Below are positions 1-64,000 of a stretch of DNA of 64,000 nucleotides, in pieces. A program made the position numbers and the translations under genes. Below the pieces are notes generated by a model. The model did not search any database, was not told the origin of the DNA, and worked only from the letters and a program-made list of their open reading frames with translations. Within the stretch, counting starts at the first letter, position 1. Each line of letters opens with the position of its first letter. Source of the DNA: Spirochaetota bacterium (lineage in GTDB: Bacteria; Spirochaetota; UBA4802; UBA5550). Where the stretch lies: assembly GCA_016928865.1 (NCBI GenBank), contig JAFGJX010000005.1:1-64000 (forward strand), given 5' to 3'.

Positions 1-12
1 CCACCTACCTCT

Positions 13-85
13 GCCCACGTAGCTCAGTCGGTAGAGCATTTGCATGGTAAGCAAAAGGTCACCAGTTCAATTCTGGTCGTGGGCT
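13..85 (+). tRNA. tRNA-Thr (anticodon GGT)
   Basis: The cloverleaf can be folded by hand. The acceptor stem is GCCCACG (13-19) with CGTGGGC (78-84), followed by discriminator T85. The D stem is GCTC/GAGC, the anticodon stem is TTTGC/GCAAA with loop ATGGTAA, and the T stem is ACCAG/CTGGT. The anticodon GGT (46-48) reads threonine codons ACC and ACU. The 3' CCA is not encoded (TCATT follows), so it must be added after transcription. It lies just upstream of rpmG-secE, a place where tRNA genes are common in bacteria. Confidence 0.95.
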
Positions 86-139
86 CATTGTATGCGAAAA
101 AAGACTGAGCTCACAGTTCCATATCCGCAAGGGGTAATT

Positions 140-158
140 CCAATTTAAATTAAATTGG
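140..158. repeat. AT-rich inverted repeat between tRNA-Thr and rpmG
   Basis: CCAATTTAA (140-148) and TTAAATTGG (150-158) form a 9-bp inverted repeat around one base. No T-run follows, so it is a poor intrinsic terminator. It could be a processing or regulatory site between the tRNA and rpmG. The role is inferred only from position. Confidence 0.35.
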
Positions 159-214
159 GCGACTGCAGGGTAAACTGCAATTTATGTAACAATTTCTCAT
201 AAGCAGAGGAGCAT

Positions 215-367
215 ATGCGCGATATCATACTGTTGGCGTGCCAGGAATGTAAGCGGCGGAATTATTCTGTAACGAAGAATAAGAAAAACCAGACGGGCAA
301 GCTTGAAGTAAAGAAGTTCTGCAAATTTTGCAATAAGCACACCTCCCACAAGGAAACGAAGGCGTAG
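215..367 (+). CDS. rpmG: 50S ribosomal protein L33, zinc-binding form
   Basis: Small basic 50-residue protein of the large ribosomal subunit. It carries two CxxC pairs (Cys9/Cys12 and Cys36/Cys39), which mark the zinc-ribbon (C+) form of L33. A Shine-Dalgarno sequence AGAGGAG lies just upstream of ATG 215. The length is normal for the family (49-55 residues). It is followed after 7 nt by secE, matching the common bacterial order rpmG-secE-nusG, and is probably co-transcribed with those genes. No zinc-independent L33 paralogue is visible in the window. Confidence 0.93.
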
Positions 368-374
368 GTTTATT

Positions 375-578
375 GTGAAAAGTGTCATTGAGGCCGTCCG
401 CAGAGCGCTTACGTATGTCCGCGAGTCAAAAGATGAATTGAAGAAAGTCACCTGGCCCACGCGGGACGAGGTCACCAGCTTCACTATCGTAGTCATCGTG
501 GCCGTACTCGTGATATCGTTTTTCCTGTGGTTTATCGATCTCGGTCTTATGCAGATTACACAGAAGTTAGTGAAGTAA
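375..578 (+). CDS. secE: Preprotein translocase subunit SecE
   Basis: Essential small subunit of the SecYEG protein-conducting channel in the inner membrane. The 67-residue product has the short single-helix form. An amphipathic N-terminal segment ends in the family signature KKVTWPTRDE (about residues 23-32), followed by one hydrophobic helix at about residues 37-56. The start is GTG at 375, and no in-frame ATG fits the family alignment. The gene is packed between rpmG and nusG, with 3 nt separating it from nusG. Its partner SecY is encoded in the same window at 25.8 kb; SecG was not seen. Confidence 0.95.
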   Translation: MKSVIEAVRRALTYVRESKDELKKVTWPTRDEVTSFTIVVIVAVLVISFFLWFIDLGLMQITQKLVK

Positions 579-581
579 CCT

Positions 582-1124
582 ATGGCAAAAGAGTGGTATG
601 TCGTTCACACCTATTCGGGTCACGAGAACAAGGTCAAGCTCGCCCTGGAGAAGGAAGCTGAAAAGCGCGGACTGCAGAATAAGCTGATCCAGGTCAAGAT
701 TCCGACTGTCGAGGTGCCGGAGGTCAAGGACGGCAAGAAAAGGATCAGGTCGAAGAAGTTCTTCCCGGGATATGTGCTTGTCGAGATGGATTTTGACGAC
801 GAGACCTGGGGCCTGGTGAAGGGGATAACCGGCGTGACGAATTTCGTGGGCGCGTATGGCTCAAACAGGCCGAAGCCGCTGTCGCGTGAAGAGGTAAGCT
901 CGCTGTTCGACCAGATGGGCGAGCAGAAGGTCAAGGAGAAGATCTCGACCGTGGTCGATTTCTCCGTCGGAGAGCATGTCAAGGTTATTGACGGGCCCTT
1001 CAATAATTTCAGCGGCGTTGTCGAAGAGGTGTATCCTGAAAAGGGGCGGCTCCGGGTCAAGGTCGAGATTTTCGGTCGCGGCACCCCCGTCGAGCTCGAT
1101 TTCCTGCAGGTCGGGAAGATATAA
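582..1124 (+). CDS. nusG: Transcription termination/antitermination factor NusG
   Basis: NusG binds RNA polymerase and suppresses pausing. Through its KOW domain it can bridge to Rho or to ribosomal protein S10. The 180-residue product has the normal two-domain form. The NGN domain starts with [11 protein letters not shown] and includes the [10 protein letters not shown] strand. The C-terminal KOW domain (about residues 125-180) has the [18 protein letters not shown] pattern. No large insertion is present. The gene sits directly after secE and before rplK, as in most bacteria, and is probably co-transcribed with them. Confidence 0.97.
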
Positions 1125-1154
1125 CGGTATTTTAAAAAGCATCGAGGACGAGAG

Positions 1155-1589
1155 ATGGCAAAGAAAGCTAAAGTTGTTGTAACCGAGATTAAGCTCCAGA
1201 TCCCGGGCGGTCAGGCGAACCCTGCTCCCCCGGTCGGCCCGGCGCTGGGTCAGCACGGCCTGAATATCATGGATTTCTGCAAGTCATTCAACGACAGGAC
1301 CAAGGACCAGATGGGCACGATCCTTCCGGTCGTGATTACGGTATATAATGACCGCACCTATACGTTCATCATCAAGACCCCTCCTGCGGCGGTGCTGATC
1401 AAGAAGGCGTTGAAGCTCGAAAAGGGCTCGCCGGAGCCGAACAAGATACAGGCGGGCACGATCACCCGCAAGCAGCTGGAGGAGATCGCCGCGATTAAGA
1501 TGCCCGATATCAACGCCAATGACATGGATGCGGCGGTGAAGATCATTGCGGGAACGGCGCGTTCAATGGGTGTCGTGGTGGTTGATTGA
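1155..1589 (+). CDS. rplK: 50S ribosomal protein L11
   Basis: L11 forms the base of the ribosomal stalk and binds 23S rRNA at the GTPase-associated centre. The 144-residue product has the expected features: an N-terminal domain with the Pro-rich segment [19 protein letters not shown] and the conserved core [11 protein letters not shown], then a C-terminal RNA-binding domain ending in [10 protein letters not shown]. Start ATG 1155 is preceded by GAGGACGAGAG. rplA follows 44 nt later in the usual rplK-rplA order. Confidence 0.97.
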
Positions 1590-1633
1590 TTTGAAAGTAT
1601 GCTCCGTAGAATAGATTTTGAGGTAGATGCGAA

Positions 1634-2317
1634 ATGAAACGTGGGAAAAAAATAGTAACGGCGCGAGCAAGGGTGGACCGTAACAAGCTCTATAATCTCG
1701 ACGAGGCCGTCACCCTGATGAAGGAATGCAAGTATTCCAAGTTTGATGAAACCGTGGATATGCAGGTCAAGCTGATCCACAAGAGTTATCAGAACATCCG
1801 CGGCAGCGCGAGCCTACCCGCCGGCACCGGCAAGGAAAAGAAAGTGCTCGTTATCTGCAAGGGCGACAAGCAGAAGGAAGCCCAAAACGCGGGCGCCGAT
1901 TATGTGGGCGCCGAGGATATGATTGAAAAGATAAAGACAGGATGGATCGATTTCCAGGCCGTTGTTGCAACGCCCGACATGATGAAAGAGGTCGGGAAGC
2001 TGGGCCCGATGCTCGGGAAGAAGGGGCTCATGCCCAAGCCGAAGTCCGGGACCGTCACCGAGGATATCGCGGGGATCGTCAAGGAGCTCAAGGGCGGGCG
2101 CGTCGAATACAAGTCGGACAAGACGGGCGTTATTCATATGGGGATCGGAAAGCTCTCGTTCCCGGATGACGCCATCATCAGCAATATTAAGGCGTTTTAC
2201 AACCAGATCGTGAAGGACAAGCCCTCGGATGCGAAGGGGAACTATATCAAATCCGTGTTCGTCAGTTCATCGATGGGACCCGGCATCAAACTGAATTATA
2301 AGGGGATCGAAAAATAA
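1634..2317 (+). CDS. rplA: 50S ribosomal protein L1
   Basis: L1 forms the mobile L1 stalk near the E site and in many bacteria represses its own operon by binding the mRNA leader. The 227-residue product has the family length. It carries the signature region MKEVGKLGPMLGKKGLMPKP (about residues 117-136) and the conserved GTVT..I...K.GRVEYK..K.G stretch. Its TAA stop overlaps the ATG of rplJ by one base at 2317, which suggests translational coupling. Confidence 0.97.
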   Translation: MKRGKKIVTARARVDRNKLYNLDEAVTLMKECKYSKFDETVDMQVKLIHKSYQNIRGSASLPAGTGKEKKVLVICKGDKQKEAQNAGADYVGAEDMIEKIKTGWIDFQAVVATPDMMKEVGKLGPMLGKKGLMPKPKSGTVTEDIAGIVKELKGGRVEYKSDKTGVIHMGIGKLSFPDDAIISNIKAFYNQIVKDKPSDAKGNYIKSVFVSSSMGPGIKLNYKGIEK

Positions 2318-2832
2318 TGGTAAAGCAATATAAAGTCGACGAAGTGGCTCTCCTGGTATCCAAGCTCAGGGAACGGAACAATGTTATACTGACGAATTAT
2401 ACGGGAATCCAGGTCAAGGACCTGAGCAAGCTCCGGAAAACACTCAGGAGCAAGAACGCTGAATATCGCGTGGTAAAAAACACGCTGTTCAAGCGCGCCC
2501 TTAAAGAGGTCGGAATATCGGGTCTTGACGATCACCTGAAGGGTCCTGTCGCCGTCGCTTTTATCAAAGATGAGATCGGTGAAGTGACCAAGGCGCTCAA
2601 GGATTTCGCCAAGGATGTGGAGAAGTTCAGTTATTCGGCCGGCGTCCTGGACAATGTCGTGTATGACCAGGGGCAGATCCAGCGTATTGCCGAGCTTCCG
2701 TCAAAAGAGGTGCTCATCGCCCAGGTCATGGGACTCATAAACGGGCCGGCGCGCGGCATAGCGGTCGGGATGAACCAGATCATGGCCTCTCTCGCCCGGG
2801 GTATAAAAGCGGTCGCCGAGGCGAAACAATAG
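2317..2832 (+). CDS. rplJ: 50S ribosomal protein L10
   Basis: L10 anchors the L7/L12 dimers to the ribosomal stalk. The 171-residue product begins with the family pattern of a Lys-rich helix followed by NNVILTNYTGIQVKDLSKLRK, contains VVKNTLFKRAL and GPVAVAF, and ends with the Ala-rich helix that binds L12. It starts inside the rplA stop codon. rplL is displaced 251 bp downstream, which is unusually far for this gene pair. Confidence 0.95.
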   Translation: MVKQYKVDEVALLVSKLRERNNVILTNYTGIQVKDLSKLRKTLRSKNAEYRVVKNTLFKRALKEVGISGLDDHLKGPVAVAFIKDEIGEVTKALKDFAKDVEKFSYSAGVLDNVVYDQGQIQRIAELPSKEVLIAQVMGLINGPARGIAVGMNQIMASLARGIKAVAEAKQ

Positions 2833-2846
2833 CTTTTGGCAGTACA

Positions 2847-2906
2847 TGCCGGGCCGGGGGCGTCCCGCGCTTAATGAGGCGGGAATCTGAATCCTGTAAT
2901 CCGGCA
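2847..2906 (+). promoter_or_regulatory. Structured spacer between rplJ and rplL
   Basis: The 251-bp gap between rplJ and rplL holds no gene. It contains nested inverted repeats: an outer TGCCGG (2847-2852)/CCGGCA (2901-2906) and an inner TCCCGC (2863-2868)/GCGGGA (2879-2884). Neither is followed by a T-run, so this is not a simple terminator. It could be an attenuator, an mRNA processing site or a binding site for the L10-L12 complex, whose usual site upstream of rplJ has no room here. The function is inferred. Confidence 0.35.
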
Positions 2907-3083
2907 GAAGTTACATTAATAGTAGAAAAGGTCCTGTTTCCAGTGTATATAGAATATGCGGATACAATGCCTTTATAAGTTTTTGTGATAATCGAGATCG
3001 CCGCAGGCGGACGAACGGCGTGGCGAAGGAGATAAAGCGCATTAACTTGAAGTAATTCACTAAGTATAAAGGAGATTTTACAA

Positions 3084-3461
3084 ATGGCTAACGTACAAGA
3101 ATTATTAGACGCGATCGGCAGTCTGACCCTCCTGGAGGCCGCCGAACTCGTAAAGGCGATGGAAGATAAATTCGGCATTTCAGCCGCTGCCCCGGTAGCG
3201 GTTGCAGCCGCAGCAGCGGGCCCCGCAGCCGCCGAAGCCGGCGACGAGCAGACCGAATTTGACGTCATTCTGGCAGGTTTCGGAGACAACAAGGTCGCGG
3301 TCATCAAAGAGGTCAGGGCCATTACCGGTCTGGGTCTTAAAGAGGCCAAGGAGCTTGTCGAGGCCGGCGGAAAGACGGTCAAGGAAAAAGTATCCAAGGA
3401 AGAAGCCGAGAAGATCAAGCAACAACTGGCCGCGGCTGGCGCGACAGTTGAGGTTAAATAA
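3084..3461 (+). CDS. rplL: 50S ribosomal protein L7/L12
   Basis: L7/L12 is the multi-copy flexible stalk protein that recruits translational GTPases. The 125-residue product has an N-terminal dimerisation helix ([19 protein letters not shown]), an Ala-rich hinge at about residues 32-54, and the globular C-terminal domain with [20 protein letters not shown]. Start ATG 3084 follows a good AAAGGAG ribosome-binding site. The 251-bp spacer upstream may allow expression separate from rplJ, as L12 is needed in several-fold excess. Confidence 0.96.
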
Positions 3462-3569
3462 TCTGGCGAGTGATTATCATTTTTTTCCACAATTAACGGG
3501 CAGCAGGTTTGGTTGGCGTCAATCAAACCTTTTGCCGTTTACAAACATCCAGGTAAAGGTTTAACATCC

Positions 3570-7103
<3,534 letters not shown>

Positions 7104-7116
7104 CGGTGTAATGAGC

Positions 7117-7171
7117 CGCCCCCTCCGGCCTTCGGCCACCTCCCCCGTTCACGGGGGAGGTTGAGAGGCGC
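7117..7171. repeat. GC-rich palindromic element between rpoB and rpoC
   Basis: GGCC-TTC-GGCC (7127-7137) forms a small hairpin next to a perfect 11-bp inverted repeat, ACCTCCCCCGT (7138-7148) and ACGGGGGAGGT (7151-7161), with two bases between. The two adjacent hairpins look like a REP-like or miniature palindromic repeat rather than a terminator, because no T-run follows (TTGAGAGG). It lies where readthrough is needed to transcribe rpoC. No second copy was noticed in this window. Confidence 0.6.
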
Positions 7172-7269
7172 ACGTTCTGCATAATATGCGTGTGGCGGCG
7201 CCACTGATTGAATGCAGGTGATACGATTAATAGTAGTTTTGATTAACAAACTATTTTCGAGGAAGCAAA

Positions 7270-10200
7270 ATGAGAGATTTTAACGATTTCAGCTCAATCC
7301 AGATAAAACTGGCCTCTCCAGACCAGATACGCGAATGGTCCTACGGCGAGGTCAAAAAGCCCGAGACCATCAATTACCGGACCCTGAAGCCGGAGCGCGA
7401 CGGTCTCTTCTGCGAGAAGATATTCGGAACAACGAAAGAGTGGGAGTGCTACTGCGGCAAGTTCAAATCCATACGATACAAGGGCGTCATCTGCGACCGC
7501 TGCGGCGTTGAAGTCACCCATTACAAGGTCCGCCGCGAGCGGGGGGGACACATCGAGCTCGCATGCCCAGTTGCCCATATCTGGTATTACCGCTCGGTGC
7601 CGTCCCGGATGGGGCTGCTTCTCGACCTCACGGTCAACACGCTGAAATCGGTTCTCTATTATGAAAAGTATATCGTCATTGATCCCGGCGATGCGGCCGA
7701 GGAGGACATCAAGGTCGGCGACGCCCTCGACGAGGACACCTTCCTCACCCTGAATGAAAAGTACGGAGAGACCCTGGTGTGCGGCATGGGCGCCGCGGCC
7801 ATAAAGGACCTGCTCACCCGAATTGACCTGGACGAGGAATCGCGGCAGATCCGCGCCGTTATCCAGGCAAAGGCGAAGAAGGAGAAGGAAGTTAAAATCG
7901 ACAAAAAGCTGATCAAGCGGCTTGAAATAATAGAAGCATTTAAGGAATCGGGCAACGAGACCGACTGGATGATCCTTGACGCGATCCCCGTCATCCCCCC
8001 CGAGCTGAGGCCTATGGTCCAGCTTGACGGCGGTCGCTTCGCAACCTCCGACCTGAACGACCTTTATCGCCGTGTCATCAACCGGAACAACCGGCTGAAG
8101 AGGCTCCTCATGCTTCGCGCGCCGGAGATCATCGTGCGGAACGAGAAGCGGATGCTCCAGGAGGCGGTGGACGCGCTGTTCGACAACAGCCGCCGCAAGC
8201 GGGCGGTAAAGGGAAAGGGGAACAGGCCCCTCAAGTCTCTATCCGACATGCTCAAGGGAAAACAGGGGCGATTTCGCCAGAACCTGCTCGGGAAACGGGT
8301 CGATTACTCCGGGCGTTCGGTTATCGTTATCGGCCCCGAGTTGAAGCTCTACCAGTGCGGCCTTCCCAAGAAGATGGCCGTGGAGCTCTTCAAGCCCTTT
8401 ATCATGAAGAGGCTCGTTGACAAGGACTACGTACAGAATATAAAATCCTCCAAGAAAATGGTCGAGAACGAGCGGCCGGAAGTGTGGGAGGTCCTTGAGG
8501 AGGTCATCTCCGAGCACCCGGTGCTCCTGAACCGCGCCCCCACCCTGCACCGGCTGGGGATACAGGCGTTTGAGCCGATCCTGGTGGAAGGGAAGGCGAT
8601 CCGCCTCCATCCCCTTGTGTGCCACGCCTACAACGCCGACTTTGACGGGGACCAGATGGCGGTGCACGTCCCCCTTTCTCCCCGGGCGCAGATGGAGTGC
8701 TGGACCCTGATGCTCTCGTCGCACAACCTGCTTTCGCCCGCCAACGGCCACCCGGTGGTGTCGCCGACGCAGGACATCGTGCTCGGCATATTCTACCTCA
8801 CCTCGATCCTCGAAGGCGCTCCCGGCGAGGGTAAGCTCTTTGACGACGAAGCCGAGGTGCTTCGCGCGGTCGACAGCGGTCAGATAAAGATGCGGACCAA
8901 GATAAAGTTCATCAACAAGGACAACGAGGTCATCGAGACATCGGCGGGGCGGCTGATATTCAACAATGTCATGCCGGAAGGGCACCTCTTTGTCAACAGG
9001 GTCATCAACGACAAGGCGCTATCCAAGCTCATTTCCGACGTGCTGCGCCAGTACGGACCGAACGTCACCGTCAAGATGCTGGACGATGTCAAGGAAGCGG
9101 GCTACAAGTACGCGACCCTGTTCGCCCCGACCATATCCATGTCTGATATCATAGTGCCCTCGGTAAAACGCGACATTATCGCGGAAGAGGACAAGAAGCT
9201 TGAGAAGATAGAAAACGAATACCGGAACGGATACATAACCAACGAAGAGCGGTACAACCGCGTCATCAATCTCTGGACCAACGCGAACGAGGTCATCGCT
9301 GAGAAGATGTTCGAAGAGCTCTCCGGCAACGCGAGCGGCTTTAATCCGATCTACATCATGGCGCAATCCGGCGCGCGGGGCAGCAAGCAGCAGATACGCC
9401 AGCTCGCCGGCATGCGGGGCCTGATGGCCAAGCCGAGCGGCGAGATTATCGAAGTCCCCATTCGCACCAACTTCAAGGAAGGACTCACGGTGCTTGAGTA
9501 TTTCATCTCCACCAACGGCGCCCGCAAGGGACTGGCCGATACGGCACTGAAGACCGCGGACGCCGGCTACCTGACCCGCCGCCTTGTCGATATCGCGCAG
9601 GACGTGGTCATATCCACCGAGGACTGCGGCACCACCATCGGGATAGATATTTACGCCATCAAGGAAGGGGACGATGTCATCGAGTCGCTCGGCGACCGGG
9701 CGCTCGGACGGACGCTGCTCTATGACCTGCTCCATCCGGTGACGGGCGAGGTTATCTGCAAGGCGGATGATATCATCACCGAGGAGATCTCCGAGCTGAT
9801 TGACCAGCTGAACATCGATTCGATCGAAATACGGTCGGTCCTCACCTGTGAGGCAAAACACGGCGTGTGCGGAAAGTGCTACGGCAGGAACCTCGCCAAC
9901 GCGATGCCGGTCGATATCGGCGAGGCGGTCGGCATCATCGCGGCGCAGTCGATCGGACAGCCCGGGACCCAGCTCACCATGCGTACATTCCACATCGGCG
10001 GGATCGCGTCGCGGGCGGTGGAGGAGAGCGAAATCAAGCTGAGCTATCCCGCCTACGTGAAGGAGGTCACCTCCAAGACGATCCGGACCGAGGAGAAGAA
10101 GACCATCTCGGTTCGGCGCGGCTATCTCATCATTCAGCGGGTCGTCGCCGAGATGACGCTGAAGGGTGAGCCCGAGCTCCTTGTCGGCGAGAATGAAAAA

Positions 10201-11496
10201 GTGTACGCCGGCGTCAAGATCGCGAAGAGCTCCGACGGCGAGGATATCATCGCTAAGAACTCCGGTCTGGTGAAGCCGGTAAAAAACAAGGTCTACATCC
10301 TTGGCGACCCCCACTCTATCCCGATAAACGTGGGTACCGAGATCATGGCGAAAGCGGGCAAATTCTACGAACGGAACGAGATGCTGGCCGCGTTCGATCC
10401 GTGGTTTGAGCCGATCCTGACGGAGGTCACCGGAAAGGTCGAGTTTGTCGACGTGGAGCTGAACAAAAGCCTTCGCGAGGAGATTGACCCGTCATCGAAC
10501 GTGACCAAGCGGGTCATCGTGGAATACAAGACCGAGAAGCTTCAGCCGAGGATCGACATTATCGGCCCGTCGAAGCAGGTCATTACCTATCTTCTCCCGA
10601 AGGGCGCGAACCTGATGGTTAACAATGATGACAAGGTATACGCGGGGACCATCCTCGCGAAGATCCCGCGGGGCGCGGAGAAGACCAAGGACATCACGGG
10701 GGGTCTGCCCCGGGTTGCCGAGCTGTTCGAGGCGCGTACGCCGAAGGACTCTGCCACCCTGTCCGAGCTGGACGGCACCATTGAGATCGGTGATACGGTC
10801 AAGAACAAGAGGAAGATCATCGTAACGGGCGAGGACGGTACGGTGAAGGAGTATTCGATCCCCGTTTCCAAGTTCCTGCGCGTCCAGGACCGTGACTTCA
10901 TCGCCAAGGGAGAACAGATTGACGACGGGGCCGTTGATCCGCATGAAATCCTGAAGATAAAGGGGCCGCGGGAGCTCCAGAAATTCCTGGTGAACGAGAT
11001 CCAGGAGGTGTACCGGCTCCAGGGCGTTTCCATAAACGACAAGCATATCGAGGTCATAGTGCGGCAGATGCTGCGAAAGGTCAAGGTGACGGATCCGGGC
11101 GATTCCACGTTCGTGATCGAGCAGATTGCCGACAAGTTCGATTTTGTGGACGAAAACGAGCGGGTGTTGAACGAGGGCGGGAAGCCGGCGACGGCGATTC
11201 CTATTCTGATGGGCATCACCAAGGCGGCCCTGAACACGGAGTCGTTCATCTCCGCCGCCTCGTTCCAGGAGACCACGCGGGTTCTCACGGACGCGGCGAT
11301 CAAGGGCAAGATCGACAACCTCAGGGGTCTGAAAGAGAATGTCATTATCGGACACCTGATCCCGGCCGGGACCGGGGTGCGCCAGTACGGGAATATCGAC
11401 GTGTACGAGAACGAGCCCGGCGACCTCGAAGGGCCCGCCCCCGGTGAAGGCGAGCCTGCGGAAGTTGAAGAAGGGACCGCGATGGATAGCGAGTAG
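7270..11496 (+). CDS. rpoC: DNA-directed RNA polymerase beta' subunit
   Basis: Largest RNA polymerase subunit, holding the catalytic magnesium. The 1408-residue product has the N-terminal zinc-binding [20 protein letters not shown] (about residues 59-78) and the active-site motif [12 protein letters not shown] (about residues 457-468). It also has the bridge/trigger-loop region around [20 protein letters not shown] and a second zinc cluster [17 protein letters not shown]. The length is near that of E. coli (1407). The C-terminus ends in an acidic, Gly/Pro-rich tail. The start at ATG 7270 is preceded by GAGGAAGCAAA. Confidence 0.98.
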
Positions 11497-11536
11497 ATGG
11501 CTGTGTCGCGTGGTAATTAATATTTGAATTAATAAC

Positions 11537-11577
11537 TTGACAAAAATCGCCATAATTCGCAAATACCAATCTGGTAT
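11537..11577 (+). promoter_or_regulatory. Putative promoter and inverted repeat upstream of rpsL
   Basis: A consensus -35 hexamer TTGACA lies at 11537-11542 in an AT-rich 133-bp gap between rpoC and rpsL. A plausible but weak -10 lies near 11560-11566. The inverted repeat ATACCA-ATC-TGGTAT (11563-11577) overlaps the expected -10/start region. This would be a reasonable place for a separate promoter for the str genes, with the repeat as a possible operator. The function is inferred from position only. Confidence 0.4.
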
Positions 11578-11629
11578 CGAATGAATTGTCGATTATTGCA
11601 TATTACATGATCAGATAACAGGAGTCATA

Positions 11630-12004
11630 ATGCCAACGATAAGCCAGTTAATCAGACAGGGACGGGAGCGTAAGAGGAAAAAAACGAAATCCCCCGCCCT
11701 GACAAGCTGTCCCCAAAAACGCGGAGTCTGTACGAGGGTCATGACGTTTACCCCGAAGAAGCCTAACTCCGCCCTGCGGAAGGTCGCCCGCGTGCGCCTT
11801 ACCAACGGCATCGAGGTGACGGCATATATACCCGGAGTCGGCCACAATCTCCAGGAGCACAGCGCAGTGCTTATTCGGGGCGGTCGGGTCAAGGACCTGC
11901 CGGGCGTCCGGTATCATATCATCCGCGGTACGCTGGATACACTGGGCGTTGAAGATCGTAGAAAAGGCCGTTCCAAGTACGGAACCAAGAGGCCGAAGGC
12001 GTAA
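11630..12004 (+). CDS. rpsL: 30S ribosomal protein S12
   Basis: S12 lines the decoding centre and controls accuracy. The 124-residue product starts [12 protein letters not shown] and carries [11 protein letters not shown], with the wild-type Lys whose change gives streptomycin resistance. It also has [17 protein letters not shown], with the conserved Asp that is modified in E. coli. Start ATG 11630 follows an AGGAG site. It opens the str-type group rpsL-rpsG-fusA-tuf. Confidence 0.97.
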
Positions 12005-12014
12005 TCATTCATAG

Positions 12015-12494
<480 letters not shown>

Positions 12495-12506
12495 GATGAG
12501 AGTGAC

Positions 12507-12542
12507 GCCCGCCCCCGCCTCCGGCGGGGGCGGGCTGTTTAT
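12507..12542 (+). terminator. Strong hairpin after rpsG
   Basis: A perfect 13-bp GC-rich stem, GCCCGCCCCCGCC (12507-12519) and GGCGGGGGCGGGC (12523-12535), has a TCC loop. It is followed by TGTTTAT. The tail is only moderately T-rich, so it may act as a partial terminator or a 3' stabiliser for the rpsL-rpsG mRNA. Confidence 0.7.
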
Positions 12543-12556
12543 AGATGCGAAATGCG

Positions 12557-12580
12557 AAATACCAGGCATGCCTGGTATTT
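12557..12580. repeat. Perfect 24-bp palindrome downstream of rpsG
   Basis: The sequence from 12557 to 12580 equals its own reverse complement over all 24 bases; its half-site is AAATACCAGGCA. The core ATACCA...TGGTAT also occurs upstream of rpsL at 11563-11577, although there with a 3-base spacer. It could be a second hairpin supporting termination or a dyad operator for a regulator of this operon. Position cannot separate these. Confidence 0.5.
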
Positions 12581-12850
12581 CCGTGTTTATTGCGCGATAG
12601 CTTTTTCTCTATGCGTGCAGGTGACGGCGCACTTTTATCATGAAGTCTGTAGCCGTTTCGGCGGCACATATCTCACTCGCTCCGCCTTGCATGTACCTCT
12701 CTGTATTCATTCAGCTGCCTCCTTGATCCGTGGCGCTGCGACTGCCAGGATGGCAGGAGTGCCGCGAAGGGCAGGAGGTCCGAGAGCGGCCTCGTTGAGA
12801 TATGGTGCCGCCATATATGCTATTGTAAAAAAAGTTTCAGAAGGTACGCT
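12581..12850. other. Gene-free spacer before fusA
   Basis: No credible gene is seen. Visible elements are the small inverted repeat TGCCAGGATGGCA (12743-12755), two imperfect direct copies beginning GGCAGGAG (from 12752 and 12771), and the inverted repeat ATATGG-TGCCG-CCATAT (12800-12816). A weak promoter-like pair, TTGAGA (12795) with TATGCT (12816), has a spacer of 15, which is too short to trust. A fusA promoter is expected here given the hairpin after rpsG. Confidence 0.35.
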
Positions 12851-14938
12851 ATGCCACGGGAACTGCCCATTAACAGGACGCGCAACATAGGCATCATGGC
12901 GCATATCGACGCGGGCAAGACCACGCTCACGGAGCGGATACTCTTTTATACCGGCAAGACCCACAAGATGGGGGAGGTGCACGAGGGGACCGCGGAGATG
13001 GACTGGATGGTGCAGGAGAAGGAGCGCGGCATCACCATCACCGCTGCGGCCACCACCTGCTTCTGGAAAAACACGATCATCAATATCATTGACACGCCGG
13101 GCCACGTGGATTTCACCATGGAGGTCGAGCGAAGCCTCAGGGTGCTTGATTCCGCGATAGCGGTTTTTGACGGTGTCGCGGGGGTGGAACCGCAGTCTGA
13201 GACAGTATGGCGGCAGGCCGATCATTACCATATACCCCGTATCTGCTTTGTCAACAAGATGGACCGCGTAGGCGCTGATTACGAGCGGTGCCTGTCCATG
13301 ATCAGGGAGCGGCTCAACGCGGTGCCGCTGCCGCTCCAGATGCCGCTGGGAATCGAAGATAGCCACCGCGGCGTAGTTGATTTCGTCACGATGAAGGCAT
13401 ATATATGGACGGATAACCTCGGGACGGAGATTCTGGCCGAGGAGATCCCGGAAGAATATCGCGAAAAGGCGTGCAAGTACCGCGATGCGCTTCTTGAGCT
13501 GGCGGCCGAGCATGATGACGCCATCATGCATAAATACCTCGAAGGCGTCGAGCCTGACGCGCAGGAGATAAAGGAAGCGATCAGGAAGATAACCGCATCG
13601 GCGTCAGCCTTTCCGGTGTTCTGCGGGTCAGCGCTGCGAAACAAGGGGGTCCAGCCCGTTATCGACGCTATCGTCGATTATCTCCCGTCGCCCCGGGACA
13701 TCAAACCTGTCGAAGGTCATAACCCGAAGGAACTCGATGAGATTATTACCCGTGAAGCGAGCGACAAGGAGCCGTTCTGCGGACTGGTGTTCAAGCTGAT
13801 GAGCGACCCCTATGTCGGGAAGCTTTCGTACATGCGCGTTTATTCGGGTCACCTGAAGACGGGCGATCAGGTGTACAACGTCACTACCGGAAAGAAGGAG
13901 CGGGTCCAGCGGTTCCTCCGCATGCACGCCAACGACCGGGCGGATATAAAGGAAGTTTATACCGGGGATATAGTCGCCGTGGTGGGACTCCGGAGCGCAC
14001 GGACCGGCGATACGCTCGCGGAAGAGGCGCATCCGATCCTGCTGGAAAAGATGGAGTTTCCTGATCCGGTGATCTCCGTGGCAATAGAGCCGAAGACGAA
14101 GGCGGACCAGGAGAAGCTTGACGCAGCCCTGCAGCGTCTTGTTGATGAGGACCCCACTTTTCACGTGCACGCCGATCCGGAGTCCGGCCAGACGCTCATA
14201 TCGGGGATGGGGGAACTCCACCTCGAAATTATCGTGGACCGTCTTACCAGGGAATTCAACATACACGCGAATGTCGGCAAGCCGCAGGTGACATACAAGG
14301 AGACCATCACCAGGCCGGTCGATTCTGAATACCGGTATGAGAAGCAGATCGGAGGAAAGGACCAGTCCGGGCATGTGGTCATACGCATGGAGCCGGGCGG
14401 TCCCGGCACAGGCTTTGTTTTCAGGAACGAGCTCAAGGGAGGGGAGATCCCCGATGAGTTCATCAAGGATGTCGAGGCGGGGCTTTCCGACGCGATGGAG
14501 TCGGGCGTAATAGCCGGATACCGCATGGCTGACATCACAGTGACCCTGACCGGCGGCTCTTTCGATGAAGCGACTTCGATCGGTATAGGGTATCGGATCG
14601 CCGCCGGCTCCGCTCTCAAGGAGGGGGCGCGCAAAGCGTCACCCAGTCTCATGGAACCGGTCATGAAACTCGAGGTGGTGTGCCCTGATGACTACATGGG
14701 AGATGTGATCAACGATATCAATTCCCGCCGCGGCAGGATCGAGAATATCACCATGCGCGGCTCCCTGAAGGTCATAGACGCCTTCGTTCCACTTTCGGAG
14801 GTGTTCGGGTACGCCACGAGCGTGCGTTCAATGAGCCAGGGCAGGGCGACGCATACCCTCCAGGTCTCACATTATGAAATAGTTCCCAAGGAGATCACTG
14901 ATCGCATTATCGGGAGGATGACCGGCGCATTCTATTGA
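12851..14938 (+). CDS. fusA: Elongation factor G
   Basis: Translational GTPase that drives translocation of tRNA and mRNA. The 695-residue product has the GTP-binding motifs AHIDAGKTT (G1, about residues 17-25), DTPGH (G3) and NKMD (G4). It also has domain II, and the C-terminal domain IV with [18 protein letters not shown]. Start ATG 12851 has an AGAAGG site 6 nt upstream. Spirochaetes often carry more than one EF-G type; whether this one is the canonical form or a specialised paralogue needs a phylogeny. It lies in the str group but is separated from rpsG by 356 bp. Confidence 0.95.
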
Positions 14939-15293
14939 GTTTTGTTCAACGCGGGATAATTTTATTAAATTAATATCCAATTTTGAATAATTTTTTTATT
15001 AATTTGTTGACAGAATAAGCACATTTTTTTTAATTCAAAAACCCGCAATTTATATGGGCAAAATTTACAGGCACGCCGAAAAGTTGCTTTTTTTTTCGAT
15101 TTTTGCGGAAAAAGGCAGTTATTTTCCTTATAAGAGTGCCATTAGGGAAACATCCTAAACAGGTATAACCAGAGTTTCCTTAATAATAATAATATTTATA
15201 ATTTATATAAATATTTACTATCACCATCTTAAAAAATTGGTGAACAGTATTACAGATTAATATGAAGGAATAATAATTAAGGAGTGAAATCCA
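14939..15293 (+). promoter_or_regulatory. AT-rich tuf control region and leader
   Basis: The 355-bp gap is extremely AT-rich compared with the flanking genes. A good promoter, TTGACA (15007-15012), 17-bp spacer, TTAATT (15030-15035), is preceded by A/T tracts that could act as an UP element. If used, it gives a leader of about 250 nt. The leader contains long T and A runs, a small hairpin TTAGG/CCTAA (15142-15158), and an AATAATAATAAT tract near 15181. A strong AAGGAG site precedes tuf. No gene is seen. Confidence 0.6.
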
Positions 15294-16508
15294 ATGGGTA
15301 AAGAAAAATTTCAACGGACTAAACCACACGTAAATGTTGGTACGATTGGTCACATTGATCACGGCAAGACTACGTTAACATCTGCAATCACGAAATGCCT
15401 GTTCCTGAAATATGGGCTGGGAAAGCCTGTTGAATTTGACCAGATCGATAATGCTCCCGAAGAAAAAGCGCGGGGTATAACGATCGCCACCTCACACCAG
15501 GAGTATGAGACCCAGAAGCGCCACTATGCGCACGTCGACTGTCCGGGTCATGCCGACTATATAAAGAACATGATTACCGGCGCCGCCCAGATGGACGCCG
15601 CCATCCTCGTTGTGGCAGCTGGCGACGGAGCCATGCCCCAGACCAAGGAGCACGTCCTTCTTGCCCACCAGGTCAACGTTCCTTACATGATAGTCTTCCT
15701 GAACAAGGTTGATATGATCGACAAATCCGAGCGGGACGAGATGATCGAGCTTGTTGAAATGGAGATCCGCGAACTGCTTACAAAATACGAATTTCCGGGC
15801 GACGAAGTTCCCATTATCCCCGGGTCGGCACTCAAGGCGCTCGAAGAAGCCGAGGCGAAGAATCTCGATGGCGAGTGGTTTAATACCGTCATCAAGCTCG
15901 CGGAGGCAATGGATGAATACATTCCCGAGCCCAAGCGCGCAACTGACAAGCCTTTCCTGATGCCCATTGAGGACGTCTTCTCCATCACCGGCCGCGGTAC
16001 GGTCGTAACCGGAAGGATCGAGCGGGGTATCGTAAGGACGGGCGAAGAAGTCGAGATCATCGGTATCGCCGAGACGAAGAAGAGCGTATGTACAGGGGTT
16101 GAAATGTTCCGAAAGATCCTGGATGAGGGCGTCGCGGGCGACAACGTCGGCTGCCTCCTCCGAGGTATTGGAAAGGACGAGGTCTACAGGGGCCAGGTTC
16201 TCGCGAAACCGGGTTCCATCACCCCCCACAAGAAGTTCCAGGGGAAAGTCTACATTCTCAAGAAAGAAGAGGGCGGACGCCATACGCCGTTCTTTGGAAA
16301 CTACCGGCCGCAGTTCTATTTCAGAACGACTGACGTGACCGGTATAGTCACGCTTCCCGCCGGAGTCGAGATGGTCATGCCGGGCGACGACATTGACATG
16401 ACTGTCGAGCTCATAACCCCGATCGCCATGGAAGAAGAACTCAGGTTCGCCATCCGGGAAGGCGGCAAAACGGTGGGTGCCGGGGTCGTAACGAAGGTTA
16501 TTGAGTAA
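15294..16508 (+). CDS. tuf: Elongation factor Tu
   Basis: EF-Tu delivers aminoacyl-tRNA to the ribosome. The 404-residue product has the GTPase motifs GHIDHGKT (about residues 18-25), DCPGH and NKVD. The effector region reads [13 protein letters not shown], and domain II has [13 protein letters not shown]. The C-terminal domain has [19 protein letters not shown]. It is slightly longer than the usual 394-396 residues. Its own strong AT-rich promoter region and a downstream hairpin suggest separate high expression, followed by the S10 operon. This is the only tuf copy in the window. Confidence 0.98.
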
Positions 16509-16545
16509 CGCACCCTTTAGCGTGATATGAACATAGCAACCAGAG

Positions 16546-16580
16546 GTCAGACCATCATACTGATGGTCTGACTTATGTAT
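16546..16580 (+). terminator. Hairpin between tuf and rpsJ
   Basis: A perfect 12-bp stem, GTCAGACCATCA (16546-16557) and TGATGGTCTGAC (16561-16572), has a TAC loop and is followed by the T-rich TTATGTATTTTATG. It looks like a tuf terminator. As the next gene is only 33 nt further on and no clear promoter fits between, it may be an attenuator with partial readthrough into the S10 operon. Confidence 0.7.
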
Positions 16581-16612
16581 TTTATGATAAAATAATCTAT
16601 CAGGTACAAACA

Positions 16613-16930
16613 GTGGCAAAGTCTAGCGGACAACGTATAAGGGTAAAACTAAGATCATTTGACGCGAAGTTGCTGGACCAGTCAGCCGAAAAGATAGTCG
16701 CGACCACGAACAGGAGCGGCGCCAAGGTTGCAGGTCCCATACCGTTGCCGACAAAGATCGAGAAGTTCTGCGTTCTCAGATCACCTCATGTTAACAAAAA
16801 GTCCCGTGAGCAGTTTGAGATACGGACACACAAGCGTTTGATCGACATTATTGATCCGAATTCTGATACGGTTGAGGCCTTAATGAAGCTCGAGCTTCCG
16901 GCCGGCGTTTCGGTTGATATTAAGTCCTGA
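16613..16930 (+). CDS. rpsJ: 30S ribosomal protein S10
   Basis: S10 is part of the 30S head and also the NusE factor that pairs with NusB and NusG in antitermination. The 105-residue product includes [20 protein letters not shown] and the loop region [29 protein letters not shown]. The start is GTG at 16613, which gives the expected N-terminus; the ribosome-binding site CAGGT is weak. It opens the complete S10 operon. Confidence 0.96.
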
Positions 16931-16990
16931 TCGCGCACGTTTTTAATCTTAGTATCCTTGTTATCTAATATTATTGGATAGGAATTAGTG

Positions 16991-17608
16991 ATGAAAAAGG
17001 CGCTTATTGGCAGAAAAATCGGGATGACCCAGTTTATACAGGAGGACGGTACGGCGTTGCCGGTTACCGTCTGCGAACTCGGCCCATGCGTTGTCGTACA
17101 GAAAAAGAACGTCGAGAAGGACGGGTATGCGGCGCTGAAGCTGGGTTTCAGCGACGTGAAGGAAGGCCGTCTTACCAGGGCCATTGTCTCCGATCTGAAA
17201 AAGAAGGGGATACGGCCCCTGAAGATTTTTGGCGAAGTGAATGTTTTTGACGATTCCCTTGATGTCGGCAGCGAGATCAAGTGCTCCATCTTCGCGGAGA
17301 ACACGATGGTGAACGTCACCGGTATTTCAAAAGGGAAGGGCTTCGCGGGCGTTGTAAAACGGCATGGATTCGGCGGCGGACGCGATACGCACGGCTCCAC
17401 GTTCCACCGAGCGCCCGGTTCAATCGGCGCATGCGCGTATCCGAGCGAGGTGTGGCGCGGTCAGCGGATGCCGGGCAGGATGGGCTACCGCACCGTTACC
17501 GTGAAGAACCTGAAGATCGTCAAAGTGTTTGAGGACAACAACATAGTGCTGATTTCCGGCGCCGTACCGGGCAGAAGAAATACATTGATTACTGTTTCCG
17601 AGAAATAG
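16991..17608 (+). CDS. rplC: 50S ribosomal protein L3
   Basis: L3 binds 23S rRNA early in assembly and reaches the peptidyl-transferase centre. The product begins MKKALIGRKIGMTQ and contains the tip loop GSTFHRAPGSIGACAYPSEV and GQRMPGRMG. The Gln that is methylated in E. coli L3 is Arg here. ATG 16991 is chosen over the adjacent in-frame GTG 16988 because it gives better spacing to ATAGGA. Length is 205 residues. Confidence 0.96.
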   Translation: MKKALIGRKIGMTQFIQEDGTALPVTVCELGPCVVVQKKNVEKDGYAALKLGFSDVKEGRLTRAIVSDLKKKGIRPLKIFGEVNVFDDSLDVGSEIKCSIFAENTMVNVTGISKGKGFAGVVKRHGFGGGRDTHGSTFHRAPGSIGACAYPSEVWRGQRMPGRMGYRTVTVKNLKIVKVFEDNNIVLISGAVPGRRNTLITVSEK

Positions 17609-17619
17609 GTAGGCGGACG

Positions 17620-18246
17620 ATGAAAGTTGATAAATATTCCATAGATGGCAAGGTGGTTGGTTCTGTCGAGCTGTCCGACAGCGTCTTCGGCGCGGAGGTC
17701 AACGATAAGCTGATTTACGAACTGGTTAAGGCCGCCAACGCAAACTTGCGTCAGGGTACGCATAAGACCAAGGAGCGCGGCGAAGTGAGGGGCGGCGGCA
17801 TCAAGCCCTGGCGGCAGAAGGGAACCGGCCGCGCCCGCTCCGGATCAAGCCGTTCCCCGATATGGAAAGGCGGCGGCACCGTGTTCGGTCCGCGTCCACG
17901 GAGCTACCGGATCGATCTTCCCCGCTCGATCAAGCGGTCGGCATACCGGGCGCTTCTTTCCCTCAAGGCGAAGCAGGGCAGCATAAAGGTCCTCGCGGAT
18001 TTCAATGCGACCGGTAAGACTAAAGAGGTCGCCGGAATCGGCAAGGCGCTTGCTGTCACGAAGGGTGTTCTTATCGCCGGCGGGGAGGACCTCATGCTGA
18101 AGCGCGCGGTCAGGAACATCCCATGGCTCCTCTATAATAGCGTCAACAGGATCTCGGGAAGGGACGTGTTTAACTCGAAGGCGCTGATCATAACCGAAAG
18201 CGCGGTGAAACTCCTGAATGAACGATATGCGGAAGGCGGGAAATGA
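17620..18246 (+). CDS. rplD: 50S ribosomal protein L4
   Basis: L4 lines the peptide exit tunnel and in some bacteria also represses the S10 operon. The 208-residue product has the long tunnel loop with [20 protein letters not shown] (about residues 55-74) and a globular domain ending near [15 protein letters not shown]. Its stop overlaps the start of rplW (ATGA at 18243-18246), pointing to translational coupling. Confidence 0.95.
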
Positions 18247-18530
18247 TGAATTCGAATGACATTATTTTAAAGCCGGTGATCTCCGAGAAGACCACCGAAT
18301 TGATGGGTATAAACAAGTATGTGTTCCGGGTATCAATGAAGGCCAACAAGCTTATGGTATACCACGCGATCAAGGACCTGTTCGGCGTGGTTCCCGTCAA
18401 GATAAATGTGCTCACGGTCCGGGGCAAGGACCGCAGGCTCAGGTTCCGGACGGGAAAGCGGAGCGCATGGAAGAAGGCCATTGTAACGCTCAAACCCGGT
18501 GAAAAGATTGAACTCTTTGAAGCGCAATAA
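18243..18530 (+). CDS. rplW: 50S ribosomal protein L23
   Basis: L23 sits at the tunnel exit and docks trigger factor and SRP. The 95-residue product has IILKPVISEKTTELM at the N-terminus and the NVLTVRGKDRRLRFRTGKRS loop. Two consecutive ATG codons (18243 and 18246) could start it; the first overlaps the rplD stop by four bases. rplB follows after 43 nt. Confidence 0.95.
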   Translation: MMNSNDIILKPVISEKTTELMGINKYVFRVSMKANKLMVYHAIKDLFGVVPVKINVLTVRGKDRRLRFRTGKRSAWKKAIVTLKPGEKIELFEAQ

Positions 18531-18573
18531 GGCCCGGCGGGAAGCGGATTTTTTAGTTTGAAAGGTAACGATT

Positions 18574-19401
18574 ATGGGATTGAAAAAATTTAGACCGATA
18601 ACGCAGACGACACGATATAAGACCGTGCTGGACTTCTCCGAGATCACGGAGGAAACGCCGCACAAACCGCTGACGAAGGGCAAGAAGGAATTCTCCGGTC
18701 GCGGACACAGGGGCCATATATCGGTGCGGCGGCGCGGTGGCGGTCATAAACGCCGGTATCGCGTCATCGATTTCAGGCGGGACAAGTACGGTATTCCGGG
18801 GCGTATCGATACTATTGAATACGATCCCAACAGGTCGGCCAATATTGCCCTGGTCACCTATATGGACGGTGAGAAGCGATATATCGTCGCGCCGGATTCA
18901 CTCAAGGTGGGCGATGGAGTCATGTCCGGCGAGAATGTGGAAATAAAGTCGGGGAATGCGATGCCGCTTAAAAACATACCCCTGGGCACGAATATATACA
19001 ATATCGAGATGACCCGTGGCAAGGGCGGCCAGCTGGTGAGATCCGCAGGCGTGTCGGCAGTGATAACCGCAAAGGAAGGTTCATACTGCCTGATAAAACT
19101 GCCCTCGGGCGAGTTGCGGAAGATCCACCAGGAGTGCTACGCCACCATTGGCGAAGTCGGCAACAAGGACTTCGGTCTGGTAACGATCGGAAAAGCAGGC
19201 AGGTCCCGCTGGATGAATAAGCGGCCCAAGGTGAGAGGTGTTGTCATGAACCCTGTCGACCACCCCCTCGGCGGCGGCGAAGGCAAGTCATCGGGCGGCC
19301 GGCACCCCTGTTCTCCGACCGGCGTTCCCAGCAAGGGTTTCAAGACGAGGAAAAAGCATAAAATCAGCGATAAATATATTATTAGTCGAAGGAAGAAGTA
19401 A
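18574..19401 (+). CDS. rplB: 50S ribosomal protein L2
   Basis: L2 is an essential 23S rRNA-binding protein close to the peptidyl-transferase centre. The 275-residue product has [20 protein letters not shown] near residue 50 and [14 protein letters not shown]. The conserved C-terminal segment reads [20 protein letters not shown]. The functionally critical His of the VDH motif is kept, while the usual following HGGG is LGGG. Its stop overlaps the ATG of rpsS by one base at 19401. Confidence 0.97.
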
Positions 19402-19685
19402 TGGCTCGGTCAGTAAAAAAAGGTCCGTACATTGACATCAAGTTGTTCAAGAAGATTGAGGACATGAATTCCTCAAACTCGAAAAAGGCGGTTAAGACAT
19501 GGTCGCGTCGGTCGACGATATTTCCTGAGATGATCGGCCATACCCTTATGGTCCATAACGGGAAGAACTTCATTCCCGTGTACGTAACCGAAAACATGAT
19601 CGGCCACAAGCTGGGTGAATTCGCGCCGACCAGGACCTACCGGGGCCACAGAACGAAAGATGATAAAATTGCCAAGAGGAAATAA
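19401..19685 (+). CDS. rpsS: 30S ribosomal protein S19
   Basis: S19 is a 30S head protein near the A site. The 94-residue product shows the family core [20 protein letters not shown], followed by [16 protein letters not shown]. It is coupled to rplB by a one-base overlap and followed by rplV after 3 nt. Confidence 0.96.
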
Positions 19686-19688
19686 CTG

Positions 19689-20027
19689 ATGGAAGCGCTC
19701 GCTTTTTCAAAAATCAACAGGATATCCGCCTCAAAGGCGAGGCTGGTCGCGAACGAGGTCCGGGGCGAGGAGCTACCCTACGCCATTGAGATTCTCAAGG
19801 CCATGCCGCAGAAATCAGCCCGGCTGATACTGAAGACCCTGTATTCAGCCGGCGCCAATGCTAAATACAAGAAGCCGGATATCATGGACAAGAGCCTGTA
19901 TATCAAAAAGATCGTCATTGATGTGGGTCCGACCATGAAGCGCTTCCGTCCCAGGGCGCGCGGTCGGGCGAACCGTATTAAAAAAAGGACGAGCAGCATC
20001 CTGATCGTGCTGTCGGATGAGAGTTAA
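19689..20027 (+). CDS. rplV: 50S ribosomal protein L22
   Basis: L22 extends a beta hairpin into the exit tunnel, where it and L4 form the constriction. The 112-residue product begins with the alpha/beta domain (KINRISASKARLVANEVRG). It ends with the hairpin region GPTMKRFRPRARGRANRIKK, typical of the family. It is packed tightly after rpsS. Confidence 0.95.
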   Translation: MEALAFSKINRISASKARLVANEVRGEELPYAIEILKAMPQKSARLILKTLYSAGANAKYKKPDIMDKSLYIKKIVIDVGPTMKRFRPRARGRANRIKKRTSSILIVLSDES

Positions 20028-20092
20028 AACGCTGTCCATGCGACAGCGGGACAGCGGAACAGTAAATATTAAATAAAAGGTATCAATTTATT

Positions 20093-20773
20093 ATGGGCCA
20101 AAAGGTTAATCCAGTAGGTTTCAGGGTAGGAGTTAACAGGACGTGGGACTCCATATGGTATGAGGACAAGAAGAATTACGCGAAATATCTTCACGAGGAT
20201 CTCGCCATAAAGCAGTATGTCGAAAAGGAGAAAAAGTCCGCGGGAATATCCAGGGTCGCCATAGACCGCTTCCCGGACAGGGTTAACGTTAACATACATG
20301 CGTCGCGTCCCGGCGTGCTGATCGGTAAAAAAGGCTCTGATATCGAGGCCCTCAAGGAGAAACTGCAGAAGATCGCAACCAAGAACGTGTATATAAATAT
20401 CATCGAGGTGAAGAAGCCGGAAAAGAACGCGGCGCTGATCGCGCAGCAGATAGCGCAGCAGGTTGAAGGTCGCTTTCCCTACCGAAGGGCGGTCAAGCAG
20501 GCGATTACCAACGCCATGAGGACCGGCGCCCTCGGGATCAAGGTGGTATGTTCGGGCCGCCTGAACAACGCGGAAATGGCGCGCCAGGAAGCGTACAAGG
20601 AGGGGCGCATCCCCCTGCACACTCTCCGCGCCGACATCGATTACGGGTTTGCCGAGGCGCTGACCACGTTCGGCCTGATCGGCGTGAAGGTGTGGATCTA
20701 TAACGGGGACGTGATGTCTCAGGACCAGGAAGACGAGGAAGACAAGTACACCGTTAAACGGAAAACAAAGTGA
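20093..20773 (+). CDS. rpsC: 30S ribosomal protein S3
   Basis: S3 forms part of the mRNA entry channel. The 226-residue product begins MGQKVNPVGFRVG and has the KH domain with the loop GVLIGKKGSDIEALKEKL (about residues 71-88). The C-terminal domain has RTGALGIKVVCSGRLNNAEM. The C-terminus ends in an acidic then basic tail (EDEEDKYTVKRKTK). A 65-nt spacer precedes it. Confidence 0.97.
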   Translation: MGQKVNPVGFRVGVNRTWDSIWYEDKKNYAKYLHEDLAIKQYVEKEKKSAGISRVAIDRFPDRVNVNIHASRPGVLIGKKGSDIEALKEKLQKIATKNVYINIIEVKKPEKNAALIAQQIAQQVEGRFPYRRAVKQAITNAMRTGALGIKVVCSGRLNNAEMARQEAYKEGRIPLHTLRADIDYGFAEALTTFGLIGVKVWIYNGDVMSQDQEDEEDKYTVKRKTK

Positions 20774-20789
20774 GTAAGGAATAACCGCC

Positions 20790-21200
20790 ATGTTAATGCC
20801 GAAACGACAGAAATTCAGGAAAGTGCAGCGCGGGAATATGCGCGGGAAGGCGATGCGCGGATCGTCGATCTCCTTCGGTGAGATCGGTCTTAAAGTCGTT
20901 GAGCCGGGGGAAATCACCGCCAGGCAGATTGAGGCGGCGCGGGTCGCGATAACGAGGAAAGTCAAGCGGGGCGGGAAGCTCTGGATAAGGATATTCCCGG
21001 ATCGCCCTTTTACCAAGAAGCCTGCTGAAACCAGGATGGGCAAGGGGAAGGGTAACCCCGAGGGATTTGTCGCCAGGATCAAGCCCGGGAAGGTAATTTT
21101 TGAGATTGCCGGTGTTGACCAGGCCCTTGCAAGAGAAGCGCTTTCCAATGCGGCATTCAAGATTCCTTTGAAAACGAAGATTGTTACAATAAACGACTAG
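20790..21200 (+). CDS. rplP: 50S ribosomal protein L16
   Basis: L16 contacts A-site tRNA in the large subunit. The 136-residue product has [20 protein letters not shown], the [20 protein letters not shown] segment and [13 protein letters not shown], all hallmarks of the family. The ATG at 20790 gives the common MLMPKR start, although an ATG two codons later is also possible. Next is rpmC. Confidence 0.96.
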
Positions 21201-21220
21201 ATGACGCGAGGATTCGACTG

Positions 21221-21433
21221 ATGAAAGGAAAGCTCGAAGAATTAACGATTGAGGAACTTGAGCGAAGCCTCAATGAGACAAAGGAAAACCTTCGCAAGGA
21301 GCGCTTCAAGGCCGTCACCAGCAAGGTTGATAATCCGAAGAAGATCAAGGAACTGAAAAAGCATATAGCAAGAATATTGACCTTGAAGCGGCAGTATGCG
21401 CTTGGCATCAGGGAAAAAAAGGCGTTGAGATAA
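21221..21433 (+). CDS. rpmC: 50S ribosomal protein L29
   Basis: L29 is a small two-helix protein near the tunnel exit, next to L23. The 70-residue product has the expected coiled, charged helices with LTIEELERSLNETKENL and IKELKKHIARILTLKR. It lies between rplP and rpsQ, as in the standard S10 operon. Confidence 0.93.
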   Translation: MKGKLEELTIEELERSLNETKENLRKERFKAVTSKVDNPKKIKELKKHIARILTLKRQYALGIREKKALR

Positions 21434-21457
21434 TTTAACGGGAGAGCCGATCGAACC

Positions 21458-21709
21458 ATGGCAAATAAAAGGAAGCAATTAATAGGCAAAGTAGTCAGTG
21501 ACAAGATGGATAAAACGATCGTTGTCGAGATTGAGAATCTTGTCATGCATTCTCTTTATAAGAAGTCGGTCCGCAGGACAAAAAAGCTGAAAAGCCATGA
21601 CGAGAAGAACCAGTGTGGAATCGGCGATATCGTTAGAATAGAAGAGACCAGGCCGTTATCAAAGGAAAAGAGATACAGGCTGATTGAGATTGTAGAAAAA
21701 GCCAAATAG
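21458..21709 (+). CDS. rpsQ: 30S ribosomal protein S17
   Basis: S17 is a primary 16S rRNA-binding OB-fold protein. The 83-residue product has [20 protein letters not shown], the [20 protein letters not shown] core and a C-terminal [15 protein letters not shown]. It closes the S10 operon; rplN follows after 10 nt, so S10 and spc genes probably form one transcript. Confidence 0.95.
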
Positions 21710-21719
21710 AGGAAAAGCA

Positions 21720-22112
21720 ATGATTCAAGTTCAGACGATGCTGGAAGTGGCCGATAACAGCGGCGTGAAGCGGGTGCAGTGCATCAAGGTGCTGGGCGGC
21801 ACGCGGCGGCGTTACGCCACGGTCGGCGATATCATTGTTGTCGCCGTCAAGGATGCGCAGCCGTCATACGGGTTGAAGGACACAATGGGGAAAAAGGTGC
21901 ACGGCAAAGCCGTTCTGAGGGCCGTCGTGGTGCGGACCAAGAGCCCGGTGCGCCGCAAAGACGGCTCCCTGATCAGGTTTGACGATAACGCTGTCGCGAT
22001 CATTGACGCCAAGGGTGAACCGCGGGGTTCCCGGATATTCGGCCCGGTGGCTCGCGAACTGAGGGAAAAGAATTTTCTCAAGATTGTTTCTCTCGCTCCA
22101 GAGGTTCTATAA
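21720..22112 (+). CDS. rplN: 50S ribosomal protein L14
   Basis: L14 lies at the subunit interface and forms bridges with 16S rRNA. The 130-residue product starts [20 protein letters not shown] and has [20 protein letters not shown] and [18 protein letters not shown]. It is about 8 residues longer than the common 122-residue form. The extra length falls in the segment [14 protein letters not shown] (about residues 50-63), where most L14 proteins have a short Lys/Gly loop. Confidence 0.95.
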
Positions 22113-22126
22113 GCAGGATATAAGCT

Positions 22127-22456
22127 ATGAAACAGAAGATTACAGATACAAACATCAAGGCAAATGACAATGTGGTGGTCAATTCCGGCGCTGATCGCGG
22201 AAGGCGGGGGAAGGTGCTTAAAGTAAACTCGAAAACGGGCCGCATTATTGTCGAGGGAATCAATAAAAAGCACAAATATTTGAAGCCGGGCCCCGAGCAA
22301 CCCAAGGGCGGAAAGATAAACGTGGAATTCCCCATCGACATATCGAATGTCATGATTTTCTGCGAAAAATGCAAGAAGGGAGTTCGCATAGGGATTCAAT
22401 ACAAGGACAAAACCAGGATCAGGGTCTGCAAGACATGCGGGAAGAACCTGGACTAG
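22127..22456 (+). CDS. rplX: 50S ribosomal protein L24
   Basis: L24 starts large-subunit assembly and lies near the tunnel exit. The 109-residue product has a KOW motif (NDNVVVNSGADRGRRGKVLK, beginning with a variant first residue) and GGKINVEFPIDISNVM. The C-terminal extension carries two CxxC pairs, CEKC and CKTC, a zinc-like motif found in many L24 proteins. The position between rplN and rplE is standard. Confidence 0.94.
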   Translation: MKQKITDTNIKANDNVVVNSGADRGRRGKVLKVNSKTGRIIVEGINKKHKYLKPGPEQPKGGKINVEFPIDISNVMIFCEKCKKGVRIGIQYKDKTRIRVCKTCGKNLD

Positions 22457-22488
22457 TCACACTCAAGAATTGAAAAAGGACAGTAGCA

Positions 22489-23031
22489 ATGGCCGCGAGA
22501 TTAAGGGAAGATTATAACAAGAATATAAAGAAAAAGCTGATGGACCAGTTCAAGTTCGCATCGGTCATGGAAGTGCCGAAACTTGAGAAGATCGTGCTGA
22601 ATGTCGGAATGGGCGACGCCCATGCAAACCCGAATGGAATGAAGGCGGTCATTGATGAGTTGTCGAACATAACCGGTCAGCGTGCGGTAAAAACGCTTGC
22701 GAAGAAGTCGATTGCGAACTTCAAGATTCGGGACGGCATGGAGGTTGGGTGCCGCGTAACCCTTCGCGGAGACCGGATGTATGAATTTCTCGACCGCCTC
22801 ATCAATGTCGCTCTCCCGCGGGTGCGCGACTTCAAGGGACTTTCTCCAAAATCGTTTGATAACTTCGGGAATTATAATTTTTCCGTGATGGAGCAGATCA
22901 TATTCCCGGAAATTGATTTCGACAAAGTCGAAAAAATTCATGGAATCAATATTACCATCGTGACAACGGCGAAGAAGAAAGAGGCTGCGAGAGCGCTGTT
23001 GGACGAATTTAAAATGCCATTTAGATCATAG
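22489..23031 (+). CDS. rplE: 50S ribosomal protein L5
   Basis: L5 binds 5S rRNA and forms the central protuberance. The 180-residue product has [35 protein letters not shown] and the C-terminal [20 protein letters not shown]. Both length and order (rplX-rplE-rpsN) are standard for the spc operon. Confidence 0.96.
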
Positions 23032-23042
23032 GAGACAACACT

Positions 23043-23228
23043 GTGGCACGGACAAGCTTATGGGCAAAACAGGAACGCGGACCGAAATACAAGGTACGGT
23101 GGCACAACAGGTGCAAAATATGCGGCAGGCCCCGCGGGTATATGAGAAGGTTTGAAATGTGCAGGATTTGCTTTCGAAAGCTGGCGAGCGAAGGGAAAGT
23201 ACCCGGCGTCGTCAAATCATCTTGGTAA
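23043..23228 (+). CDS. rpsN: 30S ribosomal protein S14, type Z (zinc-binding)
   Basis: S14 sits in the 30S head. The short 61-residue type Z form is encoded, with a zinc ribbon CKIC (about residues 23-26) and CRIC (about residues 39-42) and the C-terminal [16 protein letters not shown]. The start is GTG at 23043. Type Z S14 needs zinc; a zinc-free paralogue is not visible in the window. Confidence 0.95.
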
Positions 23229-23254
23229 AAAATTAACTGTTCAGGATAGAACAC

Positions 23255-23656
23255 ATGAGTGCTAATACAGATCCAATTGCAGATATGTTGACGAGAATAC
23301 GAAATGCCGTCAAGGCCGGGCATTTGATCGTCGATGTGCCGTCTTCTAAAATGAAGGTTTCCATTGCCAAGATTTTAAAAGACGAGGGATTTATAAAGAA
23401 TTTTAAATTGAATGATGATAACCGCCAGAAGATATTGCGGATATATCTCAAATACACAGACCAGAACCAGCCGGCCATTCTGAATCTTACGAGAATCAGC
23501 AAGCCGGGACGGAGGGTCTATATACAGGCAGAGAATATCGTGCCGATATACAATAATATCGGAATCTGGATCATATCAACATCGAAAGGTATAGTTACAA
23601 ATAAGACCGCCAAGAAGCTAAATGTCGGCGGTGAAGTTTTGTGCGAAATCTCATAA
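23255..23656 (+). CDS. rpsH: 30S ribosomal protein S8
   Basis: S8 binds 16S rRNA centrally and in E. coli represses the spc operon. The 133-residue product has DPIADMLTRIRNAVKAGH at the N-terminus and the C-terminal signature ISTSKGIVTNKTAKKLNVGG. It lies between rpsN and rplF in the usual order. Confidence 0.96.
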   Translation: MSANTDPIADMLTRIRNAVKAGHLIVDVPSSKMKVSIAKILKDEGFIKNFKLNDDNRQKILRIYLKYTDQNQPAILNLTRISKPGRRVYIQAENIVPIYNNIGIWIISTSKGIVTNKTAKKLNVGGEVLCEIS

Positions 23657-23672
23657 CAGGATAGTAGCGGCA

Positions 23673-24215
23673 ATGTCACGAGTAGCGAAAAAACCGGTAC
23701 AGTTACCGAATGGCGTAACAGTGGATTACAACAAAAGGGTGCTCTCTGTCAAGGGCCCCCTGGGAGAGGAATCTTTGACTCTCTCGGATGGGGTTGATCT
23801 TGAAATCAAGGAAAACACCCTCTATCTTTCAGCGGAAAGGGCGGAAGAAGACAAGTCGATTGCCGCGGCCTCGGGCCTCATGAGGGCGCTTATTAACAAT
23901 ATGGTTACTGGGGTATCAAAGGGCTTCGAGAAGGACATGGAGATCGTCGGAGTTGGATACCGGGTAACGCAGCAGGGCAAGGATGTTCAGTTTCAGATAG
24001 GATTTTCCCACCCTGTCATCTTTTCACCTCCCAAGGGGATATCAATTGAGGTTGTCGAGACCACAAAATTCAAGGTCAAGGGCGTCAACAAGCAAGAGGT
24101 GGGACAGGTTGCCGCCGATATACGCAAGCTCCGGCCGCCCGAACCGTACAAAGGGAAGGGCATCAGGTATAAGGACGAGCGGGTAAGGAAAAAAGCGGGT
24201 AAGACAGGTAAATAG
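23673..24215 (+). CDS. rplF: 50S ribosomal protein L6
   Basis: L6 lies near the sarcin-ricin loop and the factor-binding site. The frame is open from 23622 inside rpsH, but ATG 23673 is chosen because it gives the family start MSRVAKKPVQLPNGV. The 180-residue product has the two repeated domains, with GPLGEESL and the C-terminal signature RKLRPPEPYKGKGIRYKDE. rplR follows after 2 nt. Confidence 0.95.
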   Translation: MSRVAKKPVQLPNGVTVDYNKRVLSVKGPLGEESLTLSDGVDLEIKENTLYLSAERAEEDKSIAAASGLMRALINNMVTGVSKGFEKDMEIVGVGYRVTQQGKDVQFQIGFSHPVIFSPPKGISIEVVETTKFKVKGVNKQEVGQVAADIRKLRPPEPYKGKGIRYKDERVRKKAGKTGK

Positions 24216-24217
24216 CA

Positions 24218-24583
24218 ATGGATAAGATCGCTTTAAAAAAGAAACGGATTACGAGAAGAAAGTTCATAATCAAAAAGAAGATACGGATGAACAGGGACTT
24301 TCCGCGTCTGTGTGTTAGCAAATATAGCAGGAACATGTACGTTCAGATAATTGACGACGGTAAGCAGCACACACTCGTGGCGTTGTCAACGCTGGCCAAG
24401 GAATTTCCCGAGATGAAGAGCAGGGCGAATATCGAGGCGGCCAAGGTCCTTGGAAAGATGTTCGCCGAAAAAGCCGTCAAGGCGGGGATCAAGAAGGTTG
24501 TGTTCGACAGAAACGGGTACAAGTATCACGGCAGGGTGAAGGCCTTTGCCGATGCGGCGAGAGAAAATGGCCTGGAGTTCTAG
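24218..24583 (+). CDS. rplR: 50S ribosomal protein L18
   Basis: L18 binds 5S rRNA with L5. The 121-residue product has a basic N-terminal tail, [20 protein letters not shown], and the C-terminal [20 protein letters not shown] typical of the family. It is in the standard position between rplF and rpsE. Confidence 0.95.
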
Positions 24584-24594
24584 GAGACGTTATA

Positions 24595-25107
24595 ATGAAA
24601 GTGAAAAGAAAAAAAGTATCTGCCAATGAGCTTGAGCTTGCGGAAAAGATCGTGACGATTAACCGGGTCGCAAAGGTCGTTAAAGGCGGACGGCGCTTTT
24701 CATTCAATGCGCTTGCGGTCCTGGGTGACGGCAAGGGCCATGTAGGTATCGGTTTCGGGAAGGCCAATGAAGTTCCTGATGCCATCGACAAGAGCAAGGA
24801 AGACGCCAAGAAGAATATTTTCAAGGTCAACGTGCACAAGAGCACAATCCCCCACCAGGTGATCGGCAGGTTCAAGTCGGCGAAAGTTATACTCAAGCCC
24901 GCTGCTCCCGGTACCGGAATTATTGCCGGCTCCTCGGTGCGTGCGGTACTGGAACGTGCGGGCGTCAGCGATGTTCTCTCCAAGGCACAGGGATCGAGAA
25001 ATCCCGTCAACCTGGTTAAGGCAACGCTGGACGGTCTGCTCCAGTTGCGGAGCTTCGAGGAAGCCGCGAAAATGCGCGACGTTTCTCTGAGTAAGTTATG
25101 GGAATAG
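24595..25107 (+). CDS. rpsE: 30S ribosomal protein S5
   Basis: S5 takes part in decoding accuracy and mRNA unwinding. The 170-residue product has a dsRBD-like N-terminal domain with [20 protein letters not shown] and [17 protein letters not shown]. The C-terminal domain has [20 protein letters not shown]. The start at ATG 24595 and the order are standard. Confidence 0.96.
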
Positions 25108-25119
25108 TTGGGTGATATC

Positions 25120-25308
25120 ATGGCAAAAAAGCTGTTAGTCAAGCAGATAAGAAGCAGTATCGGCACGCTGCCGAAGCAGAAGGCGACCCTCAGGGCCCTG
25201 GGATTAAGAAGGATATCCGCCGAGCGGCTTCATGATGATACCGCGGTTGTGCGGGGCATGATCGACAAGGTGAGCCACCTGGTGAGCGTCAAAGAACAAG
25301 ATCAGTAG
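25120..25308 (+). CDS. rpmD: 50S ribosomal protein L30
   Basis: L30 is a small 23S rRNA-binding protein. ATG 25120 is chosen over an in-frame TTG at 25108 because it gives the typical start MAKKLLVKQIRSSIG, with GGTGAT just upstream. The 62-residue product contains TLRALGLRRI and the C-terminal VRGMIDKVSHLVSV. The gene lies between rpsE and rplO as expected. Confidence 0.93.
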   Translation: MAKKLLVKQIRSSIGTLPKQKATLRALGLRRISAERLHDDTAVVRGMIDKVSHLVSVKEQDQ

Positions 25309-25320
25309 AGAGATGGTATT

Positions 25321-25788
25321 ATGGAAGAAACGTATTCACTGAAAAAACCCGCTTCTTTTAAAAATAAAAGACGGGTGGGCCGTGGAAACGGGAGCGGCCG
25401 GGGAAGCCAGTGCGGCAAGGGGCATGATGGCCAGCTCGGCAGGTCGGGCAGGAAGCGCCGGGCATGGTTTGAAGGTGGCCAGATGCCGCTGCAGCGCCGG
25501 GTGCCGAAGCGCGGGTTCAACAATTTCACCAAGAAAGAGTACCAGGTAGTGAATGTCGCACTGATCGAAAAAATGGGCGTGCCTGAAATTAATCCCGAGG
25601 AGCTTAAAAAGGCGGGTTTGATCACGAAAAGCGGGCGTCTTGTCAAGGTGCTCGGGAAGGGCGAGATCGGAAAGCCGGTCAAGGTCATTGCCGACGCGTT
25701 TTCTGCAAGCGCCATTGAGAAGATCAAGAAGGCCGGTGGCGAGGCGATTGTCCGCACATTTCCGGTACCGGTAAAGGAAGAAAAATAG
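25321..25788 (+). CDS. rplO: 50S ribosomal protein L15
   Basis: L15 is an early-to-mid assembly protein of the large subunit. The 155-residue product has the Gly/Arg-rich N-terminal stretch RRVGRGNGSGRGSQCGKGHD, GGQMPLQRRVPKRGFNN, and a globular C-terminal domain with ITKSGRLVKVLGKGEI. secY follows after 21 nt. Confidence 0.95.
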   Translation: MEETYSLKKPASFKNKRRVGRGNGSGRGSQCGKGHDGQLGRSGRKRRAWFEGGQMPLQRRVPKRGFNNFTKKEYQVVNVALIEKMGVPEINPEELKKAGLITKSGRLVKVLGKGEIGKPVKVIADAFSASAIEKIKKAGGEAIVRTFPVPVKEEK

Positions 25789-25809
25789 CACGGTTTTTTC
25801 AGGACACCA

Positions 25810-27147
25810 ATGGCAAACGTCGTCGTTAACATATTTAAGATACCAGATTTAAGAAAGCGGATACTGTTTACTCTGCTCATGCTGGTCATATACAGGGTCG
25901 GCGCGCATATTCCGATACCCGGGATTGACGTAGAAGCGCTTTCATCCTATTTTGAACAGGCGCAGACATCCGGTATGCTCGATTTTTTCGATCTTTTTTC
26001 CGGCGGGGCATTCAAGAGGTTCACTATATTTGCCCTCGGAATTATGCCGTATATATCGGCATCGATTATTATTGATCTTTTAAAAGTGGTATTTCCCGCC
26101 CTTGAGCGCCTTTCAAAGGAAGGCCACGAGGGCTATAAAAAAATTAGCCAGTATACCAGGTACGGCACTGTTTTTCTGTGCGCCGCACAGTCCTTCGGTC
26201 TTACATTCTGGATGCGGTCGATGAAGACCACGCAGGGAGGCTCCGTTGTTCCGGATGATGCAGGGATCGGGTTCGTCATCCTGGCGGTTGCCACCATCAC
26301 GACCGGCACCATGGTGCTGGTTTGGCTCGGAGACATTATAACAGAGCGCGGAGTGGGGAACGGAATATCCCTCATCATCATGGCGGGTATTGTTGTGCGT
26401 CTCCCGAGCGCTTTCAATTCAACAATGAAAAAGATAGGGGACATGGGAGAGCCGATCGTCGGCGTCATACTGATCGTCCTCTTCCTGGGAGTCGTGGCGG
26501 CATCGATTCTGCTCACGCTGGGCCAGCGGAGGATACCGATTCAGTACGGCAAAAAACAGACTGGCAGGAGCATGGTCCAGAGGAGCGCGCAGTACATTCC
26601 TCTCAGGGTCAATGCCGCCGGGGTAATCCCGATAATTTTCGCTGCTGCGATTATTACGTTCCCGACGCAGATCATCAGCTTCGCCGGCGGAACCAGCTCC
26701 GGCATTTTGAATAAGATCCAGTTCTGGCTTTCTCCAGGGCAGGTGCCATATATTATTTTATACAGCGGACTGATCATATTTTTCTGTTTTTTTTACACCG
26801 CTATCCGGTTCAATCCGACCGATATAGCGGACAACCTGAAAAAATACGGCGGATTCATCCCCGGCATCCGTCCGGGCCAGAACACCGCCGACTATTTGAT
26901 GAGCATATTGAATAAGATCAATCTGTCAGGATCGATTTTCCTGGCTTTCATAGCGATCATACCCGATTTGATTCTCGGCATATGGCCTGAACAGGTTTCG
27001 GCGGAGATGGCGCACCTGATGGGCGGGACATCTCTTCTTATCATTGTCGGGGTGGCGCTTGACACGCTTCAGCAGATTGAGTCGCAGTTGCTCATGAGAC
27101 ATTATGACGGGTTTATGAAGGGGGCCCGAATGAAGGGCCGTCATTAA
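25810..27147 (+). CDS. secY: Preprotein translocase subunit SecY
   Basis: Central channel subunit of the Sec translocase in the inner membrane. The 445-residue product has about ten hydrophobic segments. It also has IYRVGAHIPIPGID in the first periplasmic region, GIMPYISASIIIDLLKV, GERNGIS-like ERGVGNGISLIIMAGI, and the cytosolic loop RRIPIQYGKK. It ends the spc operon. adk and map, which follow secY in many bacteria, are missing; infA comes next after 38 nt. Confidence 0.97.
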   Translation: MANVVVNIFKIPDLRKRILFTLLMLVIYRVGAHIPIPGIDVEALSSYFEQAQTSGMLDFFDLFSGGAFKRFTIFALGIMPYISASIIIDLLKVVFPALERLSKEGHEGYKKISQYTRYGTVFLCAAQSFGLTFWMRSMKTTQGGSVVPDDAGIGFVILAVATITTGTMVLVWLGDIITERGVGNGISLIIMAGIVVRLPSAFNSTMKKIGDMGEPIVGVILIVLFLGVVAASILLTLGQRRIPIQYGKKQTGRSMVQRSAQYIPLRVNAAGVIPIIFAAAIITFPTQIISFAGGTSSGILNKIQFWLSPGQVPYIILYSGLIIFFCFFYTAIRFNPTDIADNLKKYGGFIPGIRPGQNTADYLMSILNKINLSGSIFLAFIAIIPDLILGIWPEQVSAEMAHLMGGTSLLIIVGVALDTLQQIESQLLMRHYDGFMKGARMKGRH

Positions 27148-27185
27148 CAGTCATGGAGTCATAATTATAACCAGTACGTGAGTGT

Positions 27186-27407
27186 ATGGCAAAAGAAGAA
27201 CCGATTGAAGTCGAAGGCGTGGTGGTGGAGCCCCTCCCGAACGCGATGTTCAGGGTAAAGCTGGAAAACGGCCATGTGGTGCTCGCGCATATCTCCGGTA
27301 AGATGAGAATGCACTACATACGGATCCTGGCCGGGGACAAGGTCACTGTTGAGTTATCGCCCTATGATTTAAGTCGGGGCAGGATAATATACCGCTCCAA
27401 AAATTGA
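27186..27407 (+). CDS. infA: Translation initiation factor IF-1
   Basis: IF-1 blocks the A site during initiation. The 73-residue OB-fold product shows [39 protein letters not shown] and [16 protein letters not shown], almost the family consensus. It lies directly between secY and rpmJ. Confidence 0.97.
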
Positions 27408-27459
27408 TCCGGCGCCATGGGCGCTTTGGAGCACGGTAACGGGTCGTGAGAGGAACGAG

Positions 27460-27594
27460 ATGAAAGTACGAGTATCGGTCAAAAAGATATGCAATGATTG
27501 CAAGGTCATAAAACGCCATGGCGTTGTGCGGGTCATCTGTTCGAATCCGCGTCACAAGCAGCGTCAGAAAGTTCGGACCGTTAAAAAACATTAA
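27460..27594 (+). CDS. rpmJ: 50S ribosomal protein L36, zinc-binding form
   Basis: Small zinc-ribbon protein of the large subunit. The 44-residue product begins [19 protein letters not shown] and has the C-C-C-H zinc ligands Cys11, Cys14, Cys27 and His32, followed by HKQRQ. It is about 7 residues longer than the common 37-38 residue form because of a basic tail VRTVKKH. An AGAGGAA site precedes ATG 27460. The infA-rpmJ-rpsM order is standard. Confidence 0.93.
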
Positions 27595-27617
27595 TGTAAG
27601 AGTATCATGAGGAGACT

Positions 27618-27998
27618 ATGGCACGTATAGCGGGCGTTGATTTACCAAACAATAAAAGGATTGAAGTCGGTTTGACGTATATATACGGCATAGGGCCGGC
27701 GATATCAAAGAAAATTCTGGCGGAGTCAAAAGTCGATCCTGACAAGCGGGTGAAGGACCTGGCAGACGAAGAGATAAATGACTTGCGGAAGGCCATTGAA
27801 AAAAACGCGAAAGTTGAGGGCGATCTGCGCACGGAGATTGCCATGAATATTAAACGCCTGATGGATATCGGGTGCTACCGGGGAGTCCGCCACCGGAGGG
27901 GCCTGCCGGTGCGCGGCCAGAACACCAAGAACAACGCCCGCACCAGAAAGGGAAAACGGGGGACGCCGGTGGGCAGCAAGAAGAAAACCAAGGCTTAA
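27618..27998 (+). CDS. rpsM: 30S ribosomal protein S13
   Basis: S13 forms intersubunit bridges in the 30S head. The 126-residue product begins [21 protein letters not shown]. It contains [20 protein letters not shown] and the C-terminal [20 protein letters not shown], all family landmarks. It opens the alpha operon. Confidence 0.97.
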
Positions 27999-28016
27999 TT
28001 TAATAAGGAGTAGATC

Positions 28017-28409
28017 GTGAAAGGGAAGAAAGTTAAAACCCGGAAAAAAGAGAAGCGGATTGTTCCGATCGGCAAGGCATTTGTACAGGCCACATATAAC
28101 AACACCATCATAACGCTCACTGACATGCAGGGGAACGTTATAGCATGGGCGTCCGCTGGCGGAGAGGGTTTCAAGGGCTCACGTAAATCGACCCCCTTTG
28201 CGGCGCAGATGGCGGCAAAGACCGCGGCCCAGAATGCGATCAGCAATGCCGGTCTGCAGAACGTGGAGGTCTTTGTCAAGGGCCCGGGCATCGGAAGGGA
28301 GGCCGCGGTCCGTTCGTTGTTCCAGGCGGGTTTGAATATAATCAAGATCAAGGATGTAACACCGGTGCCGCACAACGGGTGCAGGCCCAAGAAGAGAAGA
28401 AGAGTTTAA
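28017..28409 (+). CDS. rpsK: 30S ribosomal protein S11
   Basis: S11 lies on the 30S platform and shapes the mRNA exit path. The 130-residue product has a basic N-terminal tail, [20 protein letters not shown], and the C-terminal [17 protein letters not shown]. The start is GTG at 28017, with AAGGAG 8 nt upstream. Confidence 0.96.
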
Positions 28410-28423
28410 TGGAGTGATGCAGT

Positions 28424-29056
28424 ATGGGAAGATATACCGGTCCACGGTGCAAGCAATGCCGGCGTGAAATGACGCCGCTGATGTTGAAAGGCCAGAGGTG
28501 CCTGACAGATAAATGCCCTATCAAGGGGAAGAAAAAATATCCTCCAGGACCGCCGCGCAAGAGGCGCGCCAAGCTGTCCGATTATGCGGTGCAGCTGCGT
28601 GAGAAGCAGAGGATACGCCGGAGCTACGGGCTGCTTGAAAAGCAGTTCAAGCTTCTCTTCCAGGATGCATTGAGGATGAAGGGTGTTACAGGCGACAACC
28701 TCATGGCGCTTCTCGAGCGACGTCTGGACAACGTGGTCTACCGTATGGGTTTTGCCTCGTCACGTGCGCAGGCGCGGCAGCTGGTGAAGCACAAGCATGT
28801 CATGGTGAGCGGGCGCATCGTTGATATTCCCTCGTATCGCGTCGTGGAAGGCAATGATGTCGCCATGAGGGAAAATTTTGCAAGCAATCTCATGCTCGAG
28901 GATTCGATCAAGCTGGCGAAGGCTATAGACTCGATACCGGGATGGCTTCAGGTCGATTTTGAAAAAAGAAGCGGAAAAGTCGTCCGCATGCCGTTACGCG
29001 AGGACCTGACGACGAATTTTAATGATCAGCTCGTCGTTGAGCTGTATTCTAAATAG
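28424..29056 (+). CDS. rpsD: 30S ribosomal protein S4, zinc-finger form
   Basis: S4 nucleates assembly of the 16S 5' domain and in E. coli represses the alpha operon. The 210-residue product has four N-terminal cysteines (Cys9, Cys12, Cys26, Cys31) that would bind zinc. The S4 RNA-binding domain has LERRLDNVVYRMGFASSRAQ and ARQLVKHKHVMVSGRIVDIPS. A 142-bp gap separates it from rpoA. Confidence 0.96.
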   Translation: MGRYTGPRCKQCRREMTPLMLKGQRCLTDKCPIKGKKKYPPGPPRKRRAKLSDYAVQLREKQRIRRSYGLLEKQFKLLFQDALRMKGVTGDNLMALLERRLDNVVYRMGFASSRAQARQLVKHKHVMVSGRIVDIPSYRVVEGNDVAMRENFASNLMLEDSIKLAKAIDSIPGWLQVDFEKRSGKVVRMPLREDLTTNFNDQLVVELYSK

Positions 29057-29198
29057 CAATCTGGTTGCTGTGGCGTTGCCGCTTTTCAGATTAGTCCTGG
29101 CAAACTGGATGATTTGATTCTTTGCGACCGCGCCCTGAGGGGGAACAATAAAATTATATTTGTTCCCATATTTGTTTTGTACTGAAATGGAGGTGAAA

Positions 29199-30164
29199 AT
29201 GGCCCCACGTAACCTGCTCAAGGGCTTTAAAAGACCAAGTAAGATTACATTCGAACATGATGAATTACAGCCGAATTATGGTCGCTTTGTTGCTGAGCCT
29301 TTTGAAAAGGGCTATGGGCTGACTATCGGAAATTCTTTACGGCGCGTGTTGCTGTCGTCTATTGAAGGCGCTGCGATAACAGCGATTAAGATTGAAGGCG
29401 TTCCGCATGAGTTTTATACCATCCCCGGAGTTTACGAGGATGTTACCAGGATTATTCTGAATCTGAAAAAATTGCGGTTCAAATATGCCGGCGAACTGCA
29501 GAAGGTCCTTCATGTCAAGAAGACCGGGCCCAGCGAACTGAAGGGAGAAGACTTTAACGTCGATTCGGAGATCGAGGTCATGAACCAGGACCAGGTCATC
29601 GCCACCATTAATGATTCCGGCGAAATCGACATGGAAGTTCAGATCGAGCGGGGCAGGGGCTATGTGCCGGCCGAGGTCAATAAATCCAACACGGAAACCG
29701 TCGGCGTTATCCCTATCGATTCCATCTTTTCACCGGTTAAAAAGGTGAACGTCAAGGTTGAGGATACCCGGGTCGGACAGCGGACCGACTTTGATAAGCT
29801 GATCCTTGAGATATGGACCGACGGTTCGATTTCTCCTGATGACGCGCTTGCCCATGCGGCGAAGATTATCAAGGATCACATGACGATCTTCATTAATTTT
29901 GAAGAGGAAGTCGAGGAAGAGATTGAAGAAGTCGATGAGAATATCGAAAAGATGAGGTCGCTGCTGGCCAAGTCCATCGACGAAATAGAGCTCTCTGTTC
30001 GCGCGTATAACACCCTGAAGAGCCAGGATGTTTCCACGCTGGAACAGCTGGTCAAGAAAACCGAAGATGAATTGAAAAAATCCAAGCATTACAGTGATCT
30101 GGTGCTTCACGAGATTAAGTCGAAGCTGGATACATTGCACCTGAGCTTGGGATTAAAGGATTAA
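29199..30164 (+). CDS. rpoA: DNA-directed RNA polymerase alpha subunit
   Basis: The alpha dimer scaffolds RNA polymerase assembly, and its C-terminal domain contacts UP elements and activators. The frame is open from 29160, but ATG 29199 is chosen because a strong GGAGGTGAAA site is directly upstream. The 321-residue product has the N-terminal domain with FEKGYGLTIGNSLRRVLLSS. An acidic linker (EEEVEEEIEEVDENIEK) leads to the CTD with LARSIDEIELS-like LLAKSIDEIELSVRAYNTLK. An AT-rich UP-like sequence precedes tuf, consistent with alphaCTD use. Confidence 0.97.
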   Translation: MAPRNLLKGFKRPSKITFEHDELQPNYGRFVAEPFEKGYGLTIGNSLRRVLLSSIEGAAITAIKIEGVPHEFYTIPGVYEDVTRIILNLKKLRFKYAGELQKVLHVKKTGPSELKGEDFNVDSEIEVMNQDQVIATINDSGEIDMEVQIERGRGYVPAEVNKSNTETVGVIPIDSIFSPVKKVNVKVEDTRVGQRTDFDKLILEIWTDGSISPDDALAHAAKIIKDHMTIFINFEEEVEEEIEEVDENIEKMRSLLAKSIDEIELSVRAYNTLKSQDVSTLEQLVKKTEDELKKSKHYSDLVLHEIKSKLDTLHLSLGLKD

Positions 30165-30176
30165 ACGGGAATCGAC

Positions 30177-30734
30177 ATGAGGCACAAAAATAGCGTAAAA
30201 CAGCTTGGCAGAACGCATGCGCATCGGAAAGCGATGTTTGCCAATATGGTCACGTCGCTTTTCAGGCACGAGAGGATCGTGACGACAAAGGAAAAGGGAA
30301 AAGAGCTGAAGAGAATCTCGGAGCGCCTGATTACCAGGGCGAAAAGAAACATGGACCTTCCTGCCGCTGACGAAGGAAAAAAATTGCATAACAAGCGCGA
30401 AGTGATGAAGGTAGTCAAGGACAGGTACATACTGAAGAAGCTCTTTGAGGATATTGCGCCTCGCTTCAAGGACAGGAAAGGCGGATACACGAGAATATAC
30501 CTTCTTGGCAAGAGGTCCGGTGATGCGGCAGAGATGTCGATCGTGGAGCTGGTAGATAGAAAGGTTGTGGAGTCGAAGCCGGCTGAGAAAGAGAAGGGCA
30601 AGGACGCAAGGAAAGAAAGAAAAGCGAAGAAAGAAGCAAAGGCGACAAAAGAAACGAAGAATACGGAAGAGAAAAAAGAAAAGGAAAAGAAAGCGCCAAA
30701 AGAGAAGAAGTCCAGGAAAAAGGAAGATAAATAG
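30177..30734 (+). CDS. rplQ: 50S ribosomal protein L17 with long charged C-terminal tail
   Basis: L17 lies near the peptide tunnel exit. Residues 1 to about 118 match the whole family (MRHKNSVKQLGRTHAHRKAM; GGYTRIYLLGKRSGDAAEMS). A further tail of about 65 residues consists almost entirely of Lys, Glu, Ala and Arg, making 185 residues instead of the usual 115-130. The tail is low-complexity and probably disordered or a single charged helix. It is the last gene of the ribosomal supercluster and is followed directly by a terminator. Confidence 0.95.
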   Translation: MRHKNSVKQLGRTHAHRKAMFANMVTSLFRHERIVTTKEKGKELKRISERLITRAKRNMDLPAADEGKKLHNKREVMKVVKDRYILKKLFEDIAPRFKDRKGGYTRIYLLGKRSGDAAEMSIVELVDRKVVESKPAEKEKGKDARKERKAKKEAKATKETKNTEEKKEKEKKAPKEKKSRKKEDK

Positions 30735-30744
30735 CAGATACGAT

Positions 30745-30771
30745 AAAACCGGGCAAAACGCCCGGTTTTTT
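30745..30771. terminator. Bidirectional intrinsic terminator after rplQ
   Basis: AAAACCGGGC (30745-30754) and GCCCGGTTTT (30760-30769) form a 10-bp stem with a short AAAAC loop and T-runs on both strands. It ends the ribosomal cluster on the + strand and the convergent secreted-protein gene on the - strand. Confidence 0.88.
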
Positions 30772-30774
30772 GTA

Positions 30775-31644
30775 TTATCCCTCGCCGGTCCCGGCCCGCT
30801 TCTTGCCGAGTTTGCGCATCTCAACTGAATGAATCAGCATCATGTTGTCGTTGGCGTCAACCTTGAATTGTTCGGGGATCCTGTCGTCGTAAATCGGGAT
30901 GATGTTGCCGTGTGACACGTTGTATTTTATCATGCTTTCACCAAGCTTATTTATATTTCTTACCCGATGGATCTCGATCCCGGCTTCTTTGGCTTCTCGG
31001 CAAAGAGTGATGACCCGGGTAAAGTTGTGGATGATGAAATTAATGTTCTGCCGGGTAAGGGTTTTTTTATCTCTCATGATTGCTATTTCAGGGTCTTCGT
31101 ATATCTTTGTCGCGGTATGATATTTTTTATAACCTTCGCGGAGATAGGACTCTATTTTCTCGCGGTCGTGGAAAAGGTGATATTTATCGGTATCATAGGG
31201 CTTGATGTCTTTGAGCGGATCATAGGGCCTTCGAAAATATGAGGCAAGCCCGCTTGTCTTGCTGTATTCTATGAGAGTGTCAAATGATTCCTTTGATGTG
31301 GAATCGAGTATCTCTTTTGTCCGCTTCAGATATATGTCATCGATCGTAGCAAGCATGGATATCAATTCCATCTTCAGCTTTTTGAATTTTGAGGCGGAGT
31401 CGATGAAATTCTGGCCGTAATAGTTTTCACCGGCATCCTGGAATTGTTTTTTCAGCTCGGCGAATTTCTGTTTCAGAGCATCGTCGCCGAAATTTTCCAC
31501 CATTATCCTTATTTCGCGCAGCTTTTTCATGGTCAGGCCATAATCCTGATAGGCCTTGACGGTTGGAGATATTGCATGCAGGTCCCCGGCAGCGAAGGTC
31601 ATGCTCAATAACAGAAACATCGGCAGCAGTATTTGTATTTTCAT
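30775..31644 (-). CDS. Secreted hypothetical protein
   Basis: The 289-residue product begins with a signal peptide (MKIQILLPMFLLLSMTFAAG, cleavage expected near residues 19-24), so it is probably periplasmic. No lipobox cysteine is visible. The rest is helical and charged, with Lys/Glu-rich coiled-coil-like stretches at about residues 35-110, and no family was recognised. AAGGA lies 8 nt before the ATG. It is convergent with rplQ and divergent from the DUF2225 gene. A spirochaete-specific protein is likely, but that is inference. Confidence 0.75.
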   Translation of the reverse strand: MKIQILLPMFLLLSMTFAAGDLHAISPTVKAYQDYGLTMKKLREIRIMVENFGDDALKQKFAELKKQFQDAGENYYGQNFIDSASKFKKLKMELISMLATIDDIYLKRTKEILDSTSKESFDTLIEYSKTSGLASYFRRPYDPLKDIKPYDTDKYHLFHDREKIESYLREGYKKYHTATKIYEDPEIAIMRDKKTLTRQNINFIIHNFTRVITLCREAKEAGIEIHRVRNINKLGESMIKYNVSHGNIIPIYDDRIPEQFKVDANDNMMLIHSVEMRKLGKKRAGTGEG

Positions 31645-31850
31645 GTCATCTTCCTTGCGCTTTTATATATTGAAAATATCATTATCCAGCCTTGTATCGG
31701 AGCCGTGCCTGACGTGGAATCCGGCGCCCCATTATATTTTCGACAGAAAAATTTGAAATCTTTATGATATTATTCGTCCATTCGGGCGGGTTGACAGGGT
31801 GAAGCCATTCGGATCCGGGGTGGATTTTGCAAACAATTAAAAAAAGGTTA

Positions 31851-31878
31851 TTGATTAATTTTCGATTAATTTTATAAT
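31851..31878 (+). promoter_or_regulatory. Putative promoter of the DUF2225-truA pair
   Basis: TTGATT (31851-31856), a 16-bp spacer and a perfect TATAAT (31873-31878) lie 40 bp upstream of the DUF2225 start, in an AT-rich divergent intergenic region. The rest of the 273-bp gap shows no gene. Confidence 0.6.
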
Positions 31879-31917
31879 GATATAGTTTGAAGGACAGTTT
31901 ATTATTCGGAGTTCTGC

Positions 31918-32796
31918 ATGGATAAAGATTTACGTTTGTCATACCGGCAAAAAAATCCTTCGGTATGCCCGGTATGTTCATTTGAATTCCATCGGGAAGA
32001 ACTGCTTTCCGGCGGCGGGCGGCTTATAGCGGGTAAATTGACTGATGAATTGAAGAGGAATTACGATGTGAGCAAAAAATACGGGAAGGTATGCCCCCTG
32101 GCGTATGTATTGACCGTGTGTCCGAGTTGCTATTATTCAGCCTTCCCCAAGGATTTCGAGACACTTGAAAACAGTGAGATCGACAAGATACGCGAGTTGA
32201 CTGCGGCGAGAAAAAACGTTGTAAAGAAATTTTTCGGCAGCCTTGATTTTAACGCTAACAGGGAGCTGAAGACCGGCGCGGCCTCATACATGCTGGCCGT
32301 TGACTGCTACAGCTACCGAAACAAAAAGGTCGCACCGACCTTCAAGATCGCACTCTCCTCCCTGCGCGCGGCGTGGCTCTTTAACGATCTCTCAAAGGAA
32401 AATCCTGAGGGAGCGTACGGAAAGATCGCGGTTTTTTTCTATAAAAAGGCATACCAGTCATATGTGAAAATGATCGATATCCTTCAAACCGGAGCGGAGC
32501 CGGTTGATGCGGCAGGCAACATGGGGCCGGACACCGACAAGAACTGGGGATATGAAGGCGTCCTCTACCTGACCGCGGTCCTGACGCTCAAGGTCGGATC
32601 AAAGGACCCGGATCCGAAGAAGCGGATGGAAAACCTTGAAAAGTGCAAACGCTACCTCAGCCGCCTGTTCGGATCGGGTAAAACGTCGAAGTCGAAGCCG
32701 AGTGAACTGCTCGATAAGACCAAGGACATATATGATAAAATCAACCAGTTGCTAGATGAATGGAAGAAGGAAGAGGCGCAGACCACCGAAGGATAG
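31918..32796 (+). CDS. DUF2225 family protein
   Basis: The 292-residue protein has an N-terminal CPVC (about residues 17-20) and a CPSCYYSAFPKDF motif (about residues 66-78). This is the cysteine pattern of DUF2225 proteins, which are frequent in spirochaetes and Firmicutes. The two pairs probably bind zinc. The remaining helical part has repeated Tyr/Leu-rich helices resembling TPR-like folds. The function is unknown. A GGAG site precedes ATG 31918. Its 3' end overlaps truA by 37 bp, so the two are probably co-translated. Confidence 0.82.
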   Translation: MDKDLRLSYRQKNPSVCPVCSFEFHREELLSGGGRLIAGKLTDELKRNYDVSKKYGKVCPLAYVLTVCPSCYYSAFPKDFETLENSEIDKIRELTAARKNVVKKFFGSLDFNANRELKTGAASYMLAVDCYSYRNKKVAPTFKIALSSLRAAWLFNDLSKENPEGAYGKIAVFFYKKAYQSYVKMIDILQTGAEPVDAAGNMGPDTDKNWGYEGVLYLTAVLTLKVGSKDPDPKKRMENLEKCKRYLSRLFGSGKTSKSKPSELLDKTKDIYDKINQLLDEWKKEEAQTTEG

Positions 32797-33593
32797 CGAT
32801 CGAAGTCCAGTACGACGGCACACATTTTAACGGATGGCAGATCCAGAACGGGCGAAGGACCGTCCAGGAAGAAATTGAAAAAGCCATCCGTGTTTTACTG
32901 AAAGAAAGGATACGTATCGTCGCTTCAGGAAGGACGGATACCGGAGTTCACGCCATAGGTCAGATAGCTCATTTTGACACTGTCAGCACTATCGGGCTTC
33001 AGCGCATCTGCATCGGCCTGAACGGAATTCTTCCCCGCGACATCTCGATCAGGAACGCCTATCATGTACACGCCGATTTTCACGCGCGATTCGGGGCCGT
33101 CCGCCGCAGCTACCGGTACCTGATATACAACCATCCGTCAAGGACCCCGTTCATGCAGTACCGGGCGATGTGGGTGCATGAGAAGCTTGATGTCGGGTAC
33201 CTGCGGCGTGTTGCCGCGCTTCTTATCGGCGAGAATGATTTTTCTTCCTTTTGCAAAAAGAGGGAATCATTCAAGGTCAAGACCGTCAGGCGGATAACGG
33301 AAATTAATATCCGCCGCCATCACGACCTTGTGAAGGTTGATATCGCCGGGAATGCATTTCTCCACAACATGGTGAGAATAATAGTCGGCACTATGATTGA
33401 TATGAACAAGGCGGAGGAATCCCCGGAGCGGATCCTCGATGTCATTGCACGGCGTGATAGGGTTTTTAGCGGGAAGACCGCCCCTCCCTATGGGCTGTAT
33501 CTCATGAAAGTGATGTATGATCCGGATCTGACATCGATGGATGCAGCCTTTTTCCGGGGTATGGAAGAGGAAGGGATGGGGAACAATGGGTAA
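32760..33593 (+). CDS. truA: tRNA pseudouridine(38-40) synthase TruA
   Basis: TruA converts uridines 38-40 of the tRNA anticodon arm to pseudouridine. The 277-residue product has the motif ASGRTDTGVHAIGQ with the catalytic Asp60. It also has the family start AIEVQYDGTHFNGWQ and the C-terminal GNAFLHNMVRIIVGTMI. The only ATG giving this frame is 32760, inside the preceding gene and in another frame, leaving about ten extra residues before the conserved core. The true start might be a rare codon closer to the core. Confidence 0.94.
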   Translation: MEEGRGADHRRIAIEVQYDGTHFNGWQIQNGRRTVQEEIEKAIRVLLKERIRIVASGRTDTGVHAIGQIAHFDTVSTIGLQRICIGLNGILPRDISIRNAYHVHADFHARFGAVRRSYRYLIYNHPSRTPFMQYRAMWVHEKLDVGYLRRVAALLIGENDFSSFCKKRESFKVKTVRRITEINIRRHHDLVKVDIAGNAFLHNMVRIIVGTMIDMNKAEESPERILDVIARRDRVFSGKTAPPYGLYLMKVMYDPDLTSMDAAFFRGMEEEGMGNNG

Positions 33594-33609
33594 AATAGTA
33601 TTTAATTTA

Positions 33610-33638
33610 TTGACATAAATGGCCCGTAGTAAACTATT
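33610..33638 (+). promoter_or_regulatory. Putative promoter upstream of the outer-membrane-type protein
   Basis: A consensus TTGACA (33610-33615) is followed after about 17 bp by a weaker AT-rich -10 (ACTATT at 33633-33638; alternatives one or two bases away). It lies about 57 bp before the start of the next gene. Confidence 0.45.
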
Positions 33639-33694
33639 ACCCGATATCTGATGTAACAAAGTCGGCGTATTTATTCCAGAAATCAGTATTGTGT

Positions 33695-34261
33695 ATGAAT
33701 AAAATCGGCTTCTACAGTGCGTTGATCGGCGTCATATGCCTGATCTCACAGGCGAATGCGTATGCTTACAAAGAGCGCAAGGACCATTTTTCAAAACCGC
33801 AGATCGGCGCGTGGTTCGGCCCGGTCACGCCGCTTGGTGATACCGCTAAGCGGGTTGAGACGAACCTGGGAGGCGGGGGGTTCGCGCGGCTTACCTTTCC
33901 CTGGCCGTTTCTGAAGTTCGGCGTGGATGCGTCATACCAGAAATTCAAGTCGAAAGGCGTGAATGAGCTGCAGTTCGTGCCGGTGTTCGGAAATCTTCTT
34001 TTCCAGATCCCTGTAGATTTTCCCGTCAGGTTTCAGTTCAAAGGGGGAGCGGGCGCCGGATGGATATCGGTGAAACCGGATAACAAAAGCCAATGGGATC
34101 CTATCTTCATGGCCGGTTTTGAAGTATCCTTTCCGGCCGGGAGGATAGTCAATATCGGACTCCGCATCGATTATATTTATATTTACGAAGGATATATTAA
34201 GGGATCGAAAAACGGCGGCCATATCCTGAATACCGGGATACAGCTCTATTTTAATATATAA
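33695..34261 (+). CDS. Probable outer-membrane beta-barrel protein
   Basis: The 188-residue product begins with a signal peptide (MNKIGFYSALIGVICLISQA, cleavage near residues 22-26). The mature part alternates polar and hydrophobic residues with many Gly and aromatic residues (IGAWFGPVTPLGD, FARLTFPWPFLKFGVDASY) and ends QLYFNI, like a small beta-barrel. ATG 33695 is preferred over an upstream TTG at 33689. No specific family is recognised. It is followed by a lipoprotein gene, and the two may act together at the outer membrane. Confidence 0.7.
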   Translation: MNKIGFYSALIGVICLISQANAYAYKERKDHFSKPQIGAWFGPVTPLGDTAKRVETNLGGGGFARLTFPWPFLKFGVDASYQKFKSKGVNELQFVPVFGNLLFQIPVDFPVRFQFKGGAGAGWISVKPDNKSQWDPIFMAGFEVSFPAGRIVNIGLRIDYIYIYEGYIKGSKNGGHILNTGIQLYFNI

Positions 34262-34280
34262 TAGGTCTGTTGCAATAGCA

Positions 34281-34302
34281 GTTTCGCAACAAATCTAATT
34301 AT
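34281..34302 (+). repeat. Copy 1 of a short dispersed repeat (GTTTCGCAACAAA)
   Basis: GTTTCGCAACAAATCTAATTAT occupies 34281-34302. A near-identical sequence with 3 mismatches in 22 lies on the opposite strand at 54959-54980, and a diverged copy lies at 55058-55076. All are intergenic. The flanking GGTCTGTTGCAATAGCA contains a partial inverted copy of the core. Confidence 0.5.
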
Positions 34303-34329
34303 GATGCTGCGTTTTACAGCAGGTATACT

Positions 34330-35844
34330 ATGAAACATACGAAACGAATAACCGCGCTGCTCGCAATTTTTTTATTTTCATTCATCATTAATTGCGATAA
34401 CGAGCCCCTCCTTACGAACATCGGGACCAACCAGCTCCTCGTGGTTCTCAAGGGCACGTATGAATCAAACAGCCCCATGCCCTGGTCAATGCCGCCGGCG
34501 TGCCTGTCGTCTTCGCCGCGGGTGTCTGGAGTCATTGCCTGTGATGCTTACACCCCTGACCACCTTGCCTATGTTCAGGACGATTCTGTTGTCGATTGCG
34601 ACGGTACTGATACCGGTCCGTATGGAAAGGAAGATAAAAATCCTACCGTATTTCTGATCGACATCTCTGAAATGAAGCTGCAGGAGTATGGCAGGGAATC
34701 GCAGAAGTTCGCTAACTACCGTCAGACCCTGGCGTTTAACCTATCAGATGACAATCCGTTTTTCAACGGCGCCGGGTTCATTCTTGACAACGATGACGCT
34801 CCCTCCAAGCTATACGCAGGGGTCCTTCTCTATGTCCGCAAGATGCTCCTGGATGGGGCGCGAAAATATACTCCCGATTTAGAGGGCTGGCGGGACGAAC
34901 CGGTCTGGGACGTTTTTTCAGAACGGGAGCTGCCGACCTTCAATTTCAACAAATACCAGATGCATTCATTCTATGACTCCTTGCGCCTTGAGAGCGCGTA
35001 TATGAACCGCGTCTACCCTCTCTTTGTCCCGATAAGCGACTTGCGAGGAATGGTTTTTTCAAATGCATTTCCTGTTACTGTTCTCGAGATACGGTTTGTG
35101 GTAAAAAATTTTATTAAAAAATACCAGTTGACCGGGACAAGCGGCGATATGGAAAATGTTACCCATTATTATGCCCTCTCCGACTGGCTCCAGGACGTAC
35201 AGGAAGATGACAGGGTGATCGGCGGAAACCTGCTGACTGTGGCGCGCTCGTATATACCGGGGCTGGTAGGTTCCATCCCGGGGTATATTGGGAATTCAAG
35301 TGATCTTGCTCCCGGACGTCATGTTATCGCCATTCCGGTAGGTGCGGTTATTACTGACTACACGATTCCAAATGTCTCAGGGGGTCTCCGTACTGATAAT
35401 CCCTGCAACCTGCCCCAATCCCCGTCACTGGCCCTGACGACAAATCTGATGGATATGATGGATTATTATCTCAATCTTGAGAAATATTCTTATTTGTGGA
35501 ACGAGAAAGTCCCGATTTCATGCCCTACATTTGACGAATACAAGAATGAGTGGGATGATTTTGCCAGTGATGTCGGATTCAAAGTACCTGAACTGGCGGT
35601 TTTCGCGCAGGTGGATGCCGCTCCTGTCGGGCCGTATACATCAACCGCAAGCTTTACCATAGAAAATGTCCCGCCGGGAACATATAATATTTATGTCGCC
35701 AAGCTGTCTCCGACGTATGGCAAGCTGTATTACGACGAACAGTTCTGGGAGTATCCGAATAACCCGGTAACCGTTTCAGTCGGATCTTGCAGAGACAGTC
35801 TCGATAACGATACGATCGTATTTATCAATCCACCGGCCCCCTAA
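34330..35844 (+). CDS. Large lipoprotein of unknown function
   Basis: The 504-residue product has a signal peptide with a spirochaete-type lipobox (SFIINC), giving a predicted lipidated Cys22. The mature part is rich in Asp, Tyr and Pro and has several further cysteines (for example in the segments around residues 58-100). A C-terminal segment FTIENVPPGTYNIYVAKLSP resembles a carboxypeptidase-regulatory-like or prealbumin-type beta domain. No catalytic motif is recognised. It is probably surface or periplasm exposed and follows a beta-barrel gene by 68 bp. Confidence 0.78.
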   Translation: MKHTKRITALLAIFLFSFIINCDNEPLLTNIGTNQLLVVLKGTYESNSPMPWSMPPACLSSSPRVSGVIACDAYTPDHLAYVQDDSVVDCDGTDTGPYGKEDKNPTVFLIDISEMKLQEYGRESQKFANYRQTLAFNLSDDNPFFNGAGFILDNDDAPSKLYAGVLLYVRKMLLDGARKYTPDLEGWRDEPVWDVFSERELPTFNFNKYQMHSFYDSLRLESAYMNRVYPLFVPISDLRGMVFSNAFPVTVLEIRFVVKNFIKKYQLTGTSGDMENVTHYYALSDWLQDVQEDDRVIGGNLLTVARSYIPGLVGSIPGYIGNSSDLAPGRHVIAIPVGAVITDYTIPNVSGGLRTDNPCNLPQSPSLALTTNLMDMMDYYLNLEKYSYLWNEKVPISCPTFDEYKNEWDDFASDVGFKVPELAVFAQVDAAPVGPYTSTASFTIENVPPGTYNIYVAKLSPTYGKLYYDEQFWEYPNNPVTVSVGSCRDSLDNDTIVFINPPAP

Positions 35845-35882
35845 TTGCCGGTAAAAAAATACTCCCGCTGTAATTAATTTAA

Positions 35883-35911
35883 TTGACCTCGCCGATCAGT
35901 CTCCGTATTTA
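35883..35911 (+). promoter_or_regulatory. Putative promoter of lysC-ddl-HAD operon
   Basis: TTGACC (35883-35888), a 17-bp spacer and TATTTA (35906-35911) lie about 58 bp upstream of the lysC start, in the gap after the lipoprotein gene. Confidence 0.5.
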
Positions 35912-35969
35912 GGATTGACTACCAGACTGCACCGCGCCGTGCTGGTGCATGAATGTGCGGGGAAATCTT

Positions 35970-37199
35970 ATGCCAGAGCTAAACATTATCGTCCAGAAGT
36001 ATGGCGGAACCAGCGTGGGTACGCCGGATCGCATCAAGGCCGTGGCCGAACGAATCAAAACGTACACGGCCGGAGGTCATTCCGTTGTCGTGGTCGTTTC
36101 CGCGATGGGAAAGACAACCGACGAGCTGATAGCTCTCGCCGCTCAGATAACGAAAAAGCCGAGCAGCAGGGAGCTTGATATGCTCCTGTCCACGGGAGAA
36201 CAGGTATCCATCTCACTTCTTGCAATGGCCCTCCATGAAATCGGTATAGACGCAATTTCCTATACCGGCTCTCAGATTAAGATGATTACAGACGGCAACT
36301 TCTCAAAGGCGAAGATCGAGAGCATAGAGACGGACCGTATCATGAAATCCCTCACGGAAAAAAGGGTGGTCATCGTCGCGGGCTTTCAGGGGATTGATAC
36401 CGAGGAGAACATCACCACGCTGGGAAGGGGCGGTTCAGACACGTCCGCCGTGGCGCTTGCCGCTGTGCTCGGCACAAGGGATTGCGAGATTTACACTGAT
36501 GTGAACGGCGTGTTCACGGCCGATCCGCGGATTATTTCCAGCACGTCCAAATTGAAGGAGATCAGCTACGACGAAATGCTGGAGCTCGCCCGCCTCGGAG
36601 CCGCGGTGCTCCACTCCCGTTCCGTTGAATTCGCGAAAAAATACAACATACGACTGCATGTCCGATCGAGTTTCAATTATGAAGAGGGTACGATCGTGAT
36701 GCCGAAGGAGGAAATGATGGAAAAGTTTGTCATCAGCGGCGTGACCGCAAAGCGTGACGAGGCGAAAATCACCATATGGGACATTCCCGACCAGCCGGGT
36801 ATCGCCGCGCGGCTGTTCAGCATTATGGGGCAGAACAAGCTGTATGTCAACATGATCGTGCAGTCCACCGGCAAGGACAACAAGGCATCCATCTCCTTTA
36901 CCGTCCTGAAGAGCGACCTCGACAAGGCGATGGGCCTGTGCGAGGACCTCAATAACGAGCTGGGCGGCACCGCGGTCGAGGCAAAGAAGGACATCGCGAT
37001 CGTTTCCGCCGTCGGCGTGGGAATGCTCTCTTCCTATGGCGTTGCGGGCAGGATTTTCAAGGTGTTTTCTGACCGGAAAATCAATATTGAGATGATCTCC
37101 ACTTCTGAAATCGGCATATCGTGCGTCATAGACGAGAAACACGCCGATCTTGCCCTGAAGGTGCTCCACAAGGAGTTCATAGAGGCGGAGCAGCAGTAA
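35970..37199 (+). CDS. lysC: Aspartate kinase
   Basis: Phosphorylates aspartate, the first step to lysine/diaminopimelate, threonine and methionine. The start at ATG 35970 is preferred (GGGGAAA upstream, product MPELNIIVQKYGGTSVG) over ATG 35949. The 409-residue protein has the kinase signature KYGGTSVG, the FQGIDTEENITTLGRGGSDT substrate loop, and two C-terminal ACT domains that normally sense lysine and/or threonine. Its stop overlaps the start of ddl by one base, so precursor supply for peptidoglycan (DAP) and D-Ala-D-Ala ligation appear coupled. dapF lies at 54 kb. Confidence 0.95.
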   Translation: MPELNIIVQKYGGTSVGTPDRIKAVAERIKTYTAGGHSVVVVVSAMGKTTDELIALAAQITKKPSSRELDMLLSTGEQVSISLLAMALHEIGIDAISYTGSQIKMITDGNFSKAKIESIETDRIMKSLTEKRVVIVAGFQGIDTEENITTLGRGGSDTSAVALAAVLGTRDCEIYTDVNGVFTADPRIISSTSKLKEISYDEMLELARLGAAVLHSRSVEFAKKYNIRLHVRSSFNYEEGTIVMPKEEMMEKFVISGVTAKRDEAKITIWDIPDQPGIAARLFSIMGQNKLYVNMIVQSTGKDNKASISFTVLKSDLDKAMGLCEDLNNELGGTAVEAKKDIAIVSAVGVGMLSSYGVAGRIFKVFSDRKINIEMISTSEIGISCVIDEKHADLALKVLHKEFIEAEQQ

Positions 37200-38299
37200 T
37201 GCTGACCGTGGGGGTCCTGTACGGCGGGCGGTCGGGTGAGCACGATGTTTCGCTCTGTTCGGCCGCGTCCGTTGTCTCGGCGCTGGATTCGGAGAAATAC
37301 CGGGTCGTGGCCATCGGTATCGACCGGGACGGCCGCTGGTACGTGCAGGACAGACCGGTGATTGTCGATGACCCGGCATTCGGCCGCATTCTGAAATTGG
37401 AGAGGAAGGGCAACTGGTACGTCAACCACTTTGAGGAGAGCGGCAGGCTCGTTCTGCGCGACATCGACAGCAATAAAAAAATCTCCGTGGACCTGGTCTT
37501 CCCGGCGGTGCACGGCACCTATTGCGAGGACGGGACCCTCCAGGGGCTGCTCGAGCTCGCCATGGTCCCGTACGTGGGGGCGGATTCTGTCGGTTCTTCG
37601 ATCGGGATAGACAAGGACGTGACCAAGCGCCTGCTGCGCGATGCGGGCATACCGGTGGTACCGTGGGAATCGTTTGGCAGGGAAGACTGGGAGCGCGACG
37701 CGGCCGGTATTCAGACGCGCATACGGGAAAGGCTCAGCCTCCCCCTGTTTGTGAAGCCGGCGAGAACGGGCTCATCGGTCGGGGTCATGAAAGTCAAGGA
37801 CGGGAATGATCTTCGGGCGGCTATCGAATTTGCGTTCCAGTACGACACCAGGCTCCTGGTAGAGGAAGGCGTCAACGCACGGGAGATCGAGTGCTCCGTT
37901 CTCGGGAATGGCGATCCCAGGGCATCAGTGCCGGGCGAGATCATCCCCCGGCATGAATTCTATTCATACGAATCGAAGTATCTCGACCCGAATGGCGCCG
38001 AGCTTGTCATACCCGCTCCGATAGATGAACCCGTGGCGGATGCAATCCGCGAAACCGCGGTCAGGGGATATCAGGCGCTCTGCTGCAGCGGTATGGCGCG
38101 GGTCGATTTTTTTCTGGAAAGGACGACCGGCGCGTTTTATCTGAACGAAATCAATACTTTGCCGGGATTCACCAGCATAAGCATGTATCCAAAACTCTGG
38201 GCGCATTCAGGCCTTGAGTATCCGCGGCTGATCGATACCCTGATCGACCTTGCCCTCGAGCGGCATCGCGCACGGATGAAAATCCGGACCGACCGATGA
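37199..38299 (+). CDS. ddl: D-alanine--D-alanine ligase
   Basis: ATP-grasp ligase that makes the D-Ala-D-Ala dipeptide of peptidoglycan. The frame is open from 37121, but ATG 37199 gives the family start MLTVGVLYGGRSGEHDVSL. Visible motifs are AVHGTYCEDGTLQGLLE, the ATP-binding PLFVKPARTGSSVGV, and the C-terminal FYLNEINTLPGFTSISMYPK. The length of 366 residues is in the Ddl range. It overlaps lysC by one base and the next HAD gene by four (ATGA). Confidence 0.96.
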   Translation: MLTVGVLYGGRSGEHDVSLCSAASVVSALDSEKYRVVAIGIDRDGRWYVQDRPVIVDDPAFGRILKLERKGNWYVNHFEESGRLVLRDIDSNKKISVDLVFPAVHGTYCEDGTLQGLLELAMVPYVGADSVGSSIGIDKDVTKRLLRDAGIPVVPWESFGREDWERDAAGIQTRIRERLSLPLFVKPARTGSSVGVMKVKDGNDLRAAIEFAFQYDTRLLVEEGVNAREIECSVLGNGDPRASVPGEIIPRHEFYSYESKYLDPNGAELVIPAPIDEPVADAIRETAVRGYQALCCSGMARVDFFLERTTGAFYLNEINTLPGFTSISMYPKLWAHSGLEYPRLIDTLIDLALERHRARMKIRTDR

Positions 38300-38964
38300 A
38301 ACCACGTGCCATATTGTTCGACATGGACGGGGTCGTCGTTGATTCCATGAGGTTTCATGCCTCCGCATGGATGCAGGTGCTCGGTGAATACGGCATCGCG
38401 ATGGAAGATATCGATATATATCTGCGCGAAGGCATGTCCGGGCGTCAATCCGTTGAGGATATCTTCAGGGAGTATGGCAGGCCCGTGCCGGATGAAGCCA
38501 GATTCAACGAGCTTGTTGCCCGTAAACACGCCATCTTTGAGCGCAACAGAATCACGCTCTTTCCCTGCATGGGGGAGATTCTTGATCATGTTAAAACCGG
38601 CGGCCTGTGGGCGGCACTGGTTACCGGTTCGATGAGGCGCTCCGTCGATCATGTCATGGAAGGAAGCTTTCTCTCCCTGTTTAATGCGGTCATCACCGCG
38701 GAGGACGTTTCACACGGCAAGCCTGATCCGGAGCCGTATGCACGGGCGCTTGAAAAGCTTGGCGTGGATCCATCAGACGCGCTCGCCATCGAGAACGCTC
38801 CCATGGGCATACGCTCGGCCAGGGGCGCGGGAGTAACCTGTTACGCGATTGAGACGACCCTCCCGCGTCGTTATCTGAAAGAGGCGGATGAAATATTTGC
38901 CGATCACTGCTCTCTTTTACAGCATCTCATGTCCGGCCGAATGCTGATGGGCCGGGCACGCTGA
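38296..38964 (+). CDS. HAD-superfamily phosphatase/phosphoglucomutase-like protein
   Basis: The 222-residue product has all four HAD motifs: DMDGVVVDS (nucleophile Asp9 and acid Asp11), VTGS, the Lys of GKPDPEPY, and the terminal acidic ENAPMGIRSARGAG. It belongs with the beta-phosphoglucomutase-like subfamily (substrates are sugar phosphates or similar). The substrate cannot be told from the sequence. The four-base overlap with ddl suggests an envelope-precursor or housecleaning role, as inference. Confidence 0.88.
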   Translation: MKPRAILFDMDGVVVDSMRFHASAWMQVLGEYGIAMEDIDIYLREGMSGRQSVEDIFREYGRPVPDEARFNELVARKHAIFERNRITLFPCMGEILDHVKTGGLWAALVTGSMRRSVDHVMEGSFLSLFNAVITAEDVSHGKPDPEPYARALEKLGVDPSDALAIENAPMGIRSARGAGVTCYAIETTLPRRYLKEADEIFADHCSLLQHLMSGRMLMGRAR

Positions 38965-38989
38965 CGGCCGCTGCTGCATGTTTTTTTTA

Positions 38990-39018
38990 TTGACACTGCC
39001 TGTTTCCTGCTATTTATA
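38990..39018 (+). promoter_or_regulatory. Putative promoter upstream of pssA
   Basis: A consensus TTGACA (38990-38995), a 17-bp spacer and TTTATA (39013-39018) lie about 73 bp upstream of pssA. An eight-T run before it (38981-38988) may serve the preceding operon as a termination tail. Confidence 0.55.
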
Positions 39019-39090
39019 TGATCAATCGGATGATATTTACGGGCCGCGCGTGCGTCGCAGGCGGTATTCTACAATCAGTCAGGTATGCAT

Positions 39091-39975
39091 ATGGCGACAG
39101 GTCGTTCGGAAAGAAACAGTGAAAGAAAAGCGCAGCGCCGTATTGCGCGAAGTGAAAAGCGGGCCGCCAGAGGAGGCTCGGGAAAAACGCGTCGCGCTAT
39201 CGGGGACTTCATAATCCACAAGCGCTCTATTGTGCCTAACATGATCACCATGTCGAATATGACGATGGGATTTTTCGCCATCATCATGGCAAGCAGGGGA
39301 GACAAATGGTCGCTGGCCGTCGCCGGCATCATGATATTTCTCGGCACGGTGTTTGACGCCCTTGACGGAGCGGTGGCCAGGGCCATGCATGTGGCGAGTC
39401 CGGTCGGGGTTCAGCTCGACTCGCTCGCTGACGGCATTGCATACGGGATCGCTCCCGCGGTGATCGCGTATCAGGCGTATCTCGCGGAGCTCCCCTCGGG
39501 GGGCAGCTTTATCGATTTCGGCATGTTTATCGCGCTCATCTACCCGATCTGCGCGATATACCGACTCGCGCGCTTCAATGTCGGGGCCGAGGAGGACGAT
39601 CACAGGAGGTTCAAGGGCCTCCCCTCACCGGCCGCGGGCGTCATCATCGCCTCAATTCCGGTTCTTATGATACCGGATTTCCTCTCCGTTCTCAAGGTGA
39701 CCTTGGTGATTCCCTGGCAGGGTTTCATCGCTATTTATGTGGTGGTCAGCCTCCTCATGGTGTCGCACGTCGACTATAGCAAGATCCTGCCCGACATACA
39801 CAGGCTCGGGGGGAAGCCGATGCTGATACTGACGCTGATACTGGGGATCCTGTGCCTCGGGCTGCTCAGCGTATGGATGGTGTTCGGCTTCCTGGCCGTT
39901 TACACGACCGTCGGCATGGCTCTGTATGCGATAAAAATATTCAGGCGCAGAAAAGAGGCGGCTACAGGCGCCTGA
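39091..39975 (+). CDS. pssA: CDP-diacylglycerol--serine O-phosphatidyltransferase
   Basis: Integral membrane enzyme making phosphatidylserine, the precursor of phosphatidylethanolamine. The CDP-alcohol phosphotransferase motif DG-x2-AR-x8-G-x3-D-x3-D is complete in FDALDGAVARAMHVASPVG followed by VQLDSLAD (about residues 88-115). About seven to eight hydrophobic segments follow a basic N-terminus of about 40 residues. ATG 39091 is chosen because AGGT lies six bases upstream; ATG 39085 is also possible. A second enzyme of this superfamily is at 51.6 kb. Confidence 0.92.
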   Translation: MATGRSERNSERKAQRRIARSEKRAARGGSGKTRRAIGDFIIHKRSIVPNMITMSNMTMGFFAIIMASRGDKWSLAVAGIMIFLGTVFDALDGAVARAMHVASPVGVQLDSLADGIAYGIAPAVIAYQAYLAELPSGGSFIDFGMFIALIYPICAIYRLARFNVGAEEDDHRRFKGLPSPAAGVIIASIPVLMIPDFLSVLKVTLVIPWQGFIAIYVVVSLLMVSHVDYSKILPDIHRLGGKPMLILTLILGILCLGLLSVWMVFGFLAVYTTVGMALYAIKIFRRRKEAATGA

Positions 39976-40003
39976 CTGACAGGCGGATTACAAGGAGGGT
40001 CTC

Positions 40004-41191
40004 ATGGGTTCAAATGCGATCGTCATCATCGGAGCGTCAGCGGCTGGCATCTCGGCGGCCCGGGAGGTTCGCGCCGTCGACGGCGATGTCCCGATAAGGA
40101 TTTTTTCTGAAGAAAAACATTATCCGTATTACCGGCCCATGCTGACGGAATATATCGGCGACAGCGATGTGGAAAAACGGGCCAACTTTTTGCTCAATAC
40201 TGAAAAATGGTACGGTGAAAAGAAGATAGAGCTCATGCTGGGCCAGAAAATCGTCTCGATAGACCCTGCGGGCAAAACGGTCGAGACAGCCTCGGGAGAA
40301 AAGCACGCGTATGGCAGACTGATCCTCGCAAACGGGAGCTCGCCGTTTGTCCCGTTCAAGGACGCGCAGGGCAAAGGAAACGTCCATTCGGTCAGGACCC
40401 TTGATGATGCGAAGGCGGTCCAGTCTCAGGCTGAACGGGTCAAAACCGTCGTCGTGATCGGGGGCGGACTTCTGGGGCTTGAGGCGGCCCATTCACTCAT
40501 GAACGCCGGCATACGGGTGACGGTCATTGAGGGCAGCGATCGCATACTGCCCCGGCAGCTCGATCCGGAATGTTCCGTGATACTCAATGATATCATTGCC
40601 CGGAAGAATGTCGTCCTCATGCTGGGCAAATCAATCGAGGGGATTGCCGGCGGTGAGAACGCCACCGGGGTCAGGCTCGCAAGCGGCGAGGAGGTGCCGG
40701 CAGACATGATCGTCATTTCGATTGGCGTGCGGCCCAATGTTGACCTGGCCCGGAAGTGCGGCATACAGGTGAACAGGGCCGTTGTTGTAAACGAGCGCAT
40801 GGAAACCTCGATTCCAGGCATTTACGCGTGCGGGGATGTGGCGGAATTCAACGGCAAGTGCATTGCGCTCTGGATGCCGGCGATGCGTCAGGGCAAGGTT
40901 GCCGGCTCGAACGCAGCGGGAAGGGAGGCCTCGTTTATTGACGAGGTATATCCCGCAATCCTCAATTCGTTCGGTACGCGTATATTCTCCGTCGGCGACC
41001 TCTGCCTTGAAAGACAGGAAGGCGAGTGCCGCGTGCATTTCGAATCAGACCCTGATAAAGGAAATTATAAAAAGATGTTCTTTGTGGATGAAAAGCTTGC
41101 GGGATTTATCCTCATCGGCGATATATCCGAATCCCAGAAGCTGACCGCGGCGATAAAAGCCGGGACGCCGTTTTCGGATATTGTCAATTGA
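40004..41191 (+). CDS. FAD/NAD(P)-dependent oxidoreductase
   Basis: The 395-residue protein has the pyridine nucleotide-disulphide reductase fold. It has an N-terminal FAD-binding VIIGASAAGISAA, an NAD(P)-binding VVIGGGLLGLEAAHSL at about residue 148, and the second FAD motif GIYACGDVAEF at about residue 271. It has no redox CxxC pair, so it resembles rubredoxin reductases and the N-terminal half of NirB. The electron acceptor is unknown. A strong AAGGAGGG site precedes ATG 40004. moaC follows after 13 nt, so the two may be co-expressed. Confidence 0.88.
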   Translation: MGSNAIVIIGASAAGISAAREVRAVDGDVPIRIFSEEKHYPYYRPMLTEYIGDSDVEKRANFLLNTEKWYGEKKIELMLGQKIVSIDPAGKTVETASGEKHAYGRLILANGSSPFVPFKDAQGKGNVHSVRTLDDAKAVQSQAERVKTVVVIGGGLLGLEAAHSLMNAGIRVTVIEGSDRILPRQLDPECSVILNDIIARKNVVLMLGKSIEGIAGGENATGVRLASGEEVPADMIVISIGVRPNVDLARKCGIQVNRAVVVNERMETSIPGIYACGDVAEFNGKCIALWMPAMRQGKVAGSNAAGREASFIDEVYPAILNSFGTRIFSVGDLCLERQEGECRVHFESDPDKGNYKKMFFVDEKLAGFILIGDISESQKLTAAIKAGTPFSDIVN

Positions 41192-41204
41192 TGTCGGTGC
41201 TGCG

Positions 41205-41693
41205 ATGAAAGAATTCTCTCATTATGCAAAGGACGGGTCGCCGGTCATGGTGGATATATCCGCAAAAAAGGTGACCATGCGCACCGCAAGAGCGGGGGGT
41301 TTTGTCCGTCTTGCCGATGCCACACTCGATCTGATTGAAAAACGACTTCTTCCCAAGGGCGACCTGTTCCAGATAGCCAAGATAGCCGGCATCATGGCGG
41401 CTAAAAGAAACGCGGAATTGATCCCCATGTGCCATCCCCTGGCTCTGTCCTATATCGACGTTACCATTGTCCTGGACCGCGACAGAGGCGGGGTCGCCAT
41501 TAATTCCGAGGTGCGGCTTGAGGGAAAAACAGGGGCTGAGATGGAGGCGCTCATGGCGGTTTCTATTGCCGCTCTGACCGTATATGACATGTGCAAGGCA
41601 GTGGATAAATCAATGGTCATTGATGATATCAGACTGCTTGAAAAAACAGGCGGGAAATCTGACCCATCAATCCATTCTGATGTCATACCTTAA
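41205..41693 (+). CDS. moaC: Cyclic pyranopterin monophosphate synthase MoaC
   Basis: Acts in the first stage of molybdenum cofactor synthesis with MoaA, converting the cyclised GTP product to cPMP. ATG 41205 gives the family start (M...FSHYAKDGSPVMVDISAKK). The 162-residue protein has LIPMCHPLALSYIDV, the conserved EVRLEGKTGAEMEALMAVS and YDMCKAVDKSMVIDDIRLLE. No other Mo-cofactor gene is in the window. Confidence 0.94.
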   Translation: MKEFSHYAKDGSPVMVDISAKKVTMRTARAGGFVRLADATLDLIEKRLLPKGDLFQIAKIAGIMAAKRNAELIPMCHPLALSYIDVTIVLDRDRGGVAINSEVRLEGKTGAEMEALMAVSIAALTVYDMCKAVDKSMVIDDIRLLEKTGGKSDPSIHSDVIP

Positions 41694-41844
41694 TAATTTA
41701 ATTAAAATTAAAATGTATCTCGCTTTTAAAATCTTCGAAAATTTGGGCGTATTTTATTTTAAATTAAAATAACTTTTAATAATTGACAAAAAATGGCATT
41801 AATTGAACTTGATTATTTGTAAAAATATATATATTAATTGATTG
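41694..41844 (+). promoter_or_regulatory. AT-rich groESL promoter region
   Basis: The gap from moaC to groES (309 bp) is extremely AT-rich. Promoter-like pairs include TTGAAC (41803-41808), 17-bp spacer, TATATA (41826-41831), and TTGATT (41809-41814), 17-bp spacer, TATTAA (41832-41837). A consensus TTGACA sits upstream at 41783 without a good -10. The operator described next overlaps the expected transcription start. Confidence 0.6.
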
Positions 41845-41870
41845 TTAGCACTCTTTTTAATGAGTGCTAA
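41845..41870. promoter_or_regulatory. CIRCE operator (HrcA-binding) upstream of groES
   Basis: Perfect CIRCE half-sites TTAGCACTC (41845-41853) and GAGTGCTAA (41862-41870) flank an 8-nt spacer TTTTTAAT. The textbook CIRCE spacer is 9 nt. It lies just downstream of the -10 candidates, where the repressor HrcA blocks transcription or the RNA hairpin affects stability. hrcA itself is not in the window. Confidence 0.93.
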
Positions 41871-42002
41871 CATATAAATAAAAATAAATATTTTTTTATT
41901 TAAATTAAAATATAGCTTATCAATTTCCTATAAATTCGAAGTATTTTCCTTCAATTTTAAGGAAGGAAAAAAATATTCACTTATATCATAAGGAGGAAAG
42001 AA

Positions 42003-42287
42003 GTGGCATTAAAACCTATAGGCGATCGTGTCATTATCGAATTACTTGAGCAGGAAGCTGAAAAAGTTGGTTCGATTTACGTGCCTGATACCGCAAAGGA
42101 GAAACCCCAGCAGGGAAAAATCATTGCAGTAGGCCCGGGTAAACGAGATGGCAAAGACCTCATCCCGATGACCGTAAAGGCGGGGGATACGGTGCTTTTC
42201 AGCAAGTATGGTGGAATGGAAGTCAAGCATGCAGGCAAGGATTACTTGATCCTGTCCGAGAGTGATGTGCTGGCTATTGTTGAATAG
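42003..42287 (+). CDS. groS: Co-chaperonin GroES
   Basis: GroES caps the GroEL folding chamber. The 94-residue product has the N-terminal LKPIGDRVIIELLEQE, a mobile loop region, and the C-terminal GMEVKHAGKDYLILSESDVL. The start is GTG at 42003 with the strong site AAGGAGG upstream. It is controlled by the CIRCE element and followed by groEL after 47 nt. Confidence 0.96.
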   Translation: MALKPIGDRVIIELLEQEAEKVGSIYVPDTAKEKPQQGKIIAVGPGKRDGKDLIPMTVKAGDTVLFSKYGGMEVKHAGKDYLILSESDVLAIVE

Positions 42288-42319
42288 TCTATCCGGTAAA
42301 GACAATAAATCATTTTTAA

Positions 42320-43972
<1,653 letters not shown>

Positions 43973-44010
43973 GAAACTGACGCTGGCTCTACATTATTCG
44001 CAAGAGACCG

Positions 44011-44044
44011 ACGGCCGGGGACCCGATCCCCGGCCGTTTTTATT
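44011..44044 (+). terminator. Intrinsic terminator of groESL
   Basis: An 11-bp GC-rich stem, ACGGCCGGGGA (44011-44021) and TCCCCGGCCGT (44027-44037), with a CCCGA loop is followed by TTTTATTT. Confidence 0.9.
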
Positions 44045-44226
44045 TGATATGCACCCTCCCGGATCGCTGCGGCCCAAGCGATGTTGCGGAAAACGACCCG
44101 CAGATCACACAAAGAAATAATTCAGATAAATGCCGGTTATACCGATCATTGATAGGTGAAGCCGCCGGCTTTTCATGCCGGATCAGCGGAGGTATCCGCG
44201 AGCAAAAAAATGTATATGGATGAACG

Positions 44227-45108
44227 ATGGATAATGATCCTCTGGTGCTGCCGAACAGGCTGAAAGACACATATGATTTTGAATACGTAATCGACATGCA
44301 GGACAGGATATATGGCCGGTCCACGGCGCTCGATCTGTCCCGCATATCGTTCATCGAGCCGTATTCGATGCTCTCTCTGCTGCTCATCGGCAGAAATTAT
44401 CTCAGAAAGAGCGGCAACAAGCTCAGGCTGACCGGCATCCCGATCAATATCCACCAGTACCTGCACCGCATGGATTTTTTCAAGTCGGGCGTCTTCGAGG
44501 TGCCCGAGCGGTTGAACGAGAAGCTGCTGCTGAAAAGGAGCTCGTTCAGCAAGAGAGTGCTGGAGATTATTGAGATCCCGAACAAGGAGCGGGAAAGCGT
44601 CCGGGTCATATCCGGAATTATCGGGCTTTTCAGGAAGCGGGCGGAGCATATATTGAAGTACTGGTTCTCGGAGAGAATAACCGATTATTTCGTCACCCTG
44701 ATTTCCGAGATATGCCAGAACATATACGAGCATAGCCTTGACTCAGGTTACCTTGCCATGCAGACATATTCGGTCGGCAAGGAAAATATCGTGCGGCTGT
44801 CGATCAGCGATTCAGGCATCGGAATAGTGAAGAGCTTTGAAAACAGCGGCATCAAATATGATTCGCCGGGGCACCTTATTGAGCTGGCGGTCACGACGCC
44901 CATATCGAGCAAACGTGAATTCGGATACGGCCTCTGCCAGGTAAATGCAATCGTGGAGAAGCTGAAAGGGTCTATTTTTTTACGATCGGGGAACGCGTCG
45001 GTTTCCACGCTGTACCAGAAAAAAGCGGCCGGCACCCCCTTTCTCTTTCAAAAGAACGACCTGAAGCCGTTCGACGGGACGCAGATTTCAATATCATTGA
45101 CGGGATAG
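44227..45108 (+). CDS. STAS-like / GHKL ATPase regulatory protein
   Basis: The 293-residue soluble protein has an N-terminal alpha/beta segment (residues 20-90) similar to STAS or STAS-like modules. The C-terminal half has a histidine-kinase-type ATPase fold: N-box LISEICQNIYEHS (158-170), G1 box SISDSGIGI (192-200) and G2 box EFGYGLCQVNA (231-241). No H-box histidine for autophosphorylation is seen. It therefore resembles anti-sigma-factor kinases of partner-switching systems more than a two-component sensor. It opens a five-gene co-directional unit; the next gene is 11 nt away. The substrate is unknown. Confidence 0.75.
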   Translation: MDNDPLVLPNRLKDTYDFEYVIDMQDRIYGRSTALDLSRISFIEPYSMLSLLLIGRNYLRKSGNKLRLTGIPINIHQYLHRMDFFKSGVFEVPERLNEKLLLKRSSFSKRVLEIIEIPNKERESVRVISGIIGLFRKRAEHILKYWFSERITDYFVTLISEICQNIYEHSLDSGYLAMQTYSVGKENIVRLSISDSGIGIVKSFENSGIKYDSPGHLIELAVTTPISSKREFGYGLCQVNAIVEKLKGSIFLRSGNASVSTLYQKKAAGTPFLFQKNDLKPFDGTQISISLTG

Positions 45109-45119
45109 GGACGGGAAGC

Positions 45120-45668
45120 ATGGTTATCAATGTCTTTAAAAAAGCGCAGGAGCTAAAACTCAAGACGCCGGACCTTGTCACCAGGCATGTCGGACGCGTC
45201 ATGTATGATGCGATCAAAAAGATGTTCGAAGCAGTAAGCGAGGACGAAATAGTGGTGCTCGATTTCGGGGGGATCAAGGTCATTGACTCGTCATTCATTG
45301 ATGAGATGCTGGTCAGGCTGATCATTGATTCAAGGACGTGCGAGCGGCCCTTCTTTATCAGGCTGAAGAACATATCGGAAATAGCCGAGATCAACATCGA
45401 CCTCGTGTTTCGCTCGTATTCGAATTATAAAAATAAAAAAATAGTTGTAATAACCGAAAACATCTGCCAGAATAATGCGTTCTTTATCGGACCGCTGTCG
45501 GACAGGGAACGGGATATTCTGGCATACCTGAGAGTGAACAAGTCCATTACGGTGGATGACGTCGCAGCATTTACCGGCCGTCCGGCGGGCGAAGCGAGAA
45601 AGATAATGGACGGGCTATACGCGCTGCGTCTGGCAAGGTACCTCGATGGAGTGTTTTGTTCGGTATGA
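45120..45668 (+). CDS. STAS-like domain protein with C-terminal winged helix
   Basis: The 182-residue protein has an N-terminal STAS-like segment (VVLDFGGIKVIDSSFIDEML, about residues 45-64) of the kind found in DUF4325-type proteins. It is followed by a helix-turn-helix-like segment LSDRERDILAYLRVNKSITV (about residues 126-145). The Ser-Ser after the Asp in this segment could be a phosphorylation site, as in SpoIIAA-type antagonists. It follows the GHKL ATPase gene by 11 nt, and the pair suggests kinase and target. The function is inferred. Confidence 0.65.
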   Translation: MVINVFKKAQELKLKTPDLVTRHVGRVMYDAIKKMFEAVSEDEIVVLDFGGIKVIDSSFIDEMLVRLIIDSRTCERPFFIRLKNISEIAEINIDLVFRSYSNYKNKKIVVITENICQNNAFFIGPLSDRERDILAYLRVNKSITVDDVAAFTGRPAGEARKIMDGLYALRLARYLDGVFCSV

Positions 45669-45717
45669 CCCTGTCAATAATCGGAAGACGCCATTCAGGA
45701 GATGAGTGGAGCAGCGG

Positions 45718-46185
45718 ATGAAATCGTCAGATAAAATCATCAGCAGGACAAAGGACGACAGCCTTTACGGCCTCCTCTCCTCGTACAAATCAAACAATAC
45801 CTACTTCCGGATTCTGGTTTCAGAGGAAGAAGATTCGCTCCTGGTACAGCTGACCGACAACCCGAAAAATTTTGAGCCGGTGTCGAAGGACAGGCCCAGA
45901 GCCTACCGGCCTCTCAGAAGGCTGGAGATCGGTGTCGCAAAAGCATCGTTGAAATATGTGCTGCCGGAAAATCTGATTGAGGTCCTGGGACCCCTTCTGG
46001 ATTTCAATATACAGCCGGACAAGGTCGTAATAACGGATGGTTTGAAAAAAAACGGCATATACGGCATCGAGACGAGCATGAAGTACAAAATGAAACTCAT
46101 ACACGGGGTGAAAAAGATAATCAACATGAGTCCCCAGAAAAAATATGAAATAATGGAAAAATATCTTTCCGCTAACCAGGAATAA
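45718..46185 (+). CDS. Hypothetical protein in the GHKL/STAS unit
   Basis: A soluble protein of about 155 residues with no recognised domain. It is rich in Lys, Tyr and Leu and has alternating strands and helices (TYFRILVSEEEDSLLVQL; LEIGVAKASLKYVLPENLI). ATG 45718 is chosen with GGAG six bases upstream; an in-frame GTG at 45706, also with an AGGAG site, would add four residues. It lies 49 bp after the STAS-like gene and 4 nt before the next gene, so it belongs to the same transcript. Confidence 0.6.
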   Translation: MKSSDKIISRTKDDSLYGLLSSYKSNNTYFRILVSEEEDSLLVQLTDNPKNFEPVSKDRPRAYRPLRRLEIGVAKASLKYVLPENLIEVLGPLLDFNIQPDKVVITDGLKKNGIYGIETSMKYKMKLIHGVKKIINMSPQKKYEIMEKYLSANQE

Positions 46186-46189
46186 AGCC

Positions 46190-47212
46190 ATGCCCGAACA
46201 AAACGATTCATTCAGCGAAAAATCCAGGCAAGTCGACAGGGCGATGAAATATACCAGGGGAGACATCATCAAGGCCAAGGAGATGGTTTCCGGCCAGTAT
46301 CTTGATGTCATGGTTCTCAAGGGGAAGTTCCTTGTCGAGAAGAAGGGGATATCGGGCATGTTCCTCGCCTTTTTCAACTATATCCATGAATATATTCCGA
46401 GCGTCGAGGCTATCGTTTCATCAAAGCCGATACTCTTTGAGAAGACAAGGATTTTTGACGACTGGAGGGTGCTCAACAAGGACCTTGACGCCTACAAGGA
46501 GAGTCCGGATGTAATGGACTCCAGGAATTTCACCTATTTTCTGATCGATTCATTCATAGGGTATGACGTATTTCCTGACGTGCAGGAGAACAATCTGGAC
46601 GCGTTGACGAAAACCGTCACGGAGATTATTGCGAAGTCATTCAATGCCCCTGCGGTCAAATGCCAGGTCGAGATGGAAACCACCAGCTCACTCGCGCTTG
46701 ACATGGCCGGCGTTAGCATCGAAGTGCCGGGCGCCGAAGTGAATGAGGAGAAGGTGCTGACCGAAGAAGACCAGCGCATTGCGAACATTGAGAAAGAAGC
46801 CAAGTACGTCATAGAGGGGAAGGCCATCCTCTCTCCGGTCAGGGGCAAGAACGCGAGCGATCTGATGCCCGGCGACAAGATACGGGTCATGCTGTCCGGA
46901 AACGACCTGGTCACGGGAAAAATCCTGAAGCTCCTGAATGCGTATGATTCGGAAGGCGGCCGTTTGCCGATCACGGGAAGGATAAAAGCGCGGGTGCCGC
47001 TGGAAAAGGGAGGATTCATGCTTTATGCGTTTGTTGCTAAGGGCGCCCTCGCAAAGATATTCGAGGAAGAAAACGTAAAAATAATGGTCGATTTACCGCA
47101 GGATGAATTCATGCATAACGCCCCCCGCTTTGACAGGTGGGTGATATATGTGCTCGCCATTCTGCTTGTCCTGATCTTCTTGAGCGGGATCATCCTGCTG
47201 CAGATTCTGTGA
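46190..47212 (+). CDS. Tail-anchored hypothetical protein
   Basis: The 340-residue protein has no N-terminal signal. One hydrophobic helix sits at the extreme C-terminus (about residues 317-340, WVIYVLAILLVLIFLSG), so it is probably anchored in the inner membrane with the bulk in the cytoplasm. The region GDKIRVMLSGNDLVTGKILK (about 228-247) followed by a beta-rich stretch hints at a small beta-barrel or OB/PilZ-like fold, without a clear family. AGGA lies upstream of ATG 46190. It is encoded in the GHKL/STAS unit. Confidence 0.65.
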   Translation: MPEQNDSFSEKSRQVDRAMKYTRGDIIKAKEMVSGQYLDVMVLKGKFLVEKKGISGMFLAFFNYIHEYIPSVEAIVSSKPILFEKTRIFDDWRVLNKDLDAYKESPDVMDSRNFTYFLIDSFIGYDVFPDVQENNLDALTKTVTEIIAKSFNAPAVKCQVEMETTSSLALDMAGVSIEVPGAEVNEEKVLTEEDQRIANIEKEAKYVIEGKAILSPVRGKNASDLMPGDKIRVMLSGNDLVTGKILKLLNAYDSEGGRLPITGRIKARVPLEKGGFMLYAFVAKGALAKIFEEENVKIMVDLPQDEFMHNAPRFDRWVIYVLAILLVLIFLSGIILLQIL

Positions 47213-47214
47213 GT

Positions 47215-48102
47215 ATGAAGATATCAGGGAACATCGTCCGTGTCCTCCTTCTTTTTGTCCTGCCGGCCCTCCTGGGGCAGATGCCAGACTGGAAATATTT
47301 TAAAGACCGCCAGGGCAATACCTATTTCCTGGACCGGGCGGGTAAGATCCGCATTACTAACCTCAAGAGATACGGGTACCGGCCGGTATCGGCGTCTGGA
47401 ATCGATTATTATATTGAATATGCAACGTCCCTCATACAGGAGCACCGGCCCCTCGAAGGGATCTCGGTCCTCAAGTCAATATGCGCGCTGCCGTCAGACA
47501 ACAACAGGGTATTGCAGGCGCAGGTCAGGGCGACCGAGATCCTCAACACTCTGAAAAAGAAGAACGGCCCGCGTTATTCCGCGATGAACGAGTCAGCCTC
47601 CCTGATTATTTTCAGCAATGACGGCGCCACCACGGTTATCAATGACCTGATGCGGTATACTTTTCAGGCACCGGGACGTATCGATGTCGTCAGGAAACGG
47701 GACCGGGCCGGTTCTGAATACCGGTATTCGGGAATACAGTTTGGCGCCCGCGCATCGAGGAATGCGGCAGCGCCGGGAGATGCCTATGATTTTCTTATTG
47801 CAGTGGACAGTGAAAAATTTTCTGTCCCTATCAGGGACCTTTCCCACGCGGTTGAACAATGGAGGGGCAACGTCGGAGACCAGGGGCTCACGCGGCAGGT
47901 TCTGGAGCAGAAAGACGACCGGGTGATTTACCTGTTCAGGAGCGGCGATCGACCCGGGTACACGGGGATCGAGGGCATATACGTGATCGGTTGCTACAGT
48001 CACTATGTCCGGTTGATTGCCTCGGATTCCGGTTACCGGGAAGACGGCGGGATCATGCGGAAGATTATCGGCGGGTTCAGGACCGTGACGGAAAGACGCT
48101 GA
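47215..48102 (+). CDS. Secreted hypothetical protein ending the GHKL/STAS unit
   Basis: The 295-residue product has a signal peptide (MKISGNIVRVLLLFVLPALL). The frame is open from 47137, but ATG 47215 gives the clean signal sequence and sits 2 nt after the previous stop. No domain is recognised. After the signal comes WKYFKDRQGNTYFLDRAGKI, a DUF4124-like pattern also seen in some periplasmic proteins. The rest is mixed alpha/beta. Its position suggests a periplasmic output or sensing part of the same unit. Confidence 0.65.
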   Translation: MKISGNIVRVLLLFVLPALLGQMPDWKYFKDRQGNTYFLDRAGKIRITNLKRYGYRPVSASGIDYYIEYATSLIQEHRPLEGISVLKSICALPSDNNRVLQAQVRATEILNTLKKKNGPRYSAMNESASLIIFSNDGATTVINDLMRYTFQAPGRIDVVRKRDRAGSEYRYSGIQFGARASRNAAAPGDAYDFLIAVDSEKFSVPIRDLSHAVEQWRGNVGDQGLTRQVLEQKDDRVIYLFRSGDRPGYTGIEGIYVIGCYSHYVRLIASDSGYREDGGIMRKIIGGFRTVTERR

Positions 48103-48107
48103 TTCGG

Positions 48108-48575
48108 CTACGTGCCGGTATACTCGAGCGCCACTTCGTTACAGGAATCCTGCCGCGGGCAGTTGGCGCAGTCTTTCCATATCTTTTCCGGCAGGGTGTC
48201 CATATCAATGATGGAGAACCCGTTCTTCTTGAAGAAACCGGCCGCGTAGGTGAGCACGAAAATCCTCGGAGCATTCGCCCGGTTGAGCTCGCTGATGAGG
48301 GCGTTCAGCAGCGCCGATCCAATTCCCCTGCGGAGCTGGTTTTTGTCCACGGCGAGGGAGCGGACTTCCTTCAGCCGGTCGCCGTAATCATAGAATGTAA
48401 CGACACCGACTATTGCCCTGCCCACTTCGGCAACGAGAAAATTATTCAGATTGACGTTTATGTCCTCAATGCTTCGGGATAGAAGCACGCCTTCCTCTGA
48501 GTAGGATGATATTATCCGGTAAATGGATTCAATGTCCTCCGGGGCGGCTTTCCTGACTGAGGCGGTTGTTTTCAA
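48108..48575 (-). CDS. argA: Short amino-acid N-acetyltransferase (ArgA type)
   Basis: GNAT-fold enzyme that probably acetylates glutamate for arginine synthesis. The 155-residue product has the acetyl-CoA loop QLRRGIGSALLNAL (about residues 80-93). The C-terminal signature LPEKIWKDCANCPRQDSCNE is characteristic of short stand-alone N-acetylglutamate synthases, whose cysteines may bind metal. The start is TTG at 48575 with AAGGGA upstream. It is convergent with the GHKL/STAS unit, 5 nt from its end. Other arginine genes are not nearby. Confidence 0.72.
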   Translation of the reverse strand: MKTTASVRKAAPEDIESIYRIISSYSEEGVLLSRSIEDINVNLNNFLVAEVGRAIVGVVTFYDYGDRLKEVRSLAVDKNQLRRGIGSALLNALISELNRANAPRIFVLTYAAGFFKKNGFSIIDMDTLPEKIWKDCANCPRQDSCNEVALEYTGT

Positions 48576-48682
48576 TAAAGGTCCCTTCGCATGGTCTGGG
48601 TCGCCCGCACCCGAGCACGGACGTCAGCTGTTTTTCAGGTCCAGGCGCAGCCTGATTTTAATCTGCCTGAAAATAAGTGATG

Positions 48683-49264
48683 CTACCTTTTTATAATCCG
48701 GGTGTTTTCCGCAAGCGAATATTTATTATATCCGGAAATTTTTTTAAGGGCATCCCTTGCGTCGTCCCCGGTACGATAGGGACCCACATAGATGCGATAG
48801 AGGGACTTGTTCTTGGATAGGATGACTGTATGGCCCCTGCGGCTCAGGAAAGCGGCAATCTTTCTGGACTGCTCCTGGTCGTATTCGTTGTTCATCCTGA
48901 TGACATAGGGATAGTTTTTTTTGGGGAAGAGGCTGTCTTTAGGGGACTTCCCGGCAGACGCTTCTTCGGCGAAGAGAGAGAAGTTCCTGCCGATATCTGC
49001 CATCGCATTATAGGTTTTCTTGTCGACAATTTCACGCTCCGCCCCGCCGGTGAACTTTATCCCCGTCATGATGCCGGCCGTAAAGGATATGATGCAGAGA
49101 GCGGTTACAAAGAAAAATGTCCTGCTCGCTTTCTTCCTGATCCGTTCAACCTCACGGGGTGTATTCTGCGCTACCCGGTGAAAATACTCAGGATCGAAAT
49201 CGTTATTGTAGTGCGGCTGCACGGTACGTATATTTTTCCTATCATAAAAGTCGATATTTTGCAT
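48683..49264 (-). CDS. SPOR-domain membrane protein
   Basis: A 193-residue bitopic protein. A cytoplasmic part of about 47 residues is followed by one membrane helix (TFFFVTALCIISFTAGIMTG). The periplasmic C-terminal part, YVIRMNNEYDQEQSRKIAAF followed by YRIYVGPYRTGDDARDALKK, matches the SPOR fold that binds denuded glycan strands at division septa. It probably acts in cell division or peptidoglycan turnover. A GAGG site precedes the ATG. Confidence 0.82.
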   Translation of the reverse strand: MQNIDFYDRKNIRTVQPHYNNDFDPEYFHRVAQNTPREVERIRKKASRTFFFVTALCIISFTAGIMTGIKFTGGAEREIVDKKTYNAMADIGRNFSLFAEEASAGKSPKDSLFPKKNYPYVIRMNNEYDQEQSRKIAAFLSRRGHTVILSKNKSLYRIYVGPYRTGDDARDALKKISGYNKYSLAENTRIIKR

Positions 49265-49464
49265 GGTTATGGCCTCAAATGGATGTTATCCGGGTGACAT
49301 ATTCTTATATAAAATTCGACATTGATTGCTGATTGCATAAGCAATAAATTTGTCATGAAAATGGATGTAAATGAGGCCCGGCAGGTGTCGAAAGAACCGA
49401 AACAAATATCAGCATACAGGTTTTTTTCTTGATTCGGCGGGGCTTGTTGGTTAGGTTAGGCAGC

Positions 49465-49818
49465 ATGATTGAAATAACCGATAACGGCTTGTATTTCATG
49501 ATCTCCCTCAAGATCGAGGAGCTTGATTTTATCAAGACCCCCAAGTTTTCTGAATACATGAGGGATAAACTGCAGGAATTGAATTATCCCAATGTCATCC
49601 TTGACCTTGAAAAGCTGTATTATATTGACTCAACCGGGTTGAGCTTTCTGATCAATATCAGCCGCAGGATCAAGGAGAGCAACCATGAGATGGTAGTGGT
49701 GTGCACCAGCACGAAGATTCTACAGTTGTTCGATATTGCTAAAATAGGGATGTTTTTCAAGATTTTCGACACCATTCAGAGTGCGGAACAGTATCTCGCT
49801 TCAAAAAAAACGGACTAG
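49465..49818 (+). CDS. STAS-domain anti-sigma factor antagonist-like protein
   Basis: A 117-residue single STAS domain protein. It contains VILDLEKLYYIDSTGLSFLI, with the Ser of DSTG in the position phosphorylated in SpoIIAA/RsbV. Its likely role is regulation of an anti-sigma factor or kinase. No partner gene is adjacent, but a GHKL ATPase of the right class is encoded 4.4 kb away. ATG 49465 follows TAGG; longer starts are less likely. Confidence 0.82.
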   Translation: MIEITDNGLYFMISLKIEELDFIKTPKFSEYMRDKLQELNYPNVILDLEKLYYIDSTGLSFLINISRRIKESNHEMVVVCTSTKILQLFDIAKIGMFFKIFDTIQSAEQYLASKKTD

Positions 49819-49840
49819 GTAACTCCATCGTCCGGTTTTT
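49807..49840. terminator. Possible bidirectional terminator
   Basis: CGGAC (49811-49815) and GTCCG (49830-49834) are flanked by an A-run and a T-run, between convergent STAS and pseudouridine synthase genes. The stem is short and has a large loop, so it is only a weak candidate. Confidence 0.35.
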
Positions 49841-50564
49841 ATAAACCTGCTAATCTTTTCAGCGTCTTCAACTCGGCTTCGGAGAGCACACGGCACGAGC
49901 CTTTCCGTAACCTGATGATCCGCAGCGAGCCATACGAAGTCCGTTCGAGACTCTTTATCTTGTATCCGAGATTCGACAGGGTGTAGCGGATCTGGCGGTT
50001 TTTCCCTTCCGTAAGCACGATTCGTACCCGGAGCCTGTTTTCATCGAGGTATTCGACCTCCGCCGGCCTGGTCTTTATATCAAGCTGGGGGATATACACG
50101 CCCCTGCGTATTTTCTGCAGGTCGGCATCCTCAAGGGGACGGTCAAGTTCCACCTGATATTCTTTTTGAATGTGAAAATCGGGTTTCGTGAGTCGAAAAG
50201 CCAGGTCGCCATCGTTTGTCAGGAAGAGAAGCCCTGAGGTGTCCCGGTCAAGCCTGCCGACCGGGTACACGCCTGATCGTCTGAATTTCTCCGGGATAAG
50301 GTCCATGACAGTGGGCCTGTTCTTTTCATCGCTTCGCGTGGTTATATAGCCGCGCGGCTTGTTGAGAATGAGATAATGGCGCCGTTCCAGGGGGGCCGCC
50401 GGCCTGCCGTCAATTCTGACGGAATCGCCCGCTTCTATGATAGTTGACAGGTCGGTTGTGGTCTTCCCGTTGACCTTGATTCTGCCGGCGGTGATCAGGC
50501 CTTCTACGTGTCTCCTGGATCCGAGGCCGCAGAGCGCTAGATATTTATTCAGGCGTGTTCCCAT
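49839..50564 (-). CDS. RsuA/RluB-family rRNA pseudouridine synthase
   Basis: Converts a specific uridine of rRNA to pseudouridine. The 241-residue product has an N-terminal S4 RNA-binding domain (RLNKYLALCGLGSRRHVEGL). The catalytic motif is YPVGRLDRDTSGLLFLTNDG, with the nucleophile Asp in RLD. The C-terminal GKNRQIRYTLSNLGY is typical of RluB/RluE/RsuA. RluB (23S U2605) is the most common match by length, but the target cannot be fixed. Its start overlaps the end of the upstream lipoprotein gene by 20 bp. Confidence 0.92.
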   Translation of the reverse strand: MGTRLNKYLALCGLGSRRHVEGLITAGRIKVNGKTTTDLSTIIEAGDSVRIDGRPAAPLERRHYLILNKPRGYITTRSDEKNRPTVMDLIPEKFRRSGVYPVGRLDRDTSGLLFLTNDGDLAFRLTKPDFHIQKEYQVELDRPLEDADLQKIRRGVYIPQLDIKTRPAEVEYLDENRLRVRIVLTEGKNRQIRYTLSNLGYKIKSLERTSYGSLRIIRLRKGSCRVLSEAELKTLKRLAGL

Positions 50565-51291
50565 TGCCGGCCGTGTCTCCTCGCGCCGGGCTATGAGTCC
50601 GAATTTCCGGCTCCGGGCTGGTTTCCACTGATATCTTGGTAAAATGGAGGTCGTACTCCTTCATGTTCCTTTTTATAATATAATCGGCCCCCCGCTTCAC
50701 CAGGTCAAGGTTGCTTTTGAATGAGGTGCCGTCTGAAAATTCGATCTCGTTCTTGTTGAAGTTGACCGTATAGGTGCCGGTGATCTGCCGCGCTTCTCCT
50801 CCTTTCAGATATGAACGGTATGCGCCGCTTTCATACAATTCAAGGCAGTGCTCCGTGAAGTCGCCGAATTCATTCGTACTCCACCATTTTCCCGCAAGGT
50901 TCTGCCGTATCCTGGTCAGCTCGCCCTCCATAAAGCTGGTTACCTTACGGTCCATCGAAACACGATCGGCGGAGGAGTGGAGTGATAAGTTTTTTCCAAA
51001 GACCCAGCCGGCGCCGCCGTCTTTCATGCGTATCTTGTACCAGTAATCGTTCAATCGGCCGACCCAGCCTTTCTCACTAGATTTTTCAACCACCTGGACG
51101 CTCGAGCCTTTGCCGATCGTGGTGACTATGCCTGCAAAGATCATCGGATCGATTCGTACGGCGGTGTTTTCGTTGAGAATTATGCCGTACGTATCGTCGG
51201 TTATTTCATTGCCCCTGTCCCCGCAGGAGAAGAATGCGCCTGCAACCATCAGGATGGCCGTTATTCCGGTCACTGTTATTATGTTTTTCAT
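50545..51291 (-). CDS. SH3-domain lipoprotein
   Basis: The 248-residue product has a signal peptide ending in the lipobox GAFFSC (Cys23). A bacterial SH3-like domain follows at about residues 38-105 (GIVTTIGKGSSVQVVEKSS followed by YWYKIRMKDGGAGWVFGK). A second part (about 120-220) with GKWWSTNEFGDFTEHCLELY resembles a small beta-barrel lipocalin-like unit. Its role is likely in cell-wall binding or the periplasm, but not known. GGAATTGTGAC precedes the start. Confidence 0.8.
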   Translation of the reverse strand: MKNIITVTGITAILMVAGAFFSCGDRGNEITDDTYGIILNENTAVRIDPMIFAGIVTTIGKGSSVQVVEKSSEKGWVGRLNDYWYKIRMKDGGAGWVFGKNLSLHSSADRVSMDRKVTSFMEGELTRIRQNLAGKWWSTNEFGDFTEHCLELYESGAYRSYLKGGEARQITGTYTVNFNKNEIEFSDGTSFKSNLDLVKRGADYIIKRNMKEYDLHFTKISVETSPEPEIRTHSPARGDTAGNGNTPE

Positions 51292-51561
51292 GTCACAATT
51301 CCTTGTAATGCCGGGGTAAATCAGATTCCGGGTACTTCAAATTTTCAAGTCTTTTCTTCCAGGTATTTTTATTATTATTCGGAGAAAAACAGGCATGACG
51401 GTTCATTTTTATTGCTGACAGTCAATTATGGCATGATTTTACGGAAATTATCTTGACGACTGGCGCTCATGTTGTACACATAATCATATGGATTACATAA
51501 CCGCTCCGTGTCGTTTGGCGGTAAAAGCATCTCTATTTTTTGCACATGGATTAATACTGCG

Positions 51562-52152
51562 ATGAAGGTACGGGAGATATTCCAGGACAAGATTTTTACC
51601 ATCTCAAACATGCTGTCAGCGCTCAGAATTTTTTTCGGTCCGCTGCTCGGATATTATATCTATCTTGAATCAAAGACGGGCGATCCCATTTATCTGCGCT
51701 ATGAGATCGCCGTGGTTGTTCTTATCATACTCTCTGATTTTTTTGACGGAAAGCTCGCCCGGCACATGAACCAGGTGACGAAGCTGGGCCAGTACATGGA
51801 CCCGATCGCAGACAAGTTCGCGGGCCTCATTGCCATGACGTTTCTTGTCCTGTTCAAGGGCTATCCGCTCTGGGTGTTCGTTCTCGCCCTGGTGCGCGAG
51901 GTGTTCGCGGTAATTGCGGGTATTTTACTCTATATAAAAAAGGATGTAGAGGTGAGGCCGAATATCTTCGGCAAGCTGTGCGCGGCCAGCCTGGCCCTGT
52001 CCGGGGCCGTTTACATTCTGAACATTGATTACGCGATCGCCGGCGTCACCATCAAGCAGCTCTCGATATTCCTGGTCGTGCTGTTTTATGTGCTGGGGGG
52101 CCTCCTGTACGTGAAGACCTATGCGTGGAGCAACCGTGAAAAAGAGGCTTAG
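51562..52152 (+). CDS. pgsA: CDP-alcohol phosphatidyltransferase, probably PgsA
   Basis: Membrane enzyme that most likely makes phosphatidylglycerophosphate from CDP-diacylglycerol and glycerol-3-phosphate. The motif DG-x2-AR-x8-G-x3-D-x3-D is complete in SDFFDGKLARHMNQVTKLGQ followed by YMDPIADK (about residues 74-101). About five to six membrane helices are seen. ATG 51562 is preferred over an upstream GTG at 51508. It overlaps the downstream amidase gene by 17 bp. The substrate is inferred; pssA at 39 kb is the serine-type relative. Confidence 0.8.
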   Translation: MKVREIFQDKIFTISNMLSALRIFFGPLLGYYIYLESKTGDPIYLRYEIAVVVLIILSDFFDGKLARHMNQVTKLGQYMDPIADKFAGLIAMTFLVLFKGYPLWVFVLALVREVFAVIAGILLYIKKDVEVRPNIFGKLCAASLALSGAVYILNIDYAIAGVTIKQLSIFLVVLFYVLGGLLYVKTYAWSNREKEA

Positions 52153-53308
52153 CCGCTGTTTCTTCCCGGCGCTTCTTTCCCTTCTCGCCCTGCCGTCATT
52201 TTCGGCATCCGGGCCTATCGAAATCGTTCGTGTCAAGAATGAAGAATACCTCCCTCTTGATGAAATTCTTTCACAGACGGAGCTCGATCATTCGTTCGAT
52301 ATGATTTCTGGAAAGGGAAGGCTCTACCGGAAAGGCCATTACGCCGTGTACGGCATCGGGCTCTCCATAATCCTGGTCGATGGCGGCCTGTACAAGTCGC
52401 CGGTTCCCGTGCGCCGTAAAGCGGGGCGCGTCCTCATCCCGTTCGATGCGGCTGAAAAAATCGTGCAAAGCCTTCGGCCCGGCGTCCGTGTGGATCGAGA
52501 TCGCTCCGCGGCATATGTCAGATTTCCGGATAATGAAGATGAGTCTCCTGAGAGAAAGGAGGATACGCCTGTCACGCCGGTGAAGGACCGCATAAGGTTC
52601 ATCGTCATTGATCCGGGCCACGGCGGCAAGGACCCGGGCGCGCTGGGTAAAGGCGGGATCATGGAAAAGGATATCACGCTCGCGGTGTCAAAACGGCTCG
52701 AGAAAGAGTTGAAAAATGCGTTTCCGGACCTCCGCGTGTTCCTCACCCGGAGCAACGACCGCTTTATCGAGCTCTCCGGGCGGACGGCGATTGCCAATAA
52801 ATTACTGAAGAAAAGTGAGAACGGCATATTCCTGAGCGTTCACGTCAATTCTGCGCTTTCCAGCCGCATCTCCGGCTATGAGACCTATTTCCTGTCGCAG
52901 AATCCAACCAATGAGGATGCGCGAAATACGGCCGCCCTGGAAAACAACGTCATTGTTCTCGAGGAGAAACATGATGGCGGCGGGACCCATGATGATGTGG
53001 ATTACATTGAAGCCATGATGATCACGACCCAGATCCAGAAGGAGAGCGCCGCTCTTGCCGCATGCATTCAGAAAGGGCTTTCGAAAAAAAACAGGGCCTT
53101 TGCCTCCCGCGGCGTGAAAAAGGCGGACTTTTTCGTATTGCGCGGGGTTCTGATGCCGGCCGTCCTGGTCGAGATCGGCTACATCTCGAATATCAAGGAG
53201 GCGCGCCAGCTTAAAAAAGAGGACCACCAGCGGGCCGTCGCCGCCGGGATCGCCGAGGGCGTGGAGCTGTTCATCAAGAAATACAACAGCCTGATAAAAA
53301 TAAACTGA
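52136..53308 (+). CDS. N-acetylmuramoyl-L-alanine amidase (AmiC type)
   Basis: Periplasmic zinc amidase that cleaves stem peptides from peptidoglycan, usually during cell separation. The GTG at 52136 is chosen with a GGAG site five bases upstream; ATG 52121 is possible. The 390-residue product has a signal peptide, an N-terminal domain (about 30-130), and an Amidase_3 domain from about residue 153. Zinc ligands His162 (DPGHGGKDPGA), Glu177 and His236 (SVHVNSA) are visible, with catalytic Glu346 (VEIGYISN). It overlaps pgsA and is followed by a GerMN-like gene. Confidence 0.94.
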   Translation: MKKRLSRCFFPALLSLLALPSFSASGPIEIVRVKNEEYLPLDEILSQTELDHSFDMISGKGRLYRKGHYAVYGIGLSIILVDGGLYKSPVPVRRKAGRVLIPFDAAEKIVQSLRPGVRVDRDRSAAYVRFPDNEDESPERKEDTPVTPVKDRIRFIVIDPGHGGKDPGALGKGGIMEKDITLAVSKRLEKELKNAFPDLRVFLTRSNDRFIELSGRTAIANKLLKKSENGIFLSVHVNSALSSRISGYETYFLSQNPTNEDARNTAALENNVIVLEEKHDGGGTHDDVDYIEAMMITTQIQKESAALAACIQKGLSKKNRAFASRGVKKADFFVLRGVLMPAVLVEIGYISNIKEARQLKKEDHQRAVAAGIAEGVELFIKKYNSLIKIN

Positions 53309-53387
53309 GCCACGAAATGCTCGATGCATGAAAAAATACTTGATTCCGGAGGGGGGAGGCCTACAGTTCTGAAAACAGGTGATTGGA

Positions 53388-54053
53388 ATGAAATGTGATA
53401 CGAGCGGATTGCGCGCCATCGCCGGAAAGCTCGGGCGGCAGGCAGGCGGTCTCTATGAGAAAAGGCTGAAGGCCCCTGTCTTGCGCCTCGTCTCCCTGGT
53501 GCGCACGGAGATCATCGACTACCCCGAGGGGAAAGAACGGAACCGCCGGATCATACTCCTGCTGACCGCCCTGTTCATGCTCGATTATCTCATGTACTGC
53601 TTTCATACCGATAAAAACATTGTCGATATCTTTCCGGAGATCGTACCTTTTGAGCAGATGAAAACGGTCAGCGTGTATCTGCCCGATACTGACGGGGAAA
53701 CCATGATTTCCGAGCGTCGTTCGATTCCCCGATACGACAGTGATGATAAAACAGCCCGCGCGCTGTTTGAGGTCGTGGTGAAGGGATCCATCTTCGACAA
53801 TACCTCGATGGCAGTGCCGGCCGGGCTGTTCCTGAGAAAGGTGTGGCTGCTCGGCAATCCGGAAGGTAAAAACAGGACCTGCATCTTTGACCTGGAACCG
53901 GTGGAAGTCGGCACCAGGAGGAGCGTGGTCAAAAACTCGGAAGCGCTGTTCAGGCGGGCGCTGGAAAAAACGGTCATCGAGAACATCCCCTCTGTCGGGA
54001 CCGTCATGCTGCTTGAAAAAGGGGTCCCCGGCACCCCGCTGTGGGAGCTCTAA
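53388..54053 (+). CDS. GerMN-domain-like membrane protein
   Basis: The 221-residue product has one membrane helix at about residues 49-67 (RIILLLTALFMLDYLMYCF). A C-terminal domain begins VSVYLPDTDGETMISERRSI and continues ARALFEVVVKGSIFDNTSMA, a GerMN-like pattern (a domain named for spore germination but widespread in non-sporulating bacteria). ATG 53388 is preferred because AGGTGA lies six bases upstream. Next to the amidase gene, a peptidoglycan-related role is likely. Its 3' end overlaps that of dapF by 4 bp in convergent orientation. Confidence 0.65.
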   Translation: MKCDTSGLRAIAGKLGRQAGGLYEKRLKAPVLRLVSLVRTEIIDYPEGKERNRRIILLLTALFMLDYLMYCFHTDKNIVDIFPEIVPFEQMKTVSVYLPDTDGETMISERRSIPRYDSDDKTARALFEVVVKGSIFDNTSMAVPAGLFLRKVWLLGNPEGKNRTCIFDLEPVEVGTRRSVVKNSEALFRRALEKTVIENIPSVGTVMLLEKGVPGTPLWEL

Positions 54054-54889
54054 CCGGACCACTCTCCGCTGAACACCCTCACCGACGGACCGGTGAGGTA
54101 AATGCAGTTGTCATCGTCACGCCATTCGGTCTTCAGGTCTCCGCCCCGCAGGTGTATAAGGATCGCGCGCTCGGTCAGCCGGTTCATTATGCATGCCACG
54201 GTGACGGCCGAGGCGCCGGTGCCGCACGCGAGCGTTTCTCCCGTGCCCCTTTCCCAGGTGCGCTGGATTACTTCCCTGCGGTTGAGTACCTTCACGAACT
54301 CGACATTCGCCCTGTTCGGGAAGAGTGGGTGGTTCTCCACCTGGGGCCCGTATTTTTCAATCGGGAATTTCTCGGTGTCCTCAACGAAGATGACCACGTG
54401 GGGGTTGCCCATTGAGAGCGACGTGATCACGAACTTGGTGCCGTCGTCAAGCTGGAGCGTTTCCCCCAGTACCATCCCCTGGTCGCCGATCATCGGGATC
54501 CTGTCGCGGCGCAGTATCGGCTCGCCCATATTGATCATGACGCTTGACACCTTCCCTTTCCTGACTATGAGGTTGAGCGTTTTGATCCCAGCGGCGGTTT
54601 CAATATCCAGCTGTTTTTTTCCTGTTATCCTGTTGTCGTACAGGTATTTCGCGAAACAGCGGATGCCGTTTCCGCACATTTCCGCCTCGCTTCCGTCAGG
54701 ATTGAATATTCTCATACGGAAGTCCGCCCGGCGCGAATTGAGCAGGAGGAGAATACCGTCGGCGCCGACACCGTAATGGCGATCGCACATGGAAACCGCC
54801 AGCTTTTTTGGAGAGGGGACCTTTGATTTCCTGCAGTCGATGATGATGAAATCGTTGCCGGTTCCCTGCATCTTGGTGAATCTGATCAT
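54050..54889 (-). CDS. dapF: Diaminopimelate epimerase
   Basis: Converts LL- to meso-diaminopimelate, needed for lysine and peptidoglycan cross-links. The 279-residue product begins MIRFTKMQGTGNDFIIID and carries the two catalytic cysteines Cys72 (EMCGNGIRC) and Cys222 (ETLACGTGASA). AGAGG lies upstream of the start. Together with lysC and ddl in the window it supports a DAP-type (or lysine-linked) wall precursor pathway. Confidence 0.96.
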   Translation of the reverse strand: MIRFTKMQGTGNDFIIIDCRKSKVPSPKKLAVSMCDRHYGVGADGILLLLNSRRADFRMRIFNPDGSEAEMCGNGIRCFAKYLYDNRITGKKQLDIETAAGIKTLNLIVRKGKVSSVMINMGEPILRRDRIPMIGDQGMVLGETLQLDDGTKFVITSLSMGNPHVVIFVEDTEKFPIEKYGPQVENHPLFPNRANVEFVKVLNRREVIQRTWERGTGETLACGTGASAVTVACIMNRLTERAILIHLRGGDLKTEWRDDDNCIYLTGPSVRVFSGEWSG

Positions 54890-54958
54890 GGCTGATTACC
54901 TCTCAGAGGCGGGCGGATCTCGACAAGAGGCCCTTCCGCCGCATCCTGCTTATAAATG

Positions 54959-55076
54959 ATGATCAGGTTTGTTGCGAAACCGCGTCTCACTCTCGCCGTG
55001 AAGCCCCGGCGGCCGCTTTTCAAGGGCTTCGTCAGAAGGACCATCTCTGAAAATTCAGTATCGCAGCAAATCTATT
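54959..55076. repeat. Segment flanked by inverted copies of a dispersed repeat
   Basis: This lies in the 316-bp gene-free gap between dapF and the deacetylase gene. The left end (54959-54980, minus strand) matches GTTTCGCAACAAA followed by CCTGATCAT. The right end (55058-55076, plus strand) reads GTATCGCAGCAAATCTATT. The two are inverted and about 78 bp apart, giving a segment of about 118 bp with imperfect terminal inverted repeats, like a miniature transposable or palindromic element. A third copy lies at 34281. The rest of the gap shows only a weak promoter-like TTGAGT (55155). Confidence 0.5.
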
Positions 55077-55205
55077 GTTCAATATATATAATTATTACAG
55101 GATCCCGCGTAAAATGTAAAGCCATAAAATATGATTTCTGCAAGTATTAAATCGTTGAGTTGCCGGCAGGGATTGTACGATAGAGATAGTAATAAATAGG
55201 GTGTT

Positions 55206-56021
55206 ATGAAGAAAAACATTATCATACTCCTGGTCACATTAGGTCTTTCACTCGCGGCGGCGCTGTTTCTGCTTCTTGATGATGCGGGCGTATTTTCGCC
55301 GGGCAGGATGGTCTGGCTCCACAAGGACCGGGAGGTCAGGTCCCGCCTTCTTTCGATCCCCATACTTCTCTATCATAATATCGACGGAAAGGGACCATTT
55401 GCGATTGATGCCGCTGTGCTGCGGGAGCATTTCCAGCTTTTCAGGGACAGGGGTATACGGGTCATTTCGCTGCGCGAGCTGGTCCGGCAGCTTGAGAATC
55501 CCGCCCCGTTCGATGACCGCGTGATAGTTATCACATTTGATGACGGGTACGGGACAATGCATTCAAAGCTGCTTCCGCTGGTGCGGGAATTCGGGTATCC
55601 GGTGACCCTGTTTGTTTATGCGGACATCATATCGGTTAAATCGAGCAGAAACCTGACATGGGAAAAGGCCCGGAAGCTGGACCGCCAGGGTATTGATATC
55701 CAGGCGCATTCGATAAGCCATGCGGATCTGACTGAGCTGTACAGAATAAACGATCAGGAATCCCGGAAGCGACTGTACGAGGAGCTCTATCTTGCCAGGC
55801 GTCTGATCGGATTGCGTATGAACAAGAAAATCGATTTCTATGCCTTCCCCTATGGCCGATACAATCTTGCAATTATGGATATGGCCCGCAAGGCCGGGTA
55901 CCGCCGTGTTTTTTCCACAGATTACGGCTCAAATATCATAAGCAGGGACAATTTTTGCCTGCGACGCCAGCATATTAAAAGCAGTTACACAATAGATTTT
56001 ATCGATTCCCTTGTTCGCTAA
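55206..56021 (+). CDS. Polysaccharide deacetylase-family protein
   Basis: The 271-residue product has an N-terminal membrane anchor (KNIIILLVTLGLSLAAALF) and a NodB-type deacetylase domain. The motifs are LLYHNID, VITFDDGYGTMHSKL (Asp112, Asp113) and AHSISHADL (His168, His172), which are the metal-binding residues. It acts outside the inner membrane, probably on peptidoglycan or surface polysaccharide N-acetyl groups. The substrate is unknown. Confidence 0.9.
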   Translation: MKKNIIILLVTLGLSLAAALFLLLDDAGVFSPGRMVWLHKDREVRSRLLSIPILLYHNIDGKGPFAIDAAVLREHFQLFRDRGIRVISLRELVRQLENPAPFDDRVIVITFDDGYGTMHSKLLPLVREFGYPVTLFVYADIISVKSSRNLTWEKARKLDRQGIDIQAHSISHADLTELYRINDQESRKRLYEELYLARRLIGLRMNKKIDFYAFPYGRYNLAIMDMARKAGYRRVFSTDYGSNIISRDNFCLRRQHIKSSYTIDFIDSLVR

Positions 56022-56178
56022 AACCGCTTATTCAGACCTGCTTCCTGCCCGAAAAATTCGATGTACTGGTAGGTGCGGGAATCCCGTTTTCTGTTGAATA
56101 CAATATACACAGCCAGCCCCTGTATTAATGAATGATGTCCGGCTTTCAGTCCTGCCGGCCTGCAAGCCTGTTTTTTTA

Positions 56179-56207
56179 TTGACAAATACCTTAACTGTTG
56201 ATAGAAA
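56179..56207 (+). promoter_or_regulatory. Putative promoter of the M23 peptidase gene
   Basis: A consensus TTGACA (56179-56184), a 17-bp spacer and TAGAAA (56202-56207) lie about 75 bp upstream of the gene. A T-run just before the -35 may end the deacetylase transcript. Confidence 0.55.
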
Positions 56208-56282
56208 CATTCAACTTCGTCTTAATTGTCATCTTCAAAAAAGAAAAATAAAGATAGATACGATCAAGGAGTGGACGCGGCA

Positions 56283-57011
56283 ATGAGAAGCATACTAGGC
56301 ACGGCCATATTTATATTTATTTTATGCGGCCCATCTTTCGCTGAGGAAATTGTCCAGGTCGACAATCAATATGTCCAGGAATACAAGGGACGTCTTGGCG
56401 CATGGACTGAGGTCAAATCGCAGGCGCAGCTCAATTCTTTAGTCGGAAAATTCGGGACCACCATCCAGGAGGTCCGTGAGATGAACGGGTCACAGCTTGC
56501 CTTTGGTTCCTTCCTTTTCATGCCCTTTTCGGATAAATATCTACAGGAGCTGGAAGCGCAGGGAGTCAAGCGTGACAGCGTGGTGAGCAGGAAAAACGAC
56601 TTCATCTGGCCCATCTCCCGCGTTGACAATATCTCGTCCGCGTTCGGCATGCGTCACGGGAGGCTGCATACGGGCACTGATATGCCGGCTGTCAGAGGAA
56701 CGCCTATCATCGCGGTAATGGACGGAAGGGTTGTTGCGACCGGTAATGACGCCGGTCTGGGGAAAAACATCCTCCTGGAGCACCGGGACAATTTTTTTAC
56801 CCGTTACGCGCACTGTTATCGATGGCTGGTCAAGACCGGCGATTATGTCAAAAAGGGCCAGATTATCGGTCTGGTCGGCAGTACGGGTCGCTCCACCGGC
56901 TGTCATCTTCATTTTGAAATCAGATATAACGATATACCCCTGAACCCGCTCGATTTTCTGCCATACAAGCAGAATCTTTCCCAGCCCCATATGATACGGA
57001 ACTGGAAGTAG
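56283..57011 (+). CDS. LysM-like / M23 peptidase
   Basis: A periplasmic peptidoglycan hydrolase or divisome regulator. ATG 56283 is chosen because it begins a clean signal peptide (MRSILGTAIFIFILCGPSFA). The frame is open further upstream, but that would place a hydrophilic extension before the signal. A LysM-like segment (about 48-82) precedes the LytM/M23 domain. Zinc ligands are His129, Asp133 (HTGTDM) and His210 (HLHFE), with catalytic His177. All catalytic residues are present, so it is probably active rather than an EnvC-like regulator. Length is 242 residues. Confidence 0.9.
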   Translation: MRSILGTAIFIFILCGPSFAEEIVQVDNQYVQEYKGRLGAWTEVKSQAQLNSLVGKFGTTIQEVREMNGSQLAFGSFLFMPFSDKYLQELEAQGVKRDSVVSRKNDFIWPISRVDNISSAFGMRHGRLHTGTDMPAVRGTPIIAVMDGRVVATGNDAGLGKNILLEHRDNFFTRYAHCYRWLVKTGDYVKKGQIIGLVGSTGRSTGCHLHFEIRYNDIPLNPLDFLPYKQNLSQPHMIRNWK

Positions 57012-57027
57012 ATCGAACGCCATGAAT

Positions 57028-57060
57028 AAAAAAAGCGGCCCTGTCTGAGCCGCTTTTTTT
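57028..57060. terminator. Bidirectional intrinsic terminator
   Basis: AAAAAAAGCGGC (57028-57039) and GCCGCTTTTTTT (57049-57060) form a stem with a 9-nt loop between the convergent M23 and hypothetical genes. The T-runs on both strands would allow termination in both directions. Confidence 0.85.
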
Positions 57061-57086
57061 ATTTTATGCGGGTTTCATGTAGTCCG

Positions 57087-58052
57087 TTATTTTTTTTCCT
57101 GGCTGCTTTTTCTGTTCACCCCTTCTTCCAGGTTGATGTTGTTCTTCTTTAAAAACCGTTCCGTCTCCGCATCGATATTGTACAGGGTGTCTATCATGCT
57201 GTTTACCTTTTCAGGGGTCGGAAATGTTTTTTTAATGATCTGCTCCTCTTCTGGCGATCCATTGTACGCCAGGTTCGTCAGGGTCCCGATAATGTTTTCA
57301 ATGTCCTTCTGGGTATTGCGGACAATGCAGACCACGTTCGGGCCTGATCTGAAGCCCCAGTGAAACCCGTCGCTGCAGTTTACGGTGAATGTTTCAGTCA
57401 CGCCGTCGCCGTCGGCATCCTCGGCATAATAGACGGTGCCGCCGTCCGCTGTCCGTCCGGTGACCGTGGTGATATAGCGCACTGCTTCACCCTCAACCAG
57501 TGTTTTTTTTGGCAGGCGCCGCCGTTCCACCGCTATCTCAGCCTCTCGCCTGTTGACAATCAACGAGAGGAAGATGGCGACTTGCTTTTTCAGAAATTTC
57601 TCCCGCACACGTGAGTAAAAATCCTGATAATTGGAAGATACCCACTCCTTTGTCGTGTTTTTCTGGATTTCAATCTTCCGGTCTGTCACGAGAACGTAAT
57701 CGGGTACGCCGTCGATCTTGTTGATCCATATGTCGGGGAGGAGCTGCCCGCCCTTGTCATACATCGCCATGTTCAGCCTGGCCTGTTCCGGGCTGTCGTA
57801 ACCGTCTCTGAAAAGGAAGACCCTCTTGTCTTTTATGACCATGAGAGACGCAACGGAATTGTCCGCCTGGTCCTGGGAAAATTCCCCGTGCGGGGTTTCA
57901 ATATGCTGGTACATGACGCGGTCTTCGTCGTATCTGCTCAGTTTTACGATATCGATCGGCAGATACTCGTGGTCTTTCGAATAAAGGGCCGGCTGCAGGA
58001 AGATGCAGAGCGCGGCGATATATGCAAGGTACTTTCCGATTTTTTTAGCCAT
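57087..58052 (-). CDS. Secreted hypothetical protein with a DxDxDG motif
   Basis: The 321-residue product has a signal peptide (KYLAYIAALCIFLQPALYSK, about residues 7-26) and no lipobox. A segment TVYYAEDADGDGVTETFTVN (about residues 206-225) carries the calcium-binding DxDxDG loop seen in EF-hand-like and dockerin proteins. No wider family was recognised. A strong GGAGG site precedes the ATG. It is probably periplasmic or exported. The Lys/Ser-rich C-terminus (NRKSSQEKK) has no anchor. Confidence 0.72.
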   Translation of the reverse strand: MAKKIGKYLAYIAALCIFLQPALYSKDHEYLPIDIVKLSRYDEDRVMYQHIETPHGEFSQDQADNSVASLMVIKDKRVFLFRDGYDSPEQARLNMAMYDKGGQLLPDIWINKIDGVPDYVLVTDRKIEIQKNTTKEWVSSNYQDFYSRVREKFLKKQVAIFLSLIVNRREAEIAVERRRLPKKTLVEGEAVRYITTVTGRTADGGTVYYAEDADGDGVTETFTVNCSDGFHWGFRSGPNVVCIVRNTQKDIENIIGTLTNLAYNGSPEEEQIIKKTFPTPEKVNSMIDTLYNIDAETERFLKKNNINLEEGVNRKSSQEKK

Positions 58053-58156
58053 TTAGATTCCTCCATGATTGGGATGGAACGGAAGACCGTCCCGCCAAAG
58101 CGCACCGCTGGAAGGATAGCAGTCGTCGGCAATTTGTCAAATGTTTTTCAGGGGGC

Positions 58157-59413
58157 TTATTTCCCGTCCATCTGTTTTCTTTCTTTCTTCCAGCGGGCCT
58201 TGTCCAGCTTGGTCCAGCTTTCCACCGCATGCCTGGAAAGTTCCCTCTCCCTGTCAGCGCGCGTGGAAGGTCGGGGTTTCGACTTTTTCCTGGAATGCTT
58301 GAGCCGCGCGCGGAGCTCTTCCTGCTCCTTGGAGGTCAGCGATCGTTCTGACTGAAAAAAGTCATCTGCATCAGGAGCGCCGCCGTTTCCGAAGAGCGAA
58401 TCCAGGAGCGAGAGTATCTTCCTGCGGTTGACGAGGTTCATGAGCAGCGCGTCTGGTACGACCGTTTCGCCGCAGCAGGCGCCGATCGCTCCGGTCAGAG
58501 CCGTCAGCGGCGCGGTGGAGCCCCCCTCGGAGACCGCGCGAAAAAGAAGCGAGGCGCTGTCAAGATGGAATGCGCAGATTGCGATGGCATAGGGGAGGAG
58601 TGCGGTGGGAAGGCCGACAGTGGCCCTGGTCACTGGCGTCGTGCGGACCCTGTTGACGCGCGCGCAGATCATCCACTCCGCATCCTCAAGGGAGCCGGCG
58701 CCTTCCATTTCTGTCAGCAGCCCGGCGATGCCGGCGAGCTCCCCGGCCAGCGTATCCGGGGTAACGCCCATTTCGAAGAGCGCGCCGGAATTCGATTCAA
58801 CGTCGTCCGCCAGGGCCCGGGCGGCTGCGGCGGATTCGCGCACCAGGACTGCCGTCGACGCGTTGCCGCTTATCAGCGCGTTGAGCAGCGTCGGAAAAAA
58901 CAGGCACAGCGCCATGGTCGAGTGATCGTGCGTAAAAAGGCGCACGACGGGTATAACGTCGGCCATCAGCCCGGACGGTGATGCCGTCCGGAAACAGGCA
59001 GGCGCCATTGCGGGCAGGATCCGTGCGCAGGGGGAGGGGAGCGCGCCCTGGAGGGACGTTCCTGCGCTCACCCGGGCAATGAAGTTTCTCTCAACCGCAT
59101 CCGGGTTCCGGAATATGCCGCCGCTACCGGCCGGGCCGGTTGCGGCGGCGCAGAGCCGAACGAATTCGTCGCGGCCGGGCCACCGGCGGGCGCAGGCCAT
59201 TGCGCGGATGAGCATGAATTGCGATATCGAAGAGTAGAGCCCGGGCTTGCGCCACCGTTCCATCTTCCCCTTAAGGGCCGGTTCGGGATCGATATACCCG
59301 TCGATTACACGGAAGGCGGCGCGAATGTGGCCCTTGCCGAGTCCGTCTAACGTCGAACCCAGCGCGTCTCCAACGATGGCTGCCAGGATTGCGTTTCGCG
59401 CGGTAGTATCCAT
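58157..59413 (-). CDS. ADP-ribosylglycohydrolase-fold protein, probably lacking activity
   Basis: The 418-residue product resembles the DraG/ADP-ribosylglycohydrolase family in its helical pattern. It starts ILAAIVGDALGSTLDG (about residues 9-24), and the late EGGSTAPLTALTGAIGACCG (296-315) matches where the family has GGDTD..A..AGA..GA..G. The acidic metal ligands are not conserved: SSISQFM stands for the usual DDTQM (about 61-67) and GGST for GGDTD. The protein is therefore probably a pseudoenzyme or has changed chemistry. A highly charged Lys/Arg tail follows (about 350-418). Family assignment is by pattern only. Confidence 0.5.
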   Translation of the reverse strand: MDTTARNAILAAIVGDALGSTLDGLGKGHIRAAFRVIDGYIDPEPALKGKMERWRKPGLYSSISQFMLIRAMACARRWPGRDEFVRLCAAATGPAGSGGIFRNPDAVERNFIARVSAGTSLQGALPSPCARILPAMAPACFRTASPSGLMADVIPVVRLFTHDHSTMALCLFFPTLLNALISGNASTAVLVRESAAAARALADDVESNSGALFEMGVTPDTLAGELAGIAGLLTEMEGAGSLEDAEWMICARVNRVRTTPVTRATVGLPTALLPYAIAICAFHLDSASLLFRAVSEGGSTAPLTALTGAIGACCGETVVPDALLMNLVNRRKILSLLDSLFGNGGAPDADDFFQSERSLTSKEQEELRARLKHSRKKSKPRPSTRADRERELSRHAVESWTKLDKARWKKERKQMDGK

Positions 59414-59618
59414 GTAAGCGTCCCCGGTTGCCTTAAAAATTCGCCGTAAAACGGGCGATTAATATGTATACGGCGCGGGATATGTATAAATTTCAACCAG
59501 TATTTTTTTTATTTTTTTTGAATTGCCGGATCCTTTATATGTATATTGGTATGGTGTAGCAAACCGCTGTGGGTTTTCCGCGCAGATTGTTTCATCTAGA
59601 AGAGGAGGTATGCAGGTA

Positions 59619-60704
59619 ATGAAGAAGCTAATCCTGGCAATGATCGCGGTCATGGTCTTTCCGTTCGGCTGCACGCGGGAAAAGGTGGATGAATACTCGA
59701 TGATCACATTCATGATCGGCGATGTTAAGAAAAACAACGCTCAGGTCCGAATAGGGGACATCTTGCAGGAAGAGGATATTATCAAAACCGGAAAGGATTC
59801 TTTCTGCGATATTAAAATCGGCGACTCGCTGGTGCGGGTTAAACAGATGACCAGCGTCGTGTTCTCTTCTCTGGTCCGAAGCGACAATCTGGAGAACACG
59901 ACGATCGATCTGTCTTCCGGCAAGATGCTGTGCAAGCCCAAGAAGCTCATCAAATCAGAAACCTTTTTTGTAAAAACGCCGACCGCGGTCGCGGGTGTGC
60001 GCGGGACCCAGTTTACGGTTGAAGCCGACGCAAAAGGCACGTCCCGCATCAAGGTCTTTCAGGGAAGCGTTAAGGTGGCGAAACGCGTAAAGGAACTGGA
60101 CGCAAACACCGGCGAGGTTTTGCGGTATGCTCCTGAATTAAAAAAAGAAGAGAAAGTGGTGATTACCAGGGATGACGCGGCCAGGGCGGAACGGGCTGTG
60201 CGTAAGATCATGGAAAAAGTGTCTGGCGGCGGCAAGACGGCCTCGATCGAGCGCGTGATGGAAAAGGCCGGCAAGGAGGTGGCCGTCAGCAGGAAAAGGG
60301 TCGAGCGGTTCGCCCTCAAGGATTTTGCAAAAGACAGCAAAGAAATCATAGAGGTCAAGAAGAGACCTGCCGAGGTCATCAGTGAGATCGGCAGGGTGAT
60401 TGAAGAAGAAAAGGCGGCGCCGAAACCGAACGGGCGGCTCCTGATCACGAAGTACGAAGTCTACCTGATAATGAATGGCACCATCGCGTGGGAAGGCACG
60501 GTCGTGGAGGAGCCGGTCCGGCAGGGCGACAGGCTCTATATTGCTTCCGGCGACCAGGTATTCTGCGCGTCAATTGACGGCCCCGTGATCTGGAAGAAGC
60601 AGCTCGCCAACGAAGGTAGGCTTGAGCTGCGCGAAAACGAGCTTGTTGTCCCGGCGCAGCAAGGGGATACCAGGCTGGACGCCAGGACCGGAAAGAAGCT
60701 CTAA
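59619..60704 (+). CDS. FecR-domain lipoprotein
   Basis: ATG 59619 is chosen because the ribosome-binding site AGGAGG is correctly spaced from it; ATG 59610 is too close. The 361-residue product has a lipobox FPFGC (Cys18). A FecR domain follows (about residues 40-155), with IKTGKDSFCDIKIGDSLVRV and KTPTAVAGVRGTQFTVEADA. A long Lys/Glu-rich helical part (about 160-275) leads to a C-terminal beta region containing IASGDQVFCASIDGPVIWKK. The C-terminal part resembles a PQQ-like propeller blade. In spirochaetes such FecR lipoproteins are common and not tied to iron uptake. Confidence 0.82.
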   Translation: MKKLILAMIAVMVFPFGCTREKVDEYSMITFMIGDVKKNNAQVRIGDILQEEDIIKTGKDSFCDIKIGDSLVRVKQMTSVVFSSLVRSDNLENTTIDLSSGKMLCKPKKLIKSETFFVKTPTAVAGVRGTQFTVEADAKGTSRIKVFQGSVKVAKRVKELDANTGEVLRYAPELKKEEKVVITRDDAARAERAVRKIMEKVSGGGKTASIERVMEKAGKEVAVSRKRVERFALKDFAKDSKEIIEVKKRPAEVISEIGRVIEEEKAAPKPNGRLLITKYEVYLIMNGTIAWEGTVVEEPVRQGDRLYIASGDQVFCASIDGPVIWKKQLANEGRLELRENELVVPAQQGDTRLDARTGKKL

Positions 60705-60762
60705 CGCGCCCGGCGCGCGCGGCCATCCGGCCAGGCGCCGGGGGACCGCGCCGCCGCTCCCG

Positions 60763-61866
60763 TCAACGCATAGTCTCAATAATCGAGAGAACCACCTTCG
60801 TCCCGTTGACGAGGTCGCGCAGCATAATGTATTCCTTCGTGCTGTGGACGTTCCGCATCCCCGCGGAAAGGTTTATGGCGCTGATGCCGGCCCTGTTGAG
60901 GATGTTCGTATCGCTCCCCCCGCCCGACACTTCGAAGCTGGGCCGTATGCCGACACGGGCCATTGCTTCGGACGCGATCCGCGCGATCCTGTCATCCTTT
61001 CCGATAGAGAAGCCTGAATATTCAAGGGCCCGCCTGATCGAGCATCGGGCCCCCCATTGTGTCGCGGTTTTTCTGGCAGCGTCCCGTATAAGGCTTTCGG
61101 TAGAGAGCATCTTCCGCCGGTCAAGCGAACGGACTTCGAGCACGCAGGCGGCCTGTTCCGCGACGATGTTCGTGGCGCGTCCGCCGGAGATCGTTCCCAC
61201 ATTTGCCGTTGTCTCATGGTCGATGCGCCCGCAGGGCAGCCGGGTGATGATGTCGGCGAGCACGTTGATCGCGTTTATCCCCCGTTCGGGCTCCATGCCC
61301 GCATGCGCCGCCCTCCCGGTAACGGTGAGGGTCATTGTTGAATGGTAGGGGGCGCGGAGGATGATTTTCCCAACCGGCCCGTCGCTGTCGAACACGAAAG
61401 CGTGCTTCGCTTTCAGCAGGGAAGTGTCGAATTCCTTCATGCCGCGAAGACCCACCTCCTCGGCGCAGGAGATGAGGAACTCCACGGGCCCGTGGGGGAC
61501 GCGGGTCTCTGAAATATGACGGATGCTTTCGATGAACATCGCGATGGCCGCCTTGTCGTCGCTCCCCAGGATCGTCGTGCCGTCAGAGGTGATTCTGGTC
61601 GATGACACGACCGGCCTGACCTTTTCGCACGGTGTCACCGTGTCCATGTGCGCGGAAAAGAGGACAGGCCTTTTCCCGGGAGCTCCCTTCAGGGTGATGA
61701 GAAGATTGTGTGAAATGCCGCAGGACACCTTGCGGGCGGTGACGCCGGGCAACCGGACCGCGGCGAGTATATAATCAAGGATCTCGCCCTCCTTCCAGGA
61801 GGGGGAGGATATTTTCGCCATGTCGGTGAATGTCTTGACCAGTCGCTTCGCGTTGATACGGTACAT
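60763..61866 (-). CDS. M20-family metallopeptidase
   Basis: A di-zinc exopeptidase or amidohydrolase. ATG 61866 is chosen with AGAGAGG eight bases upstream; the longer GTG start at 61884 would overlap the previous gene. The 367-residue product has metal-binding SAHMDTV (His73, Asp75), the bridging Asp in GSDDKAA, the catalytic Glu of CAEEVGLRG (Glu136/137), and a dimerisation lid domain (about 170-280). It is most like PepT-type tripeptidases. The substrate is unknown. Confidence 0.9.
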   Translation of the reverse strand: MYRINAKRLVKTFTDMAKISSPSWKEGEILDYILAAVRLPGVTARKVSCGISHNLLITLKGAPGKRPVLFSAHMDTVTPCEKVRPVVSSTRITSDGTTILGSDDKAAIAMFIESIRHISETRVPHGPVEFLISCAEEVGLRGMKEFDTSLLKAKHAFVFDSDGPVGKIILRAPYHSTMTLTVTGRAAHAGMEPERGINAINVLADIITRLPCGRIDHETTANVGTISGGRATNIVAEQAACVLEVRSLDRRKMLSTESLIRDAARKTATQWGARCSIRRALEYSGFSIGKDDRIARIASEAMARVGIRPSFEVSGGGSDTNILNRAGISAINLSAGMRNVHSTKEYIMLRDLVNGTKVVLSIIETMR

Positions 61867-61880
61867 TGCGGTGACCTCTC

Positions 61881-64000
61881 TCACAAGCCGCTCAGGATAT
61901 TTTTAATCGCATCGCTGTATTCGCCGATGATGGCGTCACGCGCTCCGGCCGTGTCGCCCTCGCCGTACAGGTGGATTATCGGGAGGGAGGCGTCGGGAAG
62001 CGCCAGCACCCAGGCATCCTGTTCGTTGATTCGTATGCCGTCAACCACTTCAATATTTTTTTGGGCCGCCTTCTCGGCCAGGGCCCTCATGACGGCGGCC
62101 TTCTCCTCCTGGTTGCAGTAGAGCGATACGTGGAGTATGTTTCCCCTGGGAAGGGCCTGCTTCACCTCATGCAGTGTCGCGTTTTCCATCGACAGGTACT
62201 CGAGCAGGCGCAGAAACACGACCATGGGATCGAGCCTGAGCTCCAGCCAGGGGTATCGCCGCACGTCATCAAGGTAGATGTCGATCACGCCTTCAGGCGC
62301 CCTGAGGGTGGTGCTTGTGTGCTCCACCGACCCTCCCTCGGAGCGGATCATCCGCTCCAGCGCGATGGAGGAAGTCACGGGCAGGCTGATGAGGCTCCGG
62401 GCCCGGCGCTTCAGGTAATAGCGGCACAGGACGGCGACGATGTCCCCGTCGGTGAGAATCTGCCCCGTCTCATCGACCACGATGATATGGTTGCTGTGCG
62501 GGCCCACGATTACGCCGATCTCATGGTTCATCCGCGACATCTTCGTGATGTTTTCGATGGCGTCGCGGGTGTCTGATTTGGTTTCCTCCTCGTTTGTGAA
62601 CTCTTTGATCTGTCCGCGCAGCACCGCGGTCTCGCAGCCATATTCGTTCAGGAGTCCGGGAAACACCCGCGAGGCGGTTCCGTTGAAGCAGTCGGCGATG
62701 ATTTTCCTCCTGTTGCCGCTCCCCGGGGAAACGTTGAGGTAGCGGCCGGCGTTCTGTATGTAGGATTCCACGTGATGGCTCGGATAGACAAGCGTGCCGG
62801 TTTCAAACGCGTCTTTACGCGGGAAGTCTCCCCTGAAAAAGATGTTCTCTATCTTTTTTTCTTCTCCCAGTGATATCTGAAAGCCGTGCCTGTCGAAGAG
62901 CCTGATCTGGATGAACTGGAGCTCGGTGAGCGGCGCTATCTGGATATAGGCGCCCATATCCGCGTCCAGGAACCGGATGGCGTAGCGGTTCACCGGGACC
63001 GATTCTATCTCCATATCGAATACGTCAACCCCCATTGAGAGAAGCCCGGCGGTGAAAGCGCGCATGATGAGGCGCCCCGCCATGGTGGTGTCGCGGCTCA
63101 CGGTGATCCTGGCGTTTTTACCGAGGTAGGCGCCGATGGCGGCGCCAAGCTTCGATGCGAATTCCGGCGTGATCTTCACGTTGAAGGTGCCGACGATCCC
63201 CTCCGATCCGAATAGCGTCTTCTTTTCGCGCTGGCCCCAGACAATGTCCTCTGCAAGCCTGGTCCCCTGCTCGATAAACTTGTCGGGCCATACGCGGATA
63301 CCCGCGGCGATCTCCACGTCGCTTCCAATGCGGCAGTCGTCGCTGATGACGCAGCCCTCGTATACGGCCACATGCTGCTCAAGAACGCATCTCTTGCCTA
63401 TAACGGCGCCCCTGATCTCGCACCGGGGACCGATGATGGTGTTGTGGAGTATGATGGATTTCCGGATCGAAGCGTTCTCCTCTATCACGCAGTTGTCCCC
63501 GATTATCGATGATTCGGTAACCTCGGCCCCTTCCTTTATCTTGACGAAATCCCCGATGATCACCGGCCCCCTGACGATCGCGCCGGGATGGATCTCCACG
63601 TCCCTGCCTGCCCAGATGTCCTGGGCTATCTTTTTGCCGGGGAAATCGATGTTTACCATGCCGCCGAGGATGTCACGGTGGACATCAGAGTACGCGGAGA
63701 GGGTGCCGATGTCGCACCAGTACCCGTCGGCTATGTATCCGTAGAGGGGGACGCCGATCTGTTGAAGACGGGGGAACAGATCAAGGGAAAAATCGTATTT
63801 TATTTCTGCCGGCACGTGTTCGAGAATGATGGCTGCATCCACGACATACAGACCGGTGTTGGCCGTATCGCTGAACACTTCGCTCCATGAAGGTTTTTCC
63901 AGGAACCGCTCTATCCGGCCGTCGTCGGCGGTGATGACTATCCCGTATTCCGTGGGCTTGCCCACGCGCTTCAGGACAATGGTAAAACGCGAGCCGCGGC
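61881..64000 (-). CDS. Sugar-1-phosphate nucleotidyltransferase / phosphomannomutase fusion, 5' end beyond window
   Basis: The frame is open through the right edge, so the start and the first part of the nucleotidyltransferase domain (including its GTP/CTP-binding signature) are missing. Visible are the domain's end (GRIERFLEKP, YWCDIGTLSAYSDVHRD), a left-handed beta-helix of hexapeptide repeats (about 105-250 of the visible part), and a phosphohexomutase-like region up to the C-terminus. In that region the usual catalytic Ser loop and the DGDxDR metal loop are not recognisable (AYIQIAPLTELQ and VDETGQILTDGD stand there), so mutase activity is doubtful. The architecture is known from cyanobacteria and other phyla. 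Confidence 0.82.
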   Translation of the reverse strand, partial: RGSRFTIVLKRVGKPTEYGIVITADDGRIERFLEKPSWSEVFSDTANTGLYVVDAAIILEHVPAEIKYDFSLDLFPRLQQIGVPLYGYIADGYWCDIGTLSAYSDVHRDILGGMVNIDFPGKKIAQDIWAGRDVEIHPGAIVRGPVIIGDFVKIKEGAEVTESSIIGDNCVIEENASIRKSIILHNTIIGPRCEIRGAVIGKRCVLEQHVAVYEGCVISDDCRIGSDVEIAAGIRVWPDKFIEQGTRLAEDIVWGQREKKTLFGSEGIVGTFNVKITPEFASKLGAAIGAYLGKNARITVSRDTTMAGRLIMRAFTAGLLSMGVDVFDMEIESVPVNRYAIRFLDADMGAYIQIAPLTELQFIQIRLFDRHGFQISLGEEKKIENIFFRGDFPRKDAFETGTLVYPSHHVESYIQNAGRYLNVSPGSGNRRKIIADCFNGTASRVFPGLLNEYGCETAVLRGQIKEFTNEEETKSDTRDAIENITKMSRMNHEIGVIVGPHSNHIIVVDETGQILTDGDIVAVLCRYYLKRRARSLISLPVTSSIALERMIRSEGGSVEHTSTTLRAPEGVIDIYLDDVRRYPWLELRLDPMVVFLRLLEYLSMENATLHEVKQALPRGNILHVSLYCNQEEKAAVMRALAEKAAQKNIEVVDGIRINEQDAWVLALPDASLPIIHLYGEGDTAGARDAIIGEYSDAIKNILSGL

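Follow-up and report, generated by a model that had tools for sequence, protein, structure and literature searches.

A five-gene unit in the stretch of DNA that was analysed (64,000 nucleotides, hereafter the window) begins with two genes, A and B, whose products resemble the kinase CapK and its STAS-domain substrate CapS, and continues with three genes, C, D, and E, that form a new module. The block formed by A, B, C, and D is held by a single order of uncultured spirochaetes, in which the A-B pair behaves as a detachable regulator. We propose, at about even chances, that A and B are a CapKS-type phospho-switch that heads a housekeeping operon and controls C, D, and E. The initial annotation had put forward the entire unit as a candidate for an undescribed module. 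This description holds for C-D-E and for the setting of A-B, which is also new, but not for the kind of pair that A and B form, which was published in 2026.

Table 1. Positions in the window of the five genes and of associated features.
Feature	Position	Strand	Basis
Gene A: STAS-like domain and GHKL ATPase, predicted Ser/Thr kinase (CapK/VapK-like)	44227..45108	+	Pfam, profiles
Gene B: STAS (DUF4325) and winged helix, predicted kinase substrate (CapS-like)	45120..45668	+	Profiles
Gene C: soluble protein, confined to this order	45718..46185	+	Homologue search, model
Gene D: tail-anchored protein	46190..47212	+	Model, profile
Gene E: secreted/periplasmic protein (start codon taken, ATG 47215)	47215..48102	+	Sequence
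Intrinsic terminator closing groESL	44010..44038	+	12-pair stem and T tail
Conserved sigma-28-promoter-like element T..A-N17-CCGATnAT, TTCAGATAAATGCCGGTTATACCGATCAT	44121..44149	+	Upstream of A; role inferred
Codon of A Asn165, N-box Asn, equivalent of CapK N218	44719..44721	+	Alignment
Codon of B Ser58, predicted phosphoacceptor (DxSF; CapS S54)	45291..45293	+	Alignment

The five open reading frames are all located on the plus strand and are separated by gaps of 11, 49, 4, and 2 nucleotides, as initially annotated. Transcription of A to E is probably separate from that of groESL because a strong terminator stands between groEL and gene A. Downstream from E, the minus strand (48108-49264) carries genes for a GNAT-like and a SPOR-domain protein, which are syntenic in many relatives. 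A separate STAS anti-sigma-antagonist gene (49429-49818; TIGR00377, 62.6 bits) lies outside the unit, 1.3 kb downstream; of the 20 relatives that were read, a single one had it at this location.

CapK is a GHKL serine kinase and CapS its STAS-winged-helix (STAS-wHTH) substrate, and the pair controls immune operons (EMBO J 2026; PMC13373217). CapK phosphorylates S54 of CapS, which is located in a DxSF motif, and this phosphorylation breaks the CapS dimer; the N218A substitution in CapK strongly reduces phosphorylation (PMC13373217). The product of gene A contains an N-terminal STAS-like part and an ATPase domain scoring above the cut-off of Pfam HATPase_c (29.7 versus 26.4 bits). In 21 relatives, the N-box (E161/N165), DSGIG, and GYGL motifs were invariant or nearly so, and N165, which aligns with CapK N218, was invariant. 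Profiles were compared with a reference set consisting of five aligned CapKS loci from plasmids, each E-value referring to a single comparison. The match between A and CapK (probability 98.5, E-value 4e-15, 267 columns) covered both the STAS and GHKL domains, with values of 5e-15 for the kinase part and, more weakly, 9e-5 for the STAS part alone. The A profile also retrieved CapK proteins in an HMM search (E-values down to 4.6e-12); it had no match in a profile search of the PDB. By sequence profile, A resembles CapK and not the MutL/Hsp90-type ATPases. In a tree of A, CapK, and other kinases, the spirochaetal A proteins formed one group and the CapK proteins another (99/96); the other long kinase sequences could not be placed. 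A protein from Planctomycetota (L118 4746-5912) matched the profiles of A (4.5e-31) and CapK (1.6e-13); its short contig carried no B-like gene.

The N-terminal part of A differs from that of CapK. The alignment starts at CapK residue 65, the N-terminal HTH being absent from A; deletion of this HTH has no effect in CapK (PMC13373217). In CapK, W68 stacks on ssDNA and is required for activation by ssDNA (PMC13373217). The corresponding position in A (residue 12) is occupied by L, C, or F in 21 of 21 proteins. The lack of a Trp at this position suggests that A probably responds to a signal other than that of CapK, or senses it in a different manner.

All 21 B proteins matched the STAS-like family DUF4325 (best E-value 2.4e-9). 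The profile of B matched that of CapS over the STAS and winged-helix domains (3.4e-11), and each half did so separately (2e-7 for STAS, 3.7e-6 for the winged helix), although the identity between B and CapS is only 16%. An HMM search with the B profile retrieved CapS (E-values down to 7.4e-12), and a search of the PDB retrieved the solved VapS (8e-5) and CapS (0.004) proteins; the available structures are 9Z71, 9Z72, and 9Z73 for CapS and 9Z7O for VapK/VapS/VapC (PMC13373217). Ser58, in a DxSF motif, was invariant in the 21 B proteins, as was the aligned S54 in the five CapS proteins, and the residue preceding this Ser varied in both families. No paper combining DUF4325 and STAS was found in the literature. 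The domain composition of A and B and their likeness to a kinase and its antagonist, both noticed in the initial annotation, are borne out by these comparisons, since in CapKS, the closest characterised relatives, the kinase phosphorylates the STAS protein. A and B may therefore be expected to work like CapK and CapS at the level of the phospho-switch.

The output of this switch could be transcriptional if B were a true DNA-binding repressor like CapS, with unphosphorylated dimers sitting on the operon promoter and phosphorylation by A leading to de-repression. We consider this alternative possible but rather unlikely. The order of the domains in B, the match of its winged helix alone to CapS, and the position of the pair in the operon are all as in CapKS, and the B-C gap is promoter-sized and contains an inverted repeat in some families (L020, L023). 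However, the DNA-contacting residues N145 and K151 of CapS correspond, in an alignment of low identity, to columns E158 and D164 of B, which are not conserved and contain mostly acidic or mixed residues. The net charge of the recognition helix was negative in 18 of the 21 B proteins (range -4 to +1), whereas each of the five CapS proteins had +3; the mean net charge of the wHTH domain of B was -2. In addition, no palindrome common to the relatives was found upstream of A or in the B-C gap. An inverted repeat, TTTTGTCC...GGACAAAA, was confined to two genomes of family f3. The acidic helix and the missing contacts weaken the case for sequence-specific DNA binding by B, although other contacts may serve. 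Thus, the suggestion that the winged-helix tail of B acts as a direct transcription switch is not supported so far.

The partnership of A and B shares with CapKS a STAS-GHKL kinase gene directly followed by a STAS-wHTH gene, near full-length profile matches for both products, the active-site Asn, and the phosphoacceptor Ser. In contrast to CapKS, the pair is fixed across an order of spirochaetes, and no immune operon is found 3' of it. The latter association is typical of capKS but not strict, as it concerns 348 of 443 known cases (PMC13373217). We did not classify A-B as CapKS because the HTH, Trp68, the DNA contacts, and the immune cargo are all lacking. VapK/VapS/VapC resembles A-B in having a kinase devoid of HTH and a STAS substrate, with an output at the protein level, as proposed for A-B. 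It differs by the short inhibitory tail of VapS, in place of the winged helix of B, and by VapC, since the A-E operon encodes no VapC/PIN protein.

Of 36 relatives, 16 carried the strict form of the promoter-like element (T..A-N17-CCGAT) upstream of A, compared with 0.54 (maximum 2) in dinucleotide shuffles. This count is inflated by relatedness within genera, although the strict form still spans three families. The looser CCGAT core was present in most of the 36 relatives. In the genomes of these relatives, 8 of 41 flagellin genes carried T[TC]AA-N17-CCGAA (0.27 in shuffles). Because of this similar element, we interpret the element upstream of A, with moderate confidence, as a sigma-28-like promoter. 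The consensus for E. coli sigma-28 is TAAAGTTT-n11-GCCGATAA (PMC2859248); aligned as T..A-N16-nCCGATnA with TAAA-N15-GCCGATAA, the spacing of the element is one nucleotide longer than in E. coli (PMC2859248). The genome from which the window originates encodes FliA, the product of the sigma-28 gene, above cut-off, and contains 14 occurrences of the exact pattern versus 2 for a reversed control; the A-type element was not clearly present at its flagellin genes.

The presence of a sigma-28 gene in the genome and of a sigma-28-like element before A would also fit a partner switch of the SpoIIAB/SpoIIAA or RsbW/RsbV type, in which A would act as an anti-sigma kinase antagonised by B and would target a sigma factor from another locus, such as FliA. 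The logic, a GHKL serine kinase acting on a STAS substrate, is the same. This alternative is nevertheless improbable. Gene A scored below the cut-off for HATPase_c_2, the RsbW/SpoIIAB type (13.5 versus 27.4 bits), while matching CapK end to end. A carries an additional STAS domain, and B an additional winged helix that is lacking in SpoIIAA and RsbV. Finally, as initially annotated, neither a sigma factor nor a phosphatase could be recognised next to the five genes.

Homologues of A, B, C, and D were searched for in 296 Spirochaetota genomes. A was detected in 38 of these, always as a single copy (48-81% identity among aligned sequences), and all 38 belong to six families of the order of the window. 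A profile search returned the same 38 genomes, with only weak partial matches elsewhere, and B occurred in the identical set. In all 38 genomes, match coordinates and the loci read placed A, B, C, and D next to each other in the same order. Since this co-occurrence extends over six families, the association is not due to chance. E adjoined D in 16 of the 20 loci read; in the loci of families f2 and f7, E was not detected beside D. Conservation of the neighbourhood in relatives, on which the initial annotation had placed weight, is thus complete for A to D in the genomes that have A, and partial for E. C was found in 41 of the 296 genomes of the phylum, all within the order, namely the same 38 and three genomes of family f5. 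The latter genomes (90-96% complete) have C, D, and E side by side, but no A or B could be detected in any of them. A-B therefore behaves as a separable regulatory cassette, and any control by A-B is not essential, as family f5 does without it. One f5 genome harbored a second copy of C standing alone.

Persistence of C-D-E in the absence of B indicates that these genes are unlikely to form a toxin dependent on B. An immune or toxin-antitoxin locus comparable to CapKS-controlled operons or VapKSC, with C, D, and E as effectors, is highly improbable even though, outside the order, the pairs most closely related to A-B are located in immune or mobile loci, as f5 lacks the would-be antitoxin B, the copy of A is single and fixed across the order, no PIN domain was found in C, D, or E, and no convincing PADLOC match was obtained for any of the five genes (none at all for C, D, and E).

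The CapKS-type phospho-switch that we favor would operate as follows. A cellular signal would lead A to transfer phosphate from ATP to Ser58 of B, where helix 2 of the STAS domain begins. By analogy with the breakage of the CapS dimer, the STAS domain of phosphorylated B would bind differently, and the winged-helix domain would let go of its partner. Given the acidic recognition helix of this domain and its lack of the CapS DNA contacts, B more likely acts by contacting a protein than by binding specific DNA sequences; candidate partners are C, the part of D that faces the cytoplasm, and the transcription machinery. The switch would thereby set the amount or the activity of soluble C, of D, which is tail-anchored on the cytoplasmic side, and of secreted E, in an operon that probably has a sigma-28-like promoter of its own. 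D and E may carry an envelope signal, as the initial annotation suggested. For this switch we infer the phosphorylation step, the partner, the direction, and the signal, and, from gene order alone, the control of C-D-E. A more specific version is tentative and, in our opinion, unlikely to be correct in full: a CapKS-type switch would have become a fixed housekeeping regulator in one order, its winged helix binding a protein instead of DNA, and would control C-D-E as a new envelope module linked to the flagellar sigma-28 regulon.

If the proposed switch exists, a phospho-switch described in 2026 for immune operons is also used outside immunity, as a single copy, order-wide, and next to non-immune genes. 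The change in the winged helix of B would provide an example, open to testing, of an output domain whose target has changed from DNA to protein, and C, D, and E, which are conserved without known function, would gain a regulator as a starting point for their study.

The nearest A homologue found outside the order, which was also the best plasmid match, is BAY80308 from a conjugative plasmid of Nostoc linckia NIES-25 (31.5% identity over 98% of the length, E-value 1e-28). As in the A-B pair, this full-length homologue adjoins a STAS-wHTH gene, BAY80307, whose product matched both B (1.4e-14) and CapS (2.3e-14). In contrast to that of B, the Nostoc winged helix is basic (net charge +3), and the next two genes, judging by their sequence, encode MBL-fold and ThiF/JAB proteins. 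Operons containing MBL genes are listed among CapKS operons (PMC13373217), and the Nostoc arrangement resembles these. The Nostoc locus (L214 7001-12029, AP018224.1), an HTH-less CapKS-like pair, is therefore best viewed as a probable immune operon, and the A-B kind of pair would accordingly span settings within and outside immunity. Other plasmids and a phage-like element also carried related kinase/STAS-like pairs.

Used as negative controls, the profiles of C, D, and E had no match with CapK or CapS. C remained, as initially annotated, a soluble protein without recognised family: no Pfam family was detected, and its model (pLDDT 83) had no PDB match below an E-value of 0.17 with Foldseek and a best VIA Z-score of 5.3 over 73 residues, matches too weak for a fold assignment. 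The predicted secretion of E agrees with its signal-peptide-like N terminus, which is followed by a conserved QMPDW motif; no Pfam family was common to its relatives.

The predicted membrane anchor of D was recovered in its model (pLDDT 84.8) as a confident C-terminal transmembrane helix (316-339), preceded by an N-terminal helix pair, a mixed domain, and a barrel (219-301) similar to domain I of EF-P (VIA Z-score 7.7, rmsd 1.8, 58 aligned residues). Such barrels are common, and no function was deduced from this similarity. All 21 D proteins matched NF047678, the LIC10486 family (E-values down to 2.2e-21), but D scored 58.7 bits for a cut-off of 500 for this NCBIfam equivalog. D therefore appears to be a distant relative, and not a member, of the Leptospira LIC10486 family/DUF4899. 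The superfamily is broad in spirochaetes, D-like proteins being present in 139 of the 296 Spirochaetota genomes, with several copies per genome. One D paralogue in the genome of the window (L133 7636-9275) is preceded by a gene reading as a CheY-like receiver. In genomes of families f2, f3, and f6, a short Fis-like HTH protein (...LELTNWNLQKTSRVLDIARNTLKAKIKKY) is encoded downstream of D, on the strand opposite to it (oriented loci L042, 7457-7717, and L045, 7881-8231; similarly in L037, L038, L039, and L041), and in the loci that include E, its gene separates D from E.
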